Shown: one piece after another, positions 1-64,000 of the stretch
How the letters are laid out: each line of letters starts with the position of its first letter
Numbering within the stretch: the stretch's first letter is position 1
NCBI RefSeq assembly: GCF_017301735.1
Contig: NZ_CP071090.1
Location: forward strand, 1,488,001-1,552,000
From: Pyxidicoccus parkwaysis
Lineage (GTDB): Bacteria; Myxococcota; Myxococcia; Myxococcales; Myxococcaceae
Length of the DNA: 64,000 nucleotides
Direction: 5' to 3'
Notes under the pieces: model-generated
The model's database searches: none
The model's input: the letters and a program-made list of their open reading frames with translations, nothing else
What the model was told of the DNA's origin: nothing
Made by a program: the position numbers and the translations under genes

Positions 1-1264
1 CGTGGCTTCGGGCCGCTGTCTCCAGCCGGGAGGAGTACCCGGCGAACGCGGGCGCGGGCGTGCCGTCCGGTGCCTTCTTCCGCACCACGGCGAAGGCTCG
101 GGCCACGTTCGGGAAGCGGTCCGCGTACTCGTGCGGGTGCAGGAACTCGCCGAGCCAGACCCAGTACGAGCGATGCCGCAGCATGTCCTCGACGAGGCCG
201 TCGGGGTGGAAGCCCTCCAGCAGCGCGAGGAGGGCCCTTCGCAGGGGGCGCTTGAGGCGCGCGACCTTGAACCGGTGGACTCGCAGGTGGACCGAGACTT
301 CGTCGTGCCTGGAATGCGCGGCCGAGCTGCGGATGATTTCGGCCATCCGTCCCCAGAACCGGCCGGACGGCGTGTGGAGGCTCACGGGCTTGAACTGGGG
401 CTGCGCCGCGAGTGCCGGGTCGGCGCCGGAGTAGACGGCGATGAGGCGGAGCACATCCGTCGCCGTGGAGAGGTAGCCGCGTGCGACGGGCAGCACCGCC
501 TGCGGCTCACACCGCTGGAACAGGGCGCCAAAAATCTCCGCGACGTTCTCCCGGACGGGGATTTCCTCGGGCAGCCATGCGAGCACCCGCGCGCCCAGGT
601 CGTGAATCAGCGTCTTGAAGTCGTCCTTGTCCGACGGCGAGAGGACCTGCTTGCGCGCGCAGAAGCTGACGAACAATTCCCGGGCCTGACTGTCGATGTC
701 CGTGCCCGCATCCAGCAGCTTGAAGGTGACGCGCTCGGCGGGGAGCGCGGCAGGCGCCCGGGGCTTGAAGAACGGGGACGGCGTGTCGACGGGGTGCTCA
801 CAGACGGGGCAGGCGCTGTAGTTCGAGCCGTCGAAGCACTGGTCGCAGACCACGTGGAGGCAGGGGCTCAGGACGTGCGTGGTGCTGGTGTTCCCGCAGA
901 AGAGGCAGGGCTGGCCTTCCGCCTGGAGGAAGTGGCTCAGCACCTTGCGCATCCAGAGGTCGAACGTGTCGCGCGGAATGTCCCGGGGAAAGTCGCGGAA
1001 CAGGGGCTGGTGTTGCTGGTCGCCTCCCACGTGCTCGGCGAGCTCGTTCCAGAGCCAGCCCTGGAGCCGCGTGAGCTCGGCGATGGGCAGACGTGCGAGG
1101 CGCGCGCGCAGCCGCGCTGACACGGCGTACCCCAGTTCCGCGAGCTTGATGTCGACGGCCCGCAGGTAGCTCTCCGGGAGCGTGTCCTGGGACTGCTCCG
1201 GCACGAAGACGAGGCCGGAGCGTCGGAGGAGGACTGCCAGCGTCGGCGTGGGCTGTTCATTCAT
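1..1264 (-). CDS. RING-domain protein, MXAN_6230/SCO0854-like (3' end outside window)
   Basis: The frame opens at ATG 1264 and stays open to base 1, so about 421 residues are visible and the C-terminus is missing. Residues 120-155 carry a zinc-binding RING-like cluster: C120-x2-C123, C135, H137, C140-x2-C143 and C152-x2-C155, inside PCLFCGN...CPVCEH. The surrounding helical sequence has no other recognisable domain. This layout fits the family named for MXAN_6230 of M. xanthus and SCO0854 of Streptomyces. A RING usually mediates protein binding or ubiquitin-ligase activity in eukaryotes; its bacterial role here is unknown. The start two codons downstream in another frame (1260) is rejected because that frame closes quickly. 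A 178-nt spacer separates it from the methyltransferase gene upstream on the same strand. Confidence 0.8.
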   Translation of the reverse strand, partial: MNEQPTPTLAVLLRRSGLVFVPEQSQDTLPESYLRAVDIKLAELGYAVSARLRARLARLPIAELTRLQGWLWNELAEHVGGDQQHQPLFRDFPRDIPRDTFDLWMRKVLSHFLQAEGQPCLFCGNTSTTHVLSPCLHVVCDQCFDGSNYSACPVCEHPVDTPSPFFKPRAPAALPAERVTFKLLDAGTDIDSQARELFVSFCARKQVLSPSDKDDFKTLIHDLGARVLAWLPEEIPVRENVAEIFGALFQRCEPQAVLPVARGYLSTATDVLRLIAVYSGADPALAAQPQFKPVSLHTPSGRFWGRMAEIIRSSAAHSRHDEVSVHLRVHRFKVARLKRPLRRALLALLEGFHPDGLVEDMLRHRSYWVWLGEFLHPHEYADRFPNVARAFAVVRKKAPDGTPAPAFAGYSSRLETAARSH

Positions 1265-1336
1265 CGCGGAGTCCCCAAAAAGCGAGGGCGGATTGGACCT
1301 GAGAGGCCCAACCCGCCCACGAATGCGAAGGAAATC

Positions 1337-1375
1337 GCCCAGGCTGGATTTTAGGGTTGAGAAGGAAGCCTGGGC
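1337..1375 (-). terminator. hairpin after methyltransferase gene
   Basis: A perfect 9-bp stem (GCCCAGGCT at 1337-1345, AGCCTGGGC at 1367-1375) with a 21-nt loop lies in the 178-nt gap 1265-1442. It sits about 70 nt past the methyltransferase stop. No clear U tract follows, so it may only be a weak terminator or an mRNA 3' stabiliser. The rest of the gap shows no gene. Confidence 0.35.
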
Positions 1376-1442
1376 TAAGCCTTCGTGCCTCACGGTAGCC
1401 CACGGTGGCGTCGGGTGTCCACGGAGGCCCCGGCGCCCGGGC

Positions 1443-2174
1443 TCAGCGCGCGGCGCCAGGCTCGAAGCGCGTGAGGAAGACCTTGAACTGGACCGAGACG
1501 AAGAGCGTACGCGGCGCCGCGAATCCGGTCCGGGCGAACATCGCGGCCAGCGCGGCGTCGGACTCGATGGGCTGCATCTTCGCGAAGCCCTGGCGTCGAC
1601 GCTCCAGCTCTTCCGGGGAAGCTCCATACGTTCGCCACCGGCGCAGCTCCACTTTCATCAACTCGGGGTCCATGCCGATGCGGCAGCCCAGGACGAGGGG
1701 CGCTCCGGGCTTGAGTCGCCGGGTCACCTCGCGCAGCAGCTCGAGGCGGGCCTCCTCGCCCTCCACGTGGTGCAGGACCCCCATCATCTGTGCGCCGTCG
1801 AACAGAGGGCCGGGAGGCAGGGTGTGCAGCTCGCCCACGTGCAGGTGGGTGCGCGAGAGCAGCCCCTCGGCCTCCAGGCGCTTGCGGGCGACGTCGAGCA
1901 TGGCTCCGGAGGGGTCCACGCCCGTGAAGCGCCAGCCGGGCACGTCGAAGCGGGTATAGGGGACCAATTCCGCGCCCGTGCCCACGCCCACGTAGAGCAC
2001 CGACGCCATGTCCTGGCCGTCGAGCACGGCGGTCAGTGCGCTGACGCCGAGCTCATATGCCGCCTGGAATCCCGCGAGGCTGACGGACGCCTGGGCGTCG
2101 TAGTGGGCGGCGCGGTCGACGCCGAAGCCCGGCACGGTGTGATGGGCGGAGTGGCCGGAGTGGTCGTGAGCCAT
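1443..2174 (-). CDS. class I SAM-dependent methyltransferase
   Basis: A 243-aa protein with a Rossmann methyltransferase fold. Motif I is seen as LYVGVGTGAEL (about residues 60-70), the acidic residue ending strand 2 is in GVDPSGAML, and motif IV is in DGAQMMGVLHHV. The N-terminus is His-rich (HDHSGHSAHH). Length and motif order fit small-molecule or tRNA cmo5U34-like methyltransferases (Methyltransf_11/12/25 type). The substrate cannot be told from the sequence. It is transcribed alone, with a divergent esterase-like gene upstream (183-nt gap) and the RING protein downstream. Confidence 0.8.
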   Translation of the reverse strand: MAHDHSGHSAHHTVPGFGVDRAAHYDAQASVSLAGFQAAYELGVSALTAVLDGQDMASVLYVGVGTGAELVPYTRFDVPGWRFTGVDPSGAMLDVARKRLEAEGLLSRTHLHVGELHTLPPGPLFDGAQMMGVLHHVEGEEARLELLREVTRRLKPGAPLVLGCRIGMDPELMKVELRRWRTYGASPEELERRRQGFAKMQPIESDAALAAMFARTGFAAPRTLFVSVQFKVFLTRFEPGAAR

Positions 2175-2357
2175 GGCGTGTCCTTGGGGGGAGCTGTGAT
2201 TGGACCCGAAGATGCGTCGGGGCCACGCGGAATGGGAGGGCGGGGATTCAGGCCGGATCGGCGGATATTGGGGTGCCTTTCAGCCCGCCTGGTGAGGAGA
2301 AGTGCGGCCATCATCCGTCATTGGATTCATGGACCGGCATTCACGGGGAGACAGGGG
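2175..2357. other. divergent intergenic region
   Basis: This 183-nt gap between the methyltransferase start and the esterase-like lipoprotein start should hold both promoters. It is less GC-rich around 2295-2345 than its neighbours. No convincing -35/-10 pair or sigma-54 box was seen. Confidence 0.3.
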
Positions 2358-3587
2358 ATGAAGAGGATTTGGCTGCTCGCGTTCATGTTCATCGGAGCTT
2401 GCGCGGCGCCGCAGGCGACAGGCCCCGAGCGGAGTTCCGTCCCCTCGATTGAAAAAGCAGACGAGCTCGAACGCCTGGTCGCGGATGTCTGTGACAAGCA
2501 GGTCGTGCTCCTCGGCGAGGCCGACCACGGTGACGGACGAACCTGGGAGGTCAAGACGCGACTCGTCCGGGATTTGGTGCAGAAGTGCGGATTCAACTCC
2601 GTGTTCATCGAGAGCGGCATCTACGACTTCCTCGCGCTGGACCACGCCTATGCCCGGGGCACGGCATCATCGCGGGACATGGCGAACGCGGTCGGGAACC
2701 TCTGGTCGCAAGCTCGCGAGACGCAGCAATGGCTTGCCGACCTCCATCAGGCTGCGGCAGCGGGCACGGTGGAGGTGAGGGGGCTCGACGACCAAATTCA
2801 CTTCACGGCCTTCTACGCGCAGCGAGAGCTCCCCGCAGTGCTCGCGGCCCATCTTTCCGGCGAGCGGCGAGCGGAATGCGCGGCCACGCTCTCGCGCCAT
2901 TCCACCTGGGCTTACGACGAAGCCCACCCGTACACGCCGGAGACCAACGAGGAGCTCCTCACGTGCTTGAGGCAGGTACGGGATGCATTGGCAGCTGAAG
3001 CGCGCTCCGAGCAGACGACGGAACACCTCGCCATGGCGAACAGCCTGTACCGCTGGGTGTCGCGCGGGTTCGAGCGGGACGGGCGTGCCATCACCCATGC
3101 CCGCGACGCGTCGATGTTCGAGAACTTCCAGTGGCAACGCGAGCGACTGGGGCCGAAGGCCAAGAGCATCGTGTGGTGCGCGAACATCCACGCCGCCAAG
3201 ACGCTCAGCGGGCTCGAGAGGTACCGGGGCGTTGCCTCGCTGGGACAACACATCCACGAGCACTACGGCGAGCGCGCGGCGGCAATCGGGTTCTCGGCGT
3301 ACTCCGGTGCGAGCCAGCCTCGCGGCCGGCCCGGGCGTGAGCTGAGCGTTGCGCCCCCGGAGTCCCTCGAAGGTCAGGTCCTGGCACCGGAGCAGGAGCT
3401 TCGCTACCTGAACGCCAGCGAGCTGGGCGCGCTGGGCACCGTCGACGCGCGCCCCATCAATCACGAATTCTACCGAGCGGACTGGCATGAGGTCCTCGAT
3501 GGACTCGTCGTCTTTCGCCGGGAGGAGCCAGCGCACCACGAAAAAGCGCGTCGCGACCCGACCGCCGGGGCGGATGGCGGCAACTGA
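2358..3587 (+). CDS. erythromycin-esterase-like lipoprotein
   Basis: A 409-aa protein starting at ATG 2358 (AGGGG just upstream). It has a short signal MKRIWLLAFMFIGACA, and Cys in FIGAC suggests lipidation. The body matches the EreA/EreB family (PF05139): VLLGEADHGDG near residue 50 carries the conserved Glu-His pair, followed by FIESG, and later VWCANIHAAK carries the conserved His. Characterised relatives open the macrolide lactone ring, but most homologues, including exported ones in myxobacteria, have no proven substrate. The C-terminal 25 residues are polar and probably disordered. It could be an unrelated hydrolase on the same fold; a similar protein lies at 57296. Confidence 0.75.
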   Translation: MKRIWLLAFMFIGACAAPQATGPERSSVPSIEKADELERLVADVCDKQVVLLGEADHGDGRTWEVKTRLVRDLVQKCGFNSVFIESGIYDFLALDHAYARGTASSRDMANAVGNLWSQARETQQWLADLHQAAAAGTVEVRGLDDQIHFTAFYAQRELPAVLAAHLSGERRAECAATLSRHSTWAYDEAHPYTPETNEELLTCLRQVRDALAAEARSEQTTEHLAMANSLYRWVSRGFERDGRAITHARDASMFENFQWQRERLGPKAKSIVWCANIHAAKTLSGLERYRGVASLGQHIHEHYGERAAAIGFSAYSGASQPRGRPGRELSVAPPESLEGQVLAPEQELRYLNASELGALGTVDARPINHEFYRADWHEVLDGLVVFRREEPAHHEKARRDPTAGADGGN

Positions 3588-3594
3588 TTTCAGT

Positions 3595-4329
3595 TCACCG
3601 CGATTCGCATTTCATCGAGACCTCACCCGGGCGCTCCGGGAGAATTCCCACCCTGCAATGTGTTCCTTCGGGACAGGGTTTGGACTGGCAGTTTTCTCCG
3701 CGAACTCGTGCGCACGTCGAAGTCGCTGCATCGAGGCGCACGCATTCCAGTCCCGATTCGCAGGTTCTCCCCTCACAGGTTGGAAGGCAGGACGCGCCCT
3801 GGCGACTGGCTTTGCAGAATGAGCCTTCGGGACAGGAATCAGGCTTGTCAGCCTGGCACGGTCGGCCACAGTGGCCCTGGTTGCAGAGGAGTCCCGGTTG
3901 GCACACCATCTCGCGAGTGAACGTATAGGAGGAGAAGCAGGGGGCCCCTTCGCCGGCCAGACCCTTGACGATGCATTGGCGCATCAACGGTCCTCGGCCG
4001 AGGCTCCGGAAGAGGGTGCAGGTAAAGCCCTCGGCGCATTGAACGTCTGTCTGACACTCGCTGGCCATGCAGATTGCCTGGCCTGTCGGGAACTCCAGGC
4101 ATCCAAGTGGAGGCTCACAGTCCTGGGCCTTCTGGCAGGGACGCTCATGGGTCAGGAGCGCTCGCCGCTCGTCGAGCGTCAGGATAGGACTCACCGCTGT
4201 CATGTCTTGAGACTCAGCCTCGTTTTCGGGCCAGATTTTCGATGCACCAACAGCCAGCAGGAGCGGAATCGGAAGCAGTAATCCCGCGAGAGTCGCCAGG
4301 AGAGGTTGCCATCTCACTTGCAACTCCAT
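3595..4329 (-). CDS. Cys-rich exported or membrane-anchored protein
   Basis: A 244-aa protein. ATG 4329 is chosen because AGAGGA lies 6 nt upstream, whereas ATG 4335 would have no spacer; longer extensions have no ribosome site. A single hydrophobic segment at residues 8-30 (LLATLAGLLLPIPLLLAVG) acts as signal or anchor. The outer part has many Cys pairs in an EGF- or Dickkopf-like rhythm (CQKAQDCEPPLGC, CQTDVQCAEGFTC, CNQGHCGRPC, CESGLEC, CPEGTHC), typical of disulphide-rich surface proteins of myxobacteria. It overlaps the 3' end of the upstream lipoprotein gene by 16 bp, so the two are probably translated together. Function unknown. Confidence 0.75.
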   Translation of the reverse strand: MELQVRWQPLLATLAGLLLPIPLLLAVGASKIWPENEAESQDMTAVSPILTLDERRALLTHERPCQKAQDCEPPLGCLEFPTGQAICMASECQTDVQCAEGFTCTLFRSLGRGPLMRQCIVKGLAGEGAPCFSSYTFTREMVCQPGLLCNQGHCGRPCQADKPDSCPEGSFCKASRQGASCLPTCEGRTCESGLECVRLDAATSTCARVRGENCQSKPCPEGTHCRVGILPERPGEVSMKCESR

Positions 4330-4529
4330 TTGCATTCCTCTTCGTCCTCGCCTTCGGGTGTCTCGCAGTCCCGCTGCAAGGTCTGACCTGAAGGGCATTC
4401 CTGCTTCAGGGCTTCTCTCGTGTCCCTCCGCGCGGCGCGGTCGATGAACCCCTCGCGAATGTGGTCGGGCGGGCAACCCGTTCCAGCCGTGAGCAATACG
4501 GTGGACATGACAGCCTGGTACCAGCGCAT
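4314..4529 (-). CDS. small Cys-containing exported protein
   Basis: A 71-aa protein, start ATG 4529 with GGGGGG four bases upstream. The N-terminus MRWYQAVMSTVLLTAGTGC is a short signal ending in a Cys, so it may be a lipoprotein although the lipobox (AGTGC) is imperfect. The mature part is charged and ends in DEEECKWSCK. It forms a two-gene unit with the Cys-rich protein at 3595-4329, whose start lies inside its last codons. No family was recognised. Confidence 0.6.
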   Translation of the reverse strand: MRWYQAVMSTVLLTAGTGCPPDHIREGFIDRAARRDTREALKQECPSGQTLQRDCETPEGEDEEECKWSCK

Positions 4530-4659
4530 GAGTCCCCCCAGGGCCTCGACAACTCCCCCGAGAGTACACGTATCACGGCGCTCTCGCGCTGGATGGGCCA
4601 GGCGACTGCTCGGCCCTGAACCCAGGGCTCACCGCGCCGGGAGCACCTTCGCCTTCCAG

Positions 4660-4890
4660 ATGCGCACCGCCAGTTCCTCCCCCACGCTGGAGGCCGGCGC
4701 TTCGAGGGAGCGCTCGACGCTGGCACCGCCTTCTTCCAATCGCTCCCGCGAGGCGCTGTTCCGGGGCTATGAGCTTCGCAATGGCATGAGCCCTCAAGAA
4801 GCGGAGCGGCGGGCGTTGTCCATGGTGCTCCAGCGTGACGGTGAACTGATGGCGAAGCTCCTCCAGCGCCCGCCTCCCCGGCCTGTTCCG
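4660..4890 (+). pseudogene. possible coding remnant
   Basis: The 423-nt stretch 4530-4952 has no clear gene. One plus-strand frame gives a protein-like passage around 4755-4880 (EALFRGYELRNGMSPQEAERR then ALSMVLQRDGELMAKLLQR) with helical, charged character, then runs into low-quality sequence and overlaps the next gene. No ribosome site precedes it and no family is recognised. It could be the end of a degraded gene or chance. Confidence 0.2.
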
Positions 4891-4952
4891 CGAGTCCATG
4901 AAGCCGAAATGGCTTCATTCTCGTATAGAGCGGAACAACCAGGGGGCCCCTC

Positions 4953-6863
4953 ATGCACTGGCGTCCGTTACCCAAGACGTGTCTCGCGGTCTGTCTCGTT
5001 GTCTCAAGCTTGCTCGGGGGCTGTGAGCCGGCGTCGCTCGAGGCCTCTCCTCCCGAAGCCCCCTCGCTCGGGGAGGTGAAGCGGGAGCTGGATGGCACGA
5101 ACATCGTGGAGTACGCGGCGTCATGCCGCGCCGCGCTGGGCACTCCCAAGAAGCCCTACTTCCGGTGTCGCGACGGCAGCCTTCTCAAGACCACGAACAC
5201 GCCCGATGGCGCGAAGTGTGACAAGCCCGTGTGGCTGACCCTGGACGGTGACGGTCAGTGCGTCACCAACGCGCGCCTGCTCAAGCTGGAGACTTCGAAG
5301 GCGGACACCGAGATGCGCGTCATCTGCCGGCGCTACAAGAAGGGGGCGGATACCGAGGACGGCTTCCAGGACGTGGCCATCGTCATGTCCAACAAGACCT
5401 CGGGGGCGACCTGCTACTTCCAGGCGCTGTCGGGAGCAGGCCCGGACCTGGATGGCAGCAAGGTGCCCAATCCGCTCGCGGACCCGGCCTCCACGGACAC
5501 CGACGAGAAGACCGCCGCCGCCGCCGCGAAGACGTTCTACATCGCCCCCGAGCGCCTCAAGCTGGCCGACACCCTGGCCTGCTCCCAGTGCCATGACCAC
5601 GACCCCTGGATGCACACGCCCTACATCGACCAGGTGGATGGCACGGACGCGAACCATGTGCCCACCGACTTCACGGACGCGAAGTACTACCTGGTGGAGG
5701 AGGCCTACTTCACGGGGGCGCCCCGCTCCTGGCCCAAGCCCCGGTCGGTCACCACGGCGGACGTGAAGGACGCCAACGGCAACCTCAAGGAGCAGGTCTG
5801 CACCTCGTGTCACCGCATCGGGACGTCCAAGACGTGCGACAAATGGGTGGACTGGGCCGTGGATGCCACGGTGATTCCGGCCACCAACGCGGCGGCCCAG
5901 ACCTACTCGGCCAAGATGTGGATGCCCACCTCGGGCAAGCCCGCGGCGGAGGAGGACTACCACAAGAAGTTCGACAACCACGTGAAGGCAATCAAGTGCT
6001 GCTGCAAGAAGCCCTGGGCACTGGGTTGCACGGACTACGCGGACCTGACGAAGCCCGACACGGGCAAGGATGGCGACGGCAAGAAGCCGGGCTCCACCAC
6101 GGTCACCGACAAGTGTGTCTTCGACACGGGCCGGGTCGCGCTCGGCGTCAGCATCGCGCCCTACGTCGTCGCCGCGCGCAGCGGGGGTGATGAGTCCTGC
6201 ACCACGCCCCTCACGACGCCCGTCTGCGCGAGCTTCTCCATCGAGCGCCTCCTGGAGGATGGCACCACCACGACCATCAACTCCGGACCGAACGGCAACC
6301 CGCTGAAGGCCTGCGGCACGCATCCGCAGTCGCCGTATCCGGGCCCGCACGAGTCCAACATCGACGTGGAGGCAGGAGACCTGGTCACCATCTCCGCGCC
6401 GCAGACGTATGCTTTCGGCGCGAGCCACGAGCTGTATGTCTTCACGGGCTGGAACGTGTCGCCGAACTGCCCCTGCACGAGCCCGGGGCCCACGTGCCAG
6501 TTCCGCACGAAGGGCGCCAGCAATTGGTTCAACCCCGCGAGCGGCCCCCACCCGTACGCGGGAGATCCATCCTACTTCCAGTGCCAGGCCCTCTACGCTC
6601 CCGCGGGTCTCTGCAAGAGCCCGGATGCGGGAGTCGACGCCGGCACGGACGCCGGAGTCGATGCCGGCACTGACGCGGGACTCGATGCGGGCACGGACGC
6701 CGGCATGGATGCAGGGAGCGACGCGGGCACCTGCGACGGAGGCTTCTGCCCCGTATCGGCGGATGCCGGCGTGCTCATCTGCGACGGTGGCATCGTGACG
6801 ATGCCCCTGGGGAACGGTCAGCTCGTCCAGACCTGCCAGAGCACGGACCCGCCACCCCTCTGA
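4953..6863 (+). CDS. lipoprotein with two CxxCH haem motifs and a Dxx repeat tail
   Basis: A 636-aa protein with ATG 4953, AGGGGG six bases upstream, and a clear lipobox (SSLLGGC). Two c-type haem motifs are present, CSQCH (near residue 209) and CTSCH (near 286), so it may be a surface or periplasmic c-type cytochrome-like protein. Further Cys residues (KCCCKKP) could form disulphides. From about residue 555 the sequence becomes a DAGVDAGTDAG repeat of roughly 35 residues, a low-complexity linker common in myxobacterial lipoproteins, and then ends in a short Cys-containing tail. No enzymatic domain was recognised. The gene stands alone and converges on the decarboxylase gene. Confidence 0.75.
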   Translation: MHWRPLPKTCLAVCLVVSSLLGGCEPASLEASPPEAPSLGEVKRELDGTNIVEYAASCRAALGTPKKPYFRCRDGSLLKTTNTPDGAKCDKPVWLTLDGDGQCVTNARLLKLETSKADTEMRVICRRYKKGADTEDGFQDVAIVMSNKTSGATCYFQALSGAGPDLDGSKVPNPLADPASTDTDEKTAAAAAKTFYIAPERLKLADTLACSQCHDHDPWMHTPYIDQVDGTDANHVPTDFTDAKYYLVEEAYFTGAPRSWPKPRSVTTADVKDANGNLKEQVCTSCHRIGTSKTCDKWVDWAVDATVIPATNAAAQTYSAKMWMPTSGKPAAEEDYHKKFDNHVKAIKCCCKKPWALGCTDYADLTKPDTGKDGDGKKPGSTTVTDKCVFDTGRVALGVSIAPYVVAARSGGDESCTTPLTTPVCASFSIERLLEDGTTTTINSGPNGNPLKACGTHPQSPYPGPHESNIDVEAGDLVTISAPQTYAFGASHELYVFTGWNVSPNCPCTSPGPTCQFRTKGASNWFNPASGPHPYAGDPSYFQCQALYAPAGLCKSPDAGVDAGTDAGVDAGTDAGLDAGTDAGMDAGSDAGTCDGGFCPVSADAGVLICDGGIVTMPLGNGQLVQTCQSTDPPPL

Positions 6864-6947
6864 ACCCGTCCGTAGACCTTCCCCTTGCCTGGGGCAGCCG
6901 AGCCGTTCTCGTCCGCATCTGCTGCGTCCGGGCAACACGGCTGCCCG

Positions 6948-6961
6948 CCGTGAAAACACGG
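6948..6961. terminator. small hairpin between convergent genes
   Basis: CCGTG-AAAA-CACGG (6948-6961) lies in the 122-nt gap between the convergent haem-motif lipoprotein and decarboxylase genes. The stem is only 5 bp, so terminator activity is a guess. Confidence 0.25.
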
Positions 6962-6985
6962 TCTGGGCACACGCGTGGCGCCGCG

Positions 6986-8443
6986 TCAGGCCACGCGCTC
7001 CCAGGACGCGACGAGCTCCTCGCCCAGGGCACGCAGGTGCGCGAGCAGACCACGTGTCTCGGCCTGTGTCGTCCGGTGATTGACGAGACACGCCCGCAGC
7101 ACGGTGCGGCCTCCCAGGCTCGTGCCCGTGATGAAGAACTGTCCCCGTCGCTCGCACTCCTCCAGCAGCCGCGCGTTGAGCCGGTCCAGCGACGCCTCAT
7201 CCCAGGTCCGTCCGGTGGCGGGGACATAGCGGAAGCACAGAATGGACAGCGTCACCGGCGCGAGCCGCTCGAAGTCGCGGGCCGCGTCCACCTCGTCTCC
7301 GAGCTGCCGCATGAGCTGGAGGTTGTCCGCGATGACGGCCTGGAGCTTGCGGCTGCCGTAGACCTGGAGCTGCATCCAGACCTTGAGCGCGCGGAAGGCC
7401 CTGGAGAGCTGGAAGGTGTGCCCCATCCAATCCCACCGCTCCTCGTTGTCGCTCCGCGCCCGCAGGTACGCGGCGGAGTAGGTGAATGCGTGGCGGAGGC
7501 TGTCCCAGTCACGGACGAGCGCGCAGCCCGCCTCGAACGGGACCTGCATCCACTTGTGCGGGTCGAGCGCCACGGAGTCCGCCCGCTCCAATCCCCTGAA
7601 CAGCTCGCGCGCTCCGTCCACCCGCGCCGCCGCGGCGCCGTAGGCACCGTCGACGTGGAACCACAGCCCATGCCGCTCCGCGACGTCGGCCAGCGCCACC
7701 AGGTCATCCACGGCCCCGGAGTTCACCGTGCCCGCGTTGCCGATGATGCAGAAGGGCGTCAGGCCCGCCTCCACGTCGCGCCGCACCTCCTGCTCCAGTC
7801 GCGCCACATCCACGCGGAAGTCCGCGCCCACGGGCACCCTGCGCAGGTGCTTGCTTCCGAGCCCGAGCATCTCGACGGACTTCGTGACGCACGAGTGCGT
7901 CTCCGTCGAGGCATAGAGCGTCAGGGCCCGGCCTCCCGCGAGGCCGTGCTCCCGGACGCCGGGCGCCTGGACGTCGCGCGCCACCCGCAGGCAATACAGG
8001 TTGGCCTCGGAGCCGCCGCTCACCAGTGCGCCGCCGGCTCCGCTCCGGTAGCCGATGAATTCACCGAGCCACCGCACGGTGGTCCGCTCGACCTCTGCCG
8101 CCGCCGAGGCGAGGTGCCACTTGGCGCTGTTCACGTTGAGCCCGGCGCACAGCAGGTCCGCGAGGATTCCCACCTGACTGCCGCCAGACATGATGTACGC
8201 GAAGAAGCGCGGGCTGATGTTGAGGGTGCTGTGCTCGAAGATGGCGGGGATGAAGTCCCGGAGGACCGTCTCCGGCTCCATACCCGTCTCGGGCAGGCTC
8301 CCCGCGAAGGGCTCGGCCACCGCGCGCGGGCTGCTCGCATGGGTGACGCGTCTTCGCGGCAGTGAGGCGTAGAGGCTGAGCACCTGTTCGCTCGCCTGCG
8401 AGAGCAGGCGCCGGAAGCGCTCGGGCTCGAAGTCCAGGTTCAT
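6986..8443 (-). CDS. PLP-dependent group II amino acid decarboxylase
   Basis: A 485-aa protein, ATG 8443 with GGGAGG three bases upstream. It belongs to the aromatic-L-amino-acid/glutamate decarboxylase family (PF00282). The Schiff-base lysine is K297 in DPHKWMQVPF; FHVDGAYG holds the Asp that pairs with the pyridine nitrogen, and THSCVTKS the His that stacks on the ring. FIGYRSGAGGALVSGGSEAN is the phosphate-binding region. Length matches tyrosine, DOPA or 2,4-diaminobutyrate-type decarboxylases. The substrate is not decided by visible motifs. A MocR regulator is divergently transcribed 119 bp away and probably controls it. Confidence 0.85.
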   Translation of the reverse strand: MNLDFEPERFRRLLSQASEQVLSLYASLPRRRVTHASSPRAVAEPFAGSLPETGMEPETVLRDFIPAIFEHSTLNISPRFFAYIMSGGSQVGILADLLCAGLNVNSAKWHLASAAAEVERTTVRWLGEFIGYRSGAGGALVSGGSEANLYCLRVARDVQAPGVREHGLAGGRALTLYASTETHSCVTKSVEMLGLGSKHLRRVPVGADFRVDVARLEQEVRRDVEAGLTPFCIIGNAGTVNSGAVDDLVALADVAERHGLWFHVDGAYGAAAARVDGARELFRGLERADSVALDPHKWMQVPFEAGCALVRDWDSLRHAFTYSAAYLRARSDNEERWDWMGHTFQLSRAFRALKVWMQLQVYGSRKLQAVIADNLQLMRQLGDEVDAARDFERLAPVTLSILCFRYVPATGRTWDEASLDRLNARLLEECERRGQFFITGTSLGGRTVLRACLVNHRTTQAETRGLLAHLRALGEELVASWERVA

Positions 8444-8492
8444 GAGACCTCCCGTGGCGAAGTGACTTCCATGAGGGCAAGCTATCGACGCG

Positions 8493-8523
8493 GTCCGGAT
8501 GGCGACAGGGCCAGATTCCGGAC
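8493..8523. promoter_or_regulatory. inverted repeat in decarboxylase-MocR intergenic region
   Basis: GTCCGGA (8493-8499) and TCCGGAC (8517-8523) form a perfect 7-bp inverted repeat with 17-bp spacing, so centres are 24 bp apart (just over two helical turns). It lies in the 119-bp divergent promoter region and is a plausible operator for the adjacent MocR protein. This is inferred from position and symmetry only. Confidence 0.4.
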
Positions 8524-8562
8524 GCTTCGTGGATACAGTTGTCCCTTTCCAGGAGGCACGCG

Positions 8563-9990
8563 GTGCGGAAGCCGGAGCTGCTGGCGGCGGAAATCGAGGC
8601 CCATATCTCCAGCGGGGTGATGAGGCCCGGAGAGCGCATCCACTCGGTGCGCGAATTGAGCCGCCTCAAGGGCGTGGGGCTCAACACGGCGGTGCGGGCG
8701 CACGAAATCCTCGAGGACCGGGGGCTCGTCGTCACCCGGCCGCAGTCCGGCACCTACGTGGTGGGGCCGCGACAGGACTCCGGCATCACGCCGCCGCGCC
8801 GCCGGCTGTCGGTGCCCCGGGAGGTCGATGTCCCCGGACTGGTGTCGCTCGTCTTCGAGTCCGCCCAGGCGAAGGACCTGGTGCCGCTCGGAGCCGCGTG
8901 CCTGACTCCGGACCTGTACCCGTGCGAGGCCATCAATCGCTTCACGCGCCAGGCCCTCCGCGAGGCACCGGAATTGGTGGGTGGCTACGCGCTGCCACCG
9001 GGGCAGTTCGAGTACCGCCGGCAGATATCCCGCCGGCTCGCGAAGCACGGCTGCTCCGTGGACCCGGCCGAGGTCGTCGCCACCAACGGCGCCATGGAGG
9101 CGCTCTCGCTGGCGCTGCGGGCGACGTGTGCGCCGGGAAGCGCGGTCCTCATCGAGTCGCCGCAGTACTTCGGCATCCTCCAGGCGCTCCAGCAGCAGGA
9201 GCTCCGCGTGGTGGAATTGCCAACGCATCCGCGCGACGGCGTGGACCTGGCCCAGGTGGAGGAGGCGCTCGAGAAGTTCGACATCGGTGCGGGGCTCTTC
9301 ATCCCGAACTTCAGCAACCCGCTGGGAACGCTGATGGATGACGCACGGAAGGCGCAACTGGTCGACCTCTTCGCCCGGCATGACGTGCCGCTCATCGAGG
9401 ACGACATCTATGCGGAGCTGTCACTCCAGGGCGGCCGGCCCAGGCCGCTCAAGGCCTTCGACCGGCGCGGTGGAGTGCTGACGTGCTCCTCTTTCTCGAA
9501 GACGGTCAGCCCGGGCCTCCGGGCCGGGTGGATGCTCCCGGGGCGCTACCTGGAGCGGGTGAAGGCGCTCCAGTGCAGCTCCAGCATGGGCGCCGGCTCG
9601 CTCTCACAGGCGGTGCTCGCGGGCTTCCTCGCGTCGAAGGAATACGAGCGGCACATGGCGAGCCTGCGCACTCACTTCTCGCTTCAGGTGGGGCGCGTCT
9701 CGAATGCCGTGCGGGAGTGCTTCCCCGAGGGCACCCGGTTGACGACGCCCCGAGGTGGCTTCGTCCTGTGGGTGGAGCTGCCCCGCGGGACGGACGCGGT
9801 GGAGTTGTCCCGGCGCGCGCTGGAGAGCGGCATCAGCATCTCCCCGGGCATCCTCTTCTCGGCGAGCAATCGCTATCGCAATCACTTGCGGCTCAACTGC
9901 GGCAACCGCTGGACGCCCTCCCTGGCGCGCGCGCTGGCGAAGCTGGGCGAGCTCGCGAAGGCGCTCGTTCCTGTCGTCCGAAGCGCGTGA
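8563..9990 (+). CDS. MocR/GntR-type regulator with aminotransferase fold
   Basis: GTG 8563 is chosen because AGGAGG sits exactly 6 bases upstream (8551-8556); a TTG at 8539 would place that site inside the gene. The 475-aa product has an N-terminal winged helix-turn-helix of the GntR family (residues about 1-70, with RELSRLKGVGLNTAVRAHEIL) joined to a fold-type I aminotransferase domain. The PLP lysine is K313 in SSFSKTVSPGLRAGW. MocR proteins (PdxR, GabR, TauR) sense PLP or amino compounds and usually regulate the divergent neighbour. Here that neighbour is a PLP decarboxylase, so control of amine formation is likely. Confidence 0.85.
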   Translation: MRKPELLAAEIEAHISSGVMRPGERIHSVRELSRLKGVGLNTAVRAHEILEDRGLVVTRPQSGTYVVGPRQDSGITPPRRRLSVPREVDVPGLVSLVFESAQAKDLVPLGAACLTPDLYPCEAINRFTRQALREAPELVGGYALPPGQFEYRRQISRRLAKHGCSVDPAEVVATNGAMEALSLALRATCAPGSAVLIESPQYFGILQALQQQELRVVELPTHPRDGVDLAQVEEALEKFDIGAGLFIPNFSNPLGTLMDDARKAQLVDLFARHDVPLIEDDIYAELSLQGGRPRPLKAFDRRGGVLTCSSFSKTVSPGLRAGWMLPGRYLERVKALQCSSSMGAGSLSQAVLAGFLASKEYERHMASLRTHFSLQVGRVSNAVRECFPEGTRLTTPRGGFVLWVELPRGTDAVELSRRALESGISISPGILFSASNRYRNHLRLNCGNRWTPSLARALAKLGELAKALVPVVRSA

Positions 9991-10080
9991 CACTCGCTGA
10001 TTCGAGGTGACCTGGCGGGTCCGTCGTATGCGCCACATGGACCTTGCCTCGGGGGCGCGGTTGCGGTGGGGTGACGGGCC

Positions 10081-10611
10081 ATGCCTCTCTACGCACTGGA
10101 AGACGTGTCTCCCGAGGTGATTCCCGGCGCCTACTGGATTGCTCCCACCGCCTCCGTCATCGGCCGGGTGCGCCTGGCTCGCGACGTGAGCGTGTGGTGG
10201 GGCGCGGTGCTGCGCGGGGACATGGACCTCATCGACGTGGGGGAGGGGACCAACATCCAGGACGGCTCCATCCTCCACACCGACGCGGGCATGCCCCTGG
10301 TGATTGGCGCGCACGTCACGGTGGGTCACCGGGCCATGCTCCACGGCTGCACCGTGGGGGACGGCAGCCTCATCGGCATCGGCGCCACCATCCTCAACGG
10401 CGCGCGCATCGGGAAGGGATGTCTCATCGGCGCCCACGCGCTCGTCACCGAGGGGACGGAGATTCCGGATGGCTCGCTCGTGCTCGGCGCTCCCGCGCGC
10501 GTCGTGAAACAGGTGAACGAGGGGCAGAAGCTCGTGCTCGAAGGTTCGGGCCCCCACTACGTGCACAACGCCGACCGCTACCGGAAGACGCTGCGACACA
10601 TCGGCGATTGA
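10081..10611 (+). CDS. gamma-class carbonic anhydrase family protein
   Basis: A 176-aa left-handed parallel beta-helix protein with hexapeptide repeats throughout. The three zinc-ligand histidines of the gamma carbonic anhydrase family are present: H66 (ILHTD), H83 and H88 ([11 protein letters not shown]). It resembles YrdA, PaaY and CaiE; many such members show weak or no carbonic anhydrase activity, so the reaction is not certain. Cytoplasmic, no signal. It follows the MocR gene by 90 bp on the same strand and is followed by tandem hairpin repeats. Confidence 0.85.
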
Positions 10612-10628
10612 CCTGAGCCAAGATGGCG

Positions 10629-10687
10629 CACTCCGCTCCAATCTGGAGCGCACACTCCGCTCCAATCTGGACGGGCGCCCCTCTTTT
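10629..10687 (+). terminator. tandem hairpin repeats after the carbonic anhydrase gene
   Basis: A 19-nt unit beginning CACTCCGCTCCA occurs twice in tandem (10629-10647 and 10653-10671). The first contains a perfect stem, CGCTCCA-ATC-TGGAGCG (10634-10650). A CTCTTTTTC stretch follows at 10681-10689, which favours a terminator. The duplication of the hairpin is unusual. Confidence 0.45.
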
Positions 10688-10798
10688 TCGAGCGGTTCCC
10701 GTCTGACGGAGCACTGGCACACGGCTCGCACCGGGGGCGGCGCACTCTCACCGCTCGTGAAGATTGCGCGAGCGGTAGAGCAACGGGCCGGAGACACC

Positions 10799-13546
10799 AT
10801 GCACGTCATCAAATCGAAACAATTTGTATCACTGTGGCTGCTCACACTCGTGGCGCTGAGCGCGGGCTGTGGTTCGGAGCAGGGCGGAGCGCAGCCTGAG
10901 TCGGCGCCCATCGGCGAAGCGCGGCAGGACGTCGTCGAGTGGACGGGCAGTTTCACCTCGGGGCGCTGGAACCACACCGCCACGCGGCTCGCGGACGGAC
11001 GGGTGCTGGTGGCCGGAGGTGAGACGTCGACGAGCAATTCCAGCTCGGCCCAGCTCTACAATCCGGCCACGGGCACCTGGACGGCCACGGGCTCCATGAA
11101 TGCCGCGCGTACCAAGCACTGCGCCGTGCTGCTCGACGATGGCCGCGTCCTCGTCATGGGCGGCAACAGCAACGGCACCACCAACCTGGCCAGCGCGGAG
11201 ATCTACAACCCGGCCACGGGCACCTGGACGCTGACCGGCTCGCTCAACCAGCGCCGCCGCTACCACGCGGCGGTGAAGCTGAACAACGGCAAGGTGCTCG
11301 TCGTGGGCGGCCTCTACAACGTCAACGACACCTACCTCGCGTCGGCGGAGCTCTATGACCCCGCCACGGGCACGTGGACCTTCGTGAGCCCGGGCCTGTC
11401 CGCCACGAGGATGGGCGCCTCGGCCATCCTGCTGCCGGATGGCCGGGTGGCGGTGCTGGGCGGTACGGCCTACTCCGGCACCACGGATGTCTCCACCCGG
11501 GTGGAGCTGTTCGACCCCGCGACGAACACCTTCAGCACGGCGGGCTCGCTCAATGCGAGCCGCTATCTGGCGGGCTTCGTGGGGCTTCCCGACGGACGCA
11601 TCCTCGGAGCGGGCGGCTGGGGTTACCTGAGCTCCGCGGAAATCTACAACCCGGCGACGCAGACCTCCCAGACCCTCAACCCGATGGCGCAGGGCCGCTC
11701 TGAATTCGCGCTGGTCGCCCTCGACTCCACGCGCATCCTCGCGGTGGGTGGCAGCTACACCGGCGGTCCCCCCTACAGCACGTCCTCCATCGAGGCCTAC
11801 GACACCACCACCGGCACGTGGAGCACCTTCGGCGCGCTGCACACCGCGCGCAGCGCGCACTCCGCCACGCTGCTGACCGGCACGCCGCTGCGGGTCCTCG
11901 TGGCCGGAGGCGCCGCCGGCTCCCAGGCCCTGACCAGCGCGGAGGTCATCAAGGACGGGCCGGACACGACGGCTCCCACGTGCTCGATGCTATCCCCCGG
12001 AGCCGGGACCACCATCAAGCAGACCTACACCCTGGCCGCCAGCGCGTTCGACAACGTGAACGTCACCTCGGTGCAGTTCTATGTGGACGGCGTCCTCCTC
12101 GGCACCGCCGCCCAGCCCTTTCCCTCCTCGGACCCGACCTACTATTCGCTCTCCTGGAACACCGCATCGGTTGCCAATGGCGCCCACACGGTGTCGGCCA
12201 CCGCCCGGGACGCCGCGGGATACGCCACGTCCGCCAGTGTGAGCATCACCGTGGACAACGACCTCACGCCGCCCACCGTCAGCCTCACTGCGCCCACGGC
12301 GGGAGCCGTGCTGAGCGTGACGGCCACCCTGACGGCGGATGCCACGGACAACGTGGGCGTGGCCCGTGTCGAGTTCTACCAGGGCACCACGCTGCTGGGC
12401 TCCGACGCCTACGCGCCCTACAGCCTGAGCTGGGACACGACGCTGGTGGCCAACGGCGCGTACGCGCTCACCGCGAAGGCCTTCGACACCACGGGCAACG
12501 TGACGCAGTCCTCCAGCGTGTCCGTCACGGTGGCCAATGAGACGGTACCGCCCACCGTCGCCCTCACTGCTCCCGCCTCGGGCGCCGTGCTGCTCGGCAC
12601 CGTCACCCTGGCGGCGGATGCGACGGATAACGTCGGCGTCACCCGCGTGGAGTTCTACCGGGGCAGCACGCTCATCGCGACGGACTCCTCCGCGCCGTAC
12701 AGCGTGACGTGGGACACGCGCACCGCGGCCAATGGCGCGTACGCGCTCACCGCGAAGGCCTACGACGCGGCCCGCAACACCACCACCTCCGCGGCCGTCA
12801 ACGTCACGTTGAACAACGACCTCACGCCGCCCGCCACCAGCGTCACCGCTCCCTCGGCCGGGGCCACGCTGAGCAACAGCGTCGCCGTGTCCGCGAGCGC
12901 GTCCGACAACGTGGCGGTGGCTCGCGTGGAGTTCTACCGGGGCACCACGCTGCTGGGCTCGGACGACACCGCGCCGTACAGCGTGACGTGGGACACCACC
13001 ACCGTCGCCAACGGGAGCTACACGCTGACGAGCAAGGCCTTCGACACCTCGGGCAATGCCACCACTTCCGCGGGCGTCGCCGTGACGGTGAACAATGACC
13101 TCGTCCTCAACGGGGGTTTCGAGGGTTCCTCCAGCCCGTGGACGCTGACCGGCCAGGCCTTCTGGGTGAACGGCGGCTCTCCGCCGCACGGTGGCACCGG
13201 CAACCTGGAGCTGGGACGTCTCGTCTGGCAGGCAGGCTCCGCCGAGCAATCCTTCACTCTTCCGGCTGGAAGCGCGCTGACGCTGTCCTTCTGGATGTAC
13301 ATCACCAGCGCCGAGACGACGACCCTCTACCAGAACGACCGGCTCTCCGTGGCGCTCCTGAACAGCGCGGGCACTGTCATTGCGGCGCTGGCGGACGTCT
13401 CCAACCTCAACAAGGGAAGCGGCTACGTGCAGTACTCCTACAACCTGGCCTCGTATGCGGGACAGACGGTGCGGCTGCGCTTCAGCGCCACCCAGAACGG
13501 CTCGCTCGTCACCGTCTTCCGGGTGGATGACGTGTCGGTGAAGTAG
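10799..13546 (+). CDS. kelch-repeat and Ig-like domain lipoprotein
   Basis: ATG 10799 with GGAG five bases upstream gives 915 aa; a GTG at 10757 lacks a ribosome site. The signal ends in a lipobox (VALSAGC). Residues about 40-390 are kelch repeats with the motif YNPATGTWT recurring about every 50 residues, predicted to form a beta-propeller. Residues about 395-760 contain four Ig-like repeats of the type TPPTVSLTAPTAGAV...VARVEFYQGTTLLG, each about 90 residues. The last 150 residues (NGGFEGSSSPWTLTGQ onward) resemble a carbohydrate-binding or galactose-binding beta-sandwich. It is probably a cell-surface binding or adhesion protein; no catalytic motif was seen. Confidence 0.8.
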   Translation: MHVIKSKQFVSLWLLTLVALSAGCGSEQGGAQPESAPIGEARQDVVEWTGSFTSGRWNHTATRLADGRVLVAGGETSTSNSSSAQLYNPATGTWTATGSMNAARTKHCAVLLDDGRVLVMGGNSNGTTNLASAEIYNPATGTWTLTGSLNQRRRYHAAVKLNNGKVLVVGGLYNVNDTYLASAELYDPATGTWTFVSPGLSATRMGASAILLPDGRVAVLGGTAYSGTTDVSTRVELFDPATNTFSTAGSLNASRYLAGFVGLPDGRILGAGGWGYLSSAEIYNPATQTSQTLNPMAQGRSEFALVALDSTRILAVGGSYTGGPPYSTSSIEAYDTTTGTWSTFGALHTARSAHSATLLTGTPLRVLVAGGAAGSQALTSAEVIKDGPDTTAPTCSMLSPGAGTTIKQTYTLAASAFDNVNVTSVQFYVDGVLLGTAAQPFPSSDPTYYSLSWNTASVANGAHTVSATARDAAGYATSASVSITVDNDLTPPTVSLTAPTAGAVLSVTATLTADATDNVGVARVEFYQGTTLLGSDAYAPYSLSWDTTLVANGAYALTAKAFDTTGNVTQSSSVSVTVANETVPPTVALTAPASGAVLLGTVTLAADATDNVGVTRVEFYRGSTLIATDSSAPYSVTWDTRTAANGAYALTAKAYDAARNTTTSAAVNVTLNNDLTPPATSVTAPSAGATLSNSVAVSASASDNVAVARVEFYRGTTLLGSDDTAPYSVTWDTTTVANGSYTLTSKAFDTSGNATTSAGVAVTVNNDLVLNGGFEGSSSPWTLTGQAFWVNGGSPPHGGTGNLELGRLVWQAGSAEQSFTLPAGSALTLSFWMYITSAETTTLYQNDRLSVALLNSAGTVIAALADVSNLNKGSGYVQYSYNLASYAGQTVRLRFSATQNGSLVTVFRVDDVSVK

Positions 13547-13573
13547 CCCGTCACGGGGACGCCGGTACGGGCT
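13545..13573 (+). terminator. weak hairpin after kelch gene
   Basis: AGCCCGT (13545-13551) and ACGGGCT (13567-13573) form a 7-bp stem that starts at the kelch-gene stop codon. No U tract follows. The rest of the 176-nt gap to 13722 holds a T-rich patch near 13636 but no firm promoter. Confidence 0.3.
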
Positions 13574-13722
13574 GCCTGTCCGGTGCCCAACATTCACCGG
13601 CAGTGTAGGTTCTCCTGGGAGTGCTGGAATTGCGGTTTTTCACTACTTTGCCCTGAGTGCGCCGGGACCATGTCTGTCTTTGGCCCTGGCGCATCTCACC
13701 CGCACCCCCAGGAGGTTGTCTC

Positions 13723-15045
13723 ATGGCAACGATGAAGAGGTGGTGGCTTGCGATGCTGGCGCCGGCGATGCTCTCGCTCGGCTGCCTCGAAGGACCCGAA
13801 GCGCAGCCCTCCGCGCCCGTCGCCGAGGAGCTTCGCGAAGGCGAGTCGGCTCTGGCCACGGCTGTCTTCACCGGCACGGTGAAGGACTCCACGGGCAAGA
13901 CGGTTCCGGGCGCCACCGTCACCATCAATGGCGTCAACCGGACCACGGACACGGCCGGCAAGTACTTCGTGTCCCTCACGGCGGTGACGACGGGCTATAT
14001 CCTCAACGTGAGCAAGTCGGGCTATGGCCCGGTGACGGAGTTCCTGGCCGCCGGCAAGCTCAACGCCGTCCACATCCTGCCCGTGGCCCAGGTGCGGCAG
14101 ATCAACCCCACGGTGAACAGCGTCGTCGAGACGCCGGACGTCCAGATTTCCATTCCGGCCAACTCGCTCGTCGATGCCGCCGGCGCGCCGGCGTCGGGCA
14201 CGGTGACTCTCTCGATTGCCACCTATGCGCCGCTGAGCATGCCCGGTGACTTCACCGCGGTGAACTCGAGCGGGAAGACGGTAGCGCTGGAGTCCGTCGG
14301 CGCGTTCTTCGTCGGCGCGACGGACAGCAAGGGCGCGGCGGTGAACCTCGGGCTGAACAAGACGGCCCAGGTCTTCCTCCGCGTTCCCGCGCAGGTGCAG
14401 ACGATGCCTCGCTGCGTCCTCGACGCGACGTGCCGAGCGGCCATGTGGCGGTACGACAACACGACGAACCGCTGGGTGGAGCAGAAAGCCAACTTCGCCC
14501 CCACCTCCACGGGCACCAACTTCACGCTCATCGGCGGTCCGGCCTCGCGGCCCGGCAACCTCGTGCCCACCAACGGCGGGCTCGGCACGTGGAACGCGGA
14601 CATCGAGAAGACCAACCCCGCGTGCACCATCATCGAGTTCGTGGGCTTCGACTCGGCCTGCTACGGCGCGTCGGGCCTCACCGTCAACCTGCAGCTCAAG
14701 AACGCGGCGGGCACGTACATCACCAAGTCGGACACCGTGGCCTCGGACGCGCTCTTCATCGCCCTCTACAACACGCGCGCCAACCAGGAGCAGGAGGTGG
14801 GCATCGCCTTCCCAGCGGGGGTCCCTGACTCCTGCGGCAACATGACGATTACGTCCACGCCGGGGCCTGTCGGTGGCTACCCCGTCTACACGCCGCCCAC
14901 GGGCGGCTTCACGCGGTTCGACTCGGGCGCTCCGTGGGGCGGCGTCGGCTTCCCGAAGGACTCCATGGGCAACAACATCGACCTGACGGATGTCCTCACC
15001 GGCGACCAGCCGTGCAACTCGCACGTGACGTTCACCCACAACTGA
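13723..15045 (+). CDS. lipoprotein with carboxypeptidase regulatory-like domain
   Basis: ATG 13723 has AGGAGG seven bases upstream; the product is 440 aa. MKRWWLAMLAPAMLSLGC is a lipoprotein signal. Residues about 45-115 form a CarboxypepD_reg-type beta-sandwich (TGTVKDSTGKTVPGATVTING, then a GKYFVSL strand). The remainder is beta-rich, with ZU5-like or repeat-poor sequence (IPANSLVDAAGAPASGTVTL) and six or so Cys likely in disulphides. Such proteins are typical secreted or outer-membrane components in myxobacteria; the role is unknown. It is convergent with the metalloprotease gene and shares a strong terminator with it. Confidence 0.75.
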   Translation: MATMKRWWLAMLAPAMLSLGCLEGPEAQPSAPVAEELREGESALATAVFTGTVKDSTGKTVPGATVTINGVNRTTDTAGKYFVSLTAVTTGYILNVSKSGYGPVTEFLAAGKLNAVHILPVAQVRQINPTVNSVVETPDVQISIPANSLVDAAGAPASGTVTLSIATYAPLSMPGDFTAVNSSGKTVALESVGAFFVGATDSKGAAVNLGLNKTAQVFLRVPAQVQTMPRCVLDATCRAAMWRYDNTTNRWVEQKANFAPTSTGTNFTLIGGPASRPGNLVPTNGGLGTWNADIEKTNPACTIIEFVGFDSACYGASGLTVNLQLKNAAGTYITKSDTVASDALFIALYNTRANQEQEVGIAFPAGVPDSCGNMTITSTPGPVGGYPVYTPPTGGFTRFDSGAPWGGVGFPKDSMGNNIDLTDVLTGDQPCNSHVTFTHN

Positions 15046-15053
15046 CGTGAAAC

Positions 15054-15091
15054 ACCGGCGCGACCGCACGCGTTGCCGCGGTCGCGCCGGT
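15054..15091. terminator. bidirectional terminator
   Basis: A perfect 14-bp stem (15054-15067 with 15078-15091) and a 10-nt loop sits midway between convergent stops at 15045 and 15106. Its position and strength make a shared, two-way terminator likely. Confidence 0.7.
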
Positions 15092-15105
15092 TCCGTGCCC
15101 GAAGG

Positions 15106-17454
15106 CTACAGCGGCGTCGCGCAGGTGCAGGTGCTGGCGGCGCCGTAGCAGGCGTTCGAGGACGCGGGGACGATGGAGTAGCAGTACTGGCGGCCGCTCA
15201 TCACCTCGCCGTCGGTGTAGCTCGTCGTGGTGACGGTGGCGGCGCGCGCCTTGCCGTAGCTGCACGCGGCAATGCCCTCGGACTTCATGACCCAGTACTG
15301 AGTGGCTCCGGCAGGGGCGCTCCAGCTCAGCGTGACCTGTCCGGAGCCCGCCGTCGCGGTGAGGGTGGGCGCGGCGGTGGGGCCGGCGGCACAGCCGCTG
15401 TTCACCGCCGTGGGCGTGGAACAGGCGATGTTGTGCCGGTTGAAGGCGGCATAGATGGCCGTCATGTGCGGCGTGCCGTCGTTGATGTTGCCGTTGTCGT
15501 CATCCGCGGCCAGCCACTGCTTGTAGCCGTGGGTGGCGGCGCAGCCATCGGACGTGCCGGCGGTGCAGCTGCACGCGTGCCACGCGCCGACGTTGCCGCT
15601 GCCCTGGTAGAAGATCTTGCTGGCGACGATGTTCGCCGTGTTGGAGTTGTAGTTGAAGGGCGCGGCCTGCAAATCACGCGCGAAGAGGTCCCACGCCGCC
15701 TGGCGGACGGGGGATGCGGCGCAGTGGACCTGCTTGCCGCAGGGGCCGGTGCCGCTGCTGCAGTGCTGGCAGACGAAGTTCTGCGGCGTGGAGGGCGTCT
15801 GGTTGGCGTGGGTGCCCCAGTCCGCGTCGCGCACGCCGGAGCACTTCGTGGCGCACCAGGAGCCCAGCTGGGACTCGTTCACGTTGTAGCCCGTGCCGTC
15901 CGGCGTCATGCCGCAGCCGTTGTTCGTCGTCTGGAAGAAGCCGTAGCCCACGCACGAGGCCGGCAGGCGGTAGATGGCCGCGATGTCCGCGTAGGCCTCG
16001 CTGGAGTTGGACAGCGTGCCCGCCGCGTCGTTGTCATCCAGTCCGTGGCCCCACTCGTGGTCGAACACGGCGGCAATCTCGCCCGTGTTCCGGCAGCCAC
16101 CGCCGCTGCGGTAGAAGTTGACCGTGGAGCCGTTCCAGAAGGCGTTGCAGGTGTTGTTGATGTTCACGGTGGCGGTGAGCTGGCTCTGGAGCCAGGTGTT
16201 GGTGGGCAGCCAGCCACGGGCCACCTCGGCGATGCGGTTCAGCTCGTAGAAGGAGCTGCGCGCCGCGGCGGTGGTGCCGGCGGACAGCGTGCAGTCATGG
16301 CGGCCGGTCCCCAGGTTGATGGAGCCCGCGGCGGAGGAGGTGATGGCGCCGCAGTTGTCGCTGATGCGCACGTACTTGCCGGCCAGCGTGGTGGTGGTGG
16401 TGCCGGAGGTGTAGTTGAAGACGCCCGAGCCGTCGGTGAAGTTGTTGGGCGACGCGAAGCCCGTGTTGGCCCACGGCATCGGCGTATCGGCCTGCATCGT
16501 GCCGCACGTCGCGGTGCCGGTGCAGGTGTCGGTGTTGGTGAGCGGGTAGACGCCGCCGCGGATGTTCTGGTCGAGGTAGTGGTTGTCGTCCTCCAGCGCG
16601 AGCACCTCGCCGGTGGTGGCGTCCACCGTCACCTTCCAGTGCTCCTGCTCGCCGGGCATCTGGAAGCCATACGTCCAGACGAGCTGGTGGCCCTGTCCCT
16701 TCCCGAAGCCCGCGTCCTTGAGGGCGATGGGAGCAATCTCGAGCGTGGGCGGCATCCACTGCTCGGATACGCTCTCGTAGAGGCCGAAGTGCTCGTTGCC
16801 CGCCGTCACCGCGCCGTCCGCGGACACGAGGGGCAGGGGCGCGATTTCGACATTGCTCCAGTTCTCCGTGCCCAGGAGGATGAGGTTGCCGTGGCTGATG
16901 GTGGCGGCCAGGCGCCCGTGGCGCACGGGGATGCCCTTGAACTGCTGGGGAATGGAGACCTGCCAGAGCTGCTCCGTCACCTCCGTGACGCGGGGCTCGC
17001 CGAGCTGGAGCAGGTCCACGCCGATGACCTTGCTGTTGGCCTCGACGAACTTCACGAGCAGGTCGGCGACGACGGCCTGGTCCACCTTGCTGACGGAGCG
17101 CCCGAGCTGCTGGCGCACGCCGGAGAGCGTGAGCGTGTTGCCCACGCCGTCACCGGGGATGAGGGGGATGGCACCCTGGATGTTGGTGGCCGCGCCGGTG
17201 ATGCGGTCCACGTAGATTTCGAACCCCTTGCCGTTGCGCGTGAAGAAGTCATCCCAGGCCCGCGCGGAATCAGGGCTCAGGCCAGGCAGGGCCTCCTGGA
17301 GGGGGACGTGGACGCTGGGAAGGGTCAGCTCCGGCTTGAAGAAGGCCTGGCTCGCCAGCGAGCCGCCCGTGCGGGGCGAGGGCGGGTCGATGGCCAGGGC
17401 CTGCGTCGTCCACAGCAGTGTGAGACACACGGCTGACTTGAACAGTCGTTGCAT
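15106..17454 (-). CDS. secreted zinc metalloprotease with C-terminal FN3 domain
   Basis: A 782-aa preproenzyme. MQRLFKSAVCLTLLWTTQALA is a Sec signal. Residues about 40-330 look like an FTP/PepSY-type propeptide (VDATTGEVLALEDDNHYLD). The catalytic zinc site is HEWGH (H466, E467, H470), with a likely third ligand E486 in SSEAYADIAAIY, an arrangement like fungalysin/thermolysin-type gluzincins. A Cys-rich insert follows (CQHCSSGTGPC, CSCTAGTSDGC). The last 95 residues form a fibronectin type III-like domain (APTLTATAGSGQVTLSWSAP). It is presumably exported for protein degradation in predation or nutrition. A Pho-box-like repeat lies about 290 bp upstream in matching orientation. Confidence 0.85.
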   Translation of the reverse strand: MQRLFKSAVCLTLLWTTQALAIDPPSPRTGGSLASQAFFKPELTLPSVHVPLQEALPGLSPDSARAWDDFFTRNGKGFEIYVDRITGAATNIQGAIPLIPGDGVGNTLTLSGVRQQLGRSVSKVDQAVVADLLVKFVEANSKVIGVDLLQLGEPRVTEVTEQLWQVSIPQQFKGIPVRHGRLAATISHGNLILLGTENWSNVEIAPLPLVSADGAVTAGNEHFGLYESVSEQWMPPTLEIAPIALKDAGFGKGQGHQLVWTYGFQMPGEQEHWKVTVDATTGEVLALEDDNHYLDQNIRGGVYPLTNTDTCTGTATCGTMQADTPMPWANTGFASPNNFTDGSGVFNYTSGTTTTTLAGKYVRISDNCGAITSSAAGSINLGTGRHDCTLSAGTTAAARSSFYELNRIAEVARGWLPTNTWLQSQLTATVNINNTCNAFWNGSTVNFYRSGGGCRNTGEIAAVFDHEWGHGLDDNDAAGTLSNSSEAYADIAAIYRLPASCVGYGFFQTTNNGCGMTPDGTGYNVNESQLGSWCATKCSGVRDADWGTHANQTPSTPQNFVCQHCSSGTGPCGKQVHCAASPVRQAAWDLFARDLQAAPFNYNSNTANIVASKIFYQGSGNVGAWHACSCTAGTSDGCAATHGYKQWLAADDDNGNINDGTPHMTAIYAAFNRHNIACSTPTAVNSGCAAGPTAAPTLTATAGSGQVTLSWSAPAGATQYWVMKSEGIAACSYGKARAATVTTTSYTDGEVMSGRQYCYSIVPASSNACYGAASTCTCATPL

Positions 17455-17743
17455 GATTGCTCCTACACGTGAAAGGAATTGCGGGGCGGGGACGATGCGT
17501 GTCTGGGAGCAGATCGGAAATCCCCGCTTTCCTTATATTTCCTGTTCACTTGTGGTGCGTGTGCCGGGCTGCCCGGGCATGTCGGCTGATGAACACTCCC
17601 GTCCGCCGCGTCACCCTGGGCCGTGTTGCGTGCCCGAGCGGGCCTCGCGCCTGCTCGCTGTGTCGCCCGGTCTCATCGGTGCGGCAGCGCGAGTGAAGCC
17701 GACGCCTGCTTGCCCTGGTGCGTCGAAAAGGGGAGGGGCGCTT

Positions 17744-17783
17744 CATGACAGAACCATGACAAAGCGCGGGAGGCGTCATGACC
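17744..17783 (-). promoter_or_regulatory. 11-bp-phased TGTCATG repeats (Pho-box-like)
   Basis: On the minus strand TGTCATG occurs at 17761-17755 and 17750-17744, exactly 11 bp apart, and a related GTCATG occurs 22 bp further upstream (17782-17777). Tandem CTGTCAT-like units at 11-bp spacing are the arrangement of PhoB/PhoP boxes. Orientation points toward the metalloprotease gene (start 17454), though the plus-strand gene at 17847 is nearer. The remaining 17455-17743 shows an AT-richer patch near 17530 and a TGCCCGGGCA palindrome (17570-17579). Confidence 0.4.
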
Positions 17784-17846
17784 CTTCGACCACCTTCGCC
17801 TCGGTAGGGTGACTCCGTCGTTGCGAATCCCCCGGAGTCCTCCCGC

Positions 17847-18245
17847 ATGCGAGTCATCACCGCGTCCCTGCTCGTGGAAGCCGTCACCGAACTGTCGAAG
17901 AGCTCGCCGCTCGTGAAGGCGAAGGACGTATTCGCCTGGTGTCAGCGCAACGGCGTGGACTACCAGGGTGAGGGGCTGCTCCATCAGGCGCTCTGGGACG
18001 CGGACCGCGACGAGGCGCGCGGCCAGCGCCGGCTGCTGAGGTTCAAGAGCGGCGAGTGCAAGCAGTCCCGCGTCGGGTGGACCGTCATCGCCCGCGGCCC
18101 GAAGGCGCGTGACGCCGCGGCCCGCCTGGGCTGGGACGAGATGTTCTGGAACGGCGACCAGTGGGAGTGGCTCCACGGCCCGCACCCGAAGGCGGTGCCC
18201 CCCGTGGGCCCGGCTCCGGTGCGGGAAGAGTCCGCCTGGGGCTGA
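17847..18245 (+). CDS. hypothetical protein
   Basis: A 132-aa soluble protein with no signal or membrane segment. The N-terminal half is helical (VEAVTELSKSSPLVKAKDVF) and the middle carries basic residues (RGQRRLLRFKSGECKQSR), followed by a Trp-rich segment (GWDEMFWNGDQWEWLHGP) and a Pro-rich tail. The sequence has the codon bias of a real gene but matches no family I recognise. It converges on the gene at 18276-19019. Confidence 0.65.
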   Translation: MRVITASLLVEAVTELSKSSPLVKAKDVFAWCQRNGVDYQGEGLLHQALWDADRDEARGQRRLLRFKSGECKQSRVGWTVIARGPKARDAAARLGWDEMFWNGDQWEWLHGPHPKAVPPVGPAPVREESAWG

Positions 18246-18275
18246 GGCCGTCCGGCGCGCCGTGAGGCCGCCCCG

Positions 18276-19019
18276 TCACACCCACGTGTCCTCGTTTCGG
18301 CGAGTCCCGAACAGCGGGCGCCTGTAGCAGGGCGCCCGCCAGTCCACGATGCCCTGCGCGAGGCGGGGCTTGATGAACGTCCGGGCCGGCTCCAGTGACT
18401 CCTCCCACCACGCGTCGACGATGGCCTTCGCCTCCGCGCGCGGCTGGCAGTACAGCATGTGGTCGAAGTAGGCCTCGTGATGCACCTCGCCGTCGTGGAT
18501 GTGGACGGTGGGGAAGAACAGCCGCCCCGGGTCCCTGCGAGGAAAGCGGAAGGCCATGGGGTGGACGGCCTGGGTCTCCTTGCGGAGCTTGAACACGGCG
18601 AAGCCGTAGTCGCGGTACGCGGGCAGGCGCTCCCAGGTGCCAGCGGGCAGGCGGAAGCGCTCATCCAGGCGGGCGAAGTCCGCGACGGTGGGCACGAAGG
18701 AGGCGTCGAAGCCGCCCACCTGCACCACCTCGAGTGAGGGGCTGGCCGCGGCTGCCTCCGGCTGAATGGCGGACCGGGGGAGCTGCACGGGAAAGCCCTT
18801 CTTCAGGTCCGTGAAGAAGTCCGGGTACTGCTCCAGGCTGATGAAGTGGACCGCGTCCTCCGAGGAGCCTGGCGGCACCGGGAGCGGCAGCACCATGGCC
18901 AGGTCCTCCGCCGCGGCGAACTGCATGCTGTAGACGAGGAACTGCTCCGCGCCCTGGGCGTCCCTGGCGAAGATGTTCGTGTCGAAGACCTCTTCCACCG
19001 ACTTCGAGAAGCAACACAT
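18276..19019 (-). CDS. hypothetical protein
   Basis: ATG 19019 is preferred because GGAG lies six bases upstream; longer in-frame starts lack one. The 247-aa product begins MCCFSKSVEEVFDTNIFAR and has no signal sequence. It is a mixed alpha/beta protein with notable motifs LPLPVPPGSSEDAVHF, FPTVHIHDGEVH and CYRRPLFGTRRNEDTWV. No family was recognised. It is divergent from the vWA gene (128-bp gap), so the two may share control. Confidence 0.65.
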   Translation of the reverse strand: MCCFSKSVEEVFDTNIFARDAQGAEQFLVYSMQFAAAEDLAMVLPLPVPPGSSEDAVHFISLEQYPDFFTDLKKGFPVQLPRSAIQPEAAAASPSLEVVQVGGFDASFVPTVADFARLDERFRLPAGTWERLPAYRDYGFAVFKLRKETQAVHPMAFRFPRRDPGRLFFPTVHIHDGEVHHEAYFDHMLYCQPRAEAKAIVDAWWEESLEPARTFIKPRLAQGIVDWRAPCYRRPLFGTRRNEDTWV

Positions 19020-19147
19020 GGACGGCTCCGTGGGCTGTTGGCGCCGGCACCATACCGGGGCGCCATTCCGGGGCTTTCGGACGACCTCGAATGTCAGACC
19101 CGACACGTATGGTTCTCCTCGTCGGCACACACGAGGGGGCCATACAC

Positions 19148-20242
19148 ATGAGCGCGTCTGTCATCGATAACCGCGTCGAAATCGCTTTCAGCTTCGATAC
19201 CACCGGCAGCATGTATCCCTGCCTCGCGCAGGTGCGCAAGAAGCTGCGCGGCACGGTGTCCCGGCTGATGAAGGAGATTCCTGGCATCCGTATCGGCATC
19301 ATCGCGCACGGGGACTACTGTGACGCGGGCTCCACCTACGTCACGAAGGTGCTGGACCTGACGGATGACGAGAATGCCGTCGTCCGCTTCGTGGAGCGGG
19401 TGGGGCAGACGGGTGGCGGCGACGCCCCCGAGTGCTACGAGTTGGTGTTGCACGAGGCGCAATCCCTCTCATGGACGGCGGGCTACACGCGCGCGTTCGT
19501 GTTGATTGGCGATGACGTTCCTCACGCGCCGAACCAGAACCCGAAGAAGCTGGACTGGCGCAAGGAGGTGGACGCGCTGGGTAGGATGGGCGTGCCCGTG
19601 TACGGCGTGCAGGCGCTGGCGCGGCGCCATGCGACGCCCTTCTACAAGGAGCTGGCGGAGAAGTCGGGCGGCTTCCACCTGAGCCTGGACCAGTTCGCCC
19701 ACGTCACCGACATGCTGCTGGCCGTCTGCTACAAGCAGTCGTCCGACACGCAGCTCCAGGCCTACGAGGCGGAGGTGGTGAAGGAGGGCCGCATGAGCCG
19801 CGGGCTGAACGCCATGTTCAGCACGATGCTCAAGCGCAAGACGCCGTCCATCTATGGGGCGGCGGACCTGCGCGCCGTGCCGCCGGGCCGCTTCCAGGTG
19901 CTGGACGTGGACCGCGCCATGCCCATCAAGGACTTCGTGCAGGAGAACGGCCTGGGCTTCAAGACGGGCCGCGGCTTCTACGAGTTCACCAAGACGGAGA
20001 CCATCCAGGGCCACAAGGAAGTGGTGCTGATGGACCGCAAGACGGGCGACCTCTACAGCGGCGAGCGCGCCCGCGAGCTGCTCGGCCTGCCCGAGGGCGA
20101 GACGGTGCGCATCCGCCCGGCGAACCTGGAGAAGTACATCGTCTTCGTGCAGAGCACGTCGGCCAACCGCAAGCTGATGGGCAGCTCCAAGTTCCTCTAC
20201 GAGGTGGAGGACTGGGACGGCGAGAAGGCCGCTGCGGCGTAG
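19148..20242 (+). CDS. von Willebrand factor A domain protein
   Basis: ATG 19148 gives 364 aa; earlier ATGs at 19091 and 19109 would reach into the divergent promoter. Residues 8-205 are a vWA domain with an intact metal-dependent adhesion motif, D17-T-T19-G-S21 (SFDTTGSM), and later TGGGDAPECYE and VLIGDDVPH. The overall look resembles the vWA part of eukaryotic VwkA-type proteins. The C-terminal 150 residues (from GLNAMFSTMLKRKTPS) have no recognised domain. No signal, so it is a cytoplasmic metal-dependent binding protein of unknown partner. Confidence 0.75.
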   Translation: MSASVIDNRVEIAFSFDTTGSMYPCLAQVRKKLRGTVSRLMKEIPGIRIGIIAHGDYCDAGSTYVTKVLDLTDDENAVVRFVERVGQTGGGDAPECYELVLHEAQSLSWTAGYTRAFVLIGDDVPHAPNQNPKKLDWRKEVDALGRMGVPVYGVQALARRHATPFYKELAEKSGGFHLSLDQFAHVTDMLLAVCYKQSSDTQLQAYEAEVVKEGRMSRGLNAMFSTMLKRKTPSIYGAADLRAVPPGRFQVLDVDRAMPIKDFVQENGLGFKTGRGFYEFTKTETIQGHKEVVLMDRKTGDLYSGERARELLGLPEGETVRIRPANLEKYIVFVQSTSANRKLMGSSKFLYEVEDWDGEKAAAA

Positions 20243-20331
20243 GCGCCGTGTCGGTGCAGGCATTGTCGCGCGGCGGCCCCCGCGCGACGGTGCCGCGCGC
20301 CTGGCTTCGGGGGCGTGATGCTCCAGAGCTG

Positions 20332-20430
20332 ACGCCGGCCCTCAATACACGGCGGCAGAGGACGCTGGACGCGAGCGTGAAGCCCCGGTGCGAACGCCGG
20401 CCCTCAATGCACGGCGGCGGGAGGCGCTGG
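20332..20430. repeat. duplicated 3' end of sulfatase gene
   Basis: A segment of about 38 nt beginning ACGCCGGCCCTCAAT occurs at about 20332 and again at about 20393, 61 bp apart, with a few differences. The second copy encodes the sulfatase C-terminus and stop; the first lies just downstream of the stop, between convergent genes. It looks like a small tandem duplication. No other feature was seen in 20243-20403. Confidence 0.5.
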
Positions 20431-22323
20431 CGTGGCCTCGGAGTGCGCACCCGGAGCTTCGGCATGTTCCGTCCCGCCACGCAGGCGGCGGAGGATGCGC
20501 GGGGCCTCCAGGGCGAAGCGGGCCCGTGCGTCCGGCAGCGGGTTGTCGTGCATGTCCGTGATTTCAGTCCCGGGCAGGCCCGCGCCGAAGCGCACCTTGA
20601 GGTTCTGGCCGATGAGTGCGTAGCGCGGCTCCCAGCCGATGGTGGTGAGCAGGTAGCGCGACGCATCCGGCCGCGTCATCGGAATGCCGTCGCCGAGCTG
20701 GGCCGGGTCGTGCGTGTCACCGAGCAAGTCGAACAGGGTGGGCACCACGTCGATGTGGCCGGTGACGGCGTCCACCTCTCCCGGGGGCAGGCGCTCGTCG
20801 AAGATGACCATGGGGACGTGGAGTTGGGACTCTGTCACGTCGCTGGCGTGGCCTACGCGGCCGTGCTCGCGGAACTCCTCGCCGTGGTCTCCAGTGAAGA
20901 GGATGAGCGGACGCGCGCCGCGCACGGCCTCGATGCGCGACAGCAGCGCCTCCACCTTGGTGTCCACCTCGTAGGCGGCATTCCAGGCGCGGGCTTTCAG
21001 TTGCTCGGCGGGCACGCGCGTGGTGGAGATGCCGCCGCTGCCGTCCCATGCGGGGGTGAAGACCTCGGAGCGGGGCGGGTAGTCGTAGTCGAAGTGCGTG
21101 CCGGCGAAGAACAGGAAGAGGAAGAGCGGCGTGTCCCGGGGGGCCGTCTCCACCACGGCGAGCGCGTCCTTCACCATGGCCGCGTCGCGCAGGTGGCTGC
21201 GGCCCTCGTAGTCGGTGCGCAGGCCGCCCTGCACGTCGCGGAAGACGGTGTCCTTCAGGCCCATCCAGTCCACCGACGACGCGGCGAAGAAGGCCTGGTG
21301 GTAGCCATTCTGGCGCAGCGCCGGGAAGAGGAGCGGCGCGCGCCCCGCGCCCACCACCGCGTCGCGACGCTGGGCCTCCAGCCCGAAGAAGAGGCTGAAG
21401 AGGGAGTAGTCCGTGGAGCTCGCCCCGCTGTGGTGGAACAGGTAGCGCGTGCCGCTCCCGGCCCGGCGCCACAGGTTCGGCATCACGTCTTGGTTGAAGA
21501 AGTCGTCGCGCAGGCTCTCCACCAGGATGATGACGATGTCGGGCCGGCGGGTGAAGTGCACGGTGGCGGGGTCGATGCTCGCCGCGGGGGCGCCGGCCTC
21601 GGGGCTCACGCCGAGGCGGGGGCCCGCGGCGGAAGGCGCGCCGGTGTAGCGCGTCAGCAGCGTGTTCATCCGCACCGGCGCCTGGAGGGGCAGGGTGGTG
21701 GCGGCGTGCAGGACGGCGGTTCCGTGGGTGAAGATGAGGTACGCGCTGAGCAGCCGCTCTCCGGCGCAGACCAGCAGGAGCACCAGCACGAGGCGAAGCA
21801 CGCGCCGCGGGCCGTGGCGCCGCCGCAGGAAGTGGACCCCCGCCCACACGTCGACGCCCAGCACCGCCACCACGCCCAGCGCGGCGAGGAGGACCTCGGT
21901 GTGGGAGAGCCCCGTCTCGGCGAGGGCACGCGGCTGGAGCGCCACCGCCAGCACGAGCCCGTTGATGTGGAAGCCCAGCGACGACAGGACGAGCGAGTCC
22001 ACGCCGAGCAACGCCACTGACAGCGCGGCCACCACCGTCGCGGCGGGCGCGTAGTGACGGCCGAGCAGCACCAGCGGCAGGCCCGCCACGAAGATGAGCA
22101 GCCCGAGGAACAGCGCCTGGATGACACCGCTCGCGAGCACCAGGGGCCGCACGGCGGGGGCCAGGGGCTCGGCGGCGGACAGCAGGGCGCCGCCGAAGAG
22201 CGCGAGCGAGAGCAGGCCGTGCAACACGCACCACACGAGTGAGGGGCCCAGGAGCGGCCGGGCCTCGTCCAGCCGGCGGCGGAGCCCTGCCGCGGCGGGA
22301 GGGGCGTGAGGCGGTGGTGACAT
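20404..22323 (-). CDS. membrane-anchored sulfatase/phosphoethanolamine-transferase-like protein (YejM-like)
   Basis: A 639-aa protein. Residues about 20-215 contain five hydrophobic segments, followed by an extracytoplasmic alkaline-phosphatase-superfamily sulfatase domain (about 265-580). Visible motifs are IVIILVESLRDDFF (metal Asp/Glu), SGASSTDYSLFSLFFGLEA (nucleophile region, resembling the GNATRFG...FYGL of PbgA/YejM) and ILFTGDHGEEFREHG. Five TM helices followed by a sulfatase domain is the YejM/LtaS plan; YejM has a regulatory, not catalytic, role in LPS control. It is divergent from the LysR gene. Catalytic status is unknown. Confidence 0.8.
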   Translation of the reverse strand: MSPPPHAPPAAAGLRRRLDEARPLLGPSLVWCVLHGLLSLALFGGALLSAAEPLAPAVRPLVLASGVIQALFLGLLIFVAGLPLVLLGRHYAPAATVVAALSVALLGVDSLVLSSLGFHINGLVLAVALQPRALAETGLSHTEVLLAALGVVAVLGVDVWAGVHFLRRRHGPRRVLRLVLVLLLVCAGERLLSAYLIFTHGTAVLHAATTLPLQAPVRMNTLLTRYTGAPSAAGPRLGVSPEAGAPAASIDPATVHFTRRPDIVIILVESLRDDFFNQDVMPNLWRRAGSGTRYLFHHSGASSTDYSLFSLFFGLEAQRRDAVVGAGRAPLLFPALRQNGYHQAFFAASSVDWMGLKDTVFRDVQGGLRTDYEGRSHLRDAAMVKDALAVVETAPRDTPLFLFLFFAGTHFDYDYPPRSEVFTPAWDGSGGISTTRVPAEQLKARAWNAAYEVDTKVEALLSRIEAVRGARPLILFTGDHGEEFREHGRVGHASDVTESQLHVPMVIFDERLPPGEVDAVTGHIDVVPTLFDLLGDTHDPAQLGDGIPMTRPDASRYLLTTIGWEPRYALIGQNLKVRFGAGLPGTEITDMHDNPLPDARARFALEAPRILRRLRGGTEHAEAPGAHSEATPAPPAAVH

Positions 22324-22576
22324 CGCGCTTTCTGCTAGCCCGCCACCGGCGGATGTTCAAGAAGTGACGGAAGCCCGGCCGCTCGTCCAGCCGGAAGGCG
22401 TGAGGCGGGCTTGTAGCCTCCATCGCTTCGCATCGGGCTCCCACTCACGCTGGTGGCGTTGCGGCGCCTGACGTGGCCTCGGCGGCGCGGGAGGCCGTGG
22501 CTGGCGGTGGTGCGCCCCGCACGGTGATGGCTTCAAGCCGCGTGTCGTGCAGGGAGGCTGGTGAGAGGATGGTGGC

Positions 22577-23497
22577 ATGCCCCCGCGCAAGCTCGTCCGG
22601 CACCTCGTCTGGTTGGAGTCCTTCGCCGCCGCCGTCGAGGCCGGCAGCATCGAGGCCGCCGCCGAGCACCTGGGCGTGGCTCGCTCCGTGGTGAGCGAGC
22701 ACATCCGCGCGCTGGAGGTGGCCCTCGCCGAGGGAGCGCCCCTCCTGGAGCGCGGGCCGGGCCGCCGCCTCCAGCTCACCGCGCGCGGCGAGCGCCTCTT
22801 CGCGGGCACCCAGACACCGCTGCACCAGTTGGACATGAAGCGGCTGCAGGATTTGGCCAGCGCCGAGCCCGTGGTGCGCCTGGGCCTCAACCCCACGCTG
22901 TCCCTGTCCCTCCTGGGGAACGTGGCGCGGGAGGCCGCCGCCCACGGCCTCAAGCTGGTGCTCAGCTTCGGAGGCCCGCATGAGCTCACCCGCCAGGTCC
23001 AGACGCGGCAGCTCGACCTCGCACTGGACTTCACGCCCCTGCCTCCCCACGAGGGCGTGGAGTCCGAGTCCCTGCTGCGCATGCCCTTCGTGGTGCTCGC
23101 CGGCCCCGACAACGCGCTGGTCCGCGACGCCGCCTCCCGTCGGACGCTGCACGTGAAGGAGCTCGAGGGGCAGCCCTTCGTGGACTGGCTGCGGGACGAC
23201 CCCTACGGAGGCGCCAACAGCGCACGCTTCACCACCCACAAGGTGACGGTGGTGGAGGTGGCCCGCGCGGAGAGCTTCCTCCTCATCTACGAGCTGCTCC
23301 GGGCCTTCAAGGCCTGCGCCATTGCCCCGGACCTGCGGCTGATGCACCCGTTGCCACCGGACATCCGCGCCTGGCCGCTGCGCGAAGAGGAGCCCCAGGC
23401 CGTGGAAGTCGTGGCCCTCTGGCCCTCTGGCGCGCTCAGCCCGGGGGCTCGCACCCTGCTCGACGGGGTGCGTCATGTCCACCAGGGCCGTCGTTAA
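22577..23497 (+). CDS. LysR-family transcriptional regulator
   Basis: A 306-aa protein with an N-terminal winged helix-turn-helix (VEAGSIEAAAEHLGVARSVV at about residues 20-39, then SEHIRALE) and a LysR substrate-binding domain from about residue 95 (VVRLGLNPTLSLSLLG). It lies 92 bp upstream of the aromatic amino acid hydroxylase on the same strand, so it may control that gene or the divergent sulfatase gene. The divergent gap 22324-22576 (253 bp) shows no clear T-N11-A operator that I could single out. Confidence 0.85.
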   Translation: MPPRKLVRHLVWLESFAAAVEAGSIEAAAEHLGVARSVVSEHIRALEVALAEGAPLLERGPGRRLQLTARGERLFAGTQTPLHQLDMKRLQDLASAEPVVRLGLNPTLSLSLLGNVAREAAAHGLKLVLSFGGPHELTRQVQTRQLDLALDFTPLPPHEGVESESLLRMPFVVLAGPDNALVRDAASRRTLHVKELEGQPFVDWLRDDPYGGANSARFTTHKVTVVEVARAESFLLIYELLRAFKACAIAPDLRLMHPLPPDIRAWPLREEEPQAVEVVALWPSGALSPGARTLLDGVRHVHQGRR

Positions 23498-23504
23498 AAC
23501 GACG
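23489..23504 (+). terminator. hairpin overlapping LysR stop codon
   Basis: CGTCGTTAAAACGACG is a perfect palindrome that includes the TAA stop (23495-23497). It could attenuate transcription between LysR and the hydroxylase. Confidence 0.35.
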
Positions 23505-23544
23505 AAGCCGTCGAATTCTGCCGGATTTCCGTTTTGGCCAAGAA

Positions 23545-23559
23545 GGGATATATTATCCC
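23545..23559. promoter_or_regulatory. palindrome upstream of hydroxylase
   Basis: GGGATA-TAT-TATCCC is a perfect inverted repeat 30 bp before the hydroxylase start and includes a TATATTAT stretch resembling a -10 element. A short direct repeat ATTCTGCC brackets it (about 23515 and 23569). It is a candidate operator-promoter. Confidence 0.4.
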
Positions 23560-23589
23560 GGTAGAAGATTCTGCCAGGAGTGGACACGG

Positions 23590-25164
23590 ATGACTCCCAC
23601 GGAACGGACCATTGCCCGCCTCCCCGCCCACCTGCGTCGCTACGTGGTGAGCCAGGACTACGCGGCCTATACCGCTCGGGACCAGGCCGTGTGGCGCAAC
23701 ATCCTGGGCAAGCTTCGCGGGCACCTCGCGGAGAAGGCGCATCCCGTCTACCTGGAGGGCCTGGAGGCGACGGGCATCGGCGCAGAGTCCATCCCCAGCC
23801 TCGACGAGATGAACGAGAAGCTGTCCCGGTTGGGCTGGGCGTGCGTGGGCGTGCGCGGCTTCATTCCGCCGGCCGTCTTCACGGAGCTCCAGGCGATGGG
23901 CGTGCTGGCCATCGCCGCGGACATCCGCACGCACGAGCACATCGAGTACACGCCGGCGCCGGACATCGTCCACGAGAGCGCGGGCCACGCGCCCATCATC
24001 GCCAACCGCCGCTACTCGGAGTACCTCAAGGCGTGCGGGCTGGTGGGCTTCAAGGCCATTGCCAGCGTGGAGGACCAGGCCGTCTTCGAGGCCATCCGCA
24101 ACCTGTCCGTGGTGAAGGAGGACCCGGACGCGAGTGAAGAGGAGGTGGCCCATGCGCAGGCGCGGCTCGAGGCCGCGAGCGCGAGCCGCCGCTTCGTCAG
24201 CGAGAGCACGCGCGCCAGCCGCCTGTACTGGTGGACAGCGGAGTACGGCCTCATCGGTGAGCTGGAGCGTCCGCGCATCTACGGCGCCGGCCTGCTGTCG
24301 AGCATCGGCGAGGCGCAGCACTGCCTCACCCCAGCGGTGAAGAAGCTGCCCCTGGGCGTGGCGTGCGCGGACACGGAATACGACATCACCCGCATGCAGC
24401 CGCAGCTCTTCGTGGCGCGCGACTTCGAGCACCTGTTCGAGGTGCTGAAGGAGTTCGAGTCCACGCTGGCGTGGAAGCGCGGCGGGGACTTCGGGCTGGC
24501 GGAGGCGCTGCGCTGCCGCACCGTGAATCATCTGGTGCTGGCGGACGGGCGCGAGGTGACGGGCCGTGTGCTGGAGATGGTGGCGGCGCCGAAGCAGGTG
24601 GCGCCGGGGCTCGGCACGGCGCTGGTGCGGCTGGACGGGCCGGTGATGGCGTCGCGCGGTGGGAAGGCGCTGGAGGGCAAGCCGTGGAACGGCCCGGCGC
24701 TGGTGGCATTTGGCGCGGGGACGCTCCCGGAGCGCGGCACGTTCCGGCTGGTGATGGAGAGCGGGCTGGAGCTGGAGGGCTTCGCTGCCGGTGGTGGCGA
24801 GGTGCTGGCGCTGCGGGGCCGGCTGGCCGGGCGCGAGCTGGACCTGCCGGCGGTGACGAAGCTCTTCGTCAGCACGCACCTGCCCTCGGTGGCGGGCGGG
24901 CCGGCGGACCCGGAGGCGTGGGACCAGTGGTTCGGTGAGCTGAGCGCTTTCTCGGAGGGCGACGGCGAGTCGAAGGCGCGCTCGCGCAAGGCCATGGCGC
25001 TGCACCCGTCGCTGGCCGCGCTCTACCGCGAGGTGCGGCAGATGCGTGAGGCGCGCGCGGTGAAGCCCGAGCGGCTCGCGCAGATTGCCGCCGCCGCCAC
25101 GGACTTCCCGGACGACTGGCTGCTGCGCACCGAGGTGGACGAGCTGCGCGCGCCTCGCGCCTGA
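23590..25164 (+). CDS. aromatic amino acid hydroxylase (phenylalanine hydroxylase family)
   Basis: A 524-aa protein with the non-haem iron, pterin-dependent aromatic hydroxylase fold in its first 300 residues. The iron ligands are visible: H128 and H133 in DIVHESAGHAP and E218 in YWWTAEYGL. Iron-dependent enzymes of this family hydroxylate Phe, Tyr or Trp using tetrahydropterin and O2. It is nearly twice as long as the compact bacterial PhhA; residues about 305-520 form a separate C-terminal part without a recognised domain, as in the long group found in Bacteroidetes and myxobacteria. AGGAG lies 9 bases before ATG 23590. Phe to Tyr is the likeliest reaction. Confidence 0.85.
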   Translation: MTPTERTIARLPAHLRRYVVSQDYAAYTARDQAVWRNILGKLRGHLAEKAHPVYLEGLEATGIGAESIPSLDEMNEKLSRLGWACVGVRGFIPPAVFTELQAMGVLAIAADIRTHEHIEYTPAPDIVHESAGHAPIIANRRYSEYLKACGLVGFKAIASVEDQAVFEAIRNLSVVKEDPDASEEEVAHAQARLEAASASRRFVSESTRASRLYWWTAEYGLIGELERPRIYGAGLLSSIGEAQHCLTPAVKKLPLGVACADTEYDITRMQPQLFVARDFEHLFEVLKEFESTLAWKRGGDFGLAEALRCRTVNHLVLADGREVTGRVLEMVAAPKQVAPGLGTALVRLDGPVMASRGGKALEGKPWNGPALVAFGAGTLPERGTFRLVMESGLELEGFAAGGGEVLALRGRLAGRELDLPAVTKLFVSTHLPSVAGGPADPEAWDQWFGELSAFSEGDGESKARSRKAMALHPSLAALYREVRQMREARAVKPERLAQIAAAATDFPDDWLLRTEVDELRAPRA

Positions 25165-25321
25165 GGCCGCGCACGGTCTACTCGAAGCACCCGACGCCCT
25201 CTGCTCTTCGCGAGCGGAGGGCCTCGACGTTTCGTGCAACCCGGTGGCGCAACACCGGGCCCTGAAAACGCCACGGGCCCATCCGCGCGGTGAGTGCACG
25301 GACAGGCCCGAGGTGACGTCA

Positions 25322-25337
25322 GCTCCCGAGCGGGAGC
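25322..25337 (-). terminator. terminator hairpin after mrpC
   Basis: GCTCCCGAGCGGGAGC is a perfect palindrome 6 bp beyond the mrpC stop (25344). The gap 25165-25343 otherwise holds GC-rich sequence with no gene. Confidence 0.5.
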
Positions 25338-25343
25338 ACTGCC

Positions 25344-26090
25344 TCACTTCTCCTTGGAGGCAATCTTGCGCAGCGCCTTCTGGTCGCGCACGCAGAGGAT
25401 GCGGCCGACGTTGCCGAGCACGCCCTCGCGCTTCATCTCGTTGATGAGCGTGGACACGAAGGAGCGCGACGCGCCGACCAGGTCCGCCAGGTCCTGCTGG
25501 GTGATTCCGCGCAGGTCCGTCTCACCGCCGTGCGGGCAGCGCTCGCCGTGCGCCTCCACCAGCGTGAGCAGGGTGTCCGCCAGCCGGGCCGGAACCTCCT
25601 TGAACGTCAGGCCCAGCACGCGCTTGCGCAGCGAGCGGACGCGCTCGGCGTAGGCGCGCACCACGTCCACCGCCAGGGCCGGACGGGCCTCCAGCTGCGC
25701 GCGGAAGTCACGGCCCTCGATGCTCCACACCTCGGCCTCTCCCGCGGCCACCGCCATCTCCTCGATGGGCGTGCCCTCGGGGCGGAACAGCTCGCCGAAC
25801 AGGTCACCCGGGCGGAGGATGGACACCACCGAGCGGGTGCTGTTCTTGCCAATGCGCATCAGGCGCACGCGGCCGGATTTGAGCAGATAGACGCGGTCCG
25901 TGTTGTCACCGGGGCGGTAGATGGTCGAGTTGTGCGGGAAGGACTCGACCTTGAAGTACCCCTTGAAGTCGATGGCCTCCTGGCCGGGGATGAGCTTGTT
26001 GGCCGTCACCATCATCCCGGAGGAGGTCGTCTGCAGCGGCGCCACGACGTTGGAACCGATGGGGCCGAGGGGGCGGTTGAAACCGTGCAT
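25344..26090 (-). CDS. mrpC: Crp/Fnr-family developmental regulator MrpC
   Basis: ATG 26090 gives 248 aa; a GTG three codons upstream is possible but less likely. With this start Thr21 and Thr22 fall in the N-terminal extension PLQTTSSGMM, exactly where Pkn14 phosphorylates M. xanthus MrpC. Residues about 35-150 form a cyclic-nucleotide-binding-type beta-roll (YRPGDNTDRVYLLKSGRVRL), and 165-235 a Crp winged helix (ITQQDLADLVGASRSFVSTL). M. xanthus MrpC controls fruA and starvation-induced development, and autoregulates. The identity is supported by its position behind mrpAB in the same order. A sigma-54 promoter and likely MrpB and MrpC sites lie upstream. Confidence 0.93.
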   Translation of the reverse strand: MHGFNRPLGPIGSNVVAPLQTTSSGMMVTANKLIPGQEAIDFKGYFKVESFPHNSTIYRPGDNTDRVYLLKSGRVRLMRIGKNSTRSVVSILRPGDLFGELFRPEGTPIEEMAVAAGEAEVWSIEGRDFRAQLEARPALAVDVVRAYAERVRSLRKRVLGLTFKEVPARLADTLLTLVEAHGERCPHGGETDLRGITQQDLADLVGASRSFVSTLINEMKREGVLGNVGRILCVRDQKALRKIASKEK

Positions 26091-26163
26091 GGCATTCACT
26101 CCGTGGAAGAAAAGGAAGGGGAAGTCTGGCCGCCTGCTTCAGCGGCGAACGGGAGTTTCCTTT

Positions 26164-26179
26164 TCCAAGTTACGTGCCA
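26164..26179 (-). promoter_or_regulatory. sigma-54 promoter of mrpC
   Basis: On the minus strand TGGCAC-GTAAC-TTGGA matches the -24/-12 consensus TGGCAC-N5-TTGCA with one mismatch. Spacing from GG to GG is correct. Transcription should begin near 26153, giving a leader of about 60 nt. It fits with activation by the sigma-54 activator MrpB encoded next door. Confidence 0.75.
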
Positions 26180-26261
26180 GCCGGGAATGAAGTGCTTCCG
26201 GGATAACAGCGCGAGTAATGCCGGGTACTTAGCGCTACAGGGCAGCATCACCCGGGTTTCT

Positions 26262-26279
26262 GTGTCCAAAACCTGAAAC
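26262..26279. promoter_or_regulatory. MrpC-type site, imperfect
   Basis: GTGTC-N8-GAAAC differs by one base from the published MrpC consensus GTGTC-N8-GACAC (recalled, not searched). It lies about 110-125 bp upstream of the predicted mrpC start point, partly overlapping the proximal 14-bp repeat. A second recalled MrpC motif, (A/G)TTT(C/G)A(A/G), occurs on the minus strand at 26279-26273 and 26292-26286. Confidence 0.45.
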
Positions 26280-26321
26280 AGAACGTTCAAACAGTCTGAT
26301 CAAGTTGAACGGAACGTTCAA
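26277..26321 (-). promoter_or_regulatory. tandem candidate MrpB-binding repeats
   Basis: Two 14-bp direct repeats TTGAACGTTC(C/T)GTT lie on the minus strand at 26321-26308 and 26290-26277. Each contains the palindrome GAACGTTC. They are 31 bp apart, close to three helical turns, and 125-170 bp upstream of the predicted sigma-54 start, the usual place for an NtrC-type activator. That MrpB binds them is inferred. Confidence 0.6.
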
Positions 26322-26332
26322 TCCGGGCGCCC

Positions 26333-26354
26333 CAGTGTCGCGCCCGCGACACTG
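26333..26354. promoter_or_regulatory. MrpC-type site, perfect palindrome
   Basis: A 22-bp inverted repeat with CAGTGTCG/CGACACTG arms contains GTGTC-N8-GACAC (26335-26352), an exact match to the consensus recalled for MrpC. It abuts the mrpB stop codon (26356), so it could also act as a weak terminator. Confidence 0.55.
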
Positions 26355-26355
26355 T

Positions 26356-27807
<1,452 letters not shown>

Positions 27808-27816
27808 GGCGTCGTC

Positions 27817-28809
27817 TCAGGTGGCGAACGTCAGGGTGAAGACCATGCCCGGCTCGGCGCTGCCCTCGGCGGCCACGTCTCCGCCCTGGCCCATCATCAC
27901 CCGGCGCAGGGCCGCGAGCGACAGGCCGGCGCCCCTCGCCAGGCGGGAGCCGAAGGGCTCGAAGAGGGTGCCGCGCTCCTCTGGAGGCAGGGCGGCGGCG
28001 GGGTCCTTGAGCACCATCAGCACGCGGCCTTCTCCGCCACGCCTGAGCGACACCTCGACGGGGCTGTTCTCGGCCTGGCCCATGGCGACGTTGAGGAGCA
28101 CCTGCGCCAGCACGGGGCGAAGCCGGTTGGGGTCCACGCGCACGCGCGGCAGGTCCGGCTCCTCGTCCACGTTCACCTCGATGTGGCGCTCGGCCAGTTC
28201 CGGGGCCACCATGCCGGTGGCCTCCTGCAGCACCGAGCGCAGCGGGTGCGCGTCCAGGTTGGGCGTGGTGTCCCGGCCGTACTCGGACAGCAGCCACAGC
28301 ATCCGCTCCATGGTGCGGATTTCCCGGTTGGCGATGGTGAGCCGCCGCCTGTCCCGGTCCGACAGGCCGGTGTTCCGGGCCAGCGTCTGCACCGCCATCT
28401 TCACCGAGGACAGCGGGTTGCGAATCTCGTGGCTGAGCGAGGACGACAGGCGGGAAATCTGCACCGGCGGAGCGCCCTCCAGCACGGTGTCCAGGTCCAG
28501 GATTCCCGCGCAGGCCTCGCCCACGTCCAGGCCCAGCGTGAGGCGCAGGGGCGTGGCGTCCTCTCCGCCGAGCTGCGCGGAGATGAACTCCACGGCGCGG
28601 CGGTCCTCGCGGGCGCGGGCGTCCAATTCCCGCGCGCGCTCGGCGGAGACACCGAGCACCACGTGGAGCGGACGCTCCAGCAGCTCCGCGGTGGGGCGGC
28701 GCAACACGGTTGCGGTATCGCCCTCGACACGGGTCACCCGCAGGCTTGGAGACCAGGCGAGCAACACGGCTTGCAGAAGGTGGGCGTTCATTTGATGGGC
28801 CTGAAACAT
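27817..28809 (-). CDS. mrpA: histidine kinase/phosphatase MrpA
   Basis: A 330-aa soluble sensor without membrane segments. ATG 28809 is used; ATG 28791 has a slightly better upstream AGG and is an alternative. The first 110 residues form a PAS-like sensor part. The DHp helix has the phosphorylatable H127 in SSLSHEIRNPLSSVK. The ATPase domain is shortened and divergent: LLNVAMGQAENSP stands where the N box should be, and FEPFGSRLARGAGLSLAALRRV is the G2 region. M. xanthus MrpA is thought to act as a phosphatase of MrpB, which suits such a weak kinase domain. It is divergent from the gene at 28836 with only 26 bp between. Confidence 0.88.
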   Translation of the reverse strand: MFQAHQMNAHLLQAVLLAWSPSLRVTRVEGDTATVLRRPTAELLERPLHVVLGVSAERARELDARAREDRRAVEFISAQLGGEDATPLRLTLGLDVGEACAGILDLDTVLEGAPPVQISRLSSSLSHEIRNPLSSVKMAVQTLARNTGLSDRDRRRLTIANREIRTMERMLWLLSEYGRDTTPNLDAHPLRSVLQEATGMVAPELAERHIEVNVDEEPDLPRVRVDPNRLRPVLAQVLLNVAMGQAENSPVEVSLRRGGEGRVLMVLKDPAAALPPEERGTLFEPFGSRLARGAGLSLAALRRVMMGQGGDVAAEGSAEPGMVFTLTFAT

Positions 28810-28835
28810 AGCGAGTAAGGTTGCTCGCTGTCCCC

Positions 28836-31703
28836 ATGCACCTCACGGCACGTCTTCCGAAGAACCTTGTGGCGGCGCTTCTCTTCCTTTCCGGGGCCAC
28901 CGCGCTGGTCTACGAGCTCGTCTGGTCCAAGTACCTCGGGAACGTCCTCGGGAACAGCGGGCAGGCTCATGCCGTGGTGCTCGCCACCTTCATGGGTGGG
29001 CTGGCGTTGGGGGCTTCTGTCTTCGGGCGGACAGCCGACCGGGTGAAGAACCCCCTGGCGCTCTACGGGCTCCTGGAGCTGGGCGTGGGCCTGTACGCCG
29101 TGGCCTTCCCGTACGTGCTCCAGGTCCTGGAGCGGCTGTGGCTGGTGCTCGCGCCCGGCGTGCCGGACGGCTGGAGGGTGGCGCCGCGCCTGTTGGTGGC
29201 GTCGCTGTCGCTGGTGGTGCCCACGCTGCTGATGGGCGGCACGCTGCCGGCGCTGGTGCGGCACTTCGCCTCGTCGCTGGCGGGCGTGCAGCGGGAGTTG
29301 GCGCGCCTGTATGCCGTCAACAGCCTGGGCGCGGCGGTGGGCGTGTTCCTGGCGGGCACGCGCCTGGTGCCCGCGCTGGGCCTGTCCGCGTCCGCGAAGG
29401 GCGCCGCGGCGCTCAACGTGCTCCTGGCCCTGGCGGCGCTGCTCCTCGCGCGGCGGCACCCGCCGTCCCTAGCCCCGGGCGAGTCCGCGCCCGAGGTGGA
29501 GGGTGGGGCGGAGGTGGCCTACCCCCGCGTGGCGGTGCGCGCGGCGCTGATGGGCGTGGCGTTGTCCGGCTTCACGTCCATGCTGTACCAGGTGACGTGG
29601 ATTCGCCTCCTGTCCATCGTCCTGGGCGCGTCCACGTATGCCTTCACGCTCATCCTCACCGCGTTCATCCTGGGCATCGGCCTGGGCAGCTTCTGGCTGA
29701 TGACGCGCGCGGCGAAGGTGGACTCGCTGCGACTGTACGCGCGCATGCAGGTGGCGCTGGTGGTGAGCCTGTGCGTGGCGCTGCCGCTCTATGTCCGGCT
29801 GCCGTACTACTTCCGCATCGCCCGGTGGATGCTGACGCGCGCGCTGGACACGTGGCCCGTGTTCCAGTTCATCACCTTCGGCTTCTGCTGCGTGGTGCTG
29901 CTGGTGCCCACCTTCTTCATGGGCGCGGCCTTCCCCGCGGCCGCGCGCGTGGCCACGGCGAAGGTGTCCGAGGTGGGCCGGCAGCTCGGCGGCGTGTACC
30001 TGTGGAACACGGTGGGCACCGTCACCGGCTCCGTGCTGGGCGGGCTGGTGCTGATGCCGTGGTGGGGCATGGAGGGCAACTTCGTGGCCGGCGTGGTGGC
30101 CAACCTCGCCGCCGCCGCGCTGGCCTTCCACGCGGTGCCGGGACGTCCGGCCAGCCCCGCGCGCGCCCTGTGGCCGGTGGCCGCGGCGGCCGGACTGGCG
30201 CTGGTGGTGCTGGGCGGCATGAGCGGCTGGGCGCTGCGGCTGAGCACCATCGCCTCGCCGCGCCTGTACGAGTACGTGGAGAGCTACGAGAAGCTGGTGC
30301 GGGACTGGGAGACCGACACGCGGCCCATCTCCTACAAGGACGACACCTTCGCCACGGTGATGGTGGCCGACACGGTGGAGGGCCGCCGCTTCATGAAGCT
30401 CAACGGCAAGGTGGACGCGTCCACCGGCAACGACGTCGAGACGCAGGTACTGGCCGGCCACCTGGGCGCGCTGCTGCACCCGCGCGAGCCGAAGAACGTC
30501 CTGGTGGTGGGGGCAGGCGCCGCCATCACCGTCGGCAGCGTCCTCACGCACCCGGTGGAGCGGCTGGACCTGGTGGAGATTTCCCCCGCCGTCATCGACG
30601 CGGCGCGGCTGTTCAAGGACGCCAACCGCAACGCGGTGGATGACCCGCGCACGCACGTCTACGTGGACGACGCCAAGACGTTCATGGCACTGGCGCCGCG
30701 CAAGTACGACCTCATCATCAGCGAGCCCTCCAACCCCTGGGTGGCGGGCGTCTCCGGTCTCTTCACGCGCGACTTCTTCCAGACGGTGGACAAGCACCTG
30801 ACGGACGATGGCGTGCTGGTGCAGTGGATTCACACCTACGAGAACCGGAGCGAGCTCATCCGCCTGGTCATGCGCACGCTGCGGGACACCTTCCCGCACG
30901 GCACCACGTGGCTGGGGCCGTATGACCTCATCCTCGTGGCCAGCCGCAAGCCCATCCAACTGGACGTGCGGCAGCTGGCCGAGCGCATGACCCGCGCCGA
31001 CGTGAAGGAGGACCTGGCGCAGGCGGAAATCCATGACGTCTTCAGCCTCCTGTCCAAGCAGGTGCACAGCGAGCAGGGGCAGCTGGAGTTCGCGGGGCAG
31101 GGCCCCATCAACACCGACGACCAGAACCTGCTGGAGTACGCCTCGCCCATCGCCTTCTTCCTGGGGGAGCTGGAGCGGTACCACGACGAGCGGCGTGCTC
31201 CGGATGGCGGCTCGCGGCTGTACCTCCACGACTACGTGCGCGAGCACCCGCCCACGGCGCGGGAGCTGGAGAACCTGCACCGCAACATGCTCCGGTGGAC
31301 GAAGGACGACGACGAGCTGGTGCGACAGGTGGCGAGGCAGTGGCACGCAGTGGCGCCGGACAGCCCGGACGCGACGCTGGCCCTGGCCCGGGCCGCCCTG
31401 GCCCAGGGGGACTGGTCCACCGCCGGCCCGCTGCTGGATGCGGAGGTGGCGAAGGGCGGGCGCTCGCCGGAGCTGGTGACGGCGTACCTGAACATGGTGA
31501 CGGCGCGAACCTGGGCCACGCGCTCGGTGTGGACGCCCGTGGCGGACGCCAGCGCCGTCGTGGCGCTGGGCCGCGAGGTGGCCGCCGCCCACCCGGGCGA
31601 CGCGAAGCTGGCCCACGCGCTCACGGCCCTGTGCAAGGCCCTCCAGGCCTCCCAGTGCGTGGGGGCTGCACCAGCCGGAGTGGCCACTCCCGCCCCGCCG
31701 TGA
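28836..31703 (+). CDS. fused MFS-like/spermidine-synthase-like membrane protein
   Basis: ATG 28836 gives 955 aa; a TTG at 28821 is directly against AAGG and is less likely. Residues about 10-470 contain about twelve hydrophobic segments with the look of the fused MFS/spermidine synthase family (LSGATALVYELVWSKYLGNV). Residues about 495-720 form a spermidine-synthase-type Rossmann domain (VLVVGAGAAITVGSVLTHP, LDLVEISPAVID, YDLIISEPSNPWVAG). The C-terminal 160 residues look like helical repeats. The family often lacks aminopropyltransferase activity, so true polyamine synthesis is uncertain. Its promoter must overlap the mrpA promoter or the mrpA 5' end. Confidence 0.8.
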   Translation: MHLTARLPKNLVAALLFLSGATALVYELVWSKYLGNVLGNSGQAHAVVLATFMGGLALGASVFGRTADRVKNPLALYGLLELGVGLYAVAFPYVLQVLERLWLVLAPGVPDGWRVAPRLLVASLSLVVPTLLMGGTLPALVRHFASSLAGVQRELARLYAVNSLGAAVGVFLAGTRLVPALGLSASAKGAAALNVLLALAALLLARRHPPSLAPGESAPEVEGGAEVAYPRVAVRAALMGVALSGFTSMLYQVTWIRLLSIVLGASTYAFTLILTAFILGIGLGSFWLMTRAAKVDSLRLYARMQVALVVSLCVALPLYVRLPYYFRIARWMLTRALDTWPVFQFITFGFCCVVLLVPTFFMGAAFPAAARVATAKVSEVGRQLGGVYLWNTVGTVTGSVLGGLVLMPWWGMEGNFVAGVVANLAAAALAFHAVPGRPASPARALWPVAAAAGLALVVLGGMSGWALRLSTIASPRLYEYVESYEKLVRDWETDTRPISYKDDTFATVMVADTVEGRRFMKLNGKVDASTGNDVETQVLAGHLGALLHPREPKNVLVVGAGAAITVGSVLTHPVERLDLVEISPAVIDAARLFKDANRNAVDDPRTHVYVDDAKTFMALAPRKYDLIISEPSNPWVAGVSGLFTRDFFQTVDKHLTDDGVLVQWIHTYENRSELIRLVMRTLRDTFPHGTTWLGPYDLILVASRKPIQLDVRQLAERMTRADVKEDLAQAEIHDVFSLLSKQVHSEQGQLEFAGQGPINTDDQNLLEYASPIAFFLGELERYHDERRAPDGGSRLYLHDYVREHPPTARELENLHRNMLRWTKDDDELVRQVARQWHAVAPDSPDATLALARAALAQGDWSTAGPLLDAEVAKGGRSPELVTAYLNMVTARTWATRSVWTPVADASAVVALGREVAAAHPGDAKLAHALTALCKALQASQCVGAAPAGVATPAPP

Positions 31704-31877
31704 TCGCCCTCCGAGCCTCCGCCGGGTGAATCAGATTTGCGTAAACACCCGGAATTATTTGATCTCACAGCCATCCTCCCGATGACGGATGGAGGCGGAG
31801 AGTGAAACTGCCATAGGGTTCGCAGCGACCCTTGAAACAGGGTGAGTTTTCCCAACCGACCCCCCTAGGAGAATCCC
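31704..31877 (+). promoter_or_regulatory. leader region of pilin gene
   Basis: This 174-nt gap is less GC-rich than its neighbours, suggesting a promoter. CCATCC...GGATGG (about 31772-31793) forms a 6-bp stem with a 10-nt loop, possibly ending the upstream transcript. AGGAG lies 7 bases before the pilin ATG. No sigma-54 box was seen. Confidence 0.3.
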
Positions 31878-32132
31878 ATGAAGGCGCTCCCCAAGAAGAA
31901 CCTCCGCAAGTCCCGTGGCCAGGGCATGACCGAGTACATCATCATCGTCGCGCTCATCGCGATTGCGGCCATCGGCGTCATCACGCTGTTCGGTGACAAC
32001 ATCCGCAAGCTGTTCGGCGCCTCCGCGGCGGCCCTGGCCGGTGAGGACAACGTCGCCAACGACGGCCAGCTCTCCAACGACAAGTTGAACAAGAAGACGA
32101 TGAAGTCCTTCGGCCAGAACAACACCTACTGA
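31878..32132 (+). CDS. Flp-type (type IVb/Tad) pilin
   Basis: An 84-aa protein with a class III signal. The leader is basic (MKALPKKNLRKSRG), then comes the cleavage motif G14|QGMT-E19-Y20, matching G/X4-EY of Flp prepilins, followed by a hydrophobic helix IIIVALIAIAAIGVITLFG. After processing by a prepilin peptidase it would be about 70 residues, somewhat longer than classic Flp pilins owing to a polar Asn/Lys-rich tail. No tadZ, cpa or rcp genes occur in the window, so the secretion apparatus must be elsewhere. Confidence 0.8.
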   Translation: MKALPKKNLRKSRGQGMTEYIIIVALIAIAAIGVITLFGDNIRKLFGASAAALAGEDNVANDGQLSNDKLNKKTMKSFGQNNTY

Positions 32133-32152
32133 GCCGTCCGCAGTACCCGCTT

Positions 32153-32196
32153 CCGGAGGGAGCCACCTGTCATCAGAAGACGGGAGCTCCTTCCGG
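32153..32196 (+). terminator. stem-loop after pilin gene
   Basis: CCGGAGGGAGC (32153-32163) pairs with GCTCCTTCCGG (32186-32196) over 11 positions with one G-U, leaving a 22-nt loop. It lies 20 nt beyond the pilin stop. Confidence 0.45.
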
Positions 32197-32294
32197 TGCG
32201 TGGAAGTCGTGGCCGCCGTCCCCCTCCTTGAACTCCGGGGAGCCGTGCAGGAGGTCGCCGCGCCCGCGCCGTCTGTTCTTCCTTCCGCGAGGAC

Positions 32295-32325
32295 TTGACC
32301 CTCACGCGACGTGAGACCCTACACC
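32295..32325 (+). promoter_or_regulatory. MerR-type promoter with palindromic operator
   Basis: TTGACC (32295-32300) and TACACC (32320-32325) are separated by 19 bp, the long spacer typical of MerR-activated promoters. The spacer carries the inverted repeat CTCACG-CGA-CGTGAG (32301-32315). It precedes the TipAL-like gene by 21 bp, suggesting autoregulation. Confidence 0.65.
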
Positions 32326-32346
32326 TGTCATCCGAGGTGGAGGGAT

Positions 32347-33108
32347 ATGGCCCTTACAGTGAGTCAGGTGGCGCGTCTGGCGAAGGTCAGCGTCCGCGCG
32401 CTGCACCACTACGACGAGATTGGCCTGCTGAGCCCTTCGGAGCGCAGCGAGGCCGGTTATCGACTGTACACCCAGGCGGACCTGCAGCGGCTGCAGCAGG
32501 TGCTCTTCTTCCGGGAACTGGAGTTCCCGCTCGAGGAGATTCGCCGCATCCTGGGAGAGCCTTCCTTCGACCTGCGTTCGGCCCTGCTGATGCAGCGGCA
32601 GTTGCTGTCGGAACGGTCCGCACGGCTGGACGCGCTCTTGATCGCCGTGGACGCGGCGCTCGATGCACTGGAGAAGGGAAGGCACATGGACCAGGAGAAG
32701 ATGTTCGAAGCGTTCGGCGACTTCGACCCGGCGAAGTACGAGGCCGAGGTGAAGGAGCGCTGGGGCGACACGGAGGCCTACAAGGAATCCGCGCGCCGGA
32801 CGAAGCGCTACACGAAGCAGGACTGGAAGGTCCTCAAGGAGGAAATGGACGGCCTCCAGAAGGCGCTGGCGGAGCTGCTCGGCGCGGGCCGCGCGCCCAC
32901 GGACGTGGCGGCCATGGACCTGGTCGAGGCGTGGCGGCAGCACATCTCGAAATGGTTCTACCCGTGCTCGTACGCCATGCACCGCGGGCTGGGTGCGCTG
33001 TACGTGAGCGACCACCGCTTCACGGAGAACATCGACCGCGTGCGGCCGGGCCTCGCCCGGTTCACTCGGGACGCCATCATCGCCAACGCGGAACGGCACG
33101 GTGAGTAG
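32347..33108 (+). CDS. TipAL-like MerR-family multidrug-sensing regulator
   Basis: ATG 32347 with GAGGTGG six bases upstream; 253 aa, the same length as Streptomyces TipAL. Residues 1-75 are a MerR winged helix (VSQVARLAKVSVRALHHYD), 76-112 the dimerisation coil, and 114-253 a TipAS ligand domain (KYTKQDW-like region, then WFYPCSYAMHRGLGALYVSD). TipAL binds thiopeptides; the Cys that TipAL uses for covalent attachment appears to be Arg here (MHRGL), while the neighbouring Cys207 (FYPCSY) is kept. An internal ATG at 32686 has AAGGGA-AGG upstream, so a separate TipAS form could be made. Its promoter carries a MerR-type operator. Confidence 0.85.
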   Translation: MALTVSQVARLAKVSVRALHHYDEIGLLSPSERSEAGYRLYTQADLQRLQQVLFFRELEFPLEEIRRILGEPSFDLRSALLMQRQLLSERSARLDALLIAVDAALDALEKGRHMDQEKMFEAFGDFDPAKYEAEVKERWGDTEAYKESARRTKRYTKQDWKVLKEEMDGLQKALAELLGAGRAPTDVAAMDLVEAWRQHISKWFYPCSYAMHRGLGALYVSDHRFTENIDRVRPGLARFTRDAIIANAERHGE

Positions 33109-33135
33109 GCCGGGCGTTGGACGCCCGTCGCGACG

Positions 33136-34650
33136 TCAGGGGCGTGTCGTCGCGGCGGGCTGTTCCCGCTCCCGCACCCAGAGGACATACGCGTCGCTGC
33201 GGTACTGCTCGCGCCACCCACCGCTCATCCGCAGGTGGTCGAGCAGGATGTTGCCCGGGTTCTCCACCTTCCAGAGCAGGTAGTCCGGGTCATAGCGCGA
33301 GAGCGCCTCTTCCCAGCCGGGCTCGCCCCACAGCAGCTTGTCGTAGTCCTGATGGACGGCGAGCGGGAACGGGTCGTTCCGGCTGTCGATGAATACCTTG
33401 TAGTCCGGCCCGGCGAAGAACGAGATGGTGCCACCGAGGACGAAGGGATTGAGCACCCGGCCCGGCGGCAGCGCGCGCAATGCCTCCAGCGCGCCGAGCG
33501 GAATCCACGAGCGCTTCACCCCCTGCTCCAACGGCGTCGGGTGCGTCGCGTGGATGATGCCCAGCACGAGCAGCGCGGCGGCGGGCCAAGGCACGCTGCG
33601 AGCCCAGGCGCTCCAATCCGCAATCACATCATCGAGCCGCTTCCAGAAGCGCTGCCATGCGCTGGATGAGGAGTCAGACGCAGCGCCCGCTGACGACTGC
33701 ACGGCGTGCTCCAGCAGCGTGAGCGCCAGCAGCACGGCGGCGAAGGGCGCATGGCGCTGCACCTTGAGCGCGGCGATGCCGAGCACCGCCGAGGGAAGCA
33801 GCAAGGCCCACCTGCGAGACGGTGCACGGCCCACGGCGAACAGTGTCGCGCCCGCCAGCGCGAGATAGGCCCAGCCCCAGGTCAGGTCCAAATCGAGCGG
33901 TCGCCACTCGACGATGCCCTGCGTGGACGGCAGCACCGAGTGGTGCAGCGGGTACAAGTAGATGGCCGGCCCATCCGGCCCCAGGCCTGCCGCGAGGAAC
34001 GCGGCCCCGGCGAAGGCGAGGGCACGCAGGGAGCGGCGCCGTGAATCCGGCCAGGGCCTGTCGAACGCGGAGCCCACGGCGGCGGCGCCGAGCAGGGCCG
34101 GCCCAAGGGGCCAGCTCCCATGCAGGTTGGCCCACGCCACGCCCAGCAACGGGAAGGCCCAGAGGACGCGCTCATTCCCCGAGCGCCAGGCCTGCACGCA
34201 CAACACCGCGAGGGTGAAGAGCAGGTGTCCCAGGTGGAAGGGCCGCTCCTGGGTCCACGTGGGCGCATGCACCAGCAGCACGGCGCCCAGCGTCGCCAGC
34301 GCGAGCAGCCCACGCTTGCCAGAGGCGGCCCGGCCCAACACGTGCCACAGCAGCAGCACGTTGGCGGACACCAGCGCGGCGACGAGCAGCGCGGGCCCTC
34401 CGGCGCCGAGCCACCGCGTCAGCAGGACGCAGAGCACGCCGAAGCCCCACTCGTGCGGCACCCAGCCGGAGGTGCCGGTGACGCTGAACGGGTCCACCCG
34501 CGTGAAGCCATGCTCCAGGAGGAAGCGGCCTCCAGCGAGGTGGAAGAAGAGGTCGAAGTGCTTCAGCGGCGACGTGCCCAACCGCACGGCGAGCCACAGC
34601 GCGAGGAGGGCCGCAGGCCCGGGCAGGAGGAGGGCGAACCGCGTCCGCAT
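33136..34650 (-). CDS. polytopic membrane protein
   Basis: A 504-aa protein with about ten to eleven hydrophobic helices and an extracytoplasmic C-terminal part of about 130 residues. Early residues HFDLFFHLAGGRFLLEHGF...WVPHEWGF have the flavour of GT-C glycosyltransferase-like proteins (PMT/ArnT), where acidic and His residues in the first loop matter. The tail FFAGPDYKVFIDSRNDPFP also recurs in such proteins. The donor and acceptor are unknown. The next gene upstream (34664) ends 13 bp before it, so they form an operon. Confidence 0.65.
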   Translation of the reverse strand: MRTRFALLLPGPAALLALWLAVRLGTSPLKHFDLFFHLAGGRFLLEHGFTRVDPFSVTGTSGWVPHEWGFGVLCVLLTRWLGAGGPALLVAALVSANVLLLWHVLGRAASGKRGLLALATLGAVLLVHAPTWTQERPFHLGHLLFTLAVLCVQAWRSGNERVLWAFPLLGVAWANLHGSWPLGPALLGAAAVGSAFDRPWPDSRRRSLRALAFAGAAFLAAGLGPDGPAIYLYPLHHSVLPSTQGIVEWRPLDLDLTWGWAYLALAGATLFAVGRAPSRRWALLLPSAVLGIAALKVQRHAPFAAVLLALTLLEHAVQSSAGAASDSSSSAWQRFWKRLDDVIADWSAWARSVPWPAAALLVLGIIHATHPTPLEQGVKRSWIPLGALEALRALPPGRVLNPFVLGGTISFFAGPDYKVFIDSRNDPFPLAVHQDYDKLLWGEPGWEEALSRYDPDYLLWKVENPGNILLDHLRMSGGWREQYRSDAYVLWVREREQPAATTRP

Positions 34651-34663
34651 GGCCGCCTTCCGG

Positions 34664-35860
34664 CTACCGGAACCCCATCCGGCGCAGCATGACGGCGCGG
34701 ATGGAGGGAATCCGGAACCGGTAGATGAGCGCGTCCGCGAAGTAGTGCGCGAGCACCACCGCGAAGCTCAGCGACGTCAGCGCCCGCATCACCGGATGGG
34801 CGCGTATGAGGTCCGCCTGCTGGACGGACACGCCGAACAAGCCCCCCTCCGAGAGCACGCCGTGCACCACGCCGAGGGCGAGCAGGGGCAGCATGCTCGT
34901 CACCATCAGCGGGACGATGAGCGCGCGGGAGACGCGGGAGGTGTCTCCCGGGCGCGGCTCCAGCATGCGCGCGGTGAGCACGTAGTACTCCAGGCCGTGC
35001 ATGCCGGGCAGCATGACGAAGCCCCAAGCGGGGGCCACCAGCGCGAGCCCCGTCGCGGTGGCCATGGCCAGCAGGTAGAGCACCTTCGGTCCACTGCGCG
35101 GGCCCGAGCTCAGCACGGACCGGAAGAGCACCACGAAGTAGCCCATCCACACCGCCAGCAGTACGGCCAGCGTCTCGCGCGGCAGCACGGCGCCCTGGCC
35201 CACGTCGAGCCAGGCGGTGGCGTCGGGGCCCGGCGCATCGGCGACGAAGAAGATGCGCACCAGCAGCAGCGTCAACATCAGCGGCACGTAGCGCTTCTGC
35301 AATTCACGCTCGCGAGAGGAGGCCGGCGGCATGCCGGCGTCGCCTTCCCGCAGCCCGTGCAGCGACCAGAGGCCCCGGTGCTGGGACAGCGTGTGGTGCA
35401 GGCCGAAGACGTTGAAGATGACGGCCACCAGGTACATGTGCGCCGTGCGGTCCACGTAGAAGCTGAAGAAGAGGCCCGTGCACAGCGCGAGCATGCTCAG
35501 CGCGCCCGCGAGCACCTGCCGGGGCTGACCCGGCGCCGACGTCAGCACGTCGCGGTGCACCGCGAAGAGCAGGAAGGTGAGCACCACGTGCGTGGCATTG
35601 CCCAGCAGGTTCTGCGCGGTCCACCCGGCCAGCCGCTGTGCCCCGTCGGCCGAGGACGCGGACAGGGCGCTGAAGGCGGCCACACCCAGCGCGAGCGCCA
35701 GGGGCAGGGTGATGATGAGGAGGTCGGCCCGGGCGGAGAAGAGCCACAGCCCCCGGAAGGCAAGGGTGCCGGCCTGCGCGGTGGGGCGCATGGGGGCCGG
35801 TGATTCCCTGGAGGCGGACAGGGACGGCGCGGCGGTGGCGGTCGGGCTCTGCGGAAGCAT
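34664..35860 (-). CDS. polytopic membrane protein with conserved intramembrane histidines
   Basis: A 398-aa protein with about eight to nine hydrophobic segments after a 30-residue Ser/Ala/Pro-rich start. Histidines recur in or beside membrane helices: NATHVVLTFLLFAVHRD, FGLHHTLSQHRGLWSLH, GMHGLEYYVL and LAHYFADALIYRFR. Such a pattern is seen in membrane di-iron or carotenoid-cleaving enzymes (for example Brp/Blh), but no diagnostic motif allows that call. It is co-directional with 33136-34650. Function unknown. Confidence 0.6.
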   Translation of the reverse strand: MLPQSPTATAAPSLSASRESPAPMRPTAQAGTLAFRGLWLFSARADLLIITLPLALALGVAAFSALSASSADGAQRLAGWTAQNLLGNATHVVLTFLLFAVHRDVLTSAPGQPRQVLAGALSMLALCTGLFFSFYVDRTAHMYLVAVIFNVFGLHHTLSQHRGLWSLHGLREGDAGMPPASSRERELQKRYVPLMLTLLLVRIFFVADAPGPDATAWLDVGQGAVLPRETLAVLLAVWMGYFVVLFRSVLSSGPRSGPKVLYLLAMATATGLALVAPAWGFVMLPGMHGLEYYVLTARMLEPRPGDTSRVSRALIVPLMVTSMLPLLALGVVHGVLSEGGLFGVSVQQADLIRAHPVMRALTSLSFAVVLAHYFADALIYRFRIPSIRAVMLRRMGFR

Positions 35861-36159
35861 GAGGCCCCGACTATAGCGCGGTCGGGAGGGGCTCGGCCGC
35901 TGCGGGCTTCCTACTCGGAGTGCAAGCCCGGTCGAGCCACGCGCTCCCGAGCGTCGCTGGCGAAGGCAGGGGCCGCCGCGCCGGAGTCACTCCAGGGCGA
36001 GGCGCAATGACAAAACCGTCTCAAAGAATCTCGTTGGGGAAATTGCCGTCGGGCCTGGATCTGAATGCTGAATCAAGATTGCATGTGCAATCCTGAACTT
36101 TTTGTGGTTGTCTGATCTGAACTGGGTTGGACAGCCTTCGGCATGTATGGGGAGAGGGA
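35861..36159. other. divergent intergenic region with palindrome
   Basis: This 299-bp gap separates the divergent membrane-protein and lipoprotein genes. The right half is clearly AT-richer than the surroundings. GATTGCA-TG-TGCAATC (36077-36092) is a perfect 16-bp palindrome about 70 bp before the lipoprotein start, followed by CTTTTTG; it may be an operator. No gene was seen. Confidence 0.4.
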
Positions 36160-36546
36160 ATGAGTTCTCGATTGGTAGTGGCCCTGGGTGTGCTGACCCT
36201 GTTCATGATGTCGGGCTGCAACGAGAACCTCGAACCTCCAGTGAGGGCGCCCGAGCCCGGGCAGGTTTTCGGAGAGCATCGCCAGAAGCAGGCTGCGGCG
36301 CGCACGAAACAAGTGGGTGAAGACTGCACGGACTCGGGCCAGTCCGAATGCCTGTCTGGAGTATGTCTCCACACGAAGCCCGGGCCGGGTGAGGGCTATA
36401 TCTGCTCGAAGCAGTGCCAGCAGGACCCCGACTGTCCCGAGGGCTGGCGCTGCGCGGGCACGCGCCCTGGGGCGGCAGCCTCGTTCTGCATTCCTCCCGC
36501 GGACTGGGCGGCCCGGGCCGCCACGACTCCTGGAGGTGAGCGGTGA
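36160..36546 (+). CDS. small Cys-rich lipoprotein, first gene of the Rhs operon
   Basis: ATG 36160 with GGAG five bases upstream gives 128 aa. MSSRLVVALGVLTLFMMSGC is a lipoprotein signal with lipobox MMSGC. The mature part holds Cys pairs spaced as in disulphide-rich surface modules (GEDCTDSGQSECLSGVCLH, CSKQCQQDPDCPEGWRC). Its stop overlaps the next start by 4 bp (GTGA), so the operon is translationally coupled. It could present or anchor the other products at the outer membrane. Confidence 0.7.
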   Translation: MSSRLVVALGVLTLFMMSGCNENLEPPVRAPEPGQVFGEHRQKQAAARTKQVGEDCTDSGQSECLSGVCLHTKPGPGEGYICSKQCQQDPDCPEGWRCAGTRPGAAASFCIPPADWAARAATTPGGER

Positions 36547-37388
36547 TTGTTGCTCCGCTGATCCTGGCGCTCATCGCGGCCGGGCCCGTGTCCCCCGAGC
36601 GATACCTCGCCTTTGGCAATAGCGAGGGGTGGGTGGCCCTGGAAGTCCATTCCCGGAAGGTGGAGCGGATTCGCATCCCGGCGCCCTATCAGGCAAAGAC
36701 GCTGACCATTTCGACGGATGGCGAGCACGTCGTCTTCACGTCGCATGACGAGGCGGCTCGCAATGACCTCCTATACCGCTGGGACTGGCGGAAGGGGGCG
36801 TCGCCCGTCCGCATCGGCGACGAGCAGGGGTTCCATGCTGATCCAGCCATCAGCCCCGACGGGAAATGGGTCTACTTCGCCCACCATCCGAGGATGGGAG
36901 GGCCGCCCGGAATGCATCAGCCCGAGGCGAATGCGCAGCTCTATCGAGTCCGCCTCGATGGTCAGAATTTGACGGCACTCAGCAACGAGAAGGGTTGCCA
37001 CCTGAGCCCTTCGTTCCGTCCGGACGGTGAGCTCATCTACGTCCACACGCTCTGCAGTGTGACCCAGAAGAGCCTGCGGCTGATGAAGAACGGCGTGGTG
37101 CTACCGGACATCCTCGCCACTGAGGAACTGAACGAACCTTCGTTTTCGCCCGATGGGAAACGGCTCGTCTTTGTTTCGCGAAATGGGCCCCATGCCTTGC
37201 TGAAGGAGTGGAACTCGATGGGGCGCCCCGCACGCGTCGTCCATCAGTACCTTCTCAGAGAAGGTTCGCGAGGGCGCGCTCAGTACGGAAGGGATGCCAG
37301 GGAAATCCTCTTCCAGAACGAAGATTCAGTCATGAGGCTCGCTGGCGCTGCCGCGACACGCCTCTTTTCCTTTGGAGACGTGCCATGA
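36543..37388 (+). CDS. TolB/PD40-like beta-propeller protein
   Basis: A 281-aa protein starting with GTG 36543 inside the preceding stop. A short hydrophobic N-terminus (MIVAPLILALIAAG) may be a signal. PD40/WD40-like beta-propeller repeats are evident: ISTDGEHVVFTSHD, ISPDGKWVYFAHHP, FRPDGELIYVHT and FSPDGKRLVFVSRN. Such propellers bind proteins or ligands rather than catalyse. It overlaps the Rhs gene by 4 bp (ATGA), so it is co-translated with it and probably acts with it. Confidence 0.7.
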   Translation: MIVAPLILALIAAGPVSPERYLAFGNSEGWVALEVHSRKVERIRIPAPYQAKTLTISTDGEHVVFTSHDEAARNDLLYRWDWRKGASPVRIGDEQGFHADPAISPDGKWVYFAHHPRMGGPPGMHQPEANAQLYRVRLDGQNLTALSNEKGCHLSPSFRPDGELIYVHTLCSVTQKSLRLMKNGVVLPDILATEELNEPSFSPDGKRLVFVSRNGPHALLKEWNSMGRPARVVHQYLLREGSRGRAQYGRDAREILFQNEDSVMRLAGAAATRLFSFGDVP

Positions 37389-40300
37389 GATTGATTCCGT
37401 TCGCGGCGCTCGTGGGGGCGCTCACGGCGCCTGTCATGGCGCATGCCCAGTTCTGTCCGTCGGACATCCTTCCGCGTTGTGACGCCCCCCAGGGGAATCC
37501 AACGGGAGGGCTGCCTGGCGGAAATGGCGGCGCGCCTCCCCCGCCCAATGCGACTCCAGGACCTCCATTCTTCGGAGATCCCGTCAGCCTCGGAGATGGG
37601 TATGCCTACTTCCGGCAGAAGGACTTCGAGATTCCTCTCAGCCAGGGCAGCCTTCCATTCATTCGAATGTATGTCAGCCCTGCGCGCTCCTATGCCTACG
37701 CGAAGTTTCCTGAGGGGTTCCTGCCTAGTACGTCCACGAACTATGTGCCGCGTCCCTTTGGTGAACATCGGTTCGGAGGAAGCCTGAACTGGTGGCACAA
37801 CTTCTACAGTGCCGTCCGCAAGGACTCACCGACTATCGCCGAGGTAGACATTCGTGACGTGGATGGATTCTTCAACCACCTTCAATGGAACAGCACGCCC
37901 GCCACGTCAGGCAGGTGGTATCTCAACGTCAATAATGCAGGCAGCCGAGATCGTCTTTGGCAAGACAAAGCGGATGGCACGTGGCCAGAGAAATTCGTCT
38001 ACTTCCGCGAGGGAAGCGGGCGCTACACCTACGATGCAGTCTACGTGCACAACACCACCCCGGCTGGCAGGCACTACTTCCTGAGCAGGATCGACGACAC
38101 GGAATATGTCGCTCCCGGACAGACGGAAGTGCCACGTGCCGTGCTTGAGTACGCTCAGCCCTCCACGGATGGAGGCACGGTTCCTGATCCTCTCTGTCCG
38201 GCGGGAGCGGCTGGTTCCACTCCCGGCGTGCCGTACCTGAGCACGGTCACCAGCAGGGACGGGACGAAGCTCCGTTTCTATTATCGCCGCCTCAGCAACA
38301 CGGTGGGGCGCACGGAATGCGTCCTGGACCATATCAACATTGAAGATGTCGCGGACGGAGGCGTGCAGGAAAAGCCCCTGGTCCAGTATCAGTACTCCAC
38401 GCAAGGTAACGAACTCGTGCGGGCAGACTATCCCCAGACGGGAGGAAGCCTCGAATATACGTACCCTGTCACCAACAGTGCGAACGCCCTTCTGGATGTC
38501 CGCGAGGGCGGAGCCCTCAAGAGCAGACACACGTATGAGTGGAGTTCGCCAACCCCCAAACGTGACGAGTCGAACGGGCATGACTACGCCATCGCGGAAG
38601 TTTCGAGCACGAACCCGGCGGTGAAGGATGCGTGTACCCAGGCGAAAAATGGAAGTCTCCCCACGATGGAATTCGCCGACTCCAAGGCGGGACTGGGGAC
38701 CGGAAACGTGGGGCAGACGACCCTGACGTCCCGTTTCGCCTCGGGTGCGGCCTTTGAGTCCCACGCGAGCTGGCGACCGATTTCCTTCGAGACCCGCTGT
38801 GACGGAACGTCGTGCCCGGGCTTCGTGTCGGGAATCGAGAAGTGGGAGTACGAGTGCCCCGGTGTTGATACCTCGGTGGCGCCCGCCATGGCGAAGGCCC
38901 ACAAGGACATGCGCGGCGCCTGGGAAAGCTATGTGCACGAACTCCCGGATGCGGGCGTGCCAGAGGCGCAGGGCGTTCCCTCCAGATACATGAAGGTGCT
39001 CACGCAGGTGCGCGAGGGCGCCCAGGACTCAAGCGGGACGGGCAGCCTAGCCGAGGTCCGTTACGGGTACACCTACGGGAGCTCGACCCGGTCGCTCCCG
39101 GCCTATGAACAGCTCGTCGAGCGGCAGGAAGTGTCGAGCGTGCTCTCACCCGGTGGGATGGCGCGCACGCAGTATGTCTATGACTCGGCCACCAATCGGC
39201 TGAAGGCGATGTTCCGGACGGGGTGGACCTACGAGCGGGGCACGGACGGGAATTGGACGCTGGAGAAGCGCCGCATCGGACTGTTCTATTTCCGAGCCCC
39301 GCAGTGTGGTGGCTCGGGCCCGGAGGATACCCAGGGCCGTGTGCTCGAAACCCATGGCCCTTGCATCGTCGATGATGACACCGCGAATGTCGCCACCATC
39401 ACCGACTGCCCGGCCTCACCGGTCTTCCCGGTGACGAAGTACGAGTACTGGGCGCAGTCGGAAACAAGCCACCGGCGAAACCGCCTGAAGACGCAGACGG
39501 AGCTGCCCGGGGGCTGCGGCGGCACGGCGTCGCTCGTGACGCAGTACCTGGAGTACGACGCCTTCGGGAATGCGACCCGAATCCAGGACCCGGCGGGTGT
39601 CGTCACGGAGCGGGCCTACAACCAGGACCTGCTGGCGCGCGAAACCATCCAGGAGGGCTCCACGTCCATGACGACGCTCCTGACCTATGACCAGGCGCGT
39701 TTGAAAGCCATCCAGCATCCCCAGGGGAACTTCGACGTCTTCTGCTACCGGACGGGGACCACGGCGGGACTGGGGTGCACCGGAGGCTCTCCGACGTACC
39801 TGCTCCAATGGCGGGCGAAGGCCGCGGATGCCAATGGCGTGAGCTGGTCGGAGAAGGTCGAGTACACCTACTGGCCGGATGAGACGGTCAAGTCCGCGAC
39901 GTTCCTGGGTTGGAATGGAAGCGCGGCCGAGACGCGGCGGGTGATGACGTTCAGCGCGGATGCTCGCCGCAGGCCCACGTTCCAGGGGGCAGGGAACCTC
40001 CCGTCTCCCGTAAAGGCCGCCCATCTTTTTGATGCCAATGGCAATGTCACGGGCCTCGGATTCCCGTACAACAATCCTCCGGCCGTCTGCGGCGGACCGG
40101 ATTCATCCGGACAACCCACGTCGCAGCAGTGCACGGCGATGGGATACGACCGGCTGGACCGCTTGACTCGGATCGACGAGTTCCCGGCCGATGGCACCAG
40201 CCAGCGAACGTGTCTCACCTACGATGCCCAAAGCCATGTGACTTCCGTTCGTCAGGGATGTTCGGCCGGCGGCACGGGGGACTGCTCGGCGTGCGCTGCC

Positions 40301-42943
40301 AGCACTCCGACGACGGAGTACACGTATGACGACTTCGGCAACCTCGTGACGGTGATGTTGCCACATACCAGCGATGGTGCAGGCGGAGCTGGTGTCACCC
40401 GATATGCTTTTGATGCGCTCGGGCGGATGCTTCTGAAGGAAACGCCTGAAATGCGCGCCCAGGGTGAGCGGGTGGCATATGAGTATGACACCCTCGGCCG
40501 CCTTCTGCGGGCGAAACGCCATTACACGTCGCCGCTGGCGGGACAGGAGAATCTGTTCGCGCTGTCCTATGACGTGAACGACCCGGCGGACGCCACCAGT
40601 ACGCCCCCCTCCGATTGTCCTCAGCCCGCGCACACGGAGGGACGGCTGCGCTACCGGCATGATTCCTTCGGGCGGACCTGGTACCAATATGACCTGCGCG
40701 GGCGTGTCGCGGGCGAAATTCGCCTGCGCGAGGGACAGACCAGTTGCGCGGCGGCGGGAGTCGCGGATCGCCCGCACACATTCTACGCATACAACGCCAA
40801 TGGCAATCTGACCTCGATCACCTATCCGCATGGGCGTGTCGTGACGTACACGTATGGCACCGGAGCAGACCTTGACCGGGTCAAGGCCATCGACGTGCGC
40901 CTGTGGGGGGCATCCAGCTACACGGACACGCGGATCATCGACGCCGTTGCATGGGAGCCCTTCGGAGGGCTGCGCGGCTACCAGGTCAATCATCCGGTGT
41001 CGGCGACGCGTAGTGCCGTCGAGTACATGCTGGGTGACAACGGAGCCCAGGCGCCCTCCGCATGTCCCTCCACGCCTCCCAGTGCGGTGGCGAGTGACCT
41101 GACTGGCCGGTTGCGGGCTCTGCGGGTGTCCTCGGGGAACTTCAATCCAGGCACCAGCAGTGGCGACATCTTCAAGCGTACCTATACGTGGGCGGGAGAC
41201 CAGGTGGCGCAGCTCGACAGTTGTCTCCTGGGAGCCACGACGCCACGTACCGAGACATTCTCGTATGACAGGACGCTCCGGTTGAAAACGGCGGGACGGC
41301 CGTCCGGCAACTTCGCGGCCACGGGTGGTGCGTTCGAGAGCCGGAGCTACGAATACAACGGTCGCGGCAGTCGTACGGCGCTTTCGGAGGACGGCTACGC
41401 CTTCGATATCAACATGGCCGCGGCCCCGGCCGTGGAGCGGCTGACGGGGTGGGGCTCGGGCACGACGGGGAGCCTCTTCCGCTATTCCATGAGCTACGAT
41501 GCGGACGGCCGTGTCAGCCAGAAGCGCTGGGCCGCGGGAATGAGCGGAGCTCCAGTATTCACCCTGGGCTTCGAGTACGGCCAGTCCACCGGCGTTGCGA
41601 CAGATAGCGTGTTCCGCGCTGTCAACGTCAACGGTCTCTTCTACAACTACTATTACGATGCGCTGGGACGCCGGCGATTGAAGTCTCATCCAGGCGGAAC
41701 CACGGACGAGTTCTTCCACAGCACATCCAATCGACTGCTGACCGACCGTGGGAGCAACGCCTTCACAGTGCCAGTGGGGCATTTTACCACCGACGACTAT
41801 GTCTGGCTGGCAGGGCGGCCTGTGGCAATGGTCAGGGCCAAGTTCAGCAGCGCATGGGTGCGACAGCCTGACAGCGTCGGGGACTGTGCGCGCGATGGAG
41901 AAAGCGTTGCGTGCGGTGTCTACTTCCCTGTGACGGACCACGTGGGGAAGCCCGTGCTGATGTTGGATGGTTCCCGGCGCGTATCCGCAGCGGCGGACTA
42001 CGACGCCTTCGGGAATGTGAACCGGGTGACCCAGGTGGCCGAGACGGCGCACCCCTATCCTGATGCGACCACGACCTCGCTGACGACATTCTCTCAGCCC
42101 AAGGAGAACAGCTCGGTGGTCGTCCGAATGCGTGCTCGGTACCACCTGCTGGACTCGGAAGGCGGCGCGGACTTCATCAGGCTTGTGGATGCAACGTCGG
42201 GAACGACGCTCGATGAGACGTCGGGTGCACGCCGAGGGCGTGTCACCACGAGCTGGGTGACGCCGTCCAATAGCAGTGTGCAGGTCAGGTTCGCCGCAGG
42301 ACCCGCAGGTGGCCCTGCGTATCAGGGCGCGGTCGTCGAAGGGTACGAATACCAGCGCTACCAGTCCGGTGCGCAGCCCTTTTGGACTCCTTTGCGATTC
42401 CCGGGTCACTACTACGACGCCGAGACGGAGCTCCATGAGAACTGGAATCGCTATTATGACCCCAGTATCGGCCAATATCTGCAGCCAGAGTCGATGTTGG
42501 CGAGGAAGTCGGCAGCGCTCCCGGCTTATTCGTATGCCCTGAACAACCCGCTGTTCTACCTCGATGATACGGGGCTTTCGCCACGTGACTGGCTCGGTGG
42601 TCGGTTTGGCTTCTTCGCCTACAAGGTCCTTGAGCTGTCAATAAGGTGGGGGATGCCTAGCCTTGAAACTCCTAAGCCTGGAGGTCCAGGATCAACAACC
42701 AGTCAACCGGCGTTTCCCGAGCCGGCCGGCCGCAGCGCGGCCAACCCGTGTGCAGAAAGTGGAAGTGGTGGCGGAAAGCCCCCGGTTCCGTCCGAGATTC
42801 TGGAAATCTTGAAGCAATTCGGCTCGATGGAGGTCTTTCCAATCATCCTGATGGACCCCAGTCTCATCCTCAATAATCCGAGTATCTTTGACCAGGACAT
42901 TTTTGGGCCCATGGGCGGAGATATTCAGCAGCCCTACATTTGA
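37385..42943 (+). CDS. secreted Rhs/YD-repeat protein
   Basis: ATG 37385 in the ATGA overlap gives 1852 aa; upstream extension is rejected because it would cover the propeller gene. MRLIPFAALVGALTAPVMAHA is a Sec signal, unlike T6SS-delivered Rhs. YD/RHS repeats occupy most of residues 250-1650. The Rhs core-associated end is at about 1668-1735 (YYDAETELHENWNRYYDPSI, GQYLQPES, YSYALNNPLFYLDDTG). The 115-residue tail after it is the usual site of a toxin domain, but I recognise none; it is Pro/Gly-rich, then acidic and hydrophobic. Base use is close to its surroundings. It is followed by a strong terminator and then the 212-aa gene. Confidence 0.85.
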   Translation: MRLIPFAALVGALTAPVMAHAQFCPSDILPRCDAPQGNPTGGLPGGNGGAPPPPNATPGPPFFGDPVSLGDGYAYFRQKDFEIPLSQGSLPFIRMYVSPARSYAYAKFPEGFLPSTSTNYVPRPFGEHRFGGSLNWWHNFYSAVRKDSPTIAEVDIRDVDGFFNHLQWNSTPATSGRWYLNVNNAGSRDRLWQDKADGTWPEKFVYFREGSGRYTYDAVYVHNTTPAGRHYFLSRIDDTEYVAPGQTEVPRAVLEYAQPSTDGGTVPDPLCPAGAAGSTPGVPYLSTVTSRDGTKLRFYYRRLSNTVGRTECVLDHINIEDVADGGVQEKPLVQYQYSTQGNELVRADYPQTGGSLEYTYPVTNSANALLDVREGGALKSRHTYEWSSPTPKRDESNGHDYAIAEVSSTNPAVKDACTQAKNGSLPTMEFADSKAGLGTGNVGQTTLTSRFASGAAFESHASWRPISFETRCDGTSCPGFVSGIEKWEYECPGVDTSVAPAMAKAHKDMRGAWESYVHELPDAGVPEAQGVPSRYMKVLTQVREGAQDSSGTGSLAEVRYGYTYGSSTRSLPAYEQLVERQEVSSVLSPGGMARTQYVYDSATNRLKAMFRTGWTYERGTDGNWTLEKRRIGLFYFRAPQCGGSGPEDTQGRVLETHGPCIVDDDTANVATITDCPASPVFPVTKYEYWAQSETSHRRNRLKTQTELPGGCGGTASLVTQYLEYDAFGNATRIQDPAGVVTERAYNQDLLARETIQEGSTSMTTLLTYDQARLKAIQHPQGNFDVFCYRTGTTAGLGCTGGSPTYLLQWRAKAADANGVSWSEKVEYTYWPDETVKSATFLGWNGSAAETRRVMTFSADARRRPTFQGAGNLPSPVKAAHLFDANGNVTGLGFPYNNPPAVCGGPDSSGQPTSQQCTAMGYDRLDRLTRIDEFPADGTSQRTCLTYDAQSHVTSVRQGCSAGGTGDCSACAASTPTTEYTYDDFGNLVTVMLPHTSDGAGGAGVTRYAFDALGRMLLKETPEMRAQGERVAYEYDTLGRLLRAKRHYTSPLAGQENLFALSYDVNDPADATSTPPSDCPQPAHTEGRLRYRHDSFGRTWYQYDLRGRVAGEIRLREGQTSCAAAGVADRPHTFYAYNANGNLTSITYPHGRVVTYTYGTGADLDRVKAIDVRLWGASSYTDTRIIDAVAWEPFGGLRGYQVNHPVSATRSAVEYMLGDNGAQAPSACPSTPPSAVASDLTGRLRALRVSSGNFNPGTSSGDIFKRTYTWAGDQVAQLDSCLLGATTPRTETFSYDRTLRLKTAGRPSGNFAATGGAFESRSYEYNGRGSRTALSEDGYAFDINMAAAPAVERLTGWGSGTTGSLFRYSMSYDADGRVSQKRWAAGMSGAPVFTLGFEYGQSTGVATDSVFRAVNVNGLFYNYYYDALGRRRLKSHPGGTTDEFFHSTSNRLLTDRGSNAFTVPVGHFTTDDYVWLAGRPVAMVRAKFSSAWVRQPDSVGDCARDGESVACGVYFPVTDHVGKPVLMLDGSRRVSAAADYDAFGNVNRVTQVAETAHPYPDATTTSLTTFSQPKENSSVVVRMRARYHLLDSEGGADFIRLVDATSGTTLDETSGARRGRVTTSWVTPSNSSVQVRFAAGPAGGPAYQGAVVEGYEYQRYQSGAQPFWTPLRFPGHYYDAETELHENWNRYYDPSIGQYLQPESMLARKSAALPAYSYALNNPLFYLDDTGLSPRDWLGGRFGFFAYKVLELSIRWGMPSLETPKPGGPGSTTSQPAFPEPAGRSAANPCAESGSGGGKPPVPSEILEILKQFGSMEVFPIILMDPSLILNNPSIFDQDIFGPMGGDIQQPYI

Positions 42944-42962
42944 TCCTGCTACCCTGAGCTTC

Positions 42963-42988
42963 CCGGCGGGGCGTCGACGCCCCGCCGG
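42963..42988 (+). terminator. strong hairpin after rhs
   Basis: A perfect 26-bp palindrome (11-bp arms around TCGA) lies 20 nt after the rhs stop. AGGAG for the next gene follows at 43005. It would separate rhs from the downstream gene unless read-through occurs. Confidence 0.65.
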
Positions 42989-43014
42989 ATTATCCGATGG
43001 GACAAGGAGATTGA

Positions 43015-43653
43015 GTGGGTAAGCCTGCATTCATGGAGGCCTGGGTCGGATTTCTGTTGCGGTTTGTTCCTTCGGTAGAGACAGATGGATTCAGGATTTA
43101 CTGTCCCCCTGCCGTGGCTGCTCCCATCCTGAAAGGATTGAATCTGCTTTCGGGACTGGACGCGCGACGATATCGGCGTGCCCGTCAGTATGCGCCCATC
43201 ATTATCGGTGCCGGTCCAACCTTGTTTTCAACTCGAACGCATCGCAGCTACATCTCGGTCAAGGACCTCGAAAATGAAGTCGACGCTGCCCGGGTTGTCG
43301 TCCGGATGGCCACCTACGGGTATTTCATCCGCCAGCGGCATGTCTCTTACTCAGGGCCGTGGCGGAGCGGCCTCGAGCAGATCTGCGGCCGGGAGGAGTT
43401 GAGGTTCCTGTGGAAGGTCACTGAGGCGACCCTGGCAGACGACGTGGCTCGTTCCTCGTATATGTCGAAATGGGTCGAATATCAGTTGGCGGTCATGGAC
43501 GGTTTCCGGCTTCGCGAGTACGGAATCGAGAGGCCCGACAGACGTCAGACTCCGGGAGAAGGCGCTGGGGGCCCTCGTTGGACGATCCGGAGCGCGCAGG
43601 ATGCGGTGGCCGCGTTCAATGGCGCGTTCGACAGGTGGCAGGGCCGGATGTGA
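43015..43653 (+). CDS. unknown protein linked to rhs (intact copy)
   Basis: GTG 43015 with AGGAG five bases upstream; 212 aa, no signal sequence or membrane segment. The sequence is alpha-rich with motifs VETDGFRIYCPPAVAAP, RRYRRARQYAPIII, THRSYISVKDLENEVD and FLWKVTEATLADDVARSSYM. I recognise no family. Its position directly after a secreted Rhs gene, and its duplication downstream (44642-45279), are what is expected of an immunity or specialised accessory protein, but this is inference from context only. Confidence 0.6.
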   Translation: MGKPAFMEAWVGFLLRFVPSVETDGFRIYCPPAVAAPILKGLNLLSGLDARRYRRARQYAPIIIGAGPTLFSTRTHRSYISVKDLENEVDAARVVVRMATYGYFIRQRHVSYSGPWRSGLEQICGREELRFLWKVTEATLADDVARSSYMSKWVEYQLAVMDGFRLREYGIERPDRRQTPGEGAGGPRWTIRSAQDAVAAFNGAFDRWQGRM

Positions 43654-43751
43654 AGAGGGCCGGTCCGTTTCCAGCTCCGAGGTTCAAAAGGTCAGTAATT
43701 TCAGGGGCCTATCGCGCTCGCGAGAGCCCAGCCCTGTACCGCACCGGATTG

Positions 43752-44278
43752 TTGAGACACCAGGTTGGTTGTAATCAGGCCGCCTGCTTCGACTGCATCA
43801 GCTCTCGCCGGGCCTGACTCGGTGAGAGGAAGTTGTGGCGCTCCAGCAGCCAGTGCTCGTTGTACCGGCGAGCCCACTCCAGCAGGGCCCTCCGGAGTTC
43901 CTCCACGGTGGAGGATGTGCGCACCCAGCGCAACTGCTCCTTGAGAGTGCGGATGAAGCGCTCGGCGCAGCCGTTGTCTTCGGGGCTGCGGACGAAGGAC
44001 GGGCTGGACGCGGCCCCCAGCAAGCGCAGCTCGTCCTGGAATGCGTCGGTTGGCCTCAGCCCCGGCCAGGAACTTCTCCCGCCACTCACTCAGCACCGCC
44101 GCCGTGACGCCCAGCTCCCGCGAGAGCGCGTCGAGTTCCTCGCCCTTGAGCACCCGGAGCACGGCCTCCTTCTTCCGCTTCGCTTCAGAACCGACCGCGC
44201 TCCGCCGTCCTGTCCTGCTTCTGCTGCTTCTTCACATCCACCTCACGAGGGGAAGCTATCCCAGAGAGGTGTCTCAAG
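43752..44278 (-). mobile_element. deleted IS3-family element with inverted ends
   Basis: About 527 bp bounded by inverted copies of TTGAGACACC (43752-43761 on plus, 44278-44269 on minus). Inside, on the minus strand, a broken OrfA start (SEAKRKKEAVLRVLKGEELD and ALSRELGVTAAVLSEWREKF, about 44200-44050) is joined to the last 80-85 residues of the OrfB integrase (RSPEDNGCAERFIRTLKEQL and RRYNEHWLLERHNFLSPSQA, 44030-43775). The middle, with most of the DDE domain, is missing, and OrfA is also frameshifted near its start (in-frame TGA about 44184). A full element would be about 1.2 kb. It cannot move unaided. No target duplication was identified. Confidence 0.75.
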
Positions 44279-44297
44279 AAATCCTGGGGCGGAGGAC

Positions 44298-44583
44298 ATG
44301 CGACTAGAGAGGAGCGCATTGATATTCTTGGCGCTTAGCGGATGTGGGGTGCATTTCCCCCCGCACGCAATTCGTGCGATGCCCGTTAGGGCTATTTAGT
44401 AATGCGACCTGTCACACGATTCCGGGCGGAGATCCTGCTTTGTATTTGCGCTGCGATGCGGATAGCGATTGTCCCGATGAAGCGGTATGCCTCTGTGAGC
44501 ATGCTGGTTGTTCAGGACGCCCGGTCGTGGGAATTGCGGGTGGGGAGTATTCCAATGTTTGTGGCCCAAGGGGAGACAGGTAG
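44298..44583 (+). pseudogene. frameshifted small Cys-rich lipoprotein
   Basis: ATG 44298 (GGAGG upstream) encodes MRLERSALIFLALSGC, a lipoprotein signal, then reads into stop at about 44397. The +1 frame continues with typical disulphide-rich sequence (CDADSDCPDEAVCLCEHAGC) to a TAG at 44581-44583. The frames join at a run of six C (44357-44362), so a single extra base explains the break. The repaired product would be about 95 aa. The region is noticeably AT-richer than the chromosome. Sequencing error is possible. Confidence 0.55.
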
Positions 44584-44641
44584 CCTCCGTTGGCAGGGCC
44601 ATCTCCGGCCTCACCAGGTGCATGAGCGGAAAGGAGTTCGA

Positions 44642-45279
44642 TTGGGCAGGCGAGGCATCAACGAGACCTTGATGGGTCTGCTGCTGCGCGTTGTTTCACC
44701 CATCGAGGTGGATGGATTTAGGGTCTACGGCCCCCCTGACGCCGTTGCTCCTGTCGTAAAAGGACTGGGTTTGCTTTCGAGCCTTGACCCACGAAGGTAC
44801 CGGCGCGCCCGCGACTACGCCTCGATCATTGTCGTCAGCGGTCCAACATGGTTTCAACTCGAACGCATCGCAGCTACCTCTCGGTCAAGGACATCGGAAA
44901 TGAGATCGACGCCGCCCGACTTGTCGTCCGGATGGCCACATACGGGTATTTCATCCGCCAGCGGCGTGTCTCGTACTCAGGGCCGTGGCGGAGTGGCCTT
45001 GAGCAGATCTGCGCCCGGGAAGAGTTGAGGTTCCTGTGGAAGGTCACTGAGGCGACCCTGGCGGACGACGTGGCTCGTTCGTCATATATGTCGAAATGGG
45101 TTGAGTATCAGTTGGCGGTCATGGCCGGTTTCCGGCTTCGCGAGTACGGAATTGAAAGGCCCGCTAGGCGTCAGGCGCCGGGAGAAGGCGCTGGGGGCCC
45201 GCGTAGGACGATCCGGAGCGCGCAGGATGCGGTGGTCGCGTTCAAGGGCGCGTTCGACAGGTGGCAGGGCCGGATCTGA
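44642..45279 (+). pseudogene. frameshifted second copy of the 212-aa rhs-linked gene
   Basis: TTG 44642 (AAAGGAG six bases upstream) opens a frame that matches the gene at 43015 along its whole length; the last 150 nt are roughly 90% identical. Near 44850 the run TTTT of the intact copy is TTT here, shifting the frame after VSGPTW. The rest continues in the next frame to 45279, and an ATG at 44848 could allow a 143-aa restart (MVSTRTHRSYLSVKDIGNEI). It is therefore either a pseudogene or a truncated second protein. Confidence 0.7.
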
Positions 45280-45306
45280 GGAGGTTTGAGGAAGTGAGGG
45301 AGTTCA

Positions 45307-45780
45307 ATGCGATCACTCTTCCGTTGGGCCGTTTGTGTGGCGGGTGCTCTTTGCGGGTGTGCGCACTCTGTTGTTCCGCGCAACGTCGCTCATGCCAAGG
45401 CCATTTCGCAGTGCCTTGTGAGCTCCGGTCATCCAGAACTTGTGGGGACGGGGTCTGAGGCAGAGAAACAGGAGGTGTGCCGGGAGAGGTGGTGGGCTGC
45501 TGCGTTTGAGATTGAGACGAAATCGAGCTGTGTTTCGGATTCGGACTGCGTTCTGATGTCCCTTCAGCCGGCGCAGTATGGATGCCTCATGGCCAGTTCT
45601 GCGCAGGTATGGAAAGAGGAGTTGGCGCGCATCAATCGAAGTGTGCACTCCGTGTGCGGATACGTCGATGTCTGGTGCTACGGCGAGGATCCGCGCGTGC
45701 GCTGCATCTCCGGGAAGTGCAAAACGCCGGGATACCCAAGGATGGAAATTCCCAGGGGCTCGGATTGCGGTGCTCGATAG
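45307..45780 (+). CDS. Cys-containing lipoprotein
   Basis: ATG 45307, with GAGGGAG upstream, gives 157 aa. MRSLFRWAVCVAGALCGC is a signal with Cys in ALCGC as likely lipidation site. About eight further Cys occur in the mature part (SSCVSDSDCVLMS, VCGYVDVWCYG, VRCISGKCKTPG), a pattern shared with other small lipoproteins of this organism. It starts 27 nt after the frameshifted copy and may be co-transcribed with it. Function unknown. Confidence 0.65.
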   Translation: MRSLFRWAVCVAGALCGCAHSVVPRNVAHAKAISQCLVSSGHPELVGTGSEAEKQEVCRERWWAAAFEIETKSSCVSDSDCVLMSLQPAQYGCLMASSAQVWKEELARINRSVHSVCGYVDVWCYGEDPRVRCISGKCKTPGYPRMEIPRGSDCGAR

Positions 45781-46102
45781 TGACGGTGATCGGCAAACGG
45801 GGACCTCGACAAGCAGATGCCGTCCCCGTTCAGTCCGGACGTCCATGGGAGTGATCGTCGGCCTTGGAGTCGTCGTGGCCTGCGGTTGATCCTTCTGGTC
45901 CGCCAGGATGCCTGGCGCGCAGCGATGACGCGTCGCGTCAGAAGAAGCGCTCCAGTACCCGGCATTCCGACTGGAGCACAGAAAGGCCTATGAGTCCGGG
46001 TAGTTGGGGAGATGTGCCTCCATGTACGTGGCTACTCCGCAACCTTCCGCCCCCCAGGTGCGATAATCCCCGCAGCGGTTCATCTACTTCGAGGGGGAAG
46101 TC
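45781..46102. other. intergenic region, 322 bp
   Basis: CGCCAGG-ATG-CCTGGCG (45901-45917) is a perfect 7-bp stem and may end the accessory-region transcripts. GAGGGGGA lies four bases before the next ATG. Nothing else recognisable; the frames here have no gene-like features. Confidence 0.35.
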
Positions 46103-46960
46103 ATGTCCATCAACGGTATCGGCAAGGGGCGCGGTGCCACGCCTCCACCGACGGTCCGCTCGCCGGACGTCGAGGAGCGGCCGGCCCAGTCCCGCACCGC
46201 CAACACCACCGCCAAGAAGGGCACGTCTTCCACCAGCACCTTCGAGCAGCCCAAGGCGGACTACCGCAAGCTGGGCACTCGCGAGCCGGCCCCCGGGGAT
46301 ACCGGCAAGGGTGTCGGTGCCGCTGCTGCTGCCGGTGCCGCCGCGGGCGCTGCTGCCGTGCAGGCCGCCCAGGACGCCAAGCGCCTCCAGGACATCAAGA
46401 CCCTCCTCGCGGACTCGCCCACCGGCGCCGCCGCGGTGAAGTACCTGGAGGACAAGAACATCAAGGTCGAGTTCGCCAACGGCGGCGGCTCGTACTGGGA
46501 CGGGAACAAGATTGTCATCGACCGCTCCCGCCCGATGGAGCGCAACGCGCTCTCGCTGGTCCACGAAATCAACCACGCCAAGGCCAGCATCGACGGGCCC
46601 AAGGCGGACATCGTCAAGGACACGCGCACGGACTACGTGAAGAAGATGCTGGACGAGGAGGTGCGCGGCACCGTCGACAGCATCAAGGCGAAGAACGAGC
46701 TCGTCGCCAAGGGCAAGTCCATCTCCGCCACGTACCCGCTGGAGGACAAGTACAACGCCGCCTACAAGAAGGCCGTGGACGACGCGAAAAAGGCCAACCC
46801 CAAGGCCACCGAGGCCGAGCTGAAGAAGATTGGCGAGAAGGCCGGCTACGAGCGCGTCCTCAAGGGCTTCCAGGACGGCGAGGTGACGACCAGCACCACG
46901 GGCGTCAAGTATCCGGACTACTACGGCCAGGCCTGGGACAAGGCCCACCCGAAGAAGTGA
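46103..46960 (+). CDS. putative zinc metallopeptidase (HEINH)
   Basis: A 285-aa protein without a Sec signal. The first 65 residues are polar and disordered, followed by an Ala-rich segment (GVGAAAAAGAAAGAAAVQAA, residues 70-89). The centre carries HEINH (H154, E155, H158) in ALSLVHEINHAKASIDG, a zincin signature, after FANGGGSYWDGNKIVID. Glu185 or Glu186 could be the third ligand. This compact arrangement resembles small, effector-like metallopeptidase domains rather than a known protease family. The stop overlaps the next start by 4 bp (GTGA), so the two are co-translated. Confidence 0.65.
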   Translation: MSINGIGKGRGATPPPTVRSPDVEERPAQSRTANTTAKKGTSSTSTFEQPKADYRKLGTREPAPGDTGKGVGAAAAAGAAAGAAAVQAAQDAKRLQDIKTLLADSPTGAAAVKYLEDKNIKVEFANGGGSYWDGNKIVIDRSRPMERNALSLVHEINHAKASIDGPKADIVKDTRTDYVKKMLDEEVRGTVDSIKAKNELVAKGKSISATYPLEDKYNAAYKKAVDDAKKANPKATEAELKKIGEKAGYERVLKGFQDGEVTTSTTGVKYPDYYGQAWDKAHPKK

Positions 46961-47637
46961 GACAGCGGGCATTCACCGCGGGCCTGATGGCCCTGAACAT
47001 GCTCTACTGCGCCCACGCCCCATCGGGGGGTGGGCCTCGTGAGGATGAGATGGTGATTGCCAAAACCGAGACGCTGCTGCGCATTGCCCAGGTCGACCCG
47101 GTCCACGCCGACACCATGTCCCGGCAGCCGACCACGTTCACCACGCAGCCCCTGAGCTTCTACGGCCGCTTCCACCTGCTCACCGCCGACGTGATGCTGC
47201 CCCACCGCCCCATCCAGTTCCGCTACGTGGATGATGGCCAGCAGGTGGTGGTCCTCGGCGGCACGGATGAGGACATCTACAGGGTCAACGCGAAGGAGTC
47301 GCTCTCGCTCGAGGCCTCGCAGGTGCCGGAGTACGTGCGCTTCTTCATCAACAACACCGGCGGCACCGGGCGGCGCGTGGTGGAGAAGTCCGCGGACGTC
47401 CCCTGGCGGAGCGACGTGGACGGCACGCCCGAGCTCGCCACGAAGAAGGCCGAGGCCAGCGCCCGGCTGAAGCCCGTGCGCGTCACCCCGGCGGCCGACG
47501 GCTTCCAGGCGGTGGCGCTCGTCCTCGAGGACGACGTCCTCCAGGAGCTCACCCTGCAGGTCCGCAAGGACGGCCACGTGGACACCATGCGCTCGCAGGT
47601 GGTGCTCTCCTCGTTGCCGGTGCCCGTCACCTTCTGA
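46957..47637 (+). CDS. exported partner of the HEINH protein
   Basis: GTG 46957 in the overlap gives 226 aa. MRQRAFTAGLMALNMLYCAHA is a hydrophobic start, with the Cys a possible lipidation site though the lipobox is poor. The rest is beta-rich (FYGRFHLLTADVMLPHRPIQ, VRFFINNTGGTGRRVV), reminiscent of an Ig-like or chaperone-like sandwich, without a recognised family. Being translationally coupled to a putative metallopeptidase suggests a binding partner, inhibitor or secretion helper. Function unknown. Confidence 0.6.
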   Translation: MRQRAFTAGLMALNMLYCAHAPSGGGPREDEMVIAKTETLLRIAQVDPVHADTMSRQPTTFTTQPLSFYGRFHLLTADVMLPHRPIQFRYVDDGQQVVVLGGTDEDIYRVNAKESLSLEASQVPEYVRFFINNTGGTGRRVVEKSADVPWRSDVDGTPELATKKAEASARLKPVRVTPAADGFQAVALVLEDDVLQELTLQVRKDGHVDTMRSQVVLSSLPVPVTF

Positions 47638-47687
47638 GCCGTGCTGCCCGAGCTGCCAGCCCTTCACCATGAGGGCCTGGCCTGAGT

Positions 47688-47744
47688 CGCCAGACACCGA
47701 GCCCGGGCTCCGCGTTCGGGCGGCAGTCGCCGGGGTGTCTGGCG
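47688..47744 (+). terminator. long-armed hairpin
   Basis: CGCCAGACACC (47688-47698) and GGTGTCTGGCG (47734-47744) form a perfect 11-bp stem with a 35-nt loop that is itself GC-rich. It lies 50 nt past the stop at 47637 and before the amidohydrolase gene. A terminator or a small mobile remnant are both possible. Confidence 0.4.
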
Positions 47745-47806
47745 TGCTCCCCCAGGGGTAATAGGCAGGCGGTCCGGGCGTCCCTCGTGCTAAGACGGGC
47801 CTGTTC

Positions 47807-49132
47807 ATGGAAGGCCGCCTGCTGTTGAAGAACTGCGCTGTGTTCCGCGCGGACGGACGGGTCCGCACCGGCATGGCCGTGGTGGTGGAGGGCAACACCA
47901 TCCGTCGCGTGGCACCGGACGCGCAGGTGCCCGTGCTGCCCGGCGACTGGGAGGTGGCGTGCCGGGGACGGCTCGTCGCGCCCGGACTGGTGGACTGCCA
48001 CTCGCACCTCGTCAATGGACAGCTCCTGCCACCCACCGGGCCCTTCCTGCTGCTGGCCCCGGCCGAGCGGCTGGAGCGGATGGTGCGCGTGGCGCGGCTG
48101 CTCACCAACGAGGACGTGGAGGCCCTCACCCGGTTCGCCGCGGCTCGCGCCCTGCGCGACGGCGTCACGCTGGTGGTGGAGCACCTGTCCTGCCAGGACG
48201 TGGCCGGAGGCCTCGCGGCCCAGGCGCGTGCGGCGGAGACCCTGGGGCTGCGCCTCGTCACGAGCCACTCCACGCACAGCCTCGACGGCGCGCCGCAGGC
48301 GGAGGCCTGGCTCCAGGCCAACGCGGACTTCGTGCGCGAGCGCCGCGAGCACCCGCTGGTGCGCGGGGCGCTGGGCTTCCATGCGTCGTACACGTGCGAC
48401 CATTCCCTGCTCACTCGCGTGGCGCGGCTGAGCCGGGAGCTGGATGCGCCCACCGTCTTCCACCTCGCGGAGAGCGAGGACGACGTCACCACCACCTACT
48501 CGCGGCACGGCCAGCGCGTGGTGCCCCGGCTGGATGCGCTGGGGTTGCTCAACTCGCGCGCCATTGCCTCCTACGCGCGCTCGCTGGACAGCGGCGAGGC
48601 CGGGCGCCTGCAGGAGAGCGGCGCCTTCGTGGCGCTCGCGCCGCGCGGCGTGCGGACGCTGGAGCGCGGCTCGGACCCGATGGAGGCGGTGCTGTCTCGC
48701 GTGCACCTGGTGGGCCTGGGCACGGGCGGCCATGGCTCGCTGCAGGAGGAATTGCTGGCGGCGCTCGTGGGCGTGCTGCGCATTGCCCGCGCGGGACGGC
48801 TGCCGGATGTGGATGGCTCGCTGGCGCACCTGCTCATCAACGGCCCCGCGGAGCTGTGCACGCGGCTGTTCGGCCTGCCCTCGGGCAACGTGGAGGAGGG
48901 GAGCATCGCGGACCTCGTCGTCTACGACGCCGTGCCTCCGGCGGACCCGGAGACGGGCTACTCGCCGCACCTGCTCGGGCAGATGTCGAGCTCGCCGGTG
49001 GCGTGGACGGTGGTGGATGGCCGCGTCTGCGTGCGCGAGGGCCAGTTGCTCGGCCACGACTACGTGGAACTGGCTCGCGCCGCGACGGACGCGCTGCACC
49101 GCGTGTGGACGCGCGCGCGGCTGGGGAGCTGA
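47807..49132 (+). CDS. amidohydrolase-family protein (SsnA/TRZ-ATZ-like) with altered metal site
   Basis: A 441-aa protein of the metallo-dependent hydrolase superfamily. Metal ligands H65 and H67 (VDCHSHLVNG) and H219 with E222 (FHLAESEDD) are present, with H192 in GFHASYT. However, the usual GTDG, whose Asp activates water, reads GTGG here (LVGLGTGGHG), and the His normally between these is missing (IASYARSLDSGEA). It may thus be inactive or have shifted chemistry. Annotated relatives are aminohydrolases/chlorohydrolases. The next gene begins directly after the stop (TGAATG). Confidence 0.75.
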   Translation: MEGRLLLKNCAVFRADGRVRTGMAVVVEGNTIRRVAPDAQVPVLPGDWEVACRGRLVAPGLVDCHSHLVNGQLLPPTGPFLLLAPAERLERMVRVARLLTNEDVEALTRFAAARALRDGVTLVVEHLSCQDVAGGLAAQARAAETLGLRLVTSHSTHSLDGAPQAEAWLQANADFVRERREHPLVRGALGFHASYTCDHSLLTRVARLSRELDAPTVFHLAESEDDVTTTYSRHGQRVVPRLDALGLLNSRAIASYARSLDSGEAGRLQESGAFVALAPRGVRTLERGSDPMEAVLSRVHLVGLGTGGHGSLQEELLAALVGVLRIARAGRLPDVDGSLAHLLINGPAELCTRLFGLPSGNVEEGSIADLVVYDAVPPADPETGYSPHLLGQMSSSPVAWTVVDGRVCVREGQLLGHDYVELARAATDALHRVWTRARLGS

Positions 49133-50110
49133 ATGGCGCCCTCGCTGGTGGACACCCTGCGCGCCTCGCGCGACAGGCGCGGGTCGCTGCTGTCAGACGC
49201 GCGCACCACTGCCTTCCGCGTGCTGAATGGCGAGGCGGACGGCGTCCCCGACGTGACGGCGGATGTCTTCGAGGGGCTGTATGTCATCAGCCTCTACCGC
49301 GACTTCACGCCCCCGGAAGAGGAGGCGCTGCTCGACGCGGCGGTGGCCGCCTGGGCGCCTCGGAGCGTCTACCTCAAGCGCCGGCCCCGCGAGGCGCGCG
49401 TGCTGGCCAACGTGGCGAAGGAGTCGCTCGCGCCCGAGTTGCCCGCGCGGGGGGAGGCGGTGGAGTCCCTCACCGCGAAGGAGAATGGCCTGTCGTTCCT
49501 CATCCGCCCCGCGCAGGGACTGTCGGTGGGGCTGTACCTGGACATGCGTGACACGCGCGCGTGGCTCCAGGAGCGGGTGAGCGGCCTCACCGTGCTCAAC
49601 CTCTTTTCGTACACGTGTGCCTTCGGCGTGGTGGCCACCGCGAGCGGCGCGAAGCGGGCGCTCAACATCGATGCCAGCCGCCGCGTGCTGGAGTGGGGCG
49701 AGGAGAACGCGCGCCTCAATGGCCAGCCGGTGGACCGCTATGACTACGTGGCCGGCGACGTGTTCGACTGGCTCAAGCGCCTGGCAAAGAAGGGCGAGAC
49801 GTTCGACGTCGTCATCGCGGATCCTCCGTCCTTCTCCACCACGCGCACCGCGCGCTTCTCCGCCGCTCGCGACTACGCCCGGCTGGCCGACGCCGCCGCG
49901 CGCGTGGTGTCCCCCGGAGGCCGGCTGGTCGCCTGCTGCAACCACGCGGGCCTGCCCTCGCGCCGCTTCGAGACGATGGTGGCGGAGGGCGTGGCGCTCG
50001 CGGGACGGAAGGGAAGGGCGATGGGCTCGCTTGGCCCCTCGGCGCTCGACTTCCCGGCCCCGCCCGGAGAGGAAGCGGCCCTGAAGGTCCACGTGGTGGA
50101 ACTTCGTTAG
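49133..50110 (+). CDS. class I SAM-dependent rRNA methyltransferase (RlmI-like)
   Basis: A 325-aa protein. The N-terminal 70 residues resemble the EEHEE/PUA-adjacent part of RlmI (TTAFRVLNGEADGVPDVTAD), and the C-terminal domain is a Rossmann methyltransferase (LNLFSYTCAFGVVATASGAK, LNIDASRRVLEWGEENARLN, IADPPSFSTT). IADPPSFS is characteristic of the RlmI/RlmK group, which makes m5C in 23S rRNA. The PUA domain itself is missing, so the target is uncertain. It abuts the amidohydrolase stop with no gap, so both are in one operon. Confidence 0.8.
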   Translation: MAPSLVDTLRASRDRRGSLLSDARTTAFRVLNGEADGVPDVTADVFEGLYVISLYRDFTPPEEEALLDAAVAAWAPRSVYLKRRPREARVLANVAKESLAPELPARGEAVESLTAKENGLSFLIRPAQGLSVGLYLDMRDTRAWLQERVSGLTVLNLFSYTCAFGVVATASGAKRALNIDASRRVLEWGEENARLNGQPVDRYDYVAGDVFDWLKRLAKKGETFDVVIADPPSFSTTRTARFSAARDYARLADAAARVVSPGGRLVACCNHAGLPSRRFETMVAEGVALAGRKGRAMGSLGPSALDFPAPPGEEAALKVHVVELR

Positions 50111-50148
50111 CGCCACGAGGCCCGGCGAACGGGTAATGTCGCCGCGTC

Positions 50149-51384
50149 ATGGCTCCCGCGGCACAACAGCAGCGCGACACCGCCCGCTTCGGCAAGTACC
50201 GGCTCGTGGACCGAATCGCCGTGGGGGGCATGGCGGAAATCTTCCTCGCGCACCAGACGCACGAGGACGGGCACGAGTCGCCCGTCGTCATCAAGCGCAT
50301 CCGCCCGCACCTGTCCAAGCACGCGGCCTTCGTGAAGATGTTCCTCAACGAGGCCCGGCTCGCGGCGCAGCTCAACCACCCCAACGTCGTGCAGATTCAC
50401 GACCTGGGAAAGATTGCCGAGAGCTACTTCATCGCCATGGAGTACGTGGCCGGGCGCGACATGCGCCGGGTGGTGCCCAAGGCGGAGGCGCTCGGGATTC
50501 CCTTCCCGCTGGTGTACGCGGTGAAGATTGCCTCGCAGGTCTGCGCGGGCCTGCACCACGCGCACACCAAGGTGGACCTGTACGGCAACCCGCTCAACAT
50601 CGTCCACCGGGACGTGTCACCGGAGAACGTCGTCGTCGCCTTCGACGGCTCGGTGAAGATTCTCGACTTCGGCATCGCCAAGGCCGCCAACCAGGTGGAG
50701 CAGACGCGCACCGGCGAAATCAAGGGCAAGCTCAGCTACATGAGCCCGGAGCAGTGTCTGGGCAAGCCCCTGGACTGCCGCAGCGACATCTTCTCCCTGG
50801 GCGTCGTGCTCTACGAGTGGCTCACCGGCTTCAAGCTCTTCACCGGTGAGTCGGAAGTCGCGGTCATGCGCAGCATCACCGAGGGAAAAATCTACGCGCC
50901 CTCGTACTTCCGGGAGGATTTGCCCGAGCGCCTGGAAGTCATCTTGATGAAGGCGCTGGAGCGCGACAGGGACAAGCGCTACCAGACGGCCGCGCAGATG
51001 CAGAAGGACCTGGACGCCTTCCTGGACGCGTACGAGTTCACCCCCACGCCGCTGCACCTGTCCAACTTCCTCAAGCAGCTCTTCGAGGAGGAGCTTCAGG
51101 AAGAGCAGCGCCGCATGCAGGTGCGCGCGGCGACGGCGCCCACGTCGGAAGAGGCGCTCGAATTGTCGGACGTGGTGGCCGCGCTGGACACGGTGAAGGG
51201 CGCGCCCGCGCCGGAGCCCACCGCCCCCGTGGGCGCGAGCGATGACCACACCGAGCCGCGCATGGTGGCGGTGCCGCTCAGCCCCGCCGCCTATGAGGCG
51301 CTGGAGTCGGTGGCCCGCCGCAACGACATCCCCATGGGACGCCTCGTGTCCGAGCTGCTCGAGTCCTGGCTCAAGTACCGCTGA
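50149..51384 (+). CDS. Hanks-type Ser/Thr protein kinase with C-terminal ribbon-helix-helix-like segment
   Basis: A 411-aa soluble kinase. Catalytic residues are intact: K49 (VVIKRI), D155 in HRDVSPEN, D173 in DFG, and SPE at 199-201. Gly loop RIAVGGMAE. No transmembrane helix. A linker of about 90 residues follows, then residues about 373-411 (VAVPLSPAAYEALESVARRN, then MGRLVSELLESWLKYR) look like a ribbon-helix-helix DNA-binding or dimerisation motif. Size, lack of membrane segment and proximity to mrp resemble Pkn14, the kinase of MrpC in M. xanthus; I have not proven orthology. truA follows by 3 bp. Confidence 0.85.
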   Translation: MAPAAQQQRDTARFGKYRLVDRIAVGGMAEIFLAHQTHEDGHESPVVIKRIRPHLSKHAAFVKMFLNEARLAAQLNHPNVVQIHDLGKIAESYFIAMEYVAGRDMRRVVPKAEALGIPFPLVYAVKIASQVCAGLHHAHTKVDLYGNPLNIVHRDVSPENVVVAFDGSVKILDFGIAKAANQVEQTRTGEIKGKLSYMSPEQCLGKPLDCRSDIFSLGVVLYEWLTGFKLFTGESEVAVMRSITEGKIYAPSYFREDLPERLEVILMKALERDRDKRYQTAAQMQKDLDAFLDAYEFTPTPLHLSNFLKQLFEEELQEEQRRMQVRAATAPTSEEALELSDVVAALDTVKGAPAPEPTAPVGASDDHTEPRMVAVPLSPAAYEALESVARRNDIPMGRLVSELLESWLKYR

Positions 51385-51387
51385 CCC

Positions 51388-52185
51388 ATGCCCCGGCTGA
51401 AGCTGACGCTCGAATACGAGGGGACGCGCTATGTGGGCTGGCAGGTGCAGCCCAATGGCCCATCGCTGCAGGCCGCGCTGGAGGATGCGCTGGCCCGGTT
51501 GCTGGGTGAGCGGGTGTCCGTGTCCTCCGCGGGACGCACCGACGCGGGCGTCCACGCCACCGGGCAGGTGGCCTGTTTCGACACCACGCGCGTGCTGCCG
51601 ATGAAGGCCTACACCATGGGCCTCAACGGCATGCTGCCGGAGGACCTGGCGGTGGTGGATGCGGTGGAGGTGGTGGAGGCCTTCGACCCCCGGCGCTGGT
51701 CCATGGGCAAGCGCTACCGCTACCGGCTGAGCAACCGCCGCACGCGCTCACCGTTGCGAAGGACGACACACTGGGAGGTGTTCGCCCCGCTGGATGTGGA
51801 CGCCATGCGGCGCGCGGCGGCGCACCTCGTGGGCCGGCATGACTACTCCGCCTTCCGCGCGTCGGACTGCCAGGCGAAGCACGCGGTGCGTGAGGTGCGG
51901 AGCCTGCAGGTGGAGGGCGAGGCCGGGGATGCCGTGGCCTTCGTGGTGGAGGGCACTGCCTTCCTCAAGCACATGGTGCGCAACCTGGTGGGGACGCTGG
52001 TGGAGGTGGGGAAGGGGCGCAGGCCGGAAGCGTGGGTGGCGGAGGTGCTGGCCTCGCGGGACAGGAAGCGCGCCGGGCCCACCGCTCCGCCGCAGGGGCT
52101 GGTGCTGGAGCAGGTCTTCTACGGGGATGGCCCGCCTCCTCGCACGCCGGGGGGCGCACCGGACGCGGACGAAGACGAGGGCTGA
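51388..52185 (+). CDS. truA: tRNA pseudouridine synthase A
   Basis: A 265-aa enzyme that converts uridines 38-40 of tRNA anticodon stems to pseudouridine. The catalytic Asp is D52 in SAGRTDAGVHATGQVACF; other conserved stretches are YEGTRYVGWQVQP, FRASDCQAKHAVREV and FLKHMVRNLVGTLVEVGKGR. Length matches the family, with a short acidic tail. It starts 3 bp after the kinase stop, so it is co-transcribed with the kinase. Confidence 0.93.
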   Translation: MPRLKLTLEYEGTRYVGWQVQPNGPSLQAALEDALARLLGERVSVSSAGRTDAGVHATGQVACFDTTRVLPMKAYTMGLNGMLPEDLAVVDAVEVVEAFDPRRWSMGKRYRYRLSNRRTRSPLRRTTHWEVFAPLDVDAMRRAAAHLVGRHDYSAFRASDCQAKHAVREVRSLQVEGEAGDAVAFVVEGTAFLKHMVRNLVGTLVEVGKGRRPEAWVAEVLASRDRKRAGPTAPPQGLVLEQVFYGDGPPPRTPGGAPDADEDEG

Positions 52186-52205
52186 ACTGGAGTAGGCTGC
52201 CGGCC

Positions 52206-52946
52206 GTGAGCTCCAAGACGAGTGTCCTCGAACCGCTGCGCGTCCGAATCCGCCGCTTCCAGTTCATCGTGGGACTGGGGTTCATCTCGCTCGTCGTCGG
52301 CTCGGTGCTGAGCGTGTCGCTGACCTTGCGGCTGAGCGTGCGCGTGCAGGCACTGCCGCTCGGGGGGATGCGGCTTTTGATGGCGGTGCTGCTGGAGAAC
52401 CTCTGGGTGCTCGTGGTGCTGCCGGGGCTCTGCTACGCCGCCGCGCGGGTGATGGAATTGAAGCCCTGGTCCACGGGAGGCGGCGGGGCCGCGTCCGGCG
52501 CGGCCTTCGTCCTGGCGCTCAACTACGTCCAGAGCGGGACGGAGGGGCTGTGGCTGGGGGGACTGGGCTCGGTGCTGAACGTGGTGGCCTTCGGCGTGGG
52601 CGTGGTGCTCAGCGCCCGTGCGGTGATGATGGGACGGGCCGCGGCCTCGCAGCAGGTCAACAAGGCGCAGGCGAAGGCCCAGGAGCGCAAGTCCGAGTAC
52701 GACGAGTTCCTCCGCGCGGCCGAAGAGGGTGGCGCACGGCTGGAGCAGCGCGAGGCCGCAGTGAGTGGCGCGGGGCTGGAGCAGCGCGCGGCCGAAGCGG
52801 GCGGCGCACCGCTGGAGCTGCGTGAGGCTGCAGAGAGCGGCGCACGGTTGGAGCAGCGCGAGGCCGAGGCGCGGCAGACTGAAGCTCCTTCCGACGCAGT
52901 GCCTCCTGCGGACGAGGACGTCCGCAAGACGCCCCCGGCAGCCTGA
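52206..52946 (+). CDS. membrane protein with coiled-coil repeat tail
   Basis: GTG 52206 gives 246 aa. The first 140 residues have about four hydrophobic segments (FIVGLGFISLVVGSVLSVSL, LLENLWVLVVLPGLCYAAAR). From about residue 150 to 225 a charged, helical tail contains an imperfect repeat of about 16 residues, (E/A)xGARLEQREAA, seen four times. This suggests a cytoplasmic coiled coil. The ribosome site is weak (GGAG 12 bases upstream). It follows truA by 20 bp. No family recognised. Confidence 0.6.
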   Translation: MSSKTSVLEPLRVRIRRFQFIVGLGFISLVVGSVLSVSLTLRLSVRVQALPLGGMRLLMAVLLENLWVLVVLPGLCYAAARVMELKPWSTGGGGAASGAAFVLALNYVQSGTEGLWLGGLGSVLNVVAFGVGVVLSARAVMMGRAAASQQVNKAQAKAQERKSEYDEFLRAAEEGGARLEQREAAVSGAGLEQRAAEAGGAPLELREAAESGARLEQREAEARQTEAPSDAVPPADEDVRKTPPAA

Positions 52947-53115
52947 AGTCTTCCCCGAGATTTCGTCCCGCTCCGGTCCGGGTTCGTCCCACGTCAGGGC
53001 TGCTTCGTCACATTCCGCCCGGTCCGGCGGCCCCCTGTTGGTACTGAACACGCGCGGTTCGCGGTTCATCATCCGCCCGTGCGCGCCGCGCGCGGGACAG
53101 AGGGGGTTTCATCTC

Positions 53116-56100
53116 ATGCAATGTTTCACATCCTCCCGGGGTGCCTTCGTTTCGGGCGCCCTGTTCCTGGCCGCCATGTCCGGCGGATGCCAGGGGCAAG
53201 AGGCTCCGGCGCCGGTATCCAGGCCCGAGAGCCACCTGGCCTCCAGTACCCAATCCCTCACATGTGGTTCCAGCCTGGTGCCCGTGATGACCAGCGCGAC
53301 GTTGCCCTCCGGCACCGTGACGCGCTCGGGCGTCCTGAGCTCGGACTACGAGGCGTGGCTGGCCTTCGACAGCAATGACTCGGCGCCGTCCATGTGGCTG
53401 TCCGAGGTGGGGCAGACACCCGCGTGGATTGGCTACGAGTGGGCGAGCGGCGCCAAGCGCGTCACCCACTACGCCATCAAGTTCGTCAACGGCTCGCTCA
53501 CCTCGCGCGCGCCTCGGAGCTGGACGTTCCAGGGCTGGAATGGCTCCGCCTGGGTCGTCCTGGATACGCGCCCCAATGAGACCAACTGGGCCGGCGTCGA
53601 GCGGCGCGAGTACGTCGTCGCCTCGCCGGGCAGCTACAGCAAGTACCGGCTGAACGTGACGGACGACAATGACAGCCGCAGCACCGGCAATGAGACGGTG
53701 TCCATCGGCAAGCTGGAGTTGTTCGACTGTCCTTGCGTGACGACGAACCTCGTCCCCGTGATGACCAGTCCGACGCTGCCGTCCGGAAGTGTCACGCGCT
53801 CGGGCGTCCTGAGCTCGGACTACGAGGGGTGGCTGGCGTTCGACAGCGTCGACTCGTCGACTTCCATGTGGCTCTCCCAGGTAAGGCAGGTGCCCGCGTG
53901 GCTTGCCTATCAGTGGGCGGACGGCGCGAAGAGTGTGGACCGCTATGCCATCCGATTCACGAATGGCTCGCTCACCAGCCGGGCGCCGAAGAACTGGACG
54001 CTCGAAGGGTGGAATGGCTCCTCCTGGGTCGTCGTCGATACGCGCGCCAACGAGGTCAACTGGGGCGGCAGCGAGCGGCGTGAGTACGTGGTCGCCTCGC
54101 CGGGCAGCTTCGCCCAGTACCGGCTGAACGTGTCGGATGACAACGACGACCGCACGGGCATCGAGACCATATCCATCGGCCGGCTCGAGCTGCTCAAGTG
54201 CAACGTGGACACGCAGCCTCCGGCCGCGCCCGTGCTGACCGGCTTCACTCCCGCGTCGCCGTCCAACAACACGAAGCCCGTGCTGGCCGGCACCGCCGAG
54301 GCGGGCGCCAGCGTGAACATCTTCGCGGGCGTATCGTGCACGGGCCCTCTTGTGGCCACCGTCATGGCGAGCGCGAATGGTTCCTTCTCATCCACGCTGA
54401 CGGTGCCGGTCAACGCGACGTCCACCTTCACCGCCACCGCGAGGGATGCGGCGGGCAATGTGTCCACGTGCTCGGCGGGCCTCGCCTACGTGCATGACGG
54501 CGTCGCGCCGGCGGCTCCGGTGCTGACAGGGTTCAGCCCTGCTTCGCCTTCCAGCAACCTCAACCCGGTGCTGTCCGGTACGGCGGAGGCGAACTCCACC
54601 GTGCGCATCTTCTCGGGCACCACCTGCGCGGGGACTCCGGTCGTCACAGTGACGGCTTCCTCCACGGGCGTCTTCTCCGCCACCAGCTCAGTGACGGCGA
54701 ACACCACCACGGCCTTCACCGCGACGTCGACCGATGTTGCCGGCAACGTGTCCGCGTGCTCGACGAGTCTCAGCTACCGGCACGACAGCGTCGCTCCCAA
54801 CGCGCCGGTGCTGACGGGCTTCACCCCGGTCTCTCCGTCCAACAACCTCAACCCCACGCTCTCCGGCACCGCCGAGGCCAGCGCCACCGTGCGCTTGTTC
54901 TCGGGGACCTCCTGTTCGGGCGCCGTGCTCACGACGTCGACGGTCTCCGCCTCGGGGACGTTCTCCGTCACCCGGACCGTCGGCGCGAACACGACCACGA
55001 CCTTCACGGCCACGGTGGTGGATGCGGCGGGCAATGTGTCGCCGTGCTCGGCGAGCCTCGGCTACCGGCATGACAACCAGCCGCCTTCCGTGCCCGTCTT
55101 CTCGGGATTCACTCCCGCGTCCCCGGGCACTTCGTTGTCGCCGCAGCTCCGCGGCACCACGGAGAAGAGTGCCACCGTGCAGCTCTTCCAGGGCAGCGGC
55201 TGTGTGGCGCCTGTCCTGGCCACGCTCAACGCGGATGCCACGACGGGCGTCTTCACCTCCACGGTGACGGTGAGCGCCAACGCGTCCACGGGCTTCTCCG
55301 CTCGCGCGCTGGATGCGGTGGGCAACGTCTCTGCGTGCTCCGCGGTTGCCACCTATGTGCACGACACCGTGGCGCCCCCGCCTCCCACATTCCTTTCGGG
55401 CTACGTCCCGTTCGACGCGCCGCCCGTCGCCGTACAGGTGCGTGCGCAGACGGAGGGACGCGGACGTGTGGCCGTGTTCACCGATGCGGCGTGCACTGTC
55501 GCGGCGTCTCCGGCCGGCGTGGTGCAGGCGGATGCCACGGGCTCCGCACTGCTGCCCCTGACGCAGGCGCAGCGCCAGACGACGATGTTCGCGGCGGCAC
55601 TCGACGTCGCGGGCAACCGCTCCTCGTGCGTGTCCTTCGAGGCCGGCTGCCCGGTGGGCTTCGAGGACTGTGACGGCAACCCCGCCAATGGCTGCGAGGC
55701 CGACTTGATGGCCGACGAGGGCAACTGCGGCGCGTGCGGCACCACGTGCAGTGGAGCGCCCTCCGCCAACGCCGTGTGCGGTGCGGGCACGTGCGGTCTC
55801 GGCTGCGTGGTGGGCACCTTCGACTGTGATGGCATCGCGGCCAATGGCTGCGAGTCCACCACCGCCTGCGGCGCCTCGGTCTGCCAGGTGGAGCCGTTCG
55901 AGGAGCTGCTCATCACGGACCTGTCCGTGGTGGAGGACCCGGTGCGCACCACCGGCTCGGGCGCCTGGACGTTCGGCGCGCTGATGCGGGCAATGAACGG
56001 CGGGAGGGACCCGTCCGAGCTGGTGCGCAACTGGCTGAAGACCTGGCAGGCGGACCAGTTCATCGGCGCCACCTTCGTGCCGGCTCGTCCGAACATCGGG

Positions 56101-57102
56101 CCCCTGGTGTTGGGGCCGTGGGAGGCTCGCAGTGGAGGCCCCAATGCGCCGCTGAACTTCGACGTGGCGCCGTTCCGGCTGCTGGCCATCGTCAACCGCA
56201 TGGACCTGCGACACGAGGGCGTGCACGCGGGCGAGGGGCGCTTCGTGTTCGGCGTGACGGACCCGAACACTGGTGGCCCGATGCCCTTCACCGTCATCCT
56301 CGAGTACACGCTGCCGGGTGGACATGCGGAGGAGTTCCAGCGCTGGTCGCGTGACTGGCACGAGCTGGGCCGGCTCGGTCTGGGCCATCCGGACTACAAC
56401 GCGAAGCTCCAGGCGCTGACGGACCGCTTCACGAAGTCCTTCGTGCTCGCGGGCCGCTTCATGGGCAGCGCCATCAGCCAGGTGCGCACCAACGAGAACA
56501 CGTTGGACCCGGAGTGGGAGCTGCGAGAGTTCCACTTCGGGCCGGGCGGACTGGAGCCCGCGCACGTAGCGCTCACGCCGCCGTTCTTCCTCAACGGCTC
56601 GCAGTTGGTCGCGGACTACATCAACCAGAACCAACCGGCGATTCTCACGGAGACGCATGTGGTTCCGGAGTTCTTCCAGGGACAGCCCTTCCTCTGGGGC
56701 TCGGCGCCGACTCCGTTCGGCTTCTTCTGGAACGCTCTCGGCGTGGAGCCGCAGGCTCGGCACAAGTTCTCGCTGAACACCTGCAACGGCTGTCACGCGG
56801 GGGAGACGCAGACAGTCTTCCTCCACGTCGGCTTCCGTTCTAAGGGCCAACCCGCCTTCCTCTCGCCGTTCCTGGTCAGCACCGCGCCCATTCCGGACCC
56901 TGTCACGCGGACGCCGCGCGTGTTCAACGACCTGGGTCGGCGCCGCGAGGACCTGTCCGCCCTGGTGTGCGGCGTGCCCTCGCAGTTGACGGCGTCGAAG
57001 GACCGGGTGGGCGAGTCGCTGCTCGCGCCCGCCCGGTTCGTCGAGCCCGCCGTGCCGGGCTTCCCGCCTCGCTCCAACCTGCCGGCTGGCCGCGTCCACT
57101 GA
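53116..57102 (+). CDS. large multidomain lipoprotein: discoidin, Ig-like, Cys-rich and haem-motif domains
   Basis: ATG 53116 gives 1328 aa. MQCFTSSRGAFVSGALFLAAMSGGC is a lipoprotein signal. Residues about 50-205 and 210-360 are two F5/8-type C (discoidin)-like domains with near-identical openings (LVPVMTSATLPSGTVTRSGV). Residues about 370-830 hold about five Ig-like repeats of the type APVLTGFTPASPSNN...DAAGNVS. A Cys-rich module follows (EDCDGNPANGCEA, NCGACGTTC). The last 390 residues are globular (MNGGRDPSELVRNWLKTWQA) and end with CNGCH in NTCNGCHAGETQTVF, a c-type haem motif. It is likely a large surface-exposed binding protein. Confidence 0.8.
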   Translation: MQCFTSSRGAFVSGALFLAAMSGGCQGQEAPAPVSRPESHLASSTQSLTCGSSLVPVMTSATLPSGTVTRSGVLSSDYEAWLAFDSNDSAPSMWLSEVGQTPAWIGYEWASGAKRVTHYAIKFVNGSLTSRAPRSWTFQGWNGSAWVVLDTRPNETNWAGVERREYVVASPGSYSKYRLNVTDDNDSRSTGNETVSIGKLELFDCPCVTTNLVPVMTSPTLPSGSVTRSGVLSSDYEGWLAFDSVDSSTSMWLSQVRQVPAWLAYQWADGAKSVDRYAIRFTNGSLTSRAPKNWTLEGWNGSSWVVVDTRANEVNWGGSERREYVVASPGSFAQYRLNVSDDNDDRTGIETISIGRLELLKCNVDTQPPAAPVLTGFTPASPSNNTKPVLAGTAEAGASVNIFAGVSCTGPLVATVMASANGSFSSTLTVPVNATSTFTATARDAAGNVSTCSAGLAYVHDGVAPAAPVLTGFSPASPSSNLNPVLSGTAEANSTVRIFSGTTCAGTPVVTVTASSTGVFSATSSVTANTTTAFTATSTDVAGNVSACSTSLSYRHDSVAPNAPVLTGFTPVSPSNNLNPTLSGTAEASATVRLFSGTSCSGAVLTTSTVSASGTFSVTRTVGANTTTTFTATVVDAAGNVSPCSASLGYRHDNQPPSVPVFSGFTPASPGTSLSPQLRGTTEKSATVQLFQGSGCVAPVLATLNADATTGVFTSTVTVSANASTGFSARALDAVGNVSACSAVATYVHDTVAPPPPTFLSGYVPFDAPPVAVQVRAQTEGRGRVAVFTDAACTVAASPAGVVQADATGSALLPLTQAQRQTTMFAAALDVAGNRSSCVSFEAGCPVGFEDCDGNPANGCEADLMADEGNCGACGTTCSGAPSANAVCGAGTCGLGCVVGTFDCDGIAANGCESTTACGASVCQVEPFEELLITDLSVVEDPVRTTGSGAWTFGALMRAMNGGRDPSELVRNWLKTWQADQFIGATFVPARPNIGPLVLGPWEARSGGPNAPLNFDVAPFRLLAIVNRMDLRHEGVHAGEGRFVFGVTDPNTGGPMPFTVILEYTLPGGHAEEFQRWSRDWHELGRLGLGHPDYNAKLQALTDRFTKSFVLAGRFMGSAISQVRTNENTLDPEWELREFHFGPGGLEPAHVALTPPFFLNGSQLVADYINQNQPAILTETHVVPEFFQGQPFLWGSAPTPFGFFWNALGVEPQARHKFSLNTCNGCHAGETQTVFLHVGFRSKGQPAFLSPFLVSTAPIPDPVTRTPRVFNDLGRRREDLSALVCGVPSQLTASKDRVGESLLAPARFVEPAVPGFPPRSNLPAGRVH

Positions 57103-57118
57103 TTCCCAGCTGAGCCAA

Positions 57119-57156
57119 GGGCGCGGCACACCCGGAGCTTGGGGTGTGTCGCGCCC
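57119..57156 (+). terminator. strong terminator
   Basis: A 15-bp stem with one G-U (57119-57133 and 57142-57156) and an 8-nt loop lies 17 nt after the stop at 57102. Positions 57157-57295 show no further feature. Confidence 0.6.
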
Positions 57157-57295
57157 GCGCTCATGCGCATCCGTTGGCCCCTGGACCGCTGCGTCGTCCA
57201 GCCGGGCAGCTGACGCAGCAGGGCGGCGCCGTTCGATATTCTCCCCACGGTTGGACGTTTCCAGCACACCTACCGTGAAGAAGAGAGGGACGTGG

Positions 57296-58975
57296 ATGCG
57301 CCGAGCCCTGGTTGGACTCATATTGCTGTTGGCGGGCTGTGCGCGGAACGCACGTCCCGCCGACGGGGTGGAGGCGACCTCGAAAGCCGAGGCGCCCGAG
57401 CCGGAGACGCCGCACTACGAGCACATCTTCATGATGCCCGTGGAGCGCTCCCTGGCCGAGGCCTCGAAGCTGCTCAAGGAGGGGGGCTGGGTGCTCCAGC
57501 CCATGGAGGACCCGAAGTTCCTCCTCACCGAGTGGAAGTCCGCGCAGCTCGGCACCAAGTCCTGGGGCTACATGAGCGACGGCGACCACATCCGCTATCT
57601 GGTCGCGGGTGAGCCCCTCGCCGAGCGGCAGTCCATCGTGCGCATCTTCCGGATGCGGCGGGTGGCCTTCAGCAACGACGCGGAGTTCAGGTACGACGGC
57701 AAGACGGGGGAAATCGTCCAGAAGCACCTGGTGATGGAGCAGTTCGAGCAGCTGATGCGCGCGAGGGGGGCTCCGGTGACGCTCGCCCAGCAGGCGACGG
57801 ACATCGCGCCATGGGTGGAGCTGGACGGCGCCATCCAGGGCACGCGCGACTTGAAGCTGGAGCGGGACCTCACCCTGCGGTTGGAGTCGCGGCCCTCGCT
57901 GGAGACGCTCACCGGCACGCTGCGCCTCACGCGGGATGACTCGCTCGCGAGAGACCCGTCGTTCTACCTGAAGCGCTGGCGGCAGGAGGTGCAGGAGCCC
58001 TGCGAGCGGAAGGTCGCCGGCTTCCAGTCGCTGCTGCGGCCGGGGCAGATGGTGCTCGTCGGTGAGCAGCTCGGCACGCGCGAGGTTCCCGCCACCGTGG
58101 GGGACATGGCGTGCGAGGCCGCGCAGGCGGGGCTCGGCGTCACGGTGGGGCTCTCCATTCCGGACAAGGAGCAGGCGCGCGTCGACGCGTACCTCGCGAG
58201 CAAGGGCAGCCCCGCGGACCAGGATGCGCTGCTGCACGGAGACTTCTGGCGCAAGCAGCAGCAGGATGGGCGCGGCAGCCGCGCGGTGATGGAGCTCATC
58301 GACCGGGCGCGCGCGCTGCGGGCCGCCGGGCACAAGGTCTCCGTGGTGGCCTTCGATACGGACACGAACAACGGGAGCGCGCGTGATGCGCGCATGGCCC
58401 GGACGGTGCTGAACGCGCACAGCGCGCGGCCCCAAGACGTGTTCCTGGTGCTCGCGGGCAACGCGCACACGCGGCTGGTGACGGGGGTGGACTGGAGCAA
58501 GGACTTCGTCCCCATGTCGAAGCACCTCGTCGAGTCCGTGCGCGACTTGAAGATTCTGGAGGTGGGATACGCGCAGGGCCGGCGCTGGGGATGCGACCTG
58601 GAGCCGAACAACGAGATGGTGTGCAACGTCATGGGCATCACGCCGGGGCCGCGCGTCGAGATTCGCCCGGAGACGCCGGTGGGCATCCGGATGCTGCCGG
58701 AGTTGGACGACGAGGGGTTCCACGGCTTCCTCGACGTGGGGGCGCTGACCGCCTCGCTGCCAGCGATTGCGCTGCGTGGACACGACGCGCCCGAGAGCGA
58801 GCCGGGGGCTCCCGGGGCGCCTGCGCCCGGGCCCGCGCAGATGGTGGACAGACCCGCGCCGGCCATGCGCGCGAAGCCGGCAGCGCCTGCGAATTCGGAG
58901 GCTCCCGCGCCAACACAGCCGGCAGCGCCTGCGGCTACCGGGACGGGCGCTCCAGCGCAGCCTCAGAAGCAGTAG
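57296..58975 (+). CDS. lipoprotein with EreA/ChaN-like domain
   Basis: ATG 57296, AGAGGG six bases upstream, gives 559 aa. MRRALVGLILLLAGC is a lipoprotein signal. Residues about 30-230 form a mixed domain (HYEHIFMMPVERSLAEASKL). Residues about 245-490 have the features of the erythromycin-esterase/ChaN/Tiki superfamily: VLVGEQLGTREVPA, then FWRKQQQDGRGSRAVMELID, VVAFDTDTNN and VLAGNAHTR. The last 70 residues are Ala/Pro-rich and probably disordered. It is probably a surface hydrolase or ligand-binding protein; no substrate can be assigned. A second protein of the same superfamily is at 2358. Confidence 0.65.
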   Translation: MRRALVGLILLLAGCARNARPADGVEATSKAEAPEPETPHYEHIFMMPVERSLAEASKLLKEGGWVLQPMEDPKFLLTEWKSAQLGTKSWGYMSDGDHIRYLVAGEPLAERQSIVRIFRMRRVAFSNDAEFRYDGKTGEIVQKHLVMEQFEQLMRARGAPVTLAQQATDIAPWVELDGAIQGTRDLKLERDLTLRLESRPSLETLTGTLRLTRDDSLARDPSFYLKRWRQEVQEPCERKVAGFQSLLRPGQMVLVGEQLGTREVPATVGDMACEAAQAGLGVTVGLSIPDKEQARVDAYLASKGSPADQDALLHGDFWRKQQQDGRGSRAVMELIDRARALRAAGHKVSVVAFDTDTNNGSARDARMARTVLNAHSARPQDVFLVLAGNAHTRLVTGVDWSKDFVPMSKHLVESVRDLKILEVGYAQGRRWGCDLEPNNEMVCNVMGITPGPRVEIRPETPVGIRMLPELDDEGFHGFLDVGALTASLPAIALRGHDAPESEPGAPGAPAPGPAQMVDRPAPAMRAKPAAPANSEAPAPTQPAAPAATGTGAPAQPQKQ

Positions 58976-59015
58976 GGAACTCGGGAGCGCGCTTCAGGGG
59001 CTGTGGTGCGCTCCG

Positions 59016-59160
59016 CTGCACGAGGCCGATGATTTCGTGCAGCGAGCATTCGACCTACGGGAGGAAGGCCGCCTGGCGCGGGTATGGCCTGCGCGGTCAT
59101 GGGGCACGTTCCTCCGCTCGAAGGCCCGAGCGCAGTGCGGGAAGCAACCGAGTCCTGAAT
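59016..59160 (-). pseudogene. decayed copy of argC 3' end
   Basis: On the minus strand, 59160 down to about 59065 aligns with the last 35 codons of argC (QAVQNFNV...RQAACYP; here RAFERRNV and RQAAFLP before a TAG) with several small gaps. The following hairpin (stem GCTGCACGA 59015-59023 and TCGTGCAGC 59035-59043) matches the argC terminator at 61975-62001. The same order and orientation as the intact argC end, about 3 kb away, makes these direct repeats around the peptidase-MarR pair. Confidence 0.55.
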
Positions 59161-61367
59161 CAGTCGCGTGCCCCGGTCTGGGCGTCGGTACGGCCCAGTT
59201 GGGCGTAGAAGAACGCGAGCATGTCGGCATGCTCGGCAAGGCTTCGGGCACCTGACGAAGCCACGTGTCCTCCTTCGAACTCCACGCGGAGGATGACGGG
59301 GTGGCCGCTCGCCGTCGCCGCCTGCAGATGCGCGGCGAGCTTCCCCGGCTGCCAGGGCGGTACACGTGCATCGTTGAAGCCGGTGGTCAGCATCACCGCG
59401 GGGTACGCCGTGCCTGCTCGGACGTGCTGGGTCGGGTCGATGGCGTACAACGCCCGAAAGCCTGCCTGGGTGCGGGTCGAGCCAAACTCCGCGGCGACGA
59501 TGGGACCGTCGGCACCTTGCTCCAAGCGGAGGGGGTTGTTGTCGCCGACGCGGCTGAAGACGACCTTGAACAGGTCCGGGCGCGCGGTCAGGGCCATCCC
59601 CACCACGATGCCTCCCGCACTGGCGCCTTCCAGGGCCAGGGCTGACGGCCGCGTATACCCCCGCGCGATGAGGTGGTCCGCGCAGGCGAGCAGGTCCTTG
59701 TAGCTGTTCGGCTTGTTCTCCTGCGCACCCGCGAGGCGCCACGCGTCACCGTACTCTCCACCTCCGCGGACGTGGCAGACCGCGTACATGCCGCCGTCCT
59801 CCACCAGGGGCATCAGCCGCGAGGTTCCATAGACGCCGGAGAAGCTCGGCGTCATCGAGACGCCGTACGCCCCATAGGCCGTCAACCAGACGGGACTGGA
59901 CGCGTCGAGCCTGGCATCGCGCCGGCGCACGATGGACAGAGGAATCAGCGTTCCATCCCAGGACCGCGCCCGGACCTCTTCGACGAGATAGGGGGATGTG
60001 TCCACGTTCCACGGCGCCACGATGCGGGTGGAGACGCTCTGTCCGGAGTCATCCACGTAGCGCCAGCTCTCGGGGGTGATCCAGTTCTGGAGGCCCACGA
60101 GCGCGCCGGCTCGCGCTGGCTCCGTCACGGGCCCTCGCACGGCGCCTTCCAGTGGGAGGGAGATTTCGGTCAGCGTCCTGGTGGAGAAACCATAGCGGCG
60201 CAGCCTGCCCAGGCCTCCATCGAGCTCGGAGAGATAGAGCCCGTCCGCGGCGACGGCGATGTCCTGGATGACGCGCTCGGAACAGGGGACCACCGTCCTC
60301 GCGCGCGCCAGGTCCGGCGCGTTGGCGTCGACCTGGAGGACCTTGAAGCGCGGCGCGTCCTTGCGTGTGAGGAGATACAGCTCGTCACCGTGCAGGGCCG
60401 CCGCCGTCACACCGTCCGCGGCATCAGCGACCTTCTTCCAGTGGTACCCCGCGCCGGGGTTGGCGCGCGCGACGAAGACGCTCATCGCCGCATCGGCGCC
60501 GTGGCTGATCATCGCCAGGACGTGCTCGGAGCCCGCCGTGGCCTGGACGTAGGGTGAATCCACGGGTTGAAGCGCAGGCGAGCCCGCGACGCCAGTGCCG
60601 AGCACCGGGACATCCCGCTCCGGAGGGGTTCCGACCTGGTGCAGCCAGGCGCGGCTGTGCAGATACTTCTCGGCTTCGGCCATGCCCTCCGTGTGCTCGG
60701 CCAGCCGGTTGTAATAGAAGCCCGTGCCATCGGGCCGCCAGGACGGTTCGGCATAGGGCGTGCGGTCGATGGTTTCGGGTGCGTGCTCCCCGCCATCCAC
60801 CTCCAGGATGTGCAGGACGCTTTGCTCCGAACCGCCCTCGGAGAGGCCGTAGGCCACGCGCCGGCCGTCCGGGGATGGCCTGAAGTAGTCGATGGACATG
60901 GCGCCCCCTGCCAGGGCCGGGTCGACCAGGCGTCGCTCGGGCCCCTCCGGTGTCAGCAGCACGTAGAGCTTCAGCGCGTCGTCACCTGGATTGCGCTTGA
61001 GATAGAAGACCCGGCCCCCGGCCTGACGTACCCCGCGCACCACGGACCCGCCCGCGGAGTGGGCCTGGAGCCGCTCGAGCAATCTGTCTCGTCCGGGAAT
61101 GGCGCCGAGGACGGCACGTGCATACGCGTCCTGCCGCTGGAGCCAGTCCACGAACCGGGGCGCATCCCGGTCTTCCATCCAGCGATAGGGGTCCACGACC
61201 TTCGTTCCGAAATAGTCATCGACGACCGGCTCGCGCGGGGACGTGGGAACCTGGAGTGGCGGTGGGAGGGTGCTGCGATTCGACGCGCACGCGTGGAGCA
61301 TGGCCGTCACGGCCAGCGTGACCAGGAGCTCCCAGCGAAGGCGCAGGCACGGATTTCGTCTCAGCAA
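59160..61367 (-). CDS. prolyl oligopeptidase-family lipoprotein
   Basis: A 735-aa protein starting at TTG 61367 (the only start after an in-frame stop upstream). A lipoprotein signal (LLVTLAVTAMLHAC) precedes an S9A-type enzyme: an N-terminal helix (DDYFGTKVVDPYRWMEDRD), a beta-propeller over residues about 90-450, and an alpha/beta-hydrolase domain. The catalytic Ser is S583 in LEGASAGG, with Asp in GFNDARVPPWQP and His in EFEGGHVA. It cleaves after Pro in short peptides and would act in the periplasm or outer surface. Its promoter region contains a MarR-type palindrome, so the divergent MarR gene probably controls it. Confidence 0.88.
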   Translation of the reverse strand: MLRRNPCLRLRWELLVTLAVTAMLHACASNRSTLPPPLQVPTSPREPVVDDYFGTKVVDPYRWMEDRDAPRFVDWLQRQDAYARAVLGAIPGRDRLLERLQAHSAGGSVVRGVRQAGGRVFYLKRNPGDDALKLYVLLTPEGPERRLVDPALAGGAMSIDYFRPSPDGRRVAYGLSEGGSEQSVLHILEVDGGEHAPETIDRTPYAEPSWRPDGTGFYYNRLAEHTEGMAEAEKYLHSRAWLHQVGTPPERDVPVLGTGVAGSPALQPVDSPYVQATAGSEHVLAMISHGADAAMSVFVARANPGAGYHWKKVADAADGVTAAALHGDELYLLTRKDAPRFKVLQVDANAPDLARARTVVPCSERVIQDIAVAADGLYLSELDGGLGRLRRYGFSTRTLTEISLPLEGAVRGPVTEPARAGALVGLQNWITPESWRYVDDSGQSVSTRIVAPWNVDTSPYLVEEVRARSWDGTLIPLSIVRRRDARLDASSPVWLTAYGAYGVSMTPSFSGVYGTSRLMPLVEDGGMYAVCHVRGGGEYGDAWRLAGAQENKPNSYKDLLACADHLIARGYTRPSALALEGASAGGIVVGMALTARPDLFKVVFSRVGDNNPLRLEQGADGPIVAAEFGSTRTQAGFRALYAIDPTQHVRAGTAYPAVMLTTGFNDARVPPWQPGKLAAHLQAATASGHPVILRVEFEGGHVASSGARSLAEHADMLAFFYAQLGRTDAQTGARD

Positions 61368-61380
61368 GCGCGTGACCCCG

Positions 61381-61418
61381 TTTCAATGGTCCGCGAAGCA
61401 AGATATGTAGGCGCCTAC
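61381..61418 (+). promoter_or_regulatory. MarR promoter with overlapping operator
   Basis: TTTCAA (61381-61386) and TATGTA (61404-61409) are spaced by 17 bp. The perfect 12-bp palindrome GTAGGCGCCTAC (61407-61418) overlaps the -10 and lies 10 bp before the MarR ATG and 40 bp upstream of the peptidase start. It is a good MarR operator candidate. Confidence 0.55.
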
Positions 61419-61428
61419 GGATTCGTCA

Positions 61429-61935
61429 ATGAACGACAAGAAGCCACGTGAGGGGCTGACGGACTTTACGAACAGGTCAGGTGCGGCCGCCGTCGGGGCG
61501 CGCCTTCGGCGCTTGTCCGAGCGCATCGACCGGGAGGCCACCGAGCTCTATGCGGAGCTGGGCGTGACGTTCGAGCAGCGGTGGTTCGGGACGCTCAACC
61601 TGCTCGACCTCTACGGTCCGCTGACGGTAGGGGAGCTTGCCCAGGCGCTCGGAATCACCCACGTGTCGGTCAGCCAGACGCGCGACTCACTCCAGCGGTC
61701 CGGCCTCACGACCTCCGACGCGGACCCGTCCGACGGGCGGCGGCGCACCGTGCGCCTGACGAAGGAAGGGAAGGCCCTGGTCGCGCGCCTGAAGCCTCTA
61801 TGGGCCGCGCTCTCCGAAGCGGCCGTGGAGCTGGACCAGGAGGCCGGCAACGCGCTGGCGGCGCTCGAACGGCTGGAGCGCGCGCTGGATAGAAGCTCCC
61901 TGACCGAGCGGGTCCGGAGGCTCATTCGGAAGTAG
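61429..61935 (+). CDS. MarR-family transcriptional regulator
   Basis: A 168-aa protein with the MarR winged helix: LTVGELAQALGITHVSVSQT then RDSLQRSGLTTSDADPSDGR, where DPSDGRRRTVRLT is the wing. It is divergent from the peptidase gene with 61 bp between. No ribosome site precedes ATG 61429, and the predicted transcription start is only about 13 nt upstream, so translation may be nearly leaderless. The palindrome over its own -10 suggests autorepression. Confidence 0.85.
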   Translation: MNDKKPREGLTDFTNRSGAAAVGARLRRLSERIDREATELYAELGVTFEQRWFGTLNLLDLYGPLTVGELAQALGITHVSVSQTRDSLQRSGLTTSDADPSDGRRRTVRLTKEGKALVARLKPLWAALSEAAVELDQEAGNALAALERLERALDRSSLTERVRRLIRK

Positions 61936-61974
61936 GGCGCCGTCTCACGGCGCATCCGACTCATGGCGGTTCCG

Positions 61975-62001
61975 CCGCACGAGGCCGGTGACCTCGTGCG
62001 G
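61975..62001 (-). terminator. argC terminator hairpin
   Basis: CCGCACGAGG (61975-61984) and CCTCGTGCGG (61992-62001) form a perfect 10-bp stem 18 bp beyond the argC stop. It also lies after the MarR gene. A related hairpin is at 59015-59043. Confidence 0.55.
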
Positions 62002-62018
62002 CGAGCCGTCCACCACTG

Positions 62019-63086
62019 CTACGGGTAGCAGGCCGCCTGGCGCAGATTCGTATCCTCGGGCAGGCCGAGGGCCACGTTGAAGTTCTGCACGGCCTGGCCG
62101 GCCATGCCCTTCACCAGGTTGTCCAGCGCCGCCATGACGGCCACCGAGCGGCCCTTGGTGGCCACGGAGATGTCGCAGAAGTTGCTGCCCGCCACCGCGG
62201 CGACGCGCGGCGTGCCCTCGACGATGCGGACGAACTTCGAGCCTTCGTAGTAGCGGCGGAACTTGTCCGTCAGCGACTGCGTCACCACCGCGCCGCCGTG
62301 CTCCGGCCACTCGAACTGCACGGTGGCGAAGATGCCGCGCACCATGGGCGCCGAGTGCGGCACGAAGGCCAGCCGGTGCCGCTGCGCGCCATGCGCCACC
62401 AGCATCACCTCCACCTCGGCCTCGTGCTGGTGCTCCAGCGGCTTGTACGCGCGGAAGTCGTGCGCGCGCGTCGGGTGGTGCGTGCCCTCGCCCGGCAGCG
62501 AGCCGGAGCCGGACGAGCCCGTCACGCCAGAGACTGCCAGCAGCCCCAGGCCCGGCGTGGACGCAATCGGCAGCAGCGCGAGCTGCACCGCCGTCGCGAA
62601 GCACCCCGGGTTGGCGATGCGCTTCGCCTTGGCGATGGCGTCGCGCTTCCACTCCGTGAGGCCGTACGTGAAGGTGCCCAGCAGGTCCGGAGCCGGGTGG
62701 GGCCGGCCGTACGCGCCCGCGTAGCGGCCCGGGTGGTCCAACCGGAAGTCCGAGGACAAATCGATGAGCAGCACGCGCTCGGCGATGCCGGCGTCGGCCC
62801 ACTTCTTCTCGATGTCGATGAACTGCTTCGCCAGCTCACCGTGGCCCAGCGCGCTGAACACCACCGGCTGCTGAGAGTCCGACAGCCAGCGCCAGTCCGG
62901 CTCCGCCTCGAAGCGGCCGTCCACCAGCCCGCGCAGGTGCGGGTGCACCTTGTGGATGGGCTCGCCCGCATGGTGCCGCGACACCACGCGGATGCCGCCC
63001 ACCGCCGGATGTCCGGCGAGGATGCGCAAGAGCTCGCCTCCGCCGAAACCGGAGGCTCCCAGGATGTAGATGTTCGCCCGCGTCAT
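62019..63086 (-). CDS. argC: N-acetyl-gamma-glutamyl-phosphate reductase
   Basis: A 355-aa enzyme of arginine synthesis that reduces N-acetylglutamyl-5-phosphate to the semialdehyde with NADPH. Residues 7-17 form the nucleotide loop (YILGASGFGGGEL), and catalytic Cys162 lies in IANPGCFATAVQLAL; VTGSSGSG and the His-bearing EHQHEAEVE follow. Length matches the ArgC family; a role in lysine synthesis through an amino-group carrier is less likely but cannot be excluded. ATG 63086 overlaps the upstream DUF1611 gene by 4 bp (ATGA), so the two are translated together. Confidence 0.9.
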   Translation of the reverse strand: MTRANIYILGASGFGGGELLRILAGHPAVGGIRVVSRHHAGEPIHKVHPHLRGLVDGRFEAEPDWRWLSDSQQPVVFSALGHGELAKQFIDIEKKWADAGIAERVLLIDLSSDFRLDHPGRYAGAYGRPHPAPDLLGTFTYGLTEWKRDAIAKAKRIANPGCFATAVQLALLPIASTPGLGLLAVSGVTGSSGSGSLPGEGTHHPTRAHDFRAYKPLEHQHEAEVEVMLVAHGAQRHRLAFVPHSAPMVRGIFATVQFEWPEHGGAVVTQSLTDKFRRYYEGSKFVRIVEGTPRVAAVAGSNFCDISVATKGRSVAVMAALDNLVKGMAGQAVQNFNVALGLPEDTNLRQAACYP

Positions 63087-64000
63087 GACTTCCTCCCCGC
63101 GCCCAGCTTGGGCGCGAGCTTCTCCAGGAACAGCTTGCCCAGCGCAGCCGCATTCGCGCGTGCGTTGCGAGCGGGAATCCCCACCACCTGCTCCACGAAG
63201 CGCACGCCCACCGCGTTGTCCGTGGCCGGTCCCGCCACCACGTCCACGTCGATGCCGTACGTCTCACGCAGGTGCCGCACGCCGCCGGCGGCGCCCACCG
63301 GGTCGTTGGCGCACAGCACCCAGGCCCCCGCGAGGCTCTTCAGCTCCGCGTCCGCGAGGATGCCCTGCACGCCGTACTCACCCATGATGCCGTCGCCCGT
63401 CTCCGCGACGATGATGTCCACGTTCTCCGCCGCCAGCTCGGAGAAGAGCACCCGCGCCACGCGCGCTCCCGTGCGCGGGCCCGTGCAGACGACGCCCGCG
63501 TCGGTGAAGTCCATCACCACGTCCGCGCCGGAGTCCTGCATGCTCAGCGTGTCGCGCATCAGCGACACGCCCGTCAGCTTCGCGCCGCCCACGCGGTAGC
63601 CCGCCTGCGCCAGCGCGCGGACGATGACGCTGGCTGCGTACGTCTTGCCCGCGTTCATGCAGGTGCCGACGACGTAGATGACGGGGCACTTCACCGGGGT
63701 GGACGTGCCCTTCAGCGCGCCCGAGGTGACGTGCGCCGGCTGCCCGGTGCGCGACATCAGCTCCGGGAACTCCAGCACCTGGCCCAGGACTTCGGCCTCG
63801 AAGGGCATGCCCACGCCGGGGTTGTGCGAGGTGCACTTGCCGATGACGCCGCCCATGTTGAGCACGTTCAGCCGGTCGCCCACGGAGACGGACTCGGGCA
63901 CCACGCCCTCGTAGCCGTGCAGTGCGTTGCGGTGCCCCAGCGCGCCCACGACGATGTCGCCCGCGTGCAGGGTGACGAGGCGCCCGTGCGGGTCCTCAAG
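63083..64000 (-). CDS. DUF1611-family P-loop protein (5' end outside window)
   Basis: The frame is open to base 64000; about 305 residues are visible, starting within LEDPHGRLVTLHAGDIVVGA. A Walker A-like loop is in VVGTCMNAGKTYAA, and VAETGDGIMGEYGV and WVLCANDPVGAAGG are typical of the family. The related DgcN proteins have been reported to acetylate D-glutamate, which would fit the coupling with argC, but this member may differ. It overlaps argC by 4 bp and should be in the same operon. Confidence 0.8.
   Translation of the reverse strand, partial: LEDPHGRLVTLHAGDIVVGALGHRNALHGYEGVVPESVSVGDRLNVLNMGGVIGKCTSHNPGVGMPFEAEVLGQVLEFPELMSRTGQPAHVTSGALKGTSTPVKCPVIYVVGTCMNAGKTYAASVIVRALAQAGYRVGGAKLTGVSLMRDTLSMQDSGADVVMDFTDAGVVCTGPRTGARVARVLFSELAAENVDIIVAETGDGIMGEYGVQGILADAELKSLAGAWVLCANDPVGAAGGVRHLRETYGIDVDVVAGPATDNAVGVRFVEQVVGIPARNARANAAALGKLFLEKLAPKLGAGRKS

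Follow-up and report, generated by a model that had tools for sequence, protein, structure and literature searches.

A locus of Pyxidicoccus parkwaysis, in which a very large Rhs protein is encoded behind a lipoprotein and a beta-propeller protein and ahead of a soluble 212-aa protein, bears on the question of what keeps Sec-exported Rhs toxins at the cell surface and how they are released. We analyzed a window of 64,000 nucleotides containing this locus (positions 1,488,001-1,552,000 of the 13.2-Mb single-contig genome) and compared its genes with those of other genomes. With moderate confidence, we read it as a polymorphic-toxin locus: a lipoprotein with a gene of its own would anchor or assemble the Sec-exported Rhs shell, and the tail of that shell would be neutralized by the 212-aa protein.

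Gene organization of the locus

The first-pass annotation had described three genes joined by 4-bp stop-start overlaps, the first encoding a Cys-rich lipoprotein and the last an 1852-aa Rhs protein with a Sec signal rather than T6SS features, followed by a gene for a soluble 212-aa protein. All of these features were found (Table 1). The lipoprotein frame opens with ATG at 36160 and stops at 36544-36546, the propeller frame opens with GTG at 36543 and stops at 37386-37388, and the Rhs frame opens with ATG at 37385, with its stop codon ending at 42943; the two junctions are overlaps of GTGA and ATGA, respectively. The lipoprotein carries a signal peptide with the lipobox MSGC, and its C-terminal half is rich in Cys. 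The Rhs signal, MRLIPFAALVGALTAPVMAHAQ, is without a lipobox, and no PAAR or VgrG domain was found. The 212-aa frame begins with GTG at 43015, 71 nt past the Rhs stop, and is preceded by AAGGAG; its product has no evident signal peptide and no match in Pfam or NCBIfam. PADLOC returned no match.

Further downstream, a frameshift near 44850 breaks the second copy of the 212-aa gene. The first-pass annotation did not record this copy, the transposase remnant, or the lipoprotein gene at 45307-45780. By eye, an apparent broken Cys-rich lipoprotein gene lies just 5' of this copy (44301-44600). Between the locus and its right flank, a 285-aa protein (46103-46960) has a sub-threshold match to the putative metallopeptidase family DUF6782 (2.9e-5).

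Table 1. Features of the Rhs locus, in window coordinates
Feature	Position	Strand	Remarks
Cys-rich lipoprotein	36160-36546	+	128 aa; signal peptide and lipobox MSGC; 5' of 39/43 related Rhs genes
TolB-like PD40 beta-propeller	36543-37388	+	281 aa; PD40 6.7e-16; beside Rhs at six loci
Rhs/YD-repeat protein	37385-42943	+	1852 aa; Sec signal of SPI type without lipobox; RHS_repeat 1e-17, Rhs_assc_core 1.5e-14
Variable C-terminal Rhs tail	42575-42940	+	~120 aa
212-aa soluble protein, candidate cognate immunity protein	43015-43653	+	Profile family n = 10, four directly 3' of Rhs
Transposase (integrase core) remnant	43778-44089	-	Pfam rve_3 8.2e-10; between the two 212-aa copies
Second 212-aa copy, frameshifted	44648-45279 (about)	+	89% identical over last 143 residues
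157-aa lipoprotein, candidate orphan immunity protein for another tail	45307-45780	+	Homologue behind HExxH-tailed Rhs in genome G017

A separate lipoprotein gene precedes nearly all related Rhs genes

A survey of 61 related genomes yielded 43 long matches to the Rhs protein. The lipoprotein gene lies on the same strand directly 5' of 39 of these, and 39 of the 42 strong lipoprotein matches precede an Rhs gene. This recurring order is not a chance association. Three of the four Rhs genes without the lipoprotein (G001:C28, G003:C21, and G031:C174) are on contigs that end upstream within ~5 kb, and the fourth stands second in a tandem Rhs pair of G010.

A signal followed by Cys is present in 36 of 37 lipoprotein matches (26 by a strict pattern and the rest by eye). 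The Rhs family members with an intact N-terminus have SPI-type signals, and none has a convincing lipobox; the lipobox pattern flagged 2 of 37, one of them truncated by its contig and the other flagged inside the hydrophobic stretch before the SPI site. As a control, we inspected nine other Rhs proteins in the window genome, at least four of which carry their own lipobox, and no lipoprotein match was found in the ten loci taken for this genome's other Rhs proteins. Because the lipoprotein has a lipobox, its Rhs partners show no convincing one, and several other Rhs proteins of the genome carry their own, we infer that the lipid anchor is supplied in trans by the separate lipoprotein.

The same lipoprotein is also encoded 5' of a set of short Rhs proteins (~1384-1437 aa; L104, L116, L117, L118, and L140) with no toxin-like tail. 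These tail-less proteins are alike across five genomes, including the window genome.

The propeller accompanies one Rhs subtype

The nearest solved chains to the propeller are those of TolB. The propeller gene adjoins Rhs at six loci only (the window, G020, G004, G017, G010, and G031), and the order lipoprotein-propeller-Rhs recurs at G020, G004, and G017. At the propeller-bearing loci, the Rhs protein has a short region before the shell, which defines one N-terminal subtype; elsewhere the N-termini are long and Cys-rich or of other kinds. The propeller, which is probably secreted, is thus an optional accessory of this subtype. Single-sequence structure models were unusable, with a mean pLDDT of 55.6 for the propeller and 37.5 for the 212-aa protein. 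The first-pass annotation had proposed that the lipoprotein and the propeller assemble or cap the shell of a surface-displayed Rhs system, a proposal that is partly supported. The tie of the lipoprotein to this Rhs family is real; a role of the propeller in assembly or capping would fit its link to one N-terminal subtype but is less well supported, as the propeller is optional.

The Rhs protein has a conserved shell, a changed cleavage motif, and a variable tail

The Rhs protein contains YD/RHS repeats and an Rhs-associated core, and its relatives combine a conserved core with variable tails, the features by which Rhs/YD polymorphic toxins are recognized. The core domain ends at residue 1731, near the point at which the relatives' homology to the protein stops. 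No SpvB match was found, nor was an NHL or fibronectin domain found with Pfam models, which were used in place of the HMMs of the teneurin study discussed below.

C-terminal autocleavage of one Rhs protein requires the Asp of the second motif (PMC8636562). In the window Rhs, the second Asp of the PxxxxDPxG-type motif is kept in the variant NPLFYLDDTG, and the first position is Glu, in QPE (window positions 42480-42577); the motif pattern missed this protein, and QPE was read by eye. In 28 of the 34 family Rhs proteins scored, the C-terminal cleavage pair has Glu in place of its first Asp. Among the six that have the first Asp, five are the tail-less short forms, which are without the second motif, and the sixth has an Ntox47 tail. 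Rhs proteins outside the family have Asp at the first position wherever the motif is visible. The change from Asp to Glu bears on whether autocleavage is needed.

The tail of the window Rhs consists of a hydrophobic stretch, a Pro/Gly-rich linker with one Cys, and a hydrophobic end. Pfam recognized no enzyme motif or domain in it, and as a single-sequence query it found no convincing relative in 145 genomes; it might be inert or decayed. Tails of related Rhs proteins rarely resemble each other. Another locus of the window genome has an Ntox47 tail (2.3e-37), and other tails match a nucleotidyltransferase (5e-7), DUF4329 (5.6e-9 at one locus and below the cut-off at another), and, below threshold, Tlde1 (6.9e-6; all Pfam). 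HExxH is present in 10 of 36 tails.

The gene after each of the 10 HExxH tails (L105, L107, L110, L126, L127, L128, L131, L136, L137, and L138) encodes a product that has a hydrophobic segment at its N-terminus, as does the gene after a minority of the other tails, in a tally that was classed post hoc and partly by eye and in which several HExxH tails are homologous. This suggests that the HExxH tails may have envelope targets, with exported or membrane-bound immunity proteins.

The 212-aa protein belongs to a rare family found behind unlike Rhs carriers

As a single sequence, the 212-aa protein was found in 3 of 145 genomes, and two scans of genome contigs with it gave no relative. Profile searches extended the family to 10 members, excluding the frameshifted second copy. 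A model built from four members (window, G034, G003, and G012) gives each of the remaining six a higher rank than any unrelated real protein or shuffled sequence; its sole other strong match is the window's own second copy.

Family members lie directly 3' of Rhs at four loci: the window (71 bp), G044 (an overlap of a few bases), and G079 and G074 (28 bp each). These loci represent at least three genera and two unlike Rhs carriers, as the carriers in G079 and G074, which are close to each other, are of a different Rhs type with another N-terminus. Given this distribution and the rarity of the family, immunity is the best reading of the 212-aa protein and its likely role, as first proposed. Wide occurrence apart from Rhs would have spoken against that role; the family is rare, though 6 of the 10 members have no Rhs gene alongside.

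The tails encoded beside these genes offer a second line of comparison. A tail profile retrieved four tails, each next to a 212-family gene, but three of these had built the profile, making the result largely circular. Used by itself, the G044 tail puts the other three 212-linked tails ahead of the remaining real tails and of all shuffles (E 0.034-0.77), and the window tail alone retrieves none of them. A model of the other three places the window tail first among the real tails that did not build it, but at E 1.6 and below one shuffle. In this non-circular test the window tail thus resembles the other 212-linked tails only marginally, and we base the pairing of tail and 212-aa protein on gene linkage rather than on homology of the tails. 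As the partner protein is soluble, the window tail probably acts in the cytoplasm.

By eye, the family member in G039 (L178:2299-2844) adjoins genes resembling phage capsid genes. We also considered whether the 212-aa protein is a pseudo-metallopeptidase, as its central helix recalls an HExxH helix. Pfam gave no such match for the ten members, and a search for VHEATHA yielded only two matches, both in frames unlike genes, so this idea was dropped.

The locus occupies a chromosomal hot spot

The locus lies between genes for membrane proteins on the left (33136-35860) and genes for proteins of 441, 325, 411, and 265 aa on the right. Related loci in nine genomes share these flanks (G003, G004, G010, G012, G017, G020, G021, G024, and G025). 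At this site, G012 and G003 have kept the 212-family, 201-aa, and 157-aa genes without Rhs, and G021 has Rhs fragments only. In G017, a homologue of the window 157-aa lipoprotein is encoded at the same chromosomal site ~12 bp 3' of an HExxH-tailed Rhs; because of this position, the window protein is probably the orphan partner of another tail. The hot spot swaps toxins and retains old candidate protective genes, and so displays toxin and immunity turnover at one site. The four-gene order, which we sought in other genomes, is not one conserved unit: lipoprotein and Rhs occur together generally, but the propeller is confined to one subtype, and the tail with the 212-aa gene forms an exchangeable module.

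Proposed mechanism and alternatives

In the mechanism that we favor, the Rhs protein would be exported by Sec and fold as a YD-repeat shell with an exchangeable tail. Having no lipid anchor of its own, it would depend on the separate lipoprotein for anchoring or assembly in the envelope; in this subtype, the TolB-like propeller may assist at the N-terminal side. When the cell touches a neighbor, the tail would be delivered, and the soluble 212-aa protein would protect the producer. Tails and partner genes are exchanged at the fixed chromosomal site, where orphan partner genes build up. The data show directly the structure and signals of the genes, the linkage of the lipoprotein and of the 212-aa gene to Rhs, the variability of the tails, and the hot spot; from these we infer anchoring in trans, tail delivery, tail toxicity, and immunity by the 212-aa protein. 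A more specific version, which we put forward tentatively, is a teneurin-like delivery device divided among three cistrons (lipoprotein anchor, propeller, and Sec-exported shell) that assembles outside the inner membrane. Its release site would be altered, with Glu at the first Asp position of the autocleavage pair, its tail exchangeable, and its immunity family apparently undescribed.

The role of the lipoprotein is where a competing explanation comes closest. It is possible, though we doubt it, that instead of providing an anchor the lipoprotein acts in the periplasm as a dedicated chaperone, or as an export pilot, and helps the very large Rhs protein to fold or to cross the outer membrane. 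Near-obligate pairing and coupled translation fit a chaperone equally well, and the protein is small and Cys-rich. However, several other Rhs proteins of the genome have their own lipobox, which makes it seem that lipidation as such is what is required.

Two further alternatives, both improbable in our judgment, concern the tail. If the Rhs protein were a surface adhesin or recognition protein like metazoan teneurins, the tail would serve for binding, and the 212-aa protein would be an adaptor or a processing factor rather than an immunity protein. The tail is indeed short and Pro-rich, with no catalytic residues recognized, and several genomes retain short, tail-less relatives that have this lipoprotein. 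Yet almost every locus has a different tail, with recognized toxin domains among them, and members of the 212-aa family are found as orphans and beside an unlike Rhs carrier, a pattern shared with immunity genes. Equally unlikely is that the tail is a decayed stump and that the locus no longer kills and persists for its partner genes. The frameshifted second 212-aa copy, the nearby transposase remnant, and the Rhs fragments in G021 would fit such decay, but the 1852-aa frame is intact, and the tails beside other 212-family genes are of similar length and build.

Comparison with known systems

Large signal-bearing Rhs proteins act in kin discrimination in Myxococcus xanthus independently of T6SS (Rhs4/Rhs5; PMC10433427), and the window Rhs resembles them in its size, signal peptide, and variable C-terminal tail. 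It differs from T6SS PAAR-Rhs effectors in having a signal peptide and, by Pfam and NCBIfam, no PAAR domain. WapA is a further example of a Sec-exported Rhs polymorphic toxin. Unlike Rhs4/Rhs5 and WapA, the window has a separate near-obligate lipoprotein gene and a propeller gene, and the C-terminal cleavage motif of its Rhs has Glu in place of the first Asp.

Bacterial teneurin-like proteins combine an anchored shell with a propeller and a toxin and are accompanied by an immunity gene; they are frequent in Myxococcota, with predicted lipid anchoring (PMC13018210). The window shares with them the YD shell, the variable tail, and a 3' gene as candidate immunity gene. In these proteins, a single polypeptide comprises anchor, NHL propeller, and shell, and the signal in Gram-negatives is of the SPII type (PMC13018210), whereas the window has three genes, an SPI-type Rhs, and a PD40 propeller, and Pfam detected neither a fibronectin nor an NHL domain fused to the YD shell.

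The cassettes of SitBAI, which are outer-membrane-exchange toxins, contain an accessory gene that overlaps on the 5' side, a lipoprotein, and an immunity gene on the 3' side (PMC5562445). The Rhs locus is likewise a myxobacterial cassette and has the same build, with the 212-aa gene as the candidate immunity gene. SitA, however, is itself the lipoprotein toxin, whereas the window carrier is a separate Rhs without a lipobox. In the TcB-TcC cocoon of ABC (Tc) toxins, an Rhs shell is associated with a propeller domain that is part of TcB. The window also associates an Rhs shell with a propeller, but there is no SpvB in its Rhs, and its propeller is PD40/TolB-like, not integrin-like, and encoded by a separate gene.

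Our searches of open-licence papers turned up no account of an Rhs protein whose lipoprotein partner is encoded separately. The broad kind of system, a secreted Rhs shell with an exchangeable tail and a probable protective protein, is known; what is unusual is that the anchor and the propeller helper are separate genes and that toxins go on being replaced at the site while old protective genes stay. A separate, near-obligate lipid-anchor gene bears on the role of the anchor in holding such toxins at the surface, and the self-anchored Rhs relatives in the same genome make that role testable.
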